Assembly (NCBI GenBank): GCA_018824545.1
Contig: JAHJGG010000059.1
Coordinates: 1 to 33,451 of the forward strand
From: Patescibacteria group bacterium
Lineage (GTDB): Bacteria; Patescibacteriota; Patescibacteriia; Magasanikbacterales; UBA922
Direction of reading: 5' to 3'
DNA: 33,451 nucleotides
Positions 1-33,451 of the stretch are shown in pieces. Position numbers and translations under genes: made by a program. Each line of letters starts with the position of its first letter. Positions within the stretch are counted from its first letter, which is position 1. The notes under the pieces were generated by a model. The model saw nothing but the letters and a program-made list of their open reading frames with translations. It made no database searches and was not told the origin of the DNA.

Positions 1-1230
1 CAAGCGACAACACATAGAACGCACATCAGCCGGGTCCAGATCAGAATTGATAAAATTTTGAAAATATGGAGTACCATACTTGGCAGTCATCTCAAACAAC
101 GGTAGATTCTTTGGATCATCCCAATCAAAATCATCTGTAACATTGTAAGTAGGAATTGGAAAAGTAAATGTTCTACCCTTGGCATCCCCATGAGTCATAA
201 CTTCTATAAATGCCTTGTTTACAATATCTAACTGTGGTTGTAATTCACCAAAAGTATATGCATAAGGTTCTCCTCCCATCACAAGTCGTTTGTCTTTTAG
301 ATCATCTGGCACATTCCAATCAAGTGTGATATTGGTAAATGGTGTCTGTGTCCCCCATCTAGATGGAATATTGAGATTGAAAACAAAAGACTGAATATTT
401 TGATAAACAAATTTATAAACTGAATCATAAACAAAATCTTCTCTTTCTTTGTCTGTTGAAAACTGAGTGTTCATTTTTTTTATATCTTCCCTTATCTCCA
501 ATTCATATTTTTTTACATATGGTGACATGTAAGTATCAAAACTAGAAAAAGCTTGTGCTCCTGCCCATTCATTTTGCAAAGTGCCAAGAAAATTAATCAT
601 CTGTGCCACAGCAGAACTCAAATGTTTTGGTGGCTTTGACTCTACCTTTTCTGAGACTCCATTAAAACCTTCTTCTAGAAGCGCTCGTAGGCTCCAACCA
701 GCGCAGTAACCAGAAAACATGTCTAGATCATGCACATGCATATCCCCGTTGCGGTGAGCCTCTCCAATAGCCTTTGGGTATATATGAGAAAGCCAATAAT
801 TTGCAATCACCTTGCCAGCAGTATTCAAAATCATTCCACCAAGAGAATATCCCTGATTAGAATTGGCATTTACCCTCCAATCAAGCTTGTCCAAATATTC
901 TGAAATAGTCTTGTCCACCTCTACTACCACCTGTTTGTCAGCTCTCGACTCATTTCGTTTTTGCCTGTATAAAATATAAGCCCTTGCAATCTCACTATAA
1001 CCATACTGAATGAGCATATCCTCTACCACATCCTGAATCTCCTCCACACTAGGTATCTTGTCCTGAAAAATATCTTCTAACTGGGTCACGACATCTCTTG
1101 TCAGGGTAAAAGCAACAGCTGGATCAGAGTTTTCTACTGCTGAGCTAGCCTTAGATATTGCAGTCTCAATCTTCTTTATGTCAAAATCAACAATTGAACC
1201 ATTTCGCTTTTGAATCTTATAAATTGGCAT
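1..1230 (-). CDS. nrdD: Anaerobic ribonucleoside-triphosphate reductase, N-terminal part (runs off window)
   Basis: Class III ribonucleotide reductase large subunit, which reduces NTPs to dNTPs with a glycyl radical under anoxia. The visible 410 codons begin MPIYKIQKRNG and open with an ATP-cone-like allosteric domain (about residues 1-90). The catalytic barrel follows, with NQGYSLGGMILNTAGK, GDMHVHDLD and, at the window edge, DVRSMCCRL, a cysteine-pair motif characteristic of NrdD. The C-terminal zinc site and glycyl-radical loop lie outside the window. The start ATG (1228-1230) is the natural one because the ATP cone begins there; no clear Shine-Dalgarno is visible. Upstream are a TATAAT at 1333-1338 (minus sense) and one DnaA-box-like site at 1460-1468; I saw no convincing NrdR box. 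The activase nrdG would be expected nearby but is not visible. Family assignment is secure. Confidence 0.93.
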   Translation of the reverse strand, partial: MPIYKIQKRNGSIVDFDIKKIETAISKASSAVENSDPAVAFTLTRDVVTQLEDIFQDKIPSVEEIQDVVEDMLIQYGYSEIARAYILYRQKRNESRADKQVVVEVDKTISEYLDKLDWRVNANSNQGYSLGGMILNTAGKVIANYWLSHIYPKAIGEAHRNGDMHVHDLDMFSGYCAGWSLRALLEEGFNGVSEKVESKPPKHLSSAVAQMINFLGTLQNEWAGAQAFSSFDTYMSPYVKKYELEIREDIKKMNTQFSTDKEREDFVYDSVYKFVYQNIQSFVFNLNIPSRWGTQTPFTNITLDWNVPDDLKDKRLVMGGEPYAYTFGELQPQLDIVNKAFIEVMTHGDAKGRTFTFPIPTYNVTDDFDWDDPKNLPLFEMTAKYGTPYFQNFINSDLDPADVRSMCCRL

Positions 1231-1243
1231 AGTGTTATAGGTA

Positions 1244-1312
1244 TTAGGTAATTAGGTTTTAGGTTTTAGGTTTTAGGTTTTAGGTTTTAGGTTTTAGGTG
1301 TTAGGTGTTAGG
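1244..1312. repeat. TTTTAGG heptanucleotide tandem array
   Basis: Six perfect TTTTAGG units run from 1257 to 1298, followed by two TGTTAGG units and preceded by degenerate ATTAGG words. The array sits directly upstream of the nrdD start codon on the opposite sense. The unit is close to plant-type telomeric TTTAGGG, but the setting is an ordinary bacterial spacer. Confidence 0.95.
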
Positions 1313-1502
1313 ATTTTTCTGTAAGAGACATAATTATAACACATCAATTTAGTCTCTCATAATATTAAACACTTGAGACCAAAAAAGGTGTCAAATGAGA
1401 GAAAATTTTTTCTTTTGAGTCGCAAAAGTATGAAAAAAGTTGGTTTGAAAATTATAAACTGTGGATAAGATTATTAGAATTATTGTTTTTTGTCAATAAC
1501 AA

Positions 1503-1536
1503 AAACCCAGCTCACCAAATTTGGCGAGCTGGGTTT
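1503..1536 (-). terminator. Rho-independent terminator of nusA
   Basis: An 11-bp perfect stem (AAACCCAGCTC with GAGCTGGGTTT) closes a loop that is itself nearly self-complementary (CCAAATTTGG). On the minus strand the 3' arm ends in a short T run. It lies 35 bp beyond the nusA stop. Confidence 0.85.
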
Positions 1537-1570
1537 CTATTTACTGTTTACCACTTATTGCTTGCTCTGC

Positions 1571-3091
1571 TTACTCCTTACCTTCTTCTTTCTCTTCTTC
1601 GACCTTCTCTTCATCAGGTTCAATCGATTCTTCCATTACCACTTCTTCTGTAGATTCTGCATCAGTCGCAGTTTCAAGTTTCTTATTTCCAGTTTCATCT
1701 TCTTTTTCCTCAATCTTATCTACTACCAATTCTTCTTTCTTTTCATCGTCCTTTAAATCTTCGTCACTTTGCTCCTTTACGACTTCCTCCTCTTTAACAA
1801 CCGATTTAACGCTCGCATCAGTAAGCCTTTCTATCAGCTCATCTTTCTTTCCAGTAATTGGCAAATCCTTTTCTTTTAACAACTCTTTTAGCTCAGCCAC
1901 CTTCATCTTGCTATAATCTACACCTTCTGCCTCTGCAATTATTTCTCCCTCTGGACTCTCTTCAACTACATTTACAGTCCAACCTGTAAGAGTCGCAGCC
2001 AGACGAACATTCTGACCTCCACGACCAATTGCCAAAGAAAACTGATCTCCTGCTACTACTACAGTAGCCTTCATTTCCTTTTCATCCAGCTTTACTGCCG
2101 TTACTTTTGCAGGAGACAGGGAATTTTTTATAAATTCTACTGCATCATCACTGTACTGAATCACATCAATTTTTTCTCCGCCAAGCCCTTCTATAATTGT
2201 ATTGATACGACTACCTCTCTGACCAATACAAGAACCAATTGGATCAATAGTATCATCGTCCGTAAAAACTGCAACTTTTGATCTATTGCCTGCGTCCCTT
2301 GCAATGGCTTTTACAACCACTTTCCCTTCCTCAATTTCTGGAATTTCTTCTGTAAAGATTACCTCTACCATTTTTTTGTCGGAACGAGATAATATAATTT
2401 CAGGCCCTCTATCACCCATTTGAACTTTTGATACAAAAAACTTCATCTTTGCTCCAGGGCGATATTGATCAGAACGAACCTGATCACTAACTGGCAAAAC
2501 TCCGTTAATCTTTCCCAAATCTATCATTACAGTTCCGTTTTTTTCTCTACGATGAACTACTCCCTGCACAATCTTGCCGTCTTGATCTTTGAAACCTTCA
2601 AAAACATTGTTGCGTTCTGCTTCTCGCAATTTTTGTATAATAACCTGCTTGGCAGTTTGAGCTGCCATACGACCAAAGTCTCCAGGCACTTCCAAAGAGA
2701 TTTCCAAAACTTCTCCCAATTTGGCAGTCTTTTTAACTTCCTTTGCCTCTTTCATCATTATTTGAGTTTTTGGATTAAAACGAGCCAAATCATCTACTTC
2801 TTCTTCACTAATTTCTCGACCTTCTTTGTGAGCCTGCTCACGCCTTTCAGATAACTTCTCTTGATCAGCTTCTAGAGTTTCTTCGTCAACATCTTCTACC
2901 ACTTCTTTTACATCCCAAGCCTGAATATCGCTAGTTTCAGGATCAAATTTTATTTTAATATTTTGTTGGCGATTGCCAAAATCCTTGCGGTAAGCTGCAC
3001 CCAAGGCTGTTTCTACTGCTTCCATAACCACTTCATATTGAAGTCCTTTCTCGTCACAGATTAGTTGTATCATTTTTGTTGTTTCGCTCAT
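1571..3091 (-). CDS. nusA: Transcription termination/antitermination factor NusA with C-terminal SAP domain
   Basis: NusA binds RNA polymerase and nascent RNA, modulating pausing, intrinsic termination and antitermination. Domain order in 506 residues: N-terminal RNAP-binding domain (1-165) with a charged insertion at about 66-108 that E. coli NusA lacks; S1 domain (about 168-237, GKIVQGVV...DRGPEIILSRS); KH1 (about 240-330, with GSCIGQRGSRI); KH2 (about 347-375, with AIGRGGQNVRLA). Instead of E. coli-type acidic repeats it has a SAP-like motif (393-427, MKVAELKELLKEKDLPITGKKDELIERL pattern: helix-turn-helix with conserved leucines and G-K) and then an extremely Glu/Asp/Val-rich tail (428-506). 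The usual partners rimP and infB are absent. It has its own promoter (3159-3187) and a leader hairpin (3127-3145). Identification is certain; the SAP call rests on motif reading. Confidence 0.97.
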   Translation of the reverse strand: MSETTKMIQLICDEKGLQYEVVMEAVETALGAAYRKDFGNRQQNIKIKFDPETSDIQAWDVKEVVEDVDEETLEADQEKLSERREQAHKEGREISEEEVDDLARFNPKTQIMMKEAKEVKKTAKLGEVLEISLEVPGDFGRMAAQTAKQVIIQKLREAERNNVFEGFKDQDGKIVQGVVHRREKNGTVMIDLGKINGVLPVSDQVRSDQYRPGAKMKFFVSKVQMGDRGPEIILSRSDKKMVEVIFTEEIPEIEEGKVVVKAIARDAGNRSKVAVFTDDDTIDPIGSCIGQRGSRINTIIEGLGGEKIDVIQYSDDAVEFIKNSLSPAKVTAVKLDEKEMKATVVVAGDQFSLAIGRGGQNVRLAATLTGWTVNVVEESPEGEIIAEAEGVDYSKMKVAELKELLKEKDLPITGKKDELIERLTDASVKSVVKEEEVVKEQSDEDLKDDEKKEELVVDKIEEKEDETGNKKLETATDAESTEEVVMEESIEPDEEKVEEEKEEGKE

Positions 3092-3111
3092 ATAAATTTT
3101 TATTAGTTAAT

Positions 3112-3145
3112 TTTTGTAAAAGAAAAAGCAGTCTAATAGACTACT
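3112..3145 (-). terminator. Terminator-like hairpin in the nusA leader (possible attenuator)
   Basis: Just downstream of the predicted nusA transcription start, a 7-bp stem (AGTAGTC with GACTGCT, one G-U) with a five-base loop is followed on the minus strand by TTTTCTTTT, the layout of an intrinsic terminator. It lies about 35 bp ahead of the nusA ATG. Attenuation is an inference. Confidence 0.5.
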
Positions 3146-3158
3146 TTATACTGATAAC

Positions 3159-3187
3159 ATCATAGCACATAAATATAATGCTGTCAA
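3159..3187 (-). promoter_or_regulatory. Sigma-70-type promoter of nusA
   Basis: On the minus strand: TTGACA (3182-3187), 17-bp spacer, TATGAT (3159-3164). The predicted start is near 3152, giving a leader of about 60 nt. Confidence 0.8.
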
Positions 3188-3251
3188 ATCTCAGTCTTGT
3201 ACAATACAAAATAATACTAACCATAATATATGTTTTTATTACCTATTTATT

Positions 3252-3411
3252 AACACCTTGGGGGGTCCGGGGGCGCAATTGTTTGAGCCCCCAATACTAG
3301 TATTACCATATTTTACTATGTAAAAAGGGGCGAGTTTTGCGCCCCAGGGACTTTTTGGTACTTTTTGGTCACAAAAAGTACAAACACAAATATTGTCCAT
3401 TACTCAATCTT
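3252..3411. repeat. 160-bp interspersed hairpin-rich repeat, copy 1
   Basis: About 95% identical to 5411-5569 in the same orientation: six substitutions and one indel by direct alignment. It contains three potential hairpins: GGGGGC/GCCCCC, GGGGCG/CGCCCC, and a perfect 10-bp GTACTTTTTG/CAAAAAGTAC stem around a GTCA loop. Weaker similarity continues on both sides. No ORF or transposase is associated. Together with its flanks it fills the 440-bp gap between nusA and yraN; the rest of that gap shows only AT-rich sequence. Confidence 0.93.
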
Positions 3412-3531
3412 GGTATCTATGACGTTTGGTTGAGCCATAATTTAAATCCAAGAGCTTCGCTTTAACCAAATACTTCCAAATATTTGTTGGTTATAAAAAA
3501 ATCTTTGTCCCAACCCACCAAAATCTAATAT

Positions 3532-3939
3532 CTATTCAATCGGAATCTCGTATTTTTTAAAATTAACCTTACTACTCCTTTTATCCAAATAAACGCTAAC
3601 CTGTTCAAACTGAATTGGATTACTATCCAAATCAATATTATTATTCAAACAATATTGCCAAGCAGTCTTTTTAAAACTTATCATTTTATTCTCCTTCTTC
3701 GTAGCCCTCTCAGCACTACCTTCACCATAACTACGAGTCTTTACTTCTACAAAGCATAGCGTATCTCCAAAATGATGTTTATTTTGTCTAGCAATAATAT
3801 CAATCTCTCCAACCTTTTTTCCTCTCTCACCATGAATTGTAAAATTGCGTTCAACTATCTGGTAATCATTGCGAATCAAAAAAAGAGCGGCCTGCTCTTC
3901 GCCCCAATCGCCGAGTTTTTGTTTCTCTGTGCGTGACAT
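3532..3939 (-). CDS. yraN: YraN/UPF0102 family protein
   Basis: Small protein with a predicted restriction-endonuclease-like fold. From the chosen start (MSRTEKQKLGDWGEE) it is 135 residues, the normal family length. Family signatures are visible: GEEQAALFLIRNDYQIVERNF, then GEIDIIARQ and LCFVEVKTRS, the (D/E)-x-K nuclease-like core, and a helical ATKKENKMISFKKTAWQYC segment. A further in-frame 35-codon extension upstream exists but it is encoded inside the inverted repeat at 3943-4025 and is not part of the family, so I reject it. The start ATG lies three bases past that inverted repeat and has no visible ribosome-binding site. Cellular role is not settled for the family; a nuclease or repair function is inferred from the fold only. 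Confidence 0.88.
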   Translation of the reverse strand: MSRTEKQKLGDWGEEQAALFLIRNDYQIVERNFTIHGERGKKVGEIDIIARQNKHHFGDTLCFVEVKTRSYGEGSAERATKKENKMISFKKTAWQYCLNNNIDLDSNPIQFEQVSVYLDKRSSKVNFKKYEIPIE

Positions 3940-3942
3940 ATG

Positions 3943-4025
3943 ATTACGGATTACGGATAACACGGAGTTACTGATAATATAATTTTTAATAAATCCGTAC
4001 CTCCGTGTTATCCGTAATCCGTAAT
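3943..4025. repeat. Perfect 25-bp inverted repeat abutting the yraN start
   Basis: Left arm 3943-3967 and right arm 4001-4025 are exact reverse complements over 25 bp, separated by 33 bp. Each arm contains the word ATTACGG twice. The right arm reaches the methyltransferase stop region, and the left arm ends three bases before the yraN ATG. In a transcript through this junction the helix would sit immediately upstream of the yraN start codon. Confidence 0.97.
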
Positions 4026-4603
4026 TAAATTTTGTACAAAACAACCCCCTTATGATAAGGCCCTACATCAAATTCTTCTTGCAAAGCATAACCGTGTAAA
4101 CCAGACCAGCGTTTGATATCTTCAAAATCTACAAAACGAGCATCATCTGGTCCAAATTTTAGACCTTTTTTATACCAGTCAACTACGACAAGTCTTGCTT
4201 TATCTTTTAGTAAACGATGAATTTCCTCTAGAATAGCATGGCGGTTATTGGATTGATCCAAAACATTAACCAAAAATCCAACATCTATACTACTATCCGG
4301 TATTGCAGTTTTTCCTATCTTTTCCAAATCAGCCCAAATCGGATGAATATTGTGTAGAGCACTGATTGAAGCATTTTTTTTGACATTCTCCAGTATGTTT
4401 TTCATTACATCCACGGCATACACCACTCCTCTGTCACCAATAATAGGAGAAGCTGGAAACACTATATGATTTGTACGCCCACAACCAAAATCAGCAATAT
4501 GCATACCAGCTTGCAATTGCGCTTTTTGAAATAACAGGTAGGGATCTACCATTTGATTTCCAGTGTGATTCATACGCACGTCAACATCAAAACACAACAA
4601 CAT
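4025..4603 (-). CDS. Class I SAM-dependent methyltransferase
   Basis: 192-residue Rossmann-fold methyltransferase of the UbiE/Methyltransf_11 type. Motif I is ADFGCGRTNHI (about 38-48), followed by VVYAVDVMKN (acidic residue for the ribose) and WADLEK; the post-I region IDVGFLVNVLDQ and EEIHRLLKDKARLVVVDW complete the core. Compared with canonical GxGxG the loop reads GCGRT, so the second glycine position is changed. The first ATG (4603) is favoured over an internal Met at residue 11 because AAGGTG stands five bases ahead of it. The substrate cannot be read from sequence. The stop overlaps the edge of the inverted repeat before yraN. Confidence 0.8.
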   Translation of the reverse strand: MLLCFDVDVRMNHTGNQMVDPYLLFQKAQLQAGMHIADFGCGRTNHIVFPASPIIGDRGVVYAVDVMKNILENVKKNASISALHNIHPIWADLEKIGKTAIPDSSIDVGFLVNVLDQSNNRHAILEEIHRLLKDKARLVVVDWYKKGLKFGPDDARFVDFEDIKRWSGLHGYALQEEFDVGPYHKGVVLYKI

Positions 4604-4612
4604 TACAACACC

Positions 4613-4966
4613 TTATAAAGATTTGGCAAGATTTAATTCGGACCACAACATTGCTCCAATTTCTTCTGCCATATTTATAAGTTTATCATAATCTTCCTGT
4701 AAGATATAGCTTTCTGTATAACAAAAATAAATTAAATATTTTGACTCTTTTAATGACCCGTAGGAATTTTCATAATACTGTACTTTGCAACCCGGTTTAA
4801 ATCTAGCATAGCCTTCTATATAATTTAAAATTACTGACATGCCTGCCCTACGCAACTGTGACCTCACCCCAAACAACTCATCAGAAGGAAAATCTCTACT
4901 CACCTTATATACAAGTTTAATAAATAAATGCATCTTCAGCTTTAATTGATCCTGAAATTTTGTCAT
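4613..4966 (-). CDS. Four-helix bundle protein (S23/IVP family)
   Basis: 117 residues from MTKFQDQLKLKMHLF. The pattern matches the four-helix-bundle family first noted in 23S rRNA intervening sequences: an initial helix ending VYKVSRDFP, then DELFGVRSQLRRAGMSVILNYIEGYAR, then a helix beginning YYENSYGSLKESKYLIYF and a C-terminal helix. The molecular function of this family is unknown. An in-frame upstream extension to 5032 exists, but it is encoded by a word-repeat spacer (4974-5006, GTGCTGTTGTGCTGTTGCG) and lacks family similarity, so the start at 4966 is preferred. It lies 9 bp upstream of the methyltransferase gene and may be cotranscribed with it. There is no rRNA gene nearby. Confidence 0.8.
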   Translation of the reverse strand: MTKFQDQLKLKMHLFIKLVYKVSRDFPSDELFGVRSQLRRAGMSVILNYIEGYARFKPGCKVQYYENSYGSLKESKYLIYFCYTESYILQEDYDKLINMAEEIGAMLWSELNLAKSL

Positions 4967-5009
4967 ACTACTAGTGTTGACGTGCTGTTGTGCTGTTGCG
5001 CTGAAGTGA

Positions 5010-5252
5010 TTAGAAATTAAATAGTGTGCCAAAAGTATTCATAATAAAAGGACCGAGAAGTCCAGTGACTCCCATCATTGAGACAAAAATCAAGAGGACA
5101 CCAATCAATTTGTACATTAATCTAGTACCACCACTACTACCCAAATGAGTCTCGGCCCAAGAACTACTACCAAATGCCTGCACAATCCATTCTGTTTTTA
5201 TTACCATCATCGTACCAATTAATACACCCAAAATACCAAAAAAATATTTCAT
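5010..5252 (-). CDS. Small two-helix membrane protein
   Basis: 80 residues with two hydrophobic segments: residues 3-20 (YFFGILGVLIGTMMVIK) and about 45-66 (MYKLIGVLLIFVSMMGVTGLLG). A polar Gly/Ser-rich loop carrying SSSWAETHLGSSGGTR lies between them. No catalytic motif is visible and I do not recognise a named family. The composition and clean start and stop support a real gene. Its 3' end overlaps the in-frame extension of the neighbouring four-helix-bundle ORF, which supports the shorter start of that gene. A word array (5266-5296) stands just upstream where a promoter or ribosome-binding site would be expected, and no Shine-Dalgarno is seen. Confidence 0.65.
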   Translation of the reverse strand: MKYFFGILGVLIGTMMVIKTEWIVQAFGSSSWAETHLGSSGGTRLMYKLIGVLLIFVSMMGVTGLLGPFIMNTFGTLFNF

Positions 5253-5265
5253 AATAATACTAGGA

Positions 5266-5296
5266 CTTAAGATTTAAGATTTAAGATTGAAAGATT
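5266..5296. repeat. AGATTTAA word array
   Basis: Direct repetition with an 8-bp period (TTAAGATTTAAGATTTAAG, then GATTGAAAGATT) immediately upstream of the small membrane protein gene. The gap 5253-5696 otherwise holds repeat copy 2 and the rplS terminator; I see nothing else in it. Confidence 0.8.
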
Positions 5297-5410
5297 ACAA
5301 AATTATTATATCACTTTTTTACAATCAAAACCACCCGCTTAAACGCTGATGGTTTGTATATTTCCAATTACACCAACTAAAACACAAATGATATGTTTTT
5401 TTTATTTCTA

Positions 5411-5569
5411 AACACCTTGGGGGTCCGGGGGAGCAATTGTTTGAGCCCCCAATACTAGTAATACCATATTTTACTATGTAAGAAGGGGCGAGTTTTGCGC
5501 CCCAGGGACTTTTTGGTACTTTTTGGTCACAAAAAGTACAACCACAAATATTGACCGTTACTCAATCTT
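5411..5569. repeat. 160-bp interspersed hairpin-rich repeat, copy 2
   Basis: Second copy of the element at 3252-3411, same orientation, about 95% identical. Several differences lie outside the three hairpin stems, and the 10-bp GTACTTTTTG/CAAAAAGTAC stem is unchanged. The copy lies about 130 bp beyond the rplS stop codon. Confidence 0.93.
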
Positions 5570-5661
5570 AAATTATATGGTATTTTAAAAACCAATTCGA
5601 ATCCAAAACTTCACTTTAAACGAGTTGCCCAGTTTACGCTGGAGATTTTTAATTAAAACAA

Positions 5662-5683
5662 AAAGAGCCCTCTCGGACTCTTT
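5662..5683 (-). terminator. Terminator of rplS
   Basis: On the minus strand AAAGAGTCC pairs with GGGCTCTTT (one G-U) around GAGA, followed by a T-rich tail. It starts 14 bp past the rplS stop. Confidence 0.85.
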
Positions 5684-5696
5684 TTTAATCTTTATA

Positions 5697-6026
5697 CTAA
5701 ACCTTCTTCTTTACTTCTTTCAAACGTTTTTTTGAAGTACGCAAGTAAAGAGGTTTGGACTGCCTTACTCTCATCTGACGAACAAGTTCAATTTTTTCTA
5801 CAATAGGAGAATGTATTGGGAATATTTTTTCTACACCAATACCACCAGACATTTTTCGAACAGTTACAGTAGCACCATTTTCTTTACCATGCTTCACTGC
5901 CAAAATTTGACCCTCGAAAATCTGAATACGTTCTTTTTCTTCTCCTTTGGTATTTTTTTCTTTAATTTTTTGGTGAACTTTTACAATCATTCCTGATTTG
6001 AGTTCAAGACGAATATCTTCTGCCAT
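5697..6026 (-). CDS. rplS: 50S ribosomal protein L19
   Basis: 109 residues, normal L19 length. L19 sits at the 30S-50S interface. Diagnostic segments are [62 protein letters not shown] and the basic C-terminal [19 protein letters not shown]. The gene stands alone with its own terminator; in many bacteria it follows rpsP, rimM and trmD, which are absent here. A spacer of word repeats (6098-6175) lies upstream. Confidence 0.97.
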
Positions 6027-6097
6027 ATTATCTTTTTATTAATTTATGAGAGGTCGAAGATTGTTCATTCGACATCATTGTCACTTTAGTTTATAAG

Positions 6098-6175
6098 TAT
6101 CACCCTATCACTTTATCACTTGGAATTACGCAGTGATTAAGTAATCAGGTGATAAGGTATTCGGGTATTCAAGTG
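6098..6175. repeat. TATCAC/GTGATA word hairpin between gmk and rplS
   Basis: Left half repeats TATCAC (CACCCTATCACTTTATCACT). Right half repeats its complement (CAGTGATTAAGTAATCAGG, GTGATAAGG, AAGTGATTA). The spacer can therefore fold back on itself imperfectly. Confidence 0.7.
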
Positions 6176-6195
6176 ATTAACGTGGGCTTAGTTTA

Positions 6196-6786
6196 CTATA
6201 ATGTATCTTTTTTGTCAATAGATATAACACTTTCAATTATTTCTCTAACTTTAGAGACTGACTCGTCAAACTTTCCATCTTCATTCTCCACCACAAAATC
6301 ATAAACATCCTTATATTTTAGCCATTCTTTGGTATAGGCCATTCTCTCTGCCACATATTCATCTGACACATTATCTCTACGTCTAATTCTATTTTCCAAT
6401 ACCTCGAGAGGGGCATTTATAAAGATCGCCATAATCTCTGGCATTAGTTTTTTGGCATAAATTACACCTTTATATTCAATTTTCCAAATACCAATCTTGC
6501 CACTATTTTTTATTCGTTCAATTTCTTCAAAGGTAACACCATAATATTGTCCATTATATTCTTCTGCATATTCAAAAAACCTGCCATCAGCAATACCTTC
6601 TTTAAAATCTTCGCGGGTTATAAAATAATAAGGATCTCCCTGAGATTCTCTGGCTCTCATCTCACGTGTACTAGTGGTAATAACACGCTCAATTGGCATT
6701 TGCTTTGCCAAGGCATTGATAATACTATCCTCACCTGCGCCCGACGGACCAGAGATGATGATTATGGGTTGTTGTTTTGTCTCCAT
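6196..6786 (-). CDS. gmk: Guanylate kinase-like protein with altered P-loop
   Basis: 196 residues from METKQQP. Guanylate kinase converts GMP and ATP to GDP and ADP. The GMP-binding face is intact: TTSTREMRARE, DPYYFITREDF, FFEYAEEYNGQYYGV, and a C-terminal RIRRRDN lid. The Walker A is not canonical: it reads GPSGAGEDS, so the invariant Lys is Glu and the next residue Asp (residues 19-20). The sequence is otherwise free of frameshifts or decay. The longer ORF would begin at a TTG six codons upstream (6804); the ATG at 6786 is preferred because family similarity begins there. No Shine-Dalgarno is seen. Either this is an active variant that uses another residue for the phosphates, or it has altered function. 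Confidence 0.85.
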   Translation of the reverse strand: METKQQPIIIISGPSGAGEDSIINALAKQMPIERVITTSTREMRARESQGDPYYFITREDFKEGIADGRFFEYAEEYNGQYYGVTFEEIERIKNSGKIGIWKIEYKGVIYAKKLMPEIMAIFINAPLEVLENRIRRRDNVSDEYVAERMAYTKEWLKYKDVYDFVVENEDGKFDESVSKVREIIESVISIDKKDTL

Positions 6787-6831
6787 ACATTTATATATAT
6801 TCAATCTTATATTTTACTTTCATTACTTGAT

Positions 6832-6974
6832 ATTGTTAAATTGTTATATTACTATGAAACATATAAAAGAATCTTATGTGTAATTTCAAATAAATATTAT
6901 CCAAACAATACATATATACATATATACATATATATGTAACATGACAATTTAACAATTTAACAATGTAACAATGG
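6832..6974. repeat. Inverted word arrays in the gmk-rluD spacer
   Basis: ATTGTTAAATTGTTA near 6832-6846 is complemented by TAACAATTTAACAAT words at 6944-6974 (repeated AATTTAACA units). Between them is an 8-bp-period array of ACATATAT (6910-6933). The 212-bp gap 6787-6998 holds no gene. Confidence 0.8.
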
Positions 6975-6998
6975 ATCATTTTAGCAATGAAAAAATTA

Positions 6999-7973
6999 TT
7001 ACTTTAAAACTACTAAAAACCTCTCCAACTCATCTGGCAACCCAGCTTCAAAACAAACTTTTTCATTTGAAAAGTCTGCAAAGCATAACCTACTCGCATG
7101 CAAAAACAATCTACCGAGCTCAATATCTCTTTTCAAATTTAATTTTTTATTAAAATATAATGTATCCCCCACCAGAGGATGATTGTATGCCAACATATGC
7201 ACCCGAATCTGATGTGTCCTTCCTGTATGAATTTTTACTTTGAGCATTGTAAAACGTGCAAATCTTTTTTCAACCCAATATTCTGTCAAAGATTCTTTGC
7301 CAGGTTGAAGTTTCATAATAGTTCTGAGTGACAACTTGTCTGTCTTTGGTCGAGATGCCATCCTACCATCACGTCCGCGATCAATATCAAAATCAATCAT
7401 CTCATGATCTGATTCTACCACACCATGCACTAGTACACTGTATTCTTTTTCTACATCACGATTTTTGAATTGCTTTTTCAAAAACTCAAACATTTTTTGT
7501 GTTTTTGCAACAACCAAAAGCCCTGAAGCTTCACGATCCAAACGATGAACTATACCAGGTCTATTATCATATTCTCCCACGCCTTTTAGTTTTGGATAAT
7601 TTTCCAAAATCCATGAGGCCAAAGATTCTCCCTCTTCTGCTTCTGTGGGGTGAGTAAGCAGTCCAGTCGGCTTATTCACTATCAGATAATCATCTGTCTC
7701 AGCAATTATTTCAACTTCTAAATTCGTTTTTTCATAACTTCTTTCCTTTATAACCTCTGTCCTTTGTAGCTCCATAACTTCTATCACAGTTCCTTCTTTC
7801 ACTATTTCTCCAGTTTTTCTAGGTTTGTGATTACCCACAAAAACCGCCTCACCCTTGATAAGCTTTTGCACTTGAGACCTACTAATTTTCAATCTTCCTG
7901 ACAAAAAAACATCCAAACGTTCTCCATCTGATTTATTTGAAACCTTAAATTTTTTTGAACTTTCATCTTTCAT
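6999..7973 (-). CDS. RluD-family RNA pseudouridine synthase
   Basis: 324 residues. It isomerises uridine to pseudouridine in rRNA (RluA/RluC/RluD family). An N-terminal S4 RNA-binding domain spans about residues 10-60 (ERLDVFLSGRLKISRSQVQKLIKG). The catalytic domain has DDYLIVNKPTGLLTHPT, then GIVHRLDREASGLLVVAKT (HRLD 143-146, with Asp146 the expected nucleophile), and later KVKIHTGRTHQIRVHM. The exact member (RluC or RluD target site) cannot be decided here. The start has no visible Shine-Dalgarno. The gene converges with nothing; upstream lies the divergent tRNA-Ile. Confidence 0.92.
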   Translation of the reverse strand: MKDESSKKFKVSNKSDGERLDVFLSGRLKISRSQVQKLIKGEAVFVGNHKPRKTGEIVKEGTVIEVMELQRTEVIKERSYEKTNLEVEIIAETDDYLIVNKPTGLLTHPTEAEEGESLASWILENYPKLKGVGEYDNRPGIVHRLDREASGLLVVAKTQKMFEFLKKQFKNRDVEKEYSVLVHGVVESDHEMIDFDIDRGRDGRMASRPKTDKLSLRTIMKLQPGKESLTEYWVEKRFARFTMLKVKIHTGRTHQIRVHMLAYNHPLVGDTLYFNKKLNLKRDIELGRLFLHASRLCFADFSNEKVCFEAGLPDELERFLVVLK

Positions 7974-8028
7974 ACGAAAATTGTACCATACTTAGCCCAA
8001 TTTGTCCAGGTAAGAATAAATCATAGAC

Positions 8029-8057
8029 TTGATTTTTTATTATAAAGCTGTTATTAT
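8029..8057 (+). promoter_or_regulatory. Promoter of tRNA-Ile
   Basis: TTGATT (8029-8034), 17-bp spacer, TATTAT (8052-8057); predicted start about 12 nt before the tRNA 5' end. Confidence 0.6.
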
Positions 8058-8075
8058 TATCTCGGATCATCTGAC

Positions 8076-8148
8076 GGGCCAGTAGCTCAGGGGTTAGAGC
8101 ACAACGCTTATAACGTTGGGGTCGGTGGTTCAATTCCACCCTGGCCCA
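8076..8148 (+). tRNA. tRNA-Ile (anticodon UAU)
   Basis: Complete cloverleaf: acceptor GGGCCAG with CTGGCCC, D arm GCTC/GAGC, anticodon stem CAACG/CGTTG with loop CTTATAA, five-base variable region, T arm GGTGG-TTCAATT-CCACC, discriminator A. The loop puts U-A-U at positions 34-36, so it should read the Ile codon AUA directly. The body resembles ordinary tRNA-Ile(GAU). Most bacteria instead read AUA with a CAU tRNA modified to lysidine by TilS. CCA is not encoded. Confidence 0.93.
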
Positions 8149-8159
8149 CAATTCATAAT

Positions 8160-8188
8160 TAAACATCGAGAAAAAAATGTGGTATAAT
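8160..8188 (+). promoter_or_regulatory. Extended -10 promoter of the HD-domain gene
   Basis: Perfect TATAAT at 8183-8188 preceded by TGG (extended -10), with a weak -35-like TAAACA 17 bp upstream. The -10 ends only 9 bp before the preferred ATG (8198), so the message would be leaderless or nearly so. Confidence 0.65.
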
Positions 8189-8197
8189 ACCATAACT

Positions 8198-8911
8198 ATG
8201 ACAGACAAAATACAAAAACTTATCATAGATGCAAAACACATCATGCTAAAAAGCACTGATCCTACTCACGACTTTGAACACACAAGGCGAGTAGTAAAGT
8301 ACACTGAAGAAATTAGCAAACAATATTCTCTTACAGAAAAACAAAGACAAGCCCTCGTTCTCTCTGCTTGGTGGCACGATGTAGGTCGTACTATCAAAAA
8401 AAATCCTTCATATATATGGTTAACTTTTCTAGACGACATGATTTCTTCTTTCATGCTCTGGAGAACCACAATTTTTACAGGTTTCTTTGGCAGAGTACCA
8501 GGTCTAGCCACTAGAACAATTTTGTGCAAAAGTTTGGGTACTGGTGCTTTTTTTACTCGGATTTTAATGGGTCGAAAAGATCGAATTCTAGTCAGCATTA
8601 TAGAGGATGCTGACAAACTAGATTTGTTTGATCTGGCGCGCCATCAAGAACTCTACAAACTAATAGAAAATTCTCGTCTATACAAACTTGGATACCGCAC
8701 AATGGGCTGGTGGTTTTTTAGACTAAAAAGAATAAAACTAAAGACTGCTGCTGCTAGAGAAATTTTTAGATCAATCATGAATAATTTTTTACACTGGATA
8801 AAACAAGCCAGTGTCTTTGGCTGGCATGTAGCAAATTTTGGTTACGACTGGTCACAAAAAAATTTACTTCGGGTAGAAAAACTAGTATTTAAAATTCAAT
8901 GTGCTGTTTGA
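8198..8911 (+). CDS. HD-domain phosphohydrolase
   Basis: 237 residues from MTDKIQKL. HD-superfamily metal-dependent phosphohydrolase: H and D ligands are visible as DPTHDFEHTRRVV (residues 21-33), WWHDVGR (58-64, the HD pair) and EDADKLD (136-142, the distal Asp). The C-terminal half is helical and basic with several aromatic residues (GWWFFRLKRIKLK). The substrate is not evident; relatives act on nucleotides or phosphorylated metabolites. An upstream in-frame ATG at 8177 exists, but it overlaps the TATAAT at 8183, so the ATG at 8198 is more likely. No Shine-Dalgarno is present, consistent with a leaderless message. The stop is TGA. Confidence 0.85.
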   Translation: MTDKIQKLIIDAKHIMLKSTDPTHDFEHTRRVVKYTEEISKQYSLTEKQRQALVLSAWWHDVGRTIKKNPSYIWLTFLDDMISSFMLWRTTIFTGFFGRVPGLATRTILCKSLGTGAFFTRILMGRKDRILVSIIEDADKLDLFDLARHQELYKLIENSRLYKLGYRTMGWWFFRLKRIKLKTAAAREIFRSIMNNFLHWIKQASVFGWHVANFGYDWSQKNLLRVEKLVFKIQCAV

Positions 8912-9040
8912 TATAGTCCTAACGACTTATAGTTCATTAGACAGAACATAGACACCTCTAAGGTGAAGCGCCCAAAAATAAATACAAACTTCTAAATTAG
9001 AATTTGGAGTTTAAAATATTACTTCTAAAATTTGAAATCT

Positions 9041-9706
9041 ATGCAACTTTTCAAACGCTTTACTTCGCACACAATTAGATTACGAGAACAAACCAACAAA
9101 CGATTAGAAGCGTACATTCACCCAACCCTCAGTTTTTTCCTTCTTATTACATTATCAACTGCAATAGTAGTCCTAGGTCTACTTCTAAACAATACAGCAA
9201 TTGTGATTGGTGGAATGGTGGTAGCACCGCTAATCACACCAATTTTTGGTTTTTCATTAGGGTTAATTTTATTAAAAATAAAAAGAATTTTTTCCTCACT
9301 AATGGCAATCTTTTTGGGAGGAACACTTGCTGTACTAGTATCTGCAATCATTAGTAAACTTATAATTATTATGGAAGGTCAAAACTTTACACTTACAAAT
9401 GAAATCATTGCGCGGGCAGAACCAAATTTATTATTTTTCTTAGTTGCACTTTTTAGTGGTGTTGCTGGCGCTTATGCTTATACAAACAAAAATGTTGCTG
9501 AACATATTACTGGTATTGCAATATCTGTTGCTATCATTCCACCACTTGCTGTCATGGGTGTTGGTCTCACTATTTTCAACTGGAATTTATTCGAACAAAG
9601 TTTTTTTCTTTTCTTATTAAACTTAGCAGGTATAACTTTTGGAAGTGTTATTACATTTGTTTCCATGGGTTTTGGAAGAGACATAGAAGTGACAGCAAAA
9701 GAATAA
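9041..9706 (+). CDS. DUF389 family membrane protein
   Basis: 221 residues from MQLFKRFTSH. After a basic amphipathic N-terminus there are about six membrane segments. The family hallmarks are the first two: STAIVVLGLLLNNTAIVIGGMVVAPLITPIFGFSLGL, with an N-x-x-x-x-x-G-x-M-x-x-x-P signature. Later segments include LFFLVALFSGVAGAYAY, GIAISVAIIPPLAVMGVGL and LLNLAGITFGSVITFV. DUF389 proteins have no settled function. A TTG nine bases upstream could also start the frame; the ATG is preferred, though no Shine-Dalgarno supports either. It is followed by its own terminator. Confidence 0.85.
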   Translation: MQLFKRFTSHTIRLREQTNKRLEAYIHPTLSFFLLITLSTAIVVLGLLLNNTAIVIGGMVVAPLITPIFGFSLGLILLKIKRIFSSLMAIFLGGTLAVLVSAIISKLIIIMEGQNFTLTNEIIARAEPNLLFFLVALFSGVAGAYAYTNKNVAEHITGIAISVAIIPPLAVMGVGLTIFNWNLFEQSFFLFLLNLAGITFGSVITFVSMGFGRDIEVTAKE

Positions 9707-9955
9707 AATCAAATAACAAATATCATATAACAGATAACATTAATCAGATAATACGGTTCAAATAACAGATAACAAAAAACATGCGTAAGTATGTTTTTTT
9801 AATTTTCAAATATTCCAAACAATTTTATTATAGATAAAATTGCACTTATCAAATATCAATAAAAAATAATGTTCCTATTCGTTACTTGTTTTTTGTTCCT
9901 TGCTTTTTGTTATTTGTTACTTGTTTTTTATTTTTTAAAATTTGTTTTTTATTTT
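9707..9955. repeat. Inverted ATAACA/TGTTAT word arrays downstream of DUF389 gene
   Basis: Left words: ATAACAAATATCATATAACA, AACAGATAACA, repeated to 9780. Right words: GTTACTTG, TTGTTCCTTGC, TTGTTATTTGTTACTTG (9881-9935), roughly the complement of the left words. The DUF389 terminator lies between. The 487-bp gap 9707-10193 otherwise holds a single TTATACACA DnaA-like box (9966-9974) and AT-rich sequence. Confidence 0.7.
9774..9799 (+). terminator. Terminator of DUF389 gene
   Basis: AAAAAACAT pairs perfectly with ATGTTTTTT around an 8-base loop, followed by further T. Confidence 0.8.
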
Positions 9956-10193
9956 TTTAAATAAGTTATACACAGTTATGTAAAAAAAGTATGTTCAAAC
10001 AACAAAAAAAAGTTTATACTACTAACATAAAGTAAAGGTCGATATAAAAAATATTTTTTATAAAACATTTTGCGTAAATGCTTGTCATGTAAAATGTTAA
10101 AAAGATTTTATCACTGCGACCATTTGGTGTGTACCATGGTTACATCAAAGTAGAATAAAATCTATATCAAAAAAAGAAAGGTGGTGTACTACT

Positions 10194-10430
10194 ATGCCAA
10201 TTAGAAAAAAAGCTACTCGCAAGAAAGCTGCTCCTAAGAAGCGCAAAGTTGCTCCTAAGAAAGCTGCTCCTAAGCGAAAAAAGAAAGCTGCTCCTAAGAA
10301 AGCTGCTCCTAAGCGAAAAAAGAAAGCTGCTCCTAAGAAAGCTGCTCCTAAGCGAAAAAAGAAAGCTACTCCTAAGAAGCGCAAAGCTGCTCCTAAGAAA
10401 AAGAAAGCTACAAAACGTAAGAAGAAATAA
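10194..10430 (+). CDS. Lys/Ala/Pro-rich histone-like protein
   Basis: 78 residues composed almost wholly of Lys, Arg, Ala and Pro, resembling the tails of histone H1 and the bacterial Hc1/AlgP-type DNA-binding proteins. The core is three tandem copies of a 13-residue unit (PKKAAPKRKKKAA), encoded by near-perfect 39-bp DNA repeats at 10254-10370. There is no hydrophobic core, so the protein is probably disordered and binds nucleic acid by charge. It has one of the best ribosome-binding sites in the window (AAAGGTGG, about 9 bases before ATG) and a perfect terminator, suggesting strong expression. A nucleoid-compaction role is an inference from composition. The long ORF on the opposite strand is a shadow. 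Confidence 0.85.
   Translation: MPIRKKATRKKAAPKKRKVAPKKAAPKRKKKAAPKKAAPKRKKKAAPKKAAPKRKKKATPKKRKAAPKKKKATKRKKK
10254..10370 (+). repeat. Three 39-bp in-frame tandem repeats
   Basis: Each unit encodes PKKAAPKRKKKA(A/T). The copies are nearly identical at DNA level, so copy number can change readily by recombination or slippage. Confidence 0.9.
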
Positions 10431-10446
10431 AATTTTTCTATACTAC

Positions 10447-10475
10447 AAAAATCCTGCCAACTCGGCAGGATTTTT
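10447..10475 (+). terminator. Terminator of the histone-like gene
   Basis: AAAAATCCTGCC and GGCAGGATTTTT form a perfect 12-bp stem around AACTC with a T run. Confidence 0.95.
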
Positions 10476-10574
10476 AATTTATAAAAAAACTTCTCTGTAC
10501 AACATCCTACATCTTTCACAAACAGACTTTTTAAAATACAGTCAGCCAACATAAGAGTGGAAGATATTGGTTGA

Positions 10575-13500
10575 CTACTCTGGCGTAGAAGTCGGCACTT
10601 GAAGATCACTTAGATCTACCGGCCCATCTGGAGAAGAAAAGTTTTGGAAAGTGTTGTTTGATTCTGTAGTTATAATCTCTACGCCATTATTTATCTTGTC
10701 TGCTTTGATGGCAGTGTAGCCGGTGTTGAATAGGGAGTTGGTGATACCAACTGTGGTAGTAACCATCTCAGAATTATCAATCCAAATTACAGAATTATAT
10801 TCTGGATAATTAGCCCTTGTATAATTATTTATAAAACTCGAATTATTTACTGAAACATCTCCACTAGTAATAAATAAAACATGCGACATAAATTTGGTAG
10901 CAAAGAATCCATCAGTGCGTTTGAAACTTTGTCCACCAAATAAAAATTTAACATTATTAATATTTGCACTCCCACCATTCTTGATTTCAATTCTTGACCA
11001 ATCCCCTGCTATTGGATCGCCAATATTTGTGTTTGGCAAATCATACTCACAATAATTTTTGTCTCTAGATGATGTAAAGACTACTGGATTTTCTGTTGTA
11101 CCATTTATAAATAAACTTCCTCCGTCAATTTTTATAAGAGAAGTATTATATTGCCCAACGAAAATCACACCAGGTTCTACGTGTAAACTTTCCCCAGCAC
11201 TTATATTAAAATTTGAGCCAATGATATATGGATTGTGCTCAGGTGTAAGAGTGAAGACTCCGTCTACATAATAATCACCATAATAAAAATAAGGAGAATC
11301 TATAAGCCACAGATCATTGTTTGCTTTTCGTGGACTTCCAAATAACGCTCCACAATTATTTGTTTTACCATACGGATTAATCTGGCTTATTGTCTCCCAA
11401 TTGTCTGGATAACTACCTGGCAAAGCTGGATCAATCCTACCCATTGGCTGATAAAAATTATTGTTTGGCCCTGCTGTGATTGACCCTGCGGGCCATCCAG
11501 TCTCAAAATTCAATTCGTCTATAATTTTTTGATCACTATCTTTTAAGATTAAATGAGCTCCTTCATCTCGAAGGTCTATTTTTCTATCACTGTAAGCCAA
11601 ATCAACTTCAATTTCAATGAGTGCTAATTTTGTACCTTGTTGTTTAACCAAGAGATAATACCCGCCAGATTCTATAGTACCATCCAAAATTATCTCTTTA
11701 TCATCAATTGCCAATTTCCAACCGTTCAGATCAATATCATCTACTCCTGGGTTATAAAGTTCAATCCAGTTGTGTAGTTTGCAATCTTTACCAACGTTTT
11801 TTATTTCTGACGTACCCATCCAAGATACTTCGTTTATAACCACAGTCTTTATCCAATCAGCCAAAACAATATTTTCGTCTTCACTGCTCCAGCTTGATAC
11901 ATTATCAATACTGTCCCGCGCCCTTGCTCTAAAATTATATGTCTGCAACAATTCCACTTCTATTGTATATTCTGTACTTGTAGTATTGTCCAAAAGATTT
12001 TGCCATTCCCCTTCATCTATTTTGTACTCCATATCATAGTTCGCTATTCCAACACCATCGTCATTACTTGACCAAGAAATATTTATTGTTGGAGTCGCAG
12101 AGGTATTTAGTTCTGTACTCACAATTGGAACTGTTGGTGGAATTGAATCTAAGACAACTTTTACACTAGTGGTTGGAGTAATATCTCCATCACTATTCTT
12201 CCCATAAATTTCATAATTATTTTCGCCTTCAGACAAAACTAGATTTGCTTGCCAGCTTGTGCTGGATATAAAACTAACAAATTCTGTTGAACTATTTATA
12301 TATACAAAATCGGTTACTTCATTTTTTGTTCCAATTATTTCAAAAGTTGAAGTATTTGTTATTGAATTACTAGGTGGTGAAATAATATTTATTTCAGGGT
12401 CACCAATTTCTATAACCTCTTCTTCCTGAATCACCTCATCTACTGGTGGCGGATTTGAGCTACCACCACCTCCACCACCAAAAAACTTTTTAACTGTGTT
12501 TACTATATTTTCTACTGTATTTTCAACTTCATTAATTGTTTCCTTGGTTTGATCCAAAACATCTTCTATCAAATCTTCGACGGTTTGCTCAATTTTTTCT
12601 CCCAGAGTCTTTTCTTCTTCCTGAACATCTATTTCCTCTACCACTATTTCTTCAATTTCTTCCAACACACTAATATTTAAAAAATAAAAACGGCTACCAA
12701 TTTGATAAAAGTTGTAGCCGTCTTGCCTTACCACCTGTAACCGAAATGTATAGTTGCCAGGTTCTTGTGGAATATTAATTTTTGTTGTGAATGTGCCTTC
12801 ACCTCCTGGTGACACACTTGCCTGATCCAACAGACTTGGACGCAGTGCTGTGAACCATGTTGGGTGTTTGTAAGGCTCATTTGGAGCGTGTCCACCCACC
12901 ACATTTATTGAAACTTTTTTCTGCTCCCAACTGGTATTCCCAATATTTTTTGCGCGGACTGTTATCTGTGCTTCTGTCTGGCCTTTATTTACTTTCAAAG
13001 CTTCTGGAGAATTTAATAGTTGCAAATTATATACCGGTTCTTCTACCTCTACAAGATCTTCTTCAGTGGTAATCTTTTGACTTTCCACTGACTGTGCAGG
13101 ATCATTATCAAAAAGTAAATCTCCAAAAAAATCTTTTATGCGGGTGAAGATGGAGGATTGGTTATCTGGAGTTTCTTGTGATTGTATTTGTTCATTTTCA
13201 AAATCTATTGATTCATATTCTATATTATCTTTTTTAATTATTACATAGGAATTATTCTGTGTGGCCCACGAATCTAAAAATGTGCGCAATGGAAAATGCT
13301 TCCAACCACCATTTGTTTTACCAGGATCATGGACAATAATTTCAGAATTGATAATCTGCAGAGCTACCATAAAATGCCCCTTCTTACCGACATCCATATT
13401 TATATTTACTGCAACTATTACAGGTTGCCCTGATGATAACATTTCATCAAGCCATTTCAAACCACCAACACCAGAATATGATTCCTTGAAATTTTTATAT

Positions 13501-13832
13501 TCCTTAGCCCATGTTACTAATTTATCAACATTTGTAACTGATCCACTATATCCATTAATTGGATCACCGTATTTTTTAAACAACCAATCATCAACATCCT
13601 TTATGTCAGTCTCTGAAGGAATATTGCTCTCGATAAATGATGAAAGCATTACTAATGATGTCTGACCACAATTCAATGTAAATTCCCACAAGCCTGGTGG
13701 AACTTGAGACTTAAATGGCGTATCTATTATACTCCTAGCGACTGCGATTTTAGGTTGAAACAAACAAAATAAAACTAAAAATAAAATACACCCAATTAAA
13801 AATTTTATTTTATTTTGTTCGACCCCCTTCAT
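10575..13832 (-). CDS. Large secreted protein: C39-like peptidase, NBR1-like, Ig/FN3, lamin-tail and beta-helix regions
   Basis: 1085 residues. A signal peptide or anchor (11-32, FLIGCILFLVLFCLF) leads into a C39-like papain-fold domain with Cys55 (NCGQTSLVML), His153 (GHFMVAL) and Asp169 (VHDPG). Next is an NBR1/CARDB-like beta-sandwich (about 275-395, AKNIGNTSWEQKKV, PGGEGTFTTKI), an acidic helical linker (396-455), a hinge of seven glycines (GGGGGGSSNPPP region), Ig-like and FN3-like modules (about 480-660), a lamin-tail domain (about 663-790, VVINEVSWMGTSE and HNWIELYNPG and LNGWKLAID) and a C-terminal region of short beta strands with many Asn, typical of a right-handed beta helix. It ends Thr/Ser/Pro-rich. 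It is exported and probably surface-exposed; proteolytic or amidase activity is possible but its target is unknown. The gene starts 8 bp after the upstream membrane protein ends, so the two form a unit. Confidence 0.8.
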   Translation of the reverse strand: MKGVEQNKIKFLIGCILFLVLFCLFQPKIAVARSIIDTPFKSQVPPGLWEFTLNCGQTSLVMLSSFIESNIPSETDIKDVDDWLFKKYGDPINGYSGSVTNVDKLVTWAKEYKNFKESYSGVGGLKWLDEMLSSGQPVIVAVNINMDVGKKGHFMVALQIINSEIIVHDPGKTNGGWKHFPLRTFLDSWATQNNSYVIIKKDNIEYESIDFENEQIQSQETPDNQSSIFTRIKDFFGDLLFDNDPAQSVESQKITTEEDLVEVEEPVYNLQLLNSPEALKVNKGQTEAQITVRAKNIGNTSWEQKKVSINVVGGHAPNEPYKHPTWFTALRPSLLDQASVSPGGEGTFTTKINIPQEPGNYTFRLQVVRQDGYNFYQIGSRFYFLNISVLEEIEEIVVEEIDVQEEEKTLGEKIEQTVEDLIEDVLDQTKETINEVENTVENIVNTVKKFFGGGGGGSSNPPPVDEVIQEEEVIEIGDPEINIISPPSNSITNTSTFEIIGTKNEVTDFVYINSSTEFVSFISSTSWQANLVLSEGENNYEIYGKNSDGDITPTTSVKVVLDSIPPTVPIVSTELNTSATPTINISWSSNDDGVGIANYDMEYKIDEGEWQNLLDNTTSTEYTIEVELLQTYNFRARARDSIDNVSSWSSEDENIVLADWIKTVVINEVSWMGTSEIKNVGKDCKLHNWIELYNPGVDDIDLNGWKLAIDDKEIILDGTIESGGYYLLVKQQGTKLALIEIEVDLAYSDRKIDLRDEGAHLILKDSDQKIIDELNFETGWPAGSITAGPNNNFYQPMGRIDPALPGSYPDNWETISQINPYGKTNNCGALFGSPRKANNDLWLIDSPYFYYGDYYVDGVFTLTPEHNPYIIGSNFNISAGESLHVEPGVIFVGQYNTSLIKIDGGSLFINGTTENPVVFTSSRDKNYCEYDLPNTNIGDPIAGDWSRIEIKNGGSANINNVKFLFGGQSFKRTDGFFATKFMSHVLFITSGDVSVNNSSFINNYTRANYPEYNSVIWIDNSEMVTTTVGITNSLFNTGYTAIKADKINNGVEIITTESNNTFQNFSSPDGPVDLSDLQVPTSTPE

Positions 13833-13840
13833 ATATAAAA

Positions 13841-14431
13841 TTAGTTAATTCTAGTGAAAGATGATAATAAATCTTCTATATATTTATTCATTAAGGAATC
13901 ACCACTACAAATAATTGAGAAACTTGTATAATATTTATTTAATTCAAGAGGTTTTAAATAATATGTAATATCACCAGTTCCCATAAAAGAACCAAAAAAG
14001 GCTAGAGATTGTAACGAGTTATTTATGTCAATAATTTCATATTTTTCGCAGTCAGGGTCAGAATCGCAATAATTCTCTGCATAATTTGACAGATCAAGTA
14101 TATTTGTATTTTGTATAATTGTCTGACATCCAATTCCAGAAAAACCGGAGGAACCTATCTTTTCGTCAGACACATTACTTATTTTAATATAATTGTCATA
14201 TTCAGTTACATTCCAATCATTAGGTACTCTTATTGAGTACTTTGCTTCCGCATTATTAATAACCTTTTCGGAATTAGCTAATTCTTCAACCATTATATTA
14301 GATTCATTCTCTTCATCCCCCCACAACCCACCCCCCTCATCACCCATCTGAAAATAAAAAAAACTGCCTACAGCAACCACAACAATAATAAAAATTAACC
14401 AATAGATCCCACTTTTTTGTTTATCGTTCAT
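13841..14431 (-). CDS. Membrane-anchored extracytoplasmic protein, unknown function
   Basis: 196 residues. An N-terminal membrane segment (about 9-28, IYWLIFIIVVVAVGSFFYF) follows a short basic cytoplasmic start (MNDKQKSG). The rest is acidic, extracytoplasmic and rich in Asn, Ser and Tyr, with four cysteines (GIGCQTI, NYCDSDPDCEKYE, SIICSGD) that could form two disulfides. The pattern YSIRVPNDWNVTEYDN resembles the opening of PsbP-like or similar small beta-sandwich modules, but I cannot place it firmly. It lies 8 bp upstream of the large C39/lamin-tail gene and is probably cotranscribed with it. Confidence 0.7.
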   Translation of the reverse strand: MNDKQKSGIYWLIFIIVVVAVGSFFYFQMGDEGGGLWGDEENESNIMVEELANSEKVINNAEAKYSIRVPNDWNVTEYDNYIKISNVSDEKIGSSGFSGIGCQTIIQNTNILDLSNYAENYCDSDPDCEKYEIIDINNSLQSLAFFGSFMGTGDITYYLKPLELNKYYTSFSIICSGDSLMNKYIEDLLSSFTRIN

Positions 14432-14548
14432 AATTTTTTATTAAAAATTTATAATTGAACATATTATAACAAACGTAATATATATAATAAATTATTTGTC
14501 AATAGTTCCCTTCCCTTTTAGGGTAGGAGGTTGTTTATTTTTTATAAT

Positions 14549-14579
14549 AAAAACCTGCTCGAGAATAAACTCGGGCAGG
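14549..14579 (-). terminator. Terminator of tsaC
   Basis: On the minus strand CCTGCCCGAG and CTCGAGCAGG pair (one mismatch) around TTTATT and are followed by TTTTTATT. Confidence 0.85.
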
Positions 14580-14615
14580 CAATCTCTGGCTGTCATAATT
14601 CATAATTCTCGCAAA

Positions 14616-15221
14616 TCATTCCACTATCAACTCTCCCTGTCTCAAAACCTCAACCCTACCCCCCACAACCTTTACAACCGTAGAAAGATTTTTTGAAATT
14701 AGTTCACCTGCATCAATCACTATATCAGGTTGTACCTCTTGGTTTTTGAACATCTCGAGTACTTCTTCAATACTATAAGGGCTAGCATAAGAAGACAGGT
14801 TAGCCGAAGTAGAGACAAGAGGCCTACCCAATTTTTCTGCCAAAGCCGAAGCAATTGGATGGTCCACGACTCGAAAAGCAGCAGTACCATCAGAGCTCAT
14901 TACACCACGAGCAAGATTAACACCAATTTTTGTATGCGCTACTAGAGTCATTGGTCCGGGCCAATATTTTTGTGCCAACTCTTCAGTTTTATCATTCCAT
15001 TCAATATATTCACGAGCCATACATTCGTCCGGCACTACTACCAAAACTGGTTTATCTTTTTGTCGGCGCTTTATCTCAAAAATCCGATCAACTGCATTCT
15101 GATTTGTTGCATCACAACCCAAGCCATATGCTGTCTCGGTTGGGTAGACGATTGTTTTGCCATCCTTAAGAGCCAATACTAACGCATCAAGGTCAATATC
15201 CAAAGAAGAAATAACTTTCAT
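14616..15221 (-). CDS. tsaC: L-threonylcarbamoyladenylate synthase (TsaC/YrdC family)
   Basis: 201 residues. It makes threonylcarbamoyl-AMP from Thr, bicarbonate and ATP for the universal t6A37 modification of ANN-reading tRNAs. Family motifs: GKTIVYPTETAYGLGCDA, then IFEIKRRQKDKPVLVVV (the basic K-x-R pocket), KYWPGPMTLVAHTK, GTAAFRVVDHPIASAL and PLVSTSANLS. The length suits the single-domain TsaC/YrdC form rather than two-domain Sua5. The t6A-modified targets include tRNA-Ile, one of which is encoded at 8076. The 64-bp spacer to prfB is a word hairpin, and the two genes may be one transcript. Confidence 0.92.
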   Translation of the reverse strand: MKVISSLDIDLDALVLALKDGKTIVYPTETAYGLGCDATNQNAVDRIFEIKRRQKDKPVLVVVPDECMAREYIEWNDKTEELAQKYWPGPMTLVAHTKIGVNLARGVMSSDGTAAFRVVDHPIASALAEKLGRPLVSTSANLSSYASPYSIEEVLEMFKNQEVQPDIVIDAGELISKNLSTVVKVVGGRVEVLRQGELIVE

Positions 15222-15233
15222 AGCAAGCAGAAT

Positions 15234-15287
15234 GATTAGAAGATTAGAAGATTAGAAGATTATTAAATCTTTCAATCTTTCAATCTT
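15234..15287. repeat. GATTAGAA / AATCTTTC word hairpin in prfB-tsaC spacer
   Basis: Three perfect GATTAGAA units (15234-15257) plus a partial one face AATCTTTC units (15266-15281) plus AATCTT on the other side of a short loop. The two arrays are near reverse complements. The right array starts on the prfB stop codon (15286-15288), so the hairpin is essentially the whole spacer. Confidence 0.92.
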
Positions 15288-16383
15288 ACTCTTTCAACCA
15301 CCTCAAATACGCCTCCACAAATCCATCAAGCCCTCCATCCAACACAACTTCCGGATCGGTTGTTTCAAATCTATATCTCAAATCTTTTACCATTTTGTAT
15401 GGCTGTAAAACATAAGAACGGATCTGATTCCCCCACTCTGCACTCTTGTGTTCGCCTCGAATTTTCAATCGCTCAGATTCTTCTTCATCTTCTTTTAATT
15501 TTTGCAATTTGGATTTCAAAATTTTTAGAGCTGTTTCTTTGTTTTGTAATTGTGAACGCTCGTTCTGACACTGTACAGTGGTACCAGTCGGAGTGTGGAC
15601 TATTCGTACTGCAGAATAAGTTGTGTTTACACTCTGACCACCATGTCCACCAGCCATAAAAGTATCAATCCGCAAATCCTTTTCATCTAGTTCAAAATCT
15701 TCATGTTCAATTTCTGGAATTACTTCTATGCCAGCAAATGAAGTGTGGCGCATTTTTTCTGCATCAAAAGGAGAAATACGAACAAGCCTGTGTGTACCAT
15801 GTTCTGATTTCAAATGTCCATATGCATAACGACCTTCTACACGAATTGTGGATGATTTAATTCCTGCCTCGCTTCCACGAGACTCATCTAAAATAGTTGT
15901 TTTCCAATTTTTCTTTTCACAATAACGCAAAATCATACGAAGCAACATCTCTGCCCAATCTTGAGCTTCTGTACCACCAGAGCCAGCATAAACGCCCACA
16001 ATCGCATTGGCTACATCATGTCTACCATCCATCAAAGTATAAAATTCCAAATCCATTATTTGCTTTTTAGTACTCTCAAATTGTTTTTCCAAATCTTCAC
16101 GCAAATTAACATCCTTATCTACCTCGTCCATTTTGGCCATTTCCAGCAAATCTCCTACTGCAACTCTTAATTTTTTATAATTATCCACTTCTTGCTGAAG
16201 TTCTCCCAGCTCCTTGCTAACTCGAGTCGCATTTTCTGTGTCATCCCAAAACCCAGGCTTACTAGATTCACTTGTTAGTTCATTAATTTTAACTTCACTT
16301 TCTTCAATCTTAAGCATACCCCGCATTTCCGAGAGCTTTAAATATAATTCTTCTAGGGATTTTACTAATTCATGCATTTCCAT
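15286..16383 (-). CDS. prfB: Peptide chain release factor 2
   Basis: RF2 reads UAA and UGA stops and triggers peptide release. From the preferred start (MEMHELVKSLEELY) it has 365 residues. The RF2-specific SPF tripeptide (HRLVRISPFDAEKMRH, about 204-206) and the catalytic GGQ (AGGHGGQSVNTT, about 248-250) are intact. The reading frame is continuous: the programmed frameshift and in-frame UGA that many bacteria have near codon 25 (at the LRGYLD region) is absent, and the matching segment here reads MRGMLKIEES. Eleven further in-frame codons upstream are possible but fall in an AT-rich word-like spacer. RF2 fits the use of TGA as a stop elsewhere in the window. Confidence 0.95.
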   Translation of the reverse strand: MEMHELVKSLEELYLKLSEMRGMLKIEESEVKINELTSESSKPGFWDDTENATRVSKELGELQQEVDNYKKLRVAVGDLLEMAKMDEVDKDVNLREDLEKQFESTKKQIMDLEFYTLMDGRHDVANAIVGVYAGSGGTEAQDWAEMLLRMILRYCEKKNWKTTILDESRGSEAGIKSSTIRVEGRYAYGHLKSEHGTHRLVRISPFDAEKMRHTSFAGIEVIPEIEHEDFELDEKDLRIDTFMAGGHGGQSVNTTYSAVRIVHTPTGTTVQCQNERSQLQNKETALKILKSKLQKLKEDEEESERLKIRGEHKSAEWGNQIRSYVLQPYKMVKDLRYRFETTDPEVVLDGGLDGFVEAYLRWLKE

Positions 16384-16484
16384 ACTATTTATCATATAAC
16401 ATATACCATATAACACACGATAGATGTCACATCTTACATGTTACATGCTACTGATCAAAAAATCAACCATCCACAACCTGAAGC

Positions 16485-16512
16485 TTGCTTGTTTCAATAT
16501 TTGGTGTATAAT
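16485..16512 (+). promoter_or_regulatory. Promoter of candidate RNA A
   Basis: TTGCTT (16485-16490), 16-bp spacer, perfect TATAAT (16507-16512). A perfect TTATCCACA (DnaA-box consensus) at 16517-16525 overlaps the predicted start. Confidence 0.6.
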
Positions 16513-16518
16513 ACTATT

Positions 16519-16804
16519 ATCCACACAAAGGAGGGACTGGTCTGTTAATAGATAGAGGAGAAATCTTCTTTCAATTCGACTACTTCGTCGAAAAAAAGAT
16601 ACGGGTTCAATCCCAACAATACCCAAGCGGCACCTAGTTGATCATACTGATCACAAAAAGGTCTAAAAGCGTTAGGGATGACGGTCGCAAATACCGTGGT
16701 ATTGAAGGGTGGAGCTTGAAAACTTGACAAAAGGGGGAGTAGCAGAATACACAGACCAGTACCCCCCAACAAATTAAACAACCCCGACTAATTCGGGGTT
16801 GTTT
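16519..16804 (+). ncRNA. Candidate structured RNA A (family not recognised)
   Basis: A roughly 285-nt transcription unit on the plus strand with promoter and terminator but no convincing ORF. The ends pair: ACTGGTCTGT (16536-16545) with ACAGACCAGT (16751-16760) is a perfect 10-bp helix, extended by GGG/CCC after a one-base bulge. Inside are TTCGAC/GTCGAA around TACTTC (16575-16592), GGG-TTCAAT-CCC, CAATACC (16617-16623) with GGTATTG (16698-16704), TGATCA-TAC-TGATCA, and ACGGT/ACCGT (16681-16697). This is a multi-helix junction closed by a terminal stem, 237 nt in all. It lacks the conserved cores of RNase P RNA, SRP RNA and tmRNA that I can recognise. The minus-strand ORFs here look spurious. 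Confidence 0.55.
16776..16804. terminator. Bidirectional terminator between RNA A and groL
   Basis: A 12-bp perfect stem (AAACAACCCCGA with TCGGGGTTGTTT) around CTAAT. It has T runs in both senses, serving RNA A on the plus strand and groL on the minus strand. Confidence 0.93.
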
Positions 16805-16840
16805 TAAATCTGTATATATCTGTAACAAATCTGTTAAAAA

Positions 16841-18475
<1,635 letters not shown>

Positions 18476-18496
18476 TTAATATAGTTTTTAGTTCGG

Positions 18497-18555
18497 AGCC
18501 AATAGCCAATAGTTAGTTTGTACACCACTCTTGGCTATGAACTTTTGGCTATGAA
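18497..18555. repeat. TAGCCAA / TTGGCTA word hairpin between groS and groL
   Basis: AGCCAATAGCCAATAG at 18497-18512 faces TTGGCTATGAAC and TTTTGGCTATGAA at 18531-18555. The words are reverse complements. The hairpin sits in the groS-groL spacer upstream of the groL start. Confidence 0.88.
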
Positions 18556-18559
18556 ATTA

Positions 18560-18850
18560 TTATTGAATAATAGCAAGGACATCCTCTTGGCTAACAATTT
18601 TAAATTCTTCTCCATCGACCTCGACTTCATCGCCACCCCACTTTTTGTAGAGAACGATATTGCCAACAGCTACTTCCATCTGAGAACGTGTTCCATTCTC
18701 AAGTACTTTTCCAGGTCCGATTGCAATTACTTCACCTTCGGCTTTTTTTTCTTTGTCTACTGTATCTGGTAACACAATACCAGATGCTGTAACTTCTTTC
18801 TCTTTTTTTGGTCTGACCAATATATGGTCTCCAAGTGGTTTGATATTCAT
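18560..18850 (-). CDS. groS: Co-chaperonin GroES (Hsp10)
   Basis: 96 residues, full length. It caps the GroEL ring. Diagnostic sequence: MNIKPLGDHILVRPKKEKE, the mobile loop EVTASGIVLPDTVDKEK, GEVIAIGPGKVLENG, and VLYKKWGGDEVEVDGEEFKIVSQEDVLAII. First gene of the heat-shock pair, preceded by a sigma-70-type promoter and an HrcA-type operator. Confidence 0.98.
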   Translation of the reverse strand: MNIKPLGDHILVRPKKEKEVTASGIVLPDTVDKEKKAEGEVIAIGPGKVLENGTRSQMEVAVGNIVLYKKWGGDEVEVDGEEFKIVSQEDVLAIIQ

Positions 18851-18895
18851 ATGAATATTATTTTATTAAATGAATGAGACTCTTATATTTACTTC

Positions 18896-18922
18896 TTATC
18901 ACTCTTGTTTGTCGAGTGATAA
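18896..18922. promoter_or_regulatory. CIRCE-like HrcA operator of groSL
   Basis: TTATCACTC, nine bases, GAGTGATAA: a perfect 9-bp inverted repeat with N9 spacing. It equals the CIRCE consensus TTAGCACTC-N9-GAGTGCTAA except for one compensated change per arm (G to T and C to A). It sits about 10 bp downstream of the -10, overlapping the predicted start, as expected for HrcA repression. hrcA itself is not in the window. Confidence 0.9.
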
Positions 18923-18931
18923 TAATACCCT

Positions 18932-18959
18932 ATTTTACAGTAAATAAAAAAAATGTCAA
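18932..18959 (-). promoter_or_regulatory. Promoter of groSL
   Basis: On the minus strand TTGACA (18954-18959), 16-bp spacer, TAAAAT (18932-18937), directly followed by the CIRCE-like operator. Confidence 0.85.
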
Positions 18960-18997
18960 TACCATGACAGATCTAGACTAAAATATGCAAAATTTTG

Positions 18998-19070
18998 TCG
19001 GGCTGACACGACTTGAACGTGCGACCCCATGACCCCCAGCCATGTGCTCTACCAACTGAGCTACAGCCCG
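18998..19070 (-). tRNA. tRNA-Pro (anticodon GGG)
   Basis: Complete cloverleaf on the minus strand: acceptor CGGGCTG with CAGCCCG, D arm GCTC/GAGC, anticodon stem CATGG/TCATG with loop CTGGGGG, T arm GCACG-TTCAAGT-CGTGT, discriminator A. The anticodon GGG reads CCC and CCU. CCA is not encoded. A likely promoter (TTGACT at 19105-19110, TATTTT at 19082-19087, minus sense) lies just past the terminator of RNA B. Confidence 0.95.
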
Positions 19071-19112
19071 TTATTAAATATAAAATACATTATTATATAT
19101 ATGAAGTCAATC

Positions 19113-19134
19113 AAAAAATCCCACAAAGTGGGAC
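19113..19134 (-). terminator. Terminator of candidate RNA B
   Basis: On the minus strand TCCCAC-TTT-GTGGGA followed by six T. Confidence 0.92.
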
Positions 19135-19282
19135 CTCTTGAGACCCCGTTGCTTCGACAGTACAAATCTATATCCCTAGTACTAAGTGGATAACCGCAGT
19201 TCCGATCCACAGACCGGAACAATATGAGTATTCCAGGATATAGTGTTGTAGAATATGATCGTACTATCGGCAATCAGGATCC
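19113..19282 (-). ncRNA. Candidate structured RNA B (6S-like rod, unassigned)
   Basis: A roughly 170-nt minus-strand unit with a consensus promoter and a strong terminator but no plausible gene. It folds as one long rod. CGATAGTAC (plus 19261-19269) pairs with GTACTGTCG (plus 19155-19163) over 9 bp. A large 5'-side bulge of about 17 nt faces 4 nt on the other side. CTATATCC (plus 19236-19243) pairs with GGATATAG (plus 19168-19175), and an apical GTTCCG/CGGAAC hairpin (19199-19220) ends the rod. Outer pairs continue with GC-rich ends. Size, end-pairing and a central bubble resemble 6S RNA, but sequence does not prove that. It is followed 45 bp later by tRNA-Pro on the same strand. Confidence 0.6.
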
Positions 19283-19287
19283 TTTTT

Positions 19288-19316
19288 ATTATATTAATAA
19301 AAAGGATATGTGTCAA
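19288..19316 (-). promoter_or_regulatory. Consensus promoter of candidate RNA B
   Basis: TTGACA (19311-19316), exactly 17 bp, TATAAT (19288-19293), minus sense: a perfect sigma-70-type match, the strongest in the window by sequence together with the ndk promoter. Confidence 0.92.
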
Positions 19317-19344
19317 ATAACCAGACTATGTAAATGATGCAAAT

Positions 19345-19391
19345 AAAAAAATCCACCATTTACACAAATACACATGCGTAAGATGGTGGAT
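19345..19391 (-). terminator. Terminator of the 19421-19735 gene
   Basis: ATCCACCAT pairs with ATGGTGGAT, continuing with CTTAC/GTAA pairs, then seven T on the minus strand. Confidence 0.92.
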
Positions 19392-19420
19392 ATTAAAAGA
19401 TCAAACACTAAGACGTGACT

Positions 19421-19735
19421 TTAATCCCTCTTTTGATTATCACGTTTAGGAATCAATTTTTTGAACATTTTTCTAGCATTACTAACGTCCTTTGGCCAAT
19501 GACGCTTGTTTTTTTCAGCAAGTGTATTAAGCTCGTCTCCCATGCCTCCAATATATCGGAGACTAGCAAAAAAAATACCGAGTGGAACCAAACAACTTTG
19601 CATGAGGAGATCTCGATACTCATCACAAGCACCTTCTGCAATTTCGTCAGCGACACGCTTAGCAATATCCCTTTCAAAGGAAGCTCCATCTTCATTAAGG
19701 ACCCTTTCATCTCCCTTATTATTCAATCCTGCCAT
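19421..19735 (-). CDS. Hypothetical protein, strongly signalled small gene
   Basis: 104 residues, charged and mostly helical, with no signal peptide and no recognised family. The first half is acidic (DEIAEGACDEYRDLL), the middle carries one moderately hydrophobic stretch (QSCLVPLGIFFASLRYIGGMG) and the C-terminus is strongly basic (KMFKKLIPKRDNQKRD). Two cysteines occur at positions about 37 and 48. The gene is well framed: promoter TTGACA-17-GATAAT, a leader of about 70 nt, AAAGGGAG about 9 bases before ATG, and a strong terminator. Such complete signals support a real, actively expressed gene even though its job is unknown. It lies between ndk and RNA B. Confidence 0.75.
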   Translation of the reverse strand: MAGLNNKGDERVLNEDGASFERDIAKRVADEIAEGACDEYRDLLMQSCLVPLGIFFASLRYIGGMGDELNTLAEKNKRHWPKDVSNARKMFKKLIPKRDNQKRD

Positions 19736-19813
19736 GGATTCATTCTCCCTTTAGATATGTAAAGGCTGTCTCCTCACTAAGAAAAGAACAACTACCCACT
19801 TTAAATGCCTCGC

Positions 19814-19842
19814 ATTATCACATATTTTTCTATATTTGTCAA
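19814..19842 (-). promoter_or_regulatory. Promoter of the 19421-19735 gene
   Basis: TTGACA (19837-19842), 17-bp spacer, GATAAT (19814-19819), minus sense. Confidence 0.85.
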
Positions 19843-19852
19843 TACAAATAAA

Positions 19853-19881
19853 AAACCACCGACTTATTCTGGTGGTTTTTT
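19853..19881 (-). terminator. Terminator of ndk
   Basis: AAAAACCACC and GGTGGTTTTT form a perfect stem around a 10-base loop, with T runs on both strands; it abuts the neighbouring promoter. Confidence 0.9.
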
Positions 19882-19892
19882 AGTAAAATTTT

Positions 19893-19930
19893 TAATCCGT
19901 AGTATCTGTAATAGTCGCAAATCCGTAGCT
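19893..19930. repeat. TCCGTAG word repeat, copy 1
   Basis: 38 bp lying directly at the 3' end of ndk and almost identical to 23440-23476 (one substitution and one inserted base). It contains the word ATCCGTAG twice. Confidence 0.88.
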
Positions 19931-19932
19931 AT

Positions 19933-20505
19933 TTAAAATCTATCGTAAGACATTATAACGTCCCTATCTCCAAACCAATGCTTGATCTCATGCTCTGCCT
20001 CCTGCGGAGTTTCAGAAGCATGTAAAATATTCATAACTGCTCGCTTTTCAGAATTTGCAACAGCTGGTGAATCATTGGAAAAGTCTCCTCGGATTGTTCC
20101 CATATCAGCTTTATAAGGAAGTGTCTCTCCAGCAATCTTTCTTACCATGTCTACTGCATGCACGCCTTCAACTATCATTCGAACAAGTGGAGCAGAAGTC
20201 ATATAGTCTACAAGCCAACTACGTACCATCTTACCAATCTCCATTGCACTATCAGTTCCCAAATAGTCCTTAGCGTCTAATCCGTATTTTTCGTAAGTAC
20301 CAAGACTCTTTGTTCCCAAGCGCTCTATCCAGGCTTCATCTTTTGGGTAATGGTCGTCAATTTGCTCTGTTGTGGGTTGGAACATTTCCAAAGCTACAAT
20401 TTTTAAATCTCTCCTTTCAAAACGATTTATCACTTCGCCGATCAAAGCCTTTTTTACTCCGTCAGGCTTTATCATCACATATGTTTTTTCTTTTTTGAAA
20501 TCCAT
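19933..20505 (-). CDS. ndk: Nucleoside-diphosphate kinase, long form
   Basis: Transfers the gamma phosphate between NTPs and NDPs through a phosphohistidine. 190 residues against the usual 135-150. The core is standard: KTYVMIKPDGVKKALIGEVINRFE, LVRMIVEGVHAVDMVRKIAG, GTIRGDFSNDSPAVANSEKRAVMNILHASET with active His162. The extra length is an insertion at about residues 54-98 (PKDEAWIERLGTKSLGTYEK...), placed before the Kpn loop. The usual HGSD after the active site reads HASE. The gene has a consensus promoter and its own terminator, so it is a single-gene unit. Confidence 0.95.
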   Translation of the reverse strand: MDFKKEKTYVMIKPDGVKKALIGEVINRFERRDLKIVALEMFQPTTEQIDDHYPKDEAWIERLGTKSLGTYEKYGLDAKDYLGTDSAMEIGKMVRSWLVDYMTSAPLVRMIVEGVHAVDMVRKIAGETLPYKADMGTIRGDFSNDSPAVANSEKRAVMNILHASETPQEAEHEIKHWFGDRDVIMSYDRF

Positions 20506-20535
20506 ACTTTATATATTAATAATTACATTGGCAAT

Positions 20536-20564
20536 ATTATAAGAAAATATTGTGAAAATGTCAA
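20536..20564 (-). promoter_or_regulatory. Consensus promoter of ndk
   Basis: TTGACA (20559-20564), 17-bp spacer, TATAAT (20536-20541), minus sense; leader of about 25 nt. Confidence 0.92.
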
Positions 20565-20635
20565 GAAAACTGCTTTAATTTTATGAATAAATGGTTTTAC
20601 TAATAAAAATTAGTTAAACTTAATCCAAATGAATT

Positions 20636-20766
20636 GCGCCATCCTCGGGACACCTGTCCGCCCTTGGAGGAGAGCCCCGAGGTATTGGCAGAAAGTCTTT
20701 TGGTAAATCATTGTTCGAATTAACCTTTCCAATGCAGAGCATCGGGGAATTAAACCAATTTAATTC
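20636..20766. ncRNA. GC-rich structured island, possible switching RNA (strand uncertain)
   Basis: The 400-bp gap between ndk and the zinc-ribbon gene holds a GC-rich block. CCTCGGG (20643-20649) pairs with CCCGAGG (20676-20682), extended by GCCA/TGGC. The same CCCCGA can pair instead with TCGGGG (20742-20747), so the two folds exclude each other. ATTGG-AAAG can pair with CTTT-CCAAT across the middle, and GAATTAAA-CCAA-TTTAATTC ends the block. No known riboswitch motif was recognised and no terminator follows directly. Confidence 0.35.
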
Positions 20767-20845
20767 ACTTGTGTCAGTCAAAATCCATTCTTGTCAGTGT
20801 AATCAATGATTAAATCTGTTCAATGTTGATAAAAATTATCTAGAA

Positions 20846-20866
20846 TTGACAAAAAATAAATATAAT
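20846..20866 (+). promoter_or_regulatory. Possible promoter of the zinc-ribbon gene
   Basis: TTGACA at 20846-20851 and TATAAT at 20861-20866 are both perfect but only 9 bp apart, so they cannot act as one promoter. TTGACA with TTAAAT (17-bp spacing), or TATAAT with a weak upstream -35, are the alternatives. Confidence 0.45.
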
Positions 20867-20907
20867 GTTTAAATGCATTCACCCTTTAACCATGACATGG
20901 AGTGATT

Positions 20908-21087
20908 GTGGTAATTAAGCTAAAGAAAAAAAAGAGTGTTGGTTTGAATGGTAATGACAACAAAATCATATACACGAAAATTGAGAGAGTTCGTGTTTGG
21001 TGTGCTAAATGTAATTCTCACAAAGAGCCAATCAAACTTCCAAATGGAAAGCGTATCTGTCCAGAAAAACACGATTTGCAATACTAG
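20908..21087 (+). CDS. Small zinc-ribbon-like protein
   Basis: 59 residues from a GTG start (VIKLKKKKSVG). The N-terminus is basic. The C-terminal half has two ligand pairs: WCAKCNSHK and RICPEKHDLQY (C-x2-C ... C-x3-H), a likely structural zinc site. The GTG at 20908 is chosen because GGAG stands five bases ahead; another GTG at 20902 overlaps that site. A terminator follows 20 bp after the stop. It could be a nucleic-acid or ribosome-associated mini-protein, but no family is recognised and the role is unknown. Confidence 0.68.
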   Translation: MVIKLKKKKSVGLNGNDNKIIYTKIERVRVWCAKCNSHKEPIKLPNGKRICPEKHDLQY

Positions 21088-21106
21088 ACAGGTAAAGGAG
21101 ATCTTG

Positions 21107-21133
21107 AAACCCACTTACGAGTGGGTTTTTTTT
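21107..21133 (+). terminator. Terminator of the zinc-ribbon gene
   Basis: AACCCACT-TACG-AGTGGGTT, a perfect 8-bp stem with a tetraloop, followed by eight or more T. Confidence 0.95.
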
Positions 21134-21136
21134 CAT

Positions 21137-21289
21137 TGTCATCCTGAGTGAAGTCGCCGTGCCTGCCTGCAAGCAGGAGAGATCTTTCAAAATCTAAGTC
21201 AAATGGACCAACTTAATCCCTGCTAAGTCAATAAAACATTAATCTTGAAAGATCCTTCATCCCGATGCGAATCGTGATTCAGGATGACA
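21137..21289. repeat. TGTCATCCTGA-ended inverted-repeat element
   Basis: About 153 bp with perfect 11-bp terminal inverted repeats (TGTCATCCTGA at 21137-21147; TCAGGATGACA at 21279-21289). Inner complementary AGATCTTTCAA and TTGAAAGATC segments add to the fold-back. The TGTCATCCTGAgtGAAG word is a widespread interspersed bacterial repeat end. The element lies between the terminator of the zinc-ribbon gene and the helicase stop, two bases from the latter. No transposase or clear target duplication was seen. Confidence 0.85.
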
Positions 21290-21291
21290 GA

Positions 21292-23364
21292 CTAAAGCTC
21301 ATCAATCCCCCGCAAAAAACTCCTTGGTCCTCCCTCATCAACTGCCTCATATACAATATCATCAACATCATCACTCGGATCATCCCACCCCGAAAAATCG
21401 CTTTGCTCACTCGGGGTAAAAACAGTACTAGCTATAAAACCACTCTCACTGATTAGATCCCTATTAATTTCCTCAAGAAACATACTAGGGCCAGAATTCA
21501 AACTATTAAAACCACCCGACAATGGATACGTCAAATATAAATACTTTTTTGCTCTTGTTAACGCTACATAAAACAAACGTCTCTCTTCCTCCACTCCATC
21601 AGCTTCAGAAAGTGCTCGATCATTTGGAAATTGTCCAGCAGATAAATTTAAAATAAATACTGCTTGCCACTCCAAACCCTTGGCCTGATGTACAGTTGAT
21701 AATATTATTTTTTCATCATCACTTCCCCTTTCTGACTGAGATGTATTGTAGCTCTCCTGCATGCTTGCTTCAGCCAAAAATCTTGGCAAGTCTGACTGAC
21801 GCTCTGAAAACACTGAGAGTTGTAGAAGATCCTGCAATCGCTCACGATAATCTTGATACTCATATTCCAAATATTCAGTATATTTGGAATCCAATACTGC
21901 TTTTATAAGTTCGGACGGTATTTTTTCTACCAAAAGCATTTTCTTCCAGACAGACATAAAATCATTCCACCCCATTTGCCCACGAGAAGATAGCATACTG
22001 CCAAATTGTGATAATTCTTCTGTGGTATCAGCTAGGGCAATTGCCTGAATCAGCTTTTGCGCACCAGACGGACCTATCCCGACTTGCATATTCAAAACTC
22101 GACTCCATGCAATTACGTCATCTTTATTATTAAAGACTCGCAAATATGCTAATACATCTTTGATATGAGCACGCTCAAAAAATCTTACTCCTCCACGATA
22201 GTCATAAGGAATATCACGCTTCACAAGTTCTACTTCCAAAGCTTGGGAATGAAACGAGGCACGAAACAAAACTGAAATTTCTTTTAGTGGGACTCCCTCT
22301 TCGCGAAGCTCCAAAATTCTCTCTGCAATAAATTCTGCTTCTTCATAATTATCAGAAAATGGAAGTACTTCCGGTTTTGTAAAAGGATTCAAAATACTTT
22401 TTAGATCTTTGTCATACTGCTTTATATTATTAGCAATTACATCATTTGCAAGATTCAAAATATCCGGAGTAGAACGATAGTTAGTTTCTAATTTAAATAT
22501 TTTGGCATCAGGATAACCCTCTCCGCCAAAGGCGGATCCGCCTTTGGCGGAAAATGCCAAAATATTTTTGATATCAGCTGCCCGAAATGAATAAATACTT
22601 TGTGCGTCATCTCCTACTACCAAAATATTTTTGTGCTTTCCAGCCATGAGCCTAATGATAGATGCTTGCACTCGATTGGTATCCTGATACTCATCAACCA
22701 AGACATACTGAAATTGTGTTGCATATGCATCGCGTACTCTTTCTGACTTTAGTAATAATAAATATAGATTGACAAGCAGATCATCAAAATCCATTACATT
22801 GGCAGAAAGCTTTCGAATACGATAGTCATCTGCAATTCTACTAAGTACATCATTTAGGTCCGACCACTTGGGATGTTTTAATTCCAAAACTTGTTCAATT
22901 GTCTCTCCAGCATTTCTAGCATAGCTAATAATAGACTGAACCACTTTTGCAGATGGAAATCTTCTCTGTTTTCTATCTACTCCTTCTTGCTTTAGACAAA
23001 TCTTAATAAGATCCACGCTGTCAGCACTGTCCAAAATAGAAAAATTACTTTTATAATTTAAAAGAGGCGCATATTTTTTTAATATTCTATAAGATACATG
23101 ATGAAATGTACCTGACCATGGCAATCGAACTTTACCTCCTGATAATTCTTGAACTCGATTAATCATTTCTTTGGCAGCTTTGTTTGTAAATGTTACCAAA
23201 AGAATATTTTTTGGGTCAACCCCTTGTTCTATTAGGTGAGCGACTCGATACGTAATGGTCCGCGTCTTGCCACTACCAGCTCCAGCCAAAACCAAACAAG
23301 CACCATCTCCATTTTGGACAACCTTTAGCTGTTCTTCATTTAATTCATTTATATAATCAATCAT
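21292..23364 (-). CDS. UvrD/PcrA-type superfamily 1A DNA helicase
   Basis: 690-residue ATP-dependent 3'-5' DNA helicase for repair and replication restart. Motifs in order: ELNEEQLKVV (Q motif), GAGSGKTRT (28-36, Walker A), LVTFTNKAAKEM (Ia), VLVDEYQDTN (222-230, Walker B), VVGDDAQSIYSFRAAD (III), KLETNYRSTPDIL (IV), IILSTVHQAKGLEWQAVFI (V) and EERRLFYVALTRAKKYLYLTY (VI). The accessory domains are present, with a short acidic C-terminal tail. Between motifs III and IV, residues 272-281 (SAKGGSAFGG) are encoded by a perfect 30-bp palindrome not found in PcrA or UvrD. Which paralogue (uvrD, pcrA or rep) it is cannot be fixed from sequence alone. Confidence 0.95.
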   Translation of the reverse strand: MIDYINELNEEQLKVVQNGDGACLVLAGAGSGKTRTITYRVAHLIEQGVDPKNILLVTFTNKAAKEMINRVQELSGGKVRLPWSGTFHHVSYRILKKYAPLLNYKSNFSILDSADSVDLIKICLKQEGVDRKQRRFPSAKVVQSIISYARNAGETIEQVLELKHPKWSDLNDVLSRIADDYRIRKLSANVMDFDDLLVNLYLLLLKSERVRDAYATQFQYVLVDEYQDTNRVQASIIRLMAGKHKNILVVGDDAQSIYSFRAADIKNILAFSAKGGSAFGGEGYPDAKIFKLETNYRSTPDILNLANDVIANNIKQYDKDLKSILNPFTKPEVLPFSDNYEEAEFIAERILELREEGVPLKEISVLFRASFHSQALEVELVKRDIPYDYRGGVRFFERAHIKDVLAYLRVFNNKDDVIAWSRVLNMQVGIGPSGAQKLIQAIALADTTEELSQFGSMLSSRGQMGWNDFMSVWKKMLLVEKIPSELIKAVLDSKYTEYLEYEYQDYRERLQDLLQLSVFSERQSDLPRFLAEASMQESYNTSQSERGSDDEKIILSTVHQAKGLEWQAVFILNLSAGQFPNDRALSEADGVEEERRLFYVALTRAKKYLYLTYPLSGGFNSLNSGPSMFLEEINRDLISESGFIASTVFTPSEQSDFSGWDDPSDDVDDIVYEAVDEGGPRSFLRGIDEL
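22522..22551. repeat. Perfect 30-bp palindrome inside the helicase gene
   Basis: TCCGCCAAAGGCGGA joined to its own reverse complement. It makes exactly ten codons (SAKGGSAFGG) between the Walker B/III region and motif IV. GC content is far above the surrounding gene. Confidence 0.97.
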
Positions 23365-23404
23365 AGCTGGTTCATTGTATCAGAAAACCAAAACTATGTA
23401 AAAA

Positions 23405-23430
23405 TAAAAAAATTAACCCTTTGGTTAACT
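23405..23430 (-). terminator. Terminator of the C39-like gene
   Basis: GTTAACC-AAAG-GGTTAAT then seven T on the minus strand. Confidence 0.8.
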
Positions 23431-23439
23431 TCTTTAATA

Positions 23440-23494
23440 TAATCCGTAGTATCTGTAATAATCGCAATATCCGTAGATCCGTAATTCCGTAGCT
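23440..23494. repeat. TCCGTAG word repeat, copy 2
   Basis: Near-identical to 19893-19930 over its first 37 bp, then continuing with further ATCCGTA and TTCCGTAG words up to the stop codon of the C39-like gene. Confidence 0.88.
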
Positions 23495-24334
23495 CTACTC
23501 AATAACTAATATAGCTCTCCTCCCATTCTCCACATCCCCATTGTTCCAATCACGAACAGAATTCATCACATCACCAATTGGAAAAATAAAATTAGTGCCT
23601 GTGTTAATCCCCGGATCATTGGTAATAAATTCTGTTTCTGTAAATCCGCGAATCACAAAAGCATGATAAACTGGCCCCCCATCAGTATAATATGGATTTG
23701 GCAAAATTCTACCGTCTGCCACTACCAAAACTGGGCTACCTGACCTAATATAATCTTTTATCTGCTCTACTGTCGGGTCCGAAATAATCTTGACTCGACC
23801 TTCGAAACCAAAGTATTCCTCTGTAATCTGTTTTATTTTTTCTATATTAATACTTCCACCCCACCCAAGATCTTTTTCCCATGAAATTAGTTTCAAAATT
23901 TCTTCTTTTGCAAATAGTGGACTTAGTCCATAACCTTTGTAATAAGCATCGAGCATGAGTATTGCCGCCTCCTCACAAGCATCTTGCCAGGGCTGTTCCC
24001 AATTTCTCTCTGGAGCTTGTGAAGTAAATGGTACACCAAGATTGAATTCTGCCATTACAGAAATATTTTGTAATCCCGCATGAACTTCTACTCCTGCCGA
24101 TTCCTCATCAATTTCTTCTTCTGTAGATCCAACAGGATCAGTAGATGTTTCTGAGACCAAAATTGTCTCTTCATTTAATCCTAATATTTCATCTCTACTT
24201 ATTACCTGAATATGAGCAGTCAAATCTGTCGGTCGCTCCACAAACACAAAACGCCACTGCCATAAAATGCCAATGCTAAAAAAAACAATAAGTCCTATAC
24301 AAATTAAATTGAATTTATATTTAATAATCATCAT
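23495..24334 (-). CDS. Membrane-anchored C39-like peptidase-fold protein
   Basis: 279 residues. An N-terminal membrane anchor (about 9-28, NLICIGLIVFFSIGILWQW) and an acidic Ser/Thr/Glu-rich stalk (about 45-95) lead to a papain-like C39_2 domain. Catalytic-type residues are Cys120 (WQDACEEAAILML), His224 (VYHAFVIRGF) and Asp240 (ITNDPG). The domain therefore faces outward on a tether. Activity on peptides or peptidoglycan cross-links is possible but not shown. A second protein with this fold is at 10575-13832. The gene is divergent from tgt. Confidence 0.85.
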   Translation of the reverse strand: MMIIKYKFNLICIGLIVFFSIGILWQWRFVFVERPTDLTAHIQVISRDEILGLNEETILVSETSTDPVGSTEEEIDEESAGVEVHAGLQNISVMAEFNLGVPFTSQAPERNWEQPWQDACEEAAILMLDAYYKGYGLSPLFAKEEILKLISWEKDLGWGGSINIEKIKQITEEYFGFEGRVKIISDPTVEQIKDYIRSGSPVLVVADGRILPNPYYTDGGPVYHAFVIRGFTETEFITNDPGINTGTNFIFPIGDVMNSVRDWNNGDVENGRRAILVIE

Positions 24335-24351
24335 ATATATGATACTCCTAC

Positions 24352-24380
24352 TTGATTATTTAATCAAAATAGGCTACACT
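24352..24380 (+). promoter_or_regulatory. Promoter of tgt
   Basis: TTGATT (24352-24357), 17-bp spacer, TACACT (24375-24380). The leader contains a 13-bp direct repeat (ATAACCATATAGC twice). Confidence 0.6.
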
Positions 24381-24419
24381 GTCACCAATATAACCATATA
24401 GCTTTATAACCATATAGCA

Positions 24420-25649
24420 ATGTTCAAAATTACACACAAATCAACCGATTGTCAAGCCCGCGCTGGTATAATTCATACTGATCATGGCGATATTGAGACG
24501 CCTATCTTTATGCCAGTAGGAACACAGGCAACAGTAAAATCTCTAGATTCAAATGATCTGGAAAATTTGAATGCTCAAATTATTTTGGCAAATACATATC
24601 ATCTTCATTTAAGACCAGGCGAAGACCTAATTGCTGAGCAGGGCGGTCTGCATAAATTTATGAACTGGAACAGGCCAATTCTTACTGACTCTGGTGGCTT
24701 TCAGGTCTTTTCACTTCAACACGTCAACACGTCACCACAACAACAATCAGAAATCAGAAATCAGAAATCAGAAATTAATAACGAACACAGTCATCTTGTT
24801 AAAATAGATAACGATGGAGTTGAATTTAAGTCTTACATTGATGGCTCTACTCACCGTTTTACTCCAGAGTCTGCAATCGAAATCCAACATAAGCTAGGTG
24901 CAGATATTATTATGGCATTTGACGAGTGCACTCCGGATGATAAAGATGAAAAGTATGTACGCGAGGCTATGGAACGAACTCATTCGTGGGCCGAACGCTG
25001 TCTCAAATATCACAAAAGTCAAAAGTCAAAAGTCAAAAGTCAAAAGTTATTTGGCATCATCCAAGGCGCCAATTACGAAAATCTTCGAAAAGAATCTGCA
25101 AAATTTATCTCCTCCCTCGATTTCGACGGTATTGCTATTGGAGGAGAATCAGTTGGTTTCAATATGGAGGCTACCAAACAAATTTTAGATTGGGTGATTC
25201 CCATCATTCCTGAAAACAAACCTCACTATACTATGGGCGTGGGACACTCACCACTTGATTTGTTTGAAATTGTTGAACGCGGAGTGGATATGTTTGATTG
25301 TGTTTCACCTACCCGCATGGCACGAAACGGAACACTTTTTGTCCATCCAAAAATTTCTAAAAAACACCGCATTGATATTACCAAAGCTAACTTTAAAAAT
25401 GATCCCAATCCAATAGATTCTGAATGTACCTGTCCAGTTTGTTTACCCGACATAGCAGGGAGGATGGAGACAGGTAAAAATTATTCTCGTACATATATTC
25501 ACCATCTTTTCAAAGCACAGGAATTACTGGCCTATCGACTAGCAACCATTCATAATATCCACTTTTTCTTGGATTTAATGAAACAAATAAGGCTCTCTAT
25601 CGCAGAAGACCGCTTTATTGAATTTAAGAAAAAGTGGTTTACCACTTAA
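24420..25649 (+). CDS. tgt: tRNA-guanine transglycosylase
   Basis: 409 residues. It replaces G34 with preQ1 in GUN-anticodon tRNAs, the committed tRNA step of queuosine synthesis. Catalytic landmarks: TDSGGFQVFSL with Asp90, FDECTP, FGIIQGANYENLR, IAIGGESVG, and VERGVDMFDCVSPTRMARNG with nucleophile Asp290. The zinc site is CTCPVC (336-341) and YIHHL. Three loops are longer than in E. coli: residues about 101-125 (a repeat-encoded QQQSEIRNQKSEINN stretch), about 199-208 (KSQKSKVKSQK, also repeat-encoded), and about 10 residues inside the zinc module (LPDIAGRMETG). All are in frame. queA, the next Q-pathway step, is 2 kb away on the other strand. Confidence 0.97.
   Translation: MFKITHKSTDCQARAGIIHTDHGDIETPIFMPVGTQATVKSLDSNDLENLNAQIILANTYHLHLRPGEDLIAEQGGLHKFMNWNRPILTDSGGFQVFSLQHVNTSPQQQSEIRNQKSEINNEHSHLVKIDNDGVEFKSYIDGSTHRFTPESAIEIQHKLGADIIMAFDECTPDDKDEKYVREAMERTHSWAERCLKYHKSQKSKVKSQKLFGIIQGANYENLRKESAKFISSLDFDGIAIGGESVGFNMEATKQILDWVIPIIPENKPHYTMGVGHSPLDLFEIVERGVDMFDCVSPTRMARNGTLFVHPKISKKHRIDITKANFKNDPNPIDSECTCPVCLPDIAGRMETGKNYSRTYIHHLFKAQELLAYRLATIHNIHFFLDLMKQIRLSIAEDRFIEFKKKWFTT
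24746..24776 (+). repeat. ATCAGAA heptad array inside tgt
   Basis: Four perfect ATCAGAA units plus ATT, encoding the insertion after the TDSGGFQVFSL motif. A shorter CAACACGT word repeat directly precedes it. Confidence 0.93.
25014..25047 (+). repeat. AAAAGTC heptad array inside tgt
   Basis: Four perfect AAAAGTC units plus AAAAGT, encoding KSQKSKVKSQK before the FGIIQG strand. Confidence 0.95.
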
Positions 25650-25700
25650 CCAAGAAACCCTTGGCGAGTTTGCCAACTCATGAACATCAGGAGTTCTAAG

Positions 25701-25994
25701 ATGGAAACTGCAAAAGCAAAAAGGTTGGGAAATCACTTGATGCAAGAAGACTTAGAACAATTTTGTAAATTTGTGAGCCAACTCTATCAGCCATTTGACA
25801 ACTCCAGTTCCCACAAGTCGCCACCAACGGCCGATGGGCCATGTCAAGTAGTCAAAAAAAAACCTACAGACTGGCCACCTCCATACGACCCATACAAAGG
25901 AACATGGAATCTCGCATTCTGGACCTGGGTCGGGGTTCTTTTTCAACGAATCCTAGACGTGGCCGAGCCCAGAATCAACAGCCTACTCGACTAA
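25701..25994 (+). CDS. Hypothetical protein downstream of tgt
   Basis: 97 residues from METAKAKRLGN. The ATG at 25701 is chosen because AGGAG stands seven bases ahead; an in-frame ATG at 25680 lies before that site. It has a charged start, a Pro/Lys-rich middle (KKKPTDWPPPYDPYK) and one Trp-rich near-hydrophobic segment toward the end (WNLAFWTWVGVLFQRILDVA) that may touch a membrane. No family is recognised. It is followed by the strong bidirectional terminator, so tgt and this gene could share a transcript. Confidence 0.6.
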   Translation: METAKAKRLGNHLMQEDLEQFCKFVSQLYQPFDNSSSHKSPPTADGPCQVVKKKPTDWPPPYDPYKGTWNLAFWTWVGVLFQRILDVAEPRINSLLD

Positions 25995-26050
25995 ACTGAA
26001 AACTGGTTCAAATCCTTTTGGTGATGACAAAAAGTAGGGTCTTGGTAAAT

Positions 26051-26118
26051 AAAAACTACCCACCCTACGCATATGTCTGTAATAACGGACATATGCGTAG
26101 GAGTATTGGGTAGTTTTT
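26051..26118. terminator. Long bidirectional terminator
   Basis: CCTACGCATATGTC and GACATATGCGTAGG form a perfect 14-bp inner stem. AAACTACCCA and TGGGTAGTTT form a perfect 10-bp outer stem. Seven T follow on the plus strand and A-rich sequence precedes it, so it can end both the tgt-side gene and the convergent glycosyltransferase. Confidence 0.92.
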
Positions 26119-26170
26119 TTATTACATAAAATATAAGACGACGAAACAAAATAATTTTTTGAATAAAAAA

Positions 26171-27277
26171 TCAATTTTTTAAATATATCTTTTCTGTTTT
26201 TTCCACAATCCCCTCCCAATTAAAATTCTCTTCTACCCAACGCTTTGATTTTTTACCACGTTCCTCGACAATCTCTGGATGATTCAAAAGTGGTTCTATT
26301 TTTTCTTGCAAATCATCCACATCAGCGCTTACAAATGTAAGCCCAGCATGATCAATAGATTCTATATTTTCTGGAATGTTGGAAACCAGTACACATCTCT
26401 CCGCTGCCATAGCTTCCAACACTGACATTGATAACCCCTCGGATTCAGAAGGCTGAACATAGAGATAACAATTGACGTAAAGCTGGGACAATACTTTTCC
26501 TTTTTGGAATCCGGTAAAAATAATGTCAGAATTCCCCTGGCTGAGCTCATGAATATATTTGTTATATTCCTCACTAAATGATGGCGCACCAACTATTACC
26601 AATTTTTTGTCAGTATCAAGTCTTGCGTAAGCTTCTATCAAAAAATGAATACCTTTTTGTTTAACCAATCGCGCAACATTGAGAATATATCCATCACACT
26701 TTAGTCCCCACTCGGAAATTAGATTGTCTCCTGGATATTTTTCTACTATTGCCCCATTGGGAATATATATTGTATTTGCATTATATTTTTCACGACAATA
26801 CTTTGCAATGCTGTGGGATACTACAATGGTAGCATGTGGAAATTTTATTGCTGTCCACTCTGCATATCGCAAAAATAATCTAGCCATGACTCCCCACTTG
26901 CTGTGTAGCCGATCTATGCTGTGAAAAGTAACAATCACTTTGCTTTTTCTTTTGAAAAGTCTCGGTATCCAAGCCAGAGTAGCAGGTCCTATGCCATGAT
27001 AATGAATTACATCAACTTTTTCTCTCATTACAGATAAAGTGGCAAATAGAGAATAAGTAAAAGTATCCAAATTCTTTGTTGGAATTGAAAGAACTGGAAT
27101 TATTTTAATATTCTTTTCTTCTTTTTTTTCTGAATCAAAAAATCTTGGTCGCACATAAACCAAAATATCATGGCCTTTACTTGCGAACCCTCTACTCAAT
27201 TCAAAAACATGTCGTTCTATTCCACCAGCACCTTCTTTTAGTTCAATTCCCTTTTGTCCTATGAAAGCTATCTTCAT
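26171..27277 (-). CDS. Glycosyltransferase family 4
   Basis: 368 residues, GT-B fold retaining glycosyltransferase. It has the N-terminal acceptor half with GAGGIERHVFELSRGFASKGHDI and VDVIHYHGIGPA, then the C-terminal nucleotide-sugar half with GYILNVARLVKQKGIHFLIEAY, DIIFTGFQKGKVLSQLY and the E-x7-E signature in QPSESEGLSMSVLEAMA. The acceptor could be a polysaccharide or lipid; sequence does not decide. It is read leftward toward the bidirectional terminator, and the 50-bp spacer on its 5' side is built of CTGCTATCTGCTATTTG-type words. Confidence 0.9.
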   Translation of the reverse strand: MKIAFIGQKGIELKEGAGGIERHVFELSRGFASKGHDILVYVRPRFFDSEKKEEKNIKIIPVLSIPTKNLDTFTYSLFATLSVMREKVDVIHYHGIGPATLAWIPRLFKRKSKVIVTFHSIDRLHSKWGVMARLFLRYAEWTAIKFPHATIVVSHSIAKYCREKYNANTIYIPNGAIVEKYPGDNLISEWGLKCDGYILNVARLVKQKGIHFLIEAYARLDTDKKLVIVGAPSFSEEYNKYIHELSQGNSDIIFTGFQKGKVLSQLYVNCYLYVQPSESEGLSMSVLEAMAAERCVLVSNIPENIESIDHAGLTFVSADVDDLQEKIEPLLNHPEIVEERGKKSKRWVEENFNWEGIVEKTEKIYLKN

Positions 27278-27327
27278 ATCTAATGTTATTTGTTTTATGA
27301 CACCTGCTATCTGCTATTTGATATTTG

Positions 27328-28443
27328 TTATCTGATAAACATCGCATCCCCAAAACTATAAAACCTATATTTTTCTTTCACTGCCTCCTCATAACAGGAT
27401 AACGTAAATTCTCTATCATGAACAAACGCACTGACAAGCATGAGAAGTGTTGATTTGGGAAGATGGAAGTTTGTTATCATTGCGTCAACAATTTGAAATT
27501 CAAATCCTGGTTTGATAAATATATTAATATCACCAGAATATTTTTTTAATTGTTTTGTAACTTCGTAACTTTGTAGCTTCGCCACCCCCTCTAAAGTCCT
27601 CACCGTAGTCGTCCCTACTGCAACAACTCGACGCCCTTCAGTCTTTGCAAAATTAATTTTTTTTATATTTTCTGTGGTCAACTCTACCCACTCACTATGC
27701 ATCACATGGTCTTCTACACGCTCCGACTTTACTGGAAGAAACGTTCCAAGACCCACATGTAATGTTACTTCAGCAAATTTAACTCCTTTATTTTTTAATT
27801 TTTTTATAAGCTCTGGTGTAAAATGGAATCCAGCAGTAGGTGCAGCCACAGAACCTTCATGTCTATCATCTGCATATACTGTTTGGTAACTTTCGAGCTC
27901 ATGTTTTTCATCCTTAACATACGGTGGTACTGGAACCGTTCCATATTTATTTGCTTTTTGTCTCACGACTTCTGCACTATCAGGAAACTGAACCAATATT
28001 GTTCCTTCAGGTTCTTTTAACAATACTTCACACTCAAAATCATCTGCAAATACAACCTTACACCCCATTCGAACATGTCTACCTGGTTTTGCTAATACTT
28101 TCCACACTCCTTCATTTTCCATTGATCTCACCAAAAAAATCTCAACTGGCTTATCATGTCCTCGCAAAACTTGACCAGTGTTTGAGACCAGCTGACCAAA
28201 AAGTCTTGCCTTAAAAACTTTAGAATTATTCCAAACAATCAGATCCCCCTTGTTTAAATAATCAAGAATATCATAAAAATGAAGCTGTTGAACTGGCTTA
28301 TTTTTTGCCTGCCCGCAGGATTGGAGGGTTTCTTGCTTTTTATTCCTTTCAACAACCAAAAGCCGGGAGTGATCTCGTGGTTTGACTGGTTCTTGCGCGA
28401 TCAGCTCTTGTGGTAAGTCGTAATTAAAATCATCTGTTTTCAT
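27328..28443 (-). CDS. queA: tRNA preQ1 ribosyltransferase-isomerase
   Basis: Adds the ribosyl part of SAM to preQ1 in tRNA, giving epoxyqueuosine. 371 residues from MKTDDFNYDLPQELIAQEP. Family motifs: LIVWNNSKVFKARLFG, GSVAAPTAGFHFTPEL, VTLHVGLGTFLPVKSE, HVMHSEWVEL, GTTTVRTLEG, ITNFHLPKSTLLMLVSAF and KYRFYSFGDAMFI. Two variable loops are longer than in E. coli: one near residues 34-50 (NKKQETLQSCGQAKNKPVQ), whose DNA holds CCTGCCCGCAGG (28308-28319), and one near residue 290 (KLQSYEVTKQLKKY), encoded by an 8-bp word array. The start overlaps the malic enzyme stop by 14 bp (20 bp if the earlier ATG at 28449 is used), so the two are translationally coupled. Confidence 0.96.
   Translation of the reverse strand: MKTDDFNYDLPQELIAQEPVKPRDHSRLLVVERNKKQETLQSCGQAKNKPVQQLHFYDILDYLNKGDLIVWNNSKVFKARLFGQLVSNTGQVLRGHDKPVEIFLVRSMENEGVWKVLAKPGRHVRMGCKVVFADDFECEVLLKEPEGTILVQFPDSAEVVRQKANKYGTVPVPPYVKDEKHELESYQTVYADDRHEGSVAAPTAGFHFTPELIKKLKNKGVKFAEVTLHVGLGTFLPVKSERVEDHVMHSEWVELTTENIKKINFAKTEGRRVVAVGTTTVRTLEGVAKLQSYEVTKQLKKYSGDINIFIKPGFEFQIVDAMITNFHLPKSTLLMLVSAFVHDREFTLSCYEEAVKEKYRFYSFGDAMFIR
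27556..27579. repeat. 8-bp word array inside queA
   Basis: Three consecutive 8-bp units TGTAACTT, CGTAACTT, TGTAGCTT in plus sense, encoding the KLQSYEVTK loop of QueA. Confidence 0.85.
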
Positions 28444-29614
28444 ACTCATCTTTTATTGCCATAGCCACTATACCAGCTACATCTTTGTCCAAAACATGAG
28501 GAATTATTTCCTCATCTGTAGGATTTTTTATATGGTCAGCAAGTGCCCTTGCAACCCTCAATTTCATCTTGCTAGTAATCTGAGTTCTAAGATCTAATAG
28601 CCCTCGCATAATGCCTGGGAAAGCTATTACATTATTTATTTGATTTGGATAATCACTTCTGCCAGTTGTTACTATCCTAGCTCCGGATTCTTTGGCCTCA
28701 TATCTTGAAATTTCAGGAATAGGATTAGACATGGCAAAAACAATTGCATCATTATTCATGGTCCGGATCATTTCCTGTGTTACAATGTTAGGTCTAGATA
28801 CACCAATAAATACATCAGCACCTACCATTACTTGGGACAAAGATCCACACTCATTTTTTATACTATCTTCTTCAAGAAGTTCAAGTTTTGCAAAATTCAA
28901 ATCATTTCGTAAGCTACAGACCAAGCCTTTGGAATCTACCAGAGAAATATTTTTTGCGCCAGCTTCCAATAATAATTTTGTAGTTGCGACACCGGCTGCA
29001 CCCACCCCATTCATAACTATTTTTACTTCATCAATTTTTTTTCCTACAATTTTTAGAGAATTATAAAGTCCAGCCAAGATGACCACAGAAGTTCCATGTT
29101 GATCATCATGAAAAATTGGGATATCTAATTTTTCAATTAATTTTTTTTCAATTTGAAAACATCTTGGTGCAGAAATATCTTCCAGATTAATTCCACCAAA
29201 CATTGGTGAAATTAATTCTACTGTCCGAACAAATTCGTCTACATCTTGAGTTTTTATTGCGATCGGAAATGCATCTACATCTGCAAAAGTTTTGAATAAA
29301 ACACATTTGCCTTCCATGACTGGTAGACTAGCTTCTGGCCCAATATCACCCATACCCAAAACAGAACTTCCATCAGTAATAACAGCCACCATATTATGTT
29401 TGCGAGTATAGTCGTAAACTTTGGAAATATCATTTGCAATCTCTAGGCATGGCAAAGAAACTCCTGGGGTATATGCCACACTCAAGTCCTCACGAGTTTC
29501 TATTTTTGCACGCGAAATCACCTCGATTTTTCCTTTTAATCTTTTATGATATTCAAGTGGATCAGGTGCATCTAACTCCTCAGTTAAATTGTAGTCAAAA
29601 TCTTTAGTTTGCAT
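28430..29614 (-). CDS. NAD(P)-dependent malic enzyme
   Basis: 394 residues, the short bacterial form, oxidatively decarboxylating malate to pyruvate. Motifs: RAKIETREDLSVAYTPGVSLPCLEI (Tyr of the active site), VITDGSSVLGMGDIGPEASLPVMEGKCVLFK, DIPIFHDDQHGTSVVILAGLYN (metal ligands), MNGVGAAGVATTKLLLEAG (Rossmann fold) and FAMSNPIPEI. The first 20 residues (MQTKDFDYNLTEELDAPDPL) precede the family core and resemble the start of the neighbouring QueA (MKTDDFNYDLPQEL). Cofactor preference cannot be read. In a fermentative CPR-type cell it would feed the pyruvate pool. Confidence 0.94.
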   Translation of the reverse strand: MQTKDFDYNLTEELDAPDPLEYHKRLKGKIEVISRAKIETREDLSVAYTPGVSLPCLEIANDISKVYDYTRKHNMVAVITDGSSVLGMGDIGPEASLPVMEGKCVLFKTFADVDAFPIAIKTQDVDEFVRTVELISPMFGGINLEDISAPRCFQIEKKLIEKLDIPIFHDDQHGTSVVILAGLYNSLKIVGKKIDEVKIVMNGVGAAGVATTKLLLEAGAKNISLVDSKGLVCSLRNDLNFAKLELLEEDSIKNECGSLSQVMVGADVFIGVSRPNIVTQEMIRTMNNDAIVFAMSNPIPEISRYEAKESGARIVTTGRSDYPNQINNVIAFPGIMRGLLDLRTQITSKMKLRVARALADHIKNPTDEEIIPHVLDKDVAGIVAMAIKDEYENR

Positions 29615-29619
29615 AATAG

Positions 29620-29696
29620 AACACAGATATAACTGATCAAACAGATTCGCACAGATAAATCTGTGAAAATCTCATCAAATCTGTTCAATCTGTGTG
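29620..29696. repeat. CACAGAT / ATCTGTG word hairpin upstream of malic enzyme
   Basis: Left words ACACAGAT, AACAGATT, CACAGAT are mirrored by ATCTGTG, AATCTGTT, ATCTGTGT on the right; each pair is perfectly complementary. The 93-bp spacer between mltG and the malic enzyme gene is almost wholly this fold-back. The AATCTGTT word also appears at about 16806-16836 and 20813. Confidence 0.88.
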
Positions 29697-29707
29697 ATAT
29701 AAGATAC

Positions 29708-30745
29708 CTATCTCAGATACATATAAACATTAGCATTATGTTCCTCAAGCGTTTTGGCATAATGAACTGTCCCATCGCTATCAGTCAAAAAATACCAATA
29801 GTCATTTTTCTCTGGATAAATTGCAGCGTCAACAGTTTCCAAACTTGGATTAGATATTGGTCCTGGTGGAAGTCCAGGATATTTATATGTGTTCCAAGAG
29901 TTTAGAGAATCCCGATCTTCATTTGTAGTAAACAAATTTCCAGTCTTACCAACTGCATAGTGAACTGTAGAATCAGCCTGCAATGCCCAATTGACGTCAT
30001 ATCTACGCCAAAAAATATCTGCTACTTTTTTCTTGTCTTCTACTCCTCTTACTTCCCTTTCCAAAATACTAGCTAGTGTAATCACCTCATGAATATTCCT
30101 ACCAGATTCAACAATAGCCTGATACATCTCATCAGTAATTTGATCATTTCTTTCATCAATCAAAATATCTACAATATCCTCTACAGTTGCGTCCTTATAT
30201 ATTCGATAAGTATCTGGTGCCAAATATCCCTCATAACTAATATAATTTGGCTTATCTACAAGAACTTTCAAATTCAAATATTTATCAGTTGGCTCTCCTA
30301 TTCCTGCTATTCTATAATTTACTGCCGGCAGCCCAATAAATTCAGTCAGTTCTTCTGCTTGGGCAATACCTTCTCTTTCCAAATATTGTGCCACATCTCG
30401 AATAGTCCAGCCAGGTATAATTGTAATTTCTTTTTCAATCAAGCTCGGATCTCCCAGAGCATTTACCACTCTGGCCAAAGTGATCGGAGACATTATCTCA
30501 AACTGTCCTACCCTTACTTCCTCATCAATTCCTTTCCAAACCAAATATTTTTTAAAAATCCACGCACTCCTTATTATCTGTTCGCTTTCCAATCTATCAG
30601 CCAGCGAAGAAATAGATTCTCCTGATTTTACCTCAAACTGCGCCAAGTCAGATTTTTGTGCTTCAGCTGTGTAGATTTCGGAGATTATAAACCAGATGCC
30701 TACTGACAAACACGCTATAATTATAATACTTATTATTTTTTTCAT
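29708..30745 (-). CDS. mltG: Endolytic peptidoglycan transglycosylase MltG
   Basis: 345 residues. It cleaves nascent glycan strands at the membrane. An N-terminal membrane segment (about 3-22, IISIIIIACLSVGIWFIISE), a LysM-like linker (FEVKSGESISSLADRL, about 37-52) and the catalytic YceG domain follow. Landmarks: LEGYLAPDTY-like YEGYLAPDTYRI, VITLASILEREVRG with the expected catalytic Glu229, WALQADSTVHYA, SLNSWNTYKYPGLPPGPISNPSLETVDAAIYPEKNDYWYF. Full family length. Confidence 0.95.
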   Translation of the reverse strand: MKKIISIIIIACLSVGIWFIISEIYTAEAQKSDLAQFEVKSGESISSLADRLESEQIIRSAWIFKKYLVWKGIDEEVRVGQFEIMSPITLARVVNALGDPSLIEKEITIIPGWTIRDVAQYLEREGIAQAEELTEFIGLPAVNYRIAGIGEPTDKYLNLKVLVDKPNYISYEGYLAPDTYRIYKDATVEDIVDILIDERNDQITDEMYQAIVESGRNIHEVITLASILEREVRGVEDKKKVADIFWRRYDVNWALQADSTVHYAVGKTGNLFTTNEDRDSLNSWNTYKYPGLPPGPISNPSLETVDAAIYPEKNDYWYFLTDSDGTVHYAKTLEEHNANVYMYLR

Positions 30746-30818
30746 AAAAGTGATAGATGATAATTAAAAAATATCATTTATTTAACTTAAAAAAAGTCGT
30801 TCAACAATTCACATTTCA

Positions 30819-31511
30819 TTAACTAAATTCCCTCCAGTTCTCCCTCGCCCACTCCAATCTCTCTGGCACACCAACATCAACCCAGGGTCGATCTGACTCA
30901 TATACATCTAGATCCTGCATCTTTGGAAAAACATCATATTCAATACTAAAATCGTCTGTGTTAGGAAAATATTTTTTAAACTTTTGATTGAACAAATAAA
31001 CACCTCCATTTTGATATCCAGGTTCATGCTTACCTTCTTTTTCTTTAAATTCCTGCAAATGATAATTTTCATTATAAACCAATGTACCATAACTTGCTAC
31101 ATCAGGAACGTGTGAGCCTAAAATTATTCCATCACCTTCTGGTCGCAAATAAGATACCATATCTTCAAATTCAACAGTGGTGAGAACATCACCATTCAAA
31201 ATAATAATTGGTTCACCCGGCTCAGTTAAATATTCTATCCCATGTTTAATTGCACCACCTGTCCCTAATTTTTTATCTTCTATTGCATAAATTAATTCTA
31301 TCCCCATACGTTCAGTACCAACTTCATTATGTAAAACATGAGCCAAATGACCAGAGGCCAAAACTACTTCTTTAATTCCAATTTTTTTTAATTTTTCTAA
31401 CTGCCAATCCAAAATAGTCTTGTCACCAATTTTGAGCAAAATCTTTGGGATCTCCTTTGTAATATCTCCCAAACGAGTAGAGAGTCCTCCACAGAGAATA
31501 ATAGCATTCAT
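30819..31511 (-). CDS. Sugar-phosphate nucleotidyltransferase
   Basis: 230 residues, GT-A-like NTP transferase that activates a sugar-1-phosphate. Signature NAIILCGGLSTRLGDITKEIPKILLKIGDKTILDW (G-G-x-x-T-R-L and the K-x-L base-binding loop), LGTGGAIKHGIEYL, IIILNGDVLTT (metal-binding Asp) and YQNGGVYLFNQK. It resembles the single-domain mannose- or heptose-1-phosphate guanylyltransferases, but the sugar and NTP cannot be fixed. Its ATG overlaps the TGA of the PAP2 gene as ATGA, so the pair is translationally coupled. Confidence 0.88.
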   Translation of the reverse strand: MNAIILCGGLSTRLGDITKEIPKILLKIGDKTILDWQLEKLKKIGIKEVVLASGHLAHVLHNEVGTERMGIELIYAIEDKKLGTGGAIKHGIEYLTEPGEPIIILNGDVLTTVEFEDMVSYLRPEGDGIILGSHVPDVASYGTLVYNENYHLQEFKEKEGKHEPGYQNGGVYLFNQKFKKYFPNTDDFSIEYDVFPKMQDLDVYESDRPWVDVGVPERLEWARENWREFS

Positions 31512-32086
31512 AAAAATAATAATTTAAAAGCATTGTAAATTGGTTGAGAAATATTGTCCACTATCCAAAAGGATGAAAGAGAAAAAAAAGTTGCCAAAAC
31601 AATCCCCCCAACAATGTCTCGCGGATAGTGTACTCCAGCATAAACACGAGAAAAACCAACTAAAAGTGCCAACAAAAGTAAACCAATACCAAACCAAGCA
31701 GGAGCACCCATAAGCCATGTTATTTCTGCAACTACAAATGAAATCAAAGTATGGTCAGACGGAAATGCTTTCCATGTCTGATATGGCTCAAACAATTGCA
31801 TAATATTTGGCAGTTCGCGCACAGGTCTAGCCTTTTGCCAAATCAATGCTACAAGCCAGCTGGTAATAATAGTAAATGTAATCGTTGTCAAAAGTAATTT
31901 TATAAACTGAAGAAATAAGTTTGGCCCAGAGTCAAATAAGACTGTCACAGCCCATGATAAACTCAATAAAACTATAATATAAATAAGTACATGCGCACAA
32001 AAAAGCATGATTTCATCCAACCATTTGCGCTTTCCAAGCTCTGCATTTATAATAAAAAATAATTTGTAACTCCAACTTTGCTTCAT
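31508..32086 (-). CDS. PAP2-family membrane phosphatase
   Basis: 192 residues from MKQSWSYKLFF. Integral membrane lipid phosphatase with about five or six membrane segments. The three PAP2 motifs are KARPVRELP (85-93), FPSDHTLISF (108-117) with the active-site His112, and SRVYAGVHYPRDIVGG (146-161) with His153. A role in undecaprenyl-pyrophosphate recycling or lipid dephosphorylation is an inference from the family. The ORF could start 12 codons earlier, but ATG 32086 is preferred because it forms an ATGA overlap with the NUDIX stop. Confidence 0.9.
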   Translation of the reverse strand: MKQSWSYKLFFIINAELGKRKWLDEIMLFCAHVLIYIIVLLSLSWAVTVLFDSGPNLFLQFIKLLLTTITFTIITSWLVALIWQKARPVRELPNIMQLFEPYQTWKAFPSDHTLISFVVAEITWLMGAPAWFGIGLLLLALLVGFSRVYAGVHYPRDIVGGIVLATFFSLSSFWIVDNISQPIYNAFKLLFL

Positions 32087-32619
32087 AATTCTTTTAGATA
32101 ATGTAGGGCCTGGTAAGCGCACATTACATCTCCCACACCGTGTAATTCACTATTCAATAAAATATTTTTGAACTCTTCCATGGAAATAAAGTCCATATCA
32201 ATATCTTCTGATTCTTCTAGTGTCTGCTCAAATTTCTTTTCAATACCAAGAGCCAAAAAACAATGAATCGACCCTGTTATATATTTACCAACCATAGCTG
32301 AACCAAGATCAATAATTTCTCTTGCCACACAGCCAGCCTCTTCGAGTAGTTCTGCTTCAGCAGTTTTTTTGGGATCATCATTTTCTACCAATCCTCCGAC
32401 CAAAGTCTTAACTCTCCTATCTTCTGCAAAAAAATATTCTTGAATTAATAAAACTTTATTATCTTTTGTTATTCCCATAACTATTGCAATATCATGCTCA
32501 TTTACAATATACATCGTCTCTCTCACGCCATCCTCCCGCATGTAAATTTTTTCGTCAATTTTGCGATATGGGCATTCGAAAATTTGTTTTTTGCTTTCTA
32601 TTTCTAATTTTTTTGCCAT
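32083..32619 (-). CDS. NUDIX hydrolase
   Basis: 178 residues, resembling ADP-ribose or nucleoside-diphosphate-sugar pyrophosphatases. The Nudix box region reads GGLVENDDPKKTAEAELLEEAG. Relative to G-x5-E-x7-R-E-U-x-E-E the first Glu is Asp and the Arg is Ala, but the metal-binding E-x-x-E-E core is kept. Upstream HDIAIVMGITKDNKVLLIQEYFF is the usual first strand pair. First gene of a coupled NUDIX, PAP2, nucleotidyltransferase run, suggesting sugar-nucleotide or lipid-linked sugar metabolism. Confidence 0.88.
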   Translation of the reverse strand: MAKKLEIESKKQIFECPYRKIDEKIYMREDGVRETMYIVNEHDIAIVMGITKDNKVLLIQEYFFAEDRRVKTLVGGLVENDDPKKTAEAELLEEAGCVAREIIDLGSAMVGKYITGSIHCFLALGIEKKFEQTLEESEDIDMDFISMEEFKNILLNSELHGVGDVMCAYQALHYLKEL

Positions 32620-32623
32620 AGAT

Positions 32624-33142
32624 TTATTTTGTTGCTCTCATTATTATATTGTTAATAAATTTTCCCTTACTCTTTGTATACTCGGCTCTATTATCGCTAA
32701 ATTTTTTAGCTAATTTCTTTTTTAAATTTGAATAAGCCTCTCGATCTATTTTATGCTTTCTCAAATAATCCCTAAAGATAATATGTTCACGCCAATAATC
32801 ACTATTATTTCTCGTAATATGCAGATAGTGCGTCCTTTTTTCTTCCGGCCCTTTTACAAATAAACGCTGTCCTGAAACTCCACCCCTGCCCCTATCTTCA
32901 TAGCCCAATTCTATGAGTTTATTATAAACATATTTTATACTTAAGTTTGGTGACATCCCAATCATCATATCTATAATCGGCTTAGCAGAAACCCCATAAA
33001 TAGATGTAGCACCAACGTGTTCGACAATAATAGGATAATCTTTAAATTTGCTAATCAAATATTTTTTTTCAAATTCAAACAATTTCTCCCATTCTTTGTG
33101 ATTCAATTTCAATTTTACTGTGCCTCTCTTTAAACCAATCAT
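32624..33142 (-). CDS. GrpB/UPF0157 family nucleotidyltransferase-fold protein
   Basis: 172 residues. It matches the GrpB-like family: IIVEHVGATSIYGVSAKPIIDMMIG (the conserved V-G-S/A-T-S-I ... K-P-I-D signature), then YNKLIELGYEDRG, KRTHYLHITRNNSDYWREHIIFRDYLRKHKIDREAYSNLKKKLA. The fold is that of a minimal nucleotidyltransferase, and the biochemical role is not settled. It ends 4 bp before the NUDIX start and may belong to the same transcript. Confidence 0.9.
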   Translation of the reverse strand: MIGLKRGTVKLKLNHKEWEKLFEFEKKYLISKFKDYPIIVEHVGATSIYGVSAKPIIDMMIGMSPNLSIKYVYNKLIELGYEDRGRGGVSGQRLFVKGPEEKRTHYLHITRNNSDYWREHIIFRDYLRKHKIDREAYSNLKKKLAKKFSDNRAEYTKSKGKFINNIIMRATK

Positions 33143-33182
33143 AAATTTTAAATAATTCTATTTGATTCTAGCTGTTATAAAA

Positions 33183-33451
33183 TCAATGTACCAGTCTTTT
33201 TGCCAATCTATAAAAATAATAAATAAACTTATTCAAAACCAAATCAACTGCCTGTGGGTACTCTCTTACCTCCCCACCAAATCCAGCCTTAAACCTTGTA
33301 ACCCCAGTCCACCTATGATCCCCCTGCCAACACAAATTATGAAAACAAGTCTCCACTCGCTTGCTTTTTGTTCCTTGCTTTTTGTTCCTTACAAGAGGAG
33401 CAATCCCCCAAAAATCATAAATCTCACAATTTAATTTTTTTGCCAGCTTCA
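33183..33451 (-). CDS. FemAB-family peptidoglycan aminoacyltransferase, C-terminal part (runs off window)
   Basis: 89 C-terminal residues are visible. The segment EIYDFWGIAPL followed by WTGVTRFKAGFGGEVREYPQAVDLVLN is typical of the C-terminus of FemX/FemAB enzymes, which add amino acids to the lipid II stem peptide. Between WGIAP and WTGVTRFK there is an insertion (LVRNKKQGTKSKRVETCF...) partly encoded by a 14-bp tandem repeat. The stop is TGA. The start and catalytic region lie beyond the window. Confidence 0.85.
   Translation of the reverse strand, partial: KLAKKLNCEIYDFWGIAPLVRNKKQGTKSKRVETCFHNLCWQGDHRWTGVTRFKAGFGGEVREYPQAVDLVLNKFIYYFYRLAKRLVH
33361..33388. repeat. 14-bp tandem repeat inside the FemAB gene
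   Basis: TTGCTTTTTGTTCC twice in direct tandem. 22 bases (33365-33386) are identical to the intergenic array at 9890-9911. Confidence 0.9.

Follow-up and report, generated by a model that had tools for sequence, protein, structure and literature searches.

Palindromic repeats that insert in frame are best known from Rickettsia and from the tagged REPs of cultured bacteria. The Rickettsia palindromic elements (RPEs), reported from Rickettsia, measure about 150 bp and insert in frame (PMC10969869). REPs bear GTAG (or CGTC) tags and usually reach hundreds of copies, the GTAG REPs flanking RAYT genes (PMC3116915, PMC3733652), and REPINs are inverted REP doublets, mostly extragenic (PMC3116915). 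Di Nocera et al. described GTAG- and CGTC-tagged palindromes, some of them intragenic and many in DNA repair genes, and the genes decorated by REPs or RPEs in their list include UvrD/REP helicases and uvrB (PMC3733652). The CGTC repeats have no dedicated transposase, and the same tag is carried by RPE-4 and RPE-6 (PMC3733652).

An earlier note on the DNA analysed here (the window, a stretch of 33,451 nucleotides) had pointed to an exact 30-bp palindrome, richer in GC than its surroundings, encoding ten residues between motifs III and IV of a UvrD/PcrA helicase, at a place where PcrA and UvrD lack them. Each of these points was confirmed. The sequence TCCGCCAAAGGCGGATCCGCCTTTGGCGGA is identical to its own reverse complement and has 67% GC, whereas the surrounding 1 kb has 36%. 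No other perfect palindrome in the window is as long, the runner-up having 20 bp, and the maximum palindromes in 20 shuffled windows had 14 to 22 bp. It is formed by two inverted 15-bp hairpins, TCCGCCnnAGGCGGA and TCCGCCTnnGGCGGA, and its ten codons are read in frame with the helicase ORF (table). This ORF matches UvrD-helicase (6.7e-80) and UvrD_C (1.8e-62) in Pfam, and its alignment to PcrA (1pjr) leaves a 9-residue gap between the ILSF helix after motif III and the YPNAK strand before motif IV.

Features of the element and its host gene in the window.
Feature	Position	Strand	Basis or remark
Inserted 30-bp palindromic element, ten helicase codons SAKGGSAFGG	22522..22551	.	Sequence and family copies
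Hairpin unit 1, TCCGCC-AAA-GGCGGA, 6-bp stem, 3-nt loop of nnA type	22522..22536	+	
Hairpin unit 2, TCCGCC-TTT-GGCGGA, loop of Tnn type, inverted relative to unit 1	22537..22551	+	
5' target flank (coding strand), TTT (Phe) codon, conserved in empty orthologues	22552..22554	-	Preference for T at -2
3' target flank (coding strand), GAG (Glu) codon	22519..22521	-	Preference for A at +2
Gene hosting the element between motifs III and IV, a UvrD/PcrA-type helicase of 690 aa	21292..23364	-	Pfam, PDB alignment

From 30 helicase orthologues compared at the DNA level, 26 are empty at this site, with the ILxF helix running straight into the loop, mostly as F-E-x-x-YP, so that the alignment of orthologues gives a clean presence/absence pattern. 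Besides the window gene (G000), the same site is occupied in G031, G040 and G061, always by the same element family. The earlier note had considered an old structural loop, in which close orthologues would share the residues in non-palindromic codons; none among the 30 does so, and those bearing the residues carry the element family. Judged from these alignments, the window palindrome is an insertion, its close orthologues having no element. Relative to the empty form, the helicases of G031, G040 and G061 have exactly 30 extra nt. In the window helicase the ten codons keep the frame, as had been claimed, while the net gain is 27 nt, one codon next to the element having apparently been lost.

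In a maximum likelihood tree of the 30 genes, built with the loop removed, four state changes are needed, every one forced by well-supported branches, and a single clade of inserted helicases is rejected (p-AU 1.6e-38). Empty near relatives are G038 for G031, G033/G009/G045 for G040, and G053 for G061. On these sequences, four separate insertions at TTT-GAA are the simplest reading. It is improbable that one old insertion was vertically inherited and lost many times, or spread by recombination of gene segments; the four genera do share the site and the element family, and only 30 genes were available, but besides the result of the tree the loop triplets differ in all four genes (AAA/TTT in the window, AGA/TCT in G031, CGA/TCG in G040 and CTA/TCG in G061). 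Moreover, the TTT-GAA target is kept in most empty genes, and hence is nearly always available; its second codon is mostly GAA (Glu) in the empty orthologues, and GAA or GAG in the other inserted helicases. As for the effect of the element, it is probably neutral in the helicase: in the AlphaFold model of the window protein, insert residues 274-281 have pLDDT below 50 and are predicted as a disordered coil between the helix 265-270 and the strand 288-292, in the loop separating motifs III and IV.

Copies elsewhere allowed us to define a family, whose unit is a 15-bp hairpin, TCCGCC-nnn-GGCGGA, with the element made of two units head to head, the first having an nnA loop and the second a Tnn loop. 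Variant stems remain paired (TCAGCC/GGCTGA, CCAGCC/GGCTGG, CCCGCC/GGCGGG). The description as a palindrome is exact for the window copy and had to be refined for the family to two inverted hairpins, since many copies are not full palindromes. Complementary loops, which give full palindromes, were found in 61 of 191 distinct copies against 27 from shuffles. We rejected this excess as evidence of RNA structure, since variants shared by lineage may be enough to explain it; both full-palindrome and non-palindromic copies fold strongly, as DNA and as RNA. Lone 15-bp units are also found in G058 (L247, L248, L251), within TGTCATTCTGA[TCCGCCTCAGGCGGA]GAAGAA repeats, which suggests that the hairpin unit is a module common to several repeat families.

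A search of the genome and of related genomes for the core of the palindrome had been proposed earlier. The exact 18-bp core has no second occurrence in the source genome, which belongs to a family of Ca. Magasanikbacteria, yet at least 13 family loci were found there using the pattern with up to 3 mismatches, the reversed-pattern control giving 0. Three of the 13 loci are in-frame copies in other genes, namely tatD, aspS (QKV[SARGGPAGGW]DFGHNPFSMP) and a glycosyltransferase, the last one decayed. Among the 86 genomes of the order, 21 have exact double elements and 54 have single units; across the phylum, exact doubles were found in 28 of 380 sampled genomes. Every one of the eight species in a genus of family f45 carries the element, with 1 to 19 copies each.

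The family is also dispersed across phyla. The scan of GTDB species genomes returned at least 118 stretches, from many Patescibacteria and from other phyla, with exact copies also in Omnitrophota, Kiritimatiellota, Ignavibacteriota and others, and among the matches listed the element family occurs in uncultured bacteria of more than 20 named phyla; carriers outside Patescibacteria in these matches include Omnitrophota, Kiritimatiellota, Lentisphaerota, Ignavibacteriota, Auribacterota, Firestonebacteria, Margulisbacteria, Myxococcota and Chloroflexota. The genomes compared are mostly MAGs. Fourteen non-patescibacterial genomes contain 1 to 41 copies each, usually over several contigs, which argues against stray binning. 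Viral matches were restricted to one viral contig, and E. coli and plasmid records gave no match at E <= 0.01, a search made weak by the 36-base query. The counts depend on simple ORF calls and on fixed patterns, which miss diverged copies. In the literature we found neither the core sequence in a relevant context nor such repeats in Patescibacteria; the palindrome is one copy of an element family with no earlier description.

It is very improbable that these sequences are a functional DNA or RNA signal (an uptake sequence, a terminator or a protein-binding site) placed by selection and not mobile. Many intergenic copies could act as hairpins, and the stem variants keep their pairing. However, carriers have only 1 to 41 copies and most relatives have none, congeners differ in presence at the same site, and copies lie mid-ORF in essential genes, at unrelated positions.

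Most of the distinct copies (131 of 191) are within ORFs of at least 120 aa. Host genes include dnaG, pheT (two copies), cysS, tsaD, an mfd-like helicase, dnaJ (several), rsmH, atpD, leuS, pyrG, miaA, aspS, uvrB (two in the same gene), gyrA and a ddl-like ligase, some named from sequence motifs and others from Pfam or PDB matches; the copies in uvrB, leuS, atpD, pheT, dnaG, aspS, pyrG, miaA, tsaD and dnaJ are in frame. PDB alignments reveal the insert residues as extra in the PcrA-type helicase, LeuRS, UvrB, MiaA, CTP synthase and AtpD. In most cases with a close empty site for comparison, the net gain is exactly 30 bp. The two uvrB sites have gained exactly 30 nt relative to close relatives, and no target-site duplication is present at the exact +30 sites of uvrD and uvrB. 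In gyrA of the congeners G444 and G297 the net gain is 15 nt, with adjoining codons lost, so that copies are later trimmed. An excess of 7-bp direct repeats was discarded as a target duplication because it comes largely from copies in 7-bp tandem arrays (e.g. L010, L124, L168, L181).

The flanks have T at -2 in 83 of 104 coding and 35 of 46 non-coding copies, and A at +2 in 91 of 104 and 36 of 46, respectively. Since coding and non-coding copies agree, the preference acts at the DNA level. A five-base TTNAA target was rejected, the joint test giving 62 against 71 in shuffles. The length is a multiple of 3, and stops are normally absent from every frame. The SAxGG frame is used by 112 of 122 copies in ORFs of at least 200 aa; the three frames have 112/5/5 copies against 57/29/37 expected from the target preference in host genes (p ~1e-22), so SAxGGSAxGG is strongly favoured over the other two frames, which give P/A/D-rich and R-rich peptides. 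We take this strong bias as purifying selection on the protein.

The frame bias, and a peptide plausible as a flexible linker, would also fit a protein feature, that is, a Gly/Ser/Ala linker selected in the helicase, with the palindrome arising by chance or codon bias. This idea is hardly credible and is refuted by the 46 non-coding copies with the same nucleotides; the element is likewise present in unrelated proteins, orthologues lacking it are intact, and a 30-bp palindrome is beyond chance in the shuffled windows. The window palindrome is very probably one copy of a non-autonomous, hairpin-forming mobile micro-element, as indicated by the dispersed family, presence and absence between species at orthologous sites, net gains of exactly 30 bp at several sites and repeated gain at the helicase site.

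Several neighbouring features were recorded. Some copies directly follow an ATG (L378, L383, L385, L388, L314, L315, L190, L101) and form N-terminal SAxGGSAxGG tags; in many of these, another ATG in the same frame lies 12-15 nt upstream (ATGnnnnnnnnnATG[element]AAA). The pheT gene that hosts two elements (L102:4444-6930, minus strand) also has an NlpC/P60 domain match between the B3/4 and B5 domains. In uvrB orthologues of the order (L316-L345), several unrelated palindromic repeats lie in frame at the same three loops, among them the 30-bp element, a CCTCTCC...GGAGAGG repeat and repeats of the TGTCATYCTGAGCGAAGCGAAG type, read as VILSGAKDL...QND. Just downstream of the helicase gene (window 21137-21290) there is a long imperfect inverted repeat of the TGTCATCCTGAGTGAAG...GATCTTTCA / TGAAAGATCC...TCAGGATGACA type, whose family is also found in frame within some uvrB genes. 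The window has degenerate intergenic 7-bp tandem arrays (1238-1323, 9707-9776, 9876-9945, 33351-33399), similar arrays surround element copies elsewhere (L010, L124, L168, L181, L284), and the window segments 3261-3411 and 5419-5569, about 2.2 kb apart, are a 151-bp direct duplication with 96% identity. In G061:C4 (L288, about 1553-1729) an element comes after a partial tRNA-Glu (5' fragment), and an intact gene for this tRNA lies immediately downstream.

Regarding the mobilising enzyme, the lack of target duplication, the one-sided T/A flanks and the paired inverted hairpins together are reminiscent of single-strand transposition (HUH, Y1). The association of Y1/HUH transposases with the element is only partial. 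In the window's family, Y1_Tnp was found in 12 of 15 carriers against 9 of 31 other genomes (p=0.0016, kinship ignored), and the contrast is sharper for short IS200-type TnpA with genomes scored by 8 or more units (13/14 against 5/32), a post hoc split that ignores phylogeny; in family f8 there is no such association. Among 16 high-copy genomes, 11 have Y1_Tnp genes, mostly long RAYT-like ORFs, and in the other five, the nearly complete G075, G061, G216, G247 and G410, a Y1_Tnp match is absent. The hairpins do not seem to derive from IS200 ends, as they are unrelated to the terminal hairpins of the multi-copy IS200 in G021. A 3-kb contig with an element near each end (G061:C2), looking like a circle or transposon, was discarded since it has a 95% identical 398-bp duplication and no clear transposase.

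These data bear on the alternative that the element is a true REPIN/REP moved by a RAYT (Y1 HUH) transposase of the same genome and merely devoid of a recognisable tag. The two inverted, oriented units (nnA/Tnn), the absence of target duplication and the T-rich 5' flank fit Y1 transposition, as do the correlation in the window's family and the Y1_Tnp genes of 11 high-copy genomes. We nevertheless regard it as rather unlikely: the GTAG/CGTC tag is absent, Y1_Tnp matches are absent from several high-copy genomes that are nearly complete, and RAYT linkage found no support, as essentially none of about 40 Y1 loci scanned is flanked by an element, with one double element lying about 1.4 kb away in G043. 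Its mainly intragenic location also contrasts with REPs, most of which are extragenic (PMC3116915, PMC3733652).

For the micro-element we suggest that two 15-bp hairpins, head to head, would insert without target duplication at sites with T at -2 and A at +2. Genic copies would be retained since their length is a multiple of three, their frames have no stop and (SAxGG)x2 is a small flexible linker fitting a surface loop, and selection would purge those read in either of the remaining frames or placed where the structure is sensitive. An enzyme recognising hairpins in single-stranded DNA might move it in trans, for which a Y1/HUH transposase of RAYT or IS200 type may be the best candidate class. 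A wider reading, which we offer tentatively as quite possible, is that of a cosmopolitan 30-bp mobile element, among the smallest known, pre-adapted to coding DNA by its length, open frames and linker-like peptide, moved by some hairpin-recognising enzyme, that would have reshaped core proteins again and again in streamlined bacteria belonging to many phyla.

In-frame palindromic insertion is found here for a much smaller, untagged element, present in Patescibacteria and several more uncultured phyla, with hosts as conserved as atpD, leuS, uvrB and gyrA. Its copies are natural data on insertion tolerance in essential proteins, the recurrent uvrD insertion makes target choice testable, and the element is a defined substrate for finding the enzyme that moves RAYT-less hairpin elements. 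It is also a warning that protein loops in such genomes can be selfish DNA rather than adaptations.

The earlier comparison with RPEs holds for the behaviour, since the element inserts in frame, is dispersed and has empty orthologues, and fails for sequence, size and tag. Like RPEs, it occurs both in non-coding DNA and, as a tolerated extra peptide, within the frame of essential and repair genes, and it enters unrelated protein-coding genes in frame (112 of 122 copies, ORFs of at least 200 aa). Unlike the RPEs of Rickettsia (about 100-150 bp), it has 30 bp, no tag and a cross-phylum distribution (Patescibacteria, Omnitrophota and others). With REPs and REPINs it shares short hairpins, two inverted units as the replicating unit and no coding capacity of its own; unlike them, its flanks have only T at -2 and A at +2 and no GTAG/CGTC tag, it flanks no RAYT gene, 131 of 191 copies are inside ORFs of at least 120 aa while REPs are mostly extragenic, and carriers have 1 to 41 copies and not the usual hundreds. 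It also differs from a MITE of a DDE transposase by the net gain of 30 nt without target-site duplication at the uvrD and uvrB sites. Cyanobacterial small dispersed repeats (SDR) are mobile hairpin repeats of 21-27 nt, which it resembles in being very small, forming hairpins and inserting cleanly, but with other sequences and other hosts. Mitochondrial double-hairpin elements (DHE) are, by description, similar in having two adjacent hairpins and being mobile, but they are organellar. By tag, RAYT linkage, extragenic bias and size the element is no member of the RPEs or REPINs, yet it works like them.
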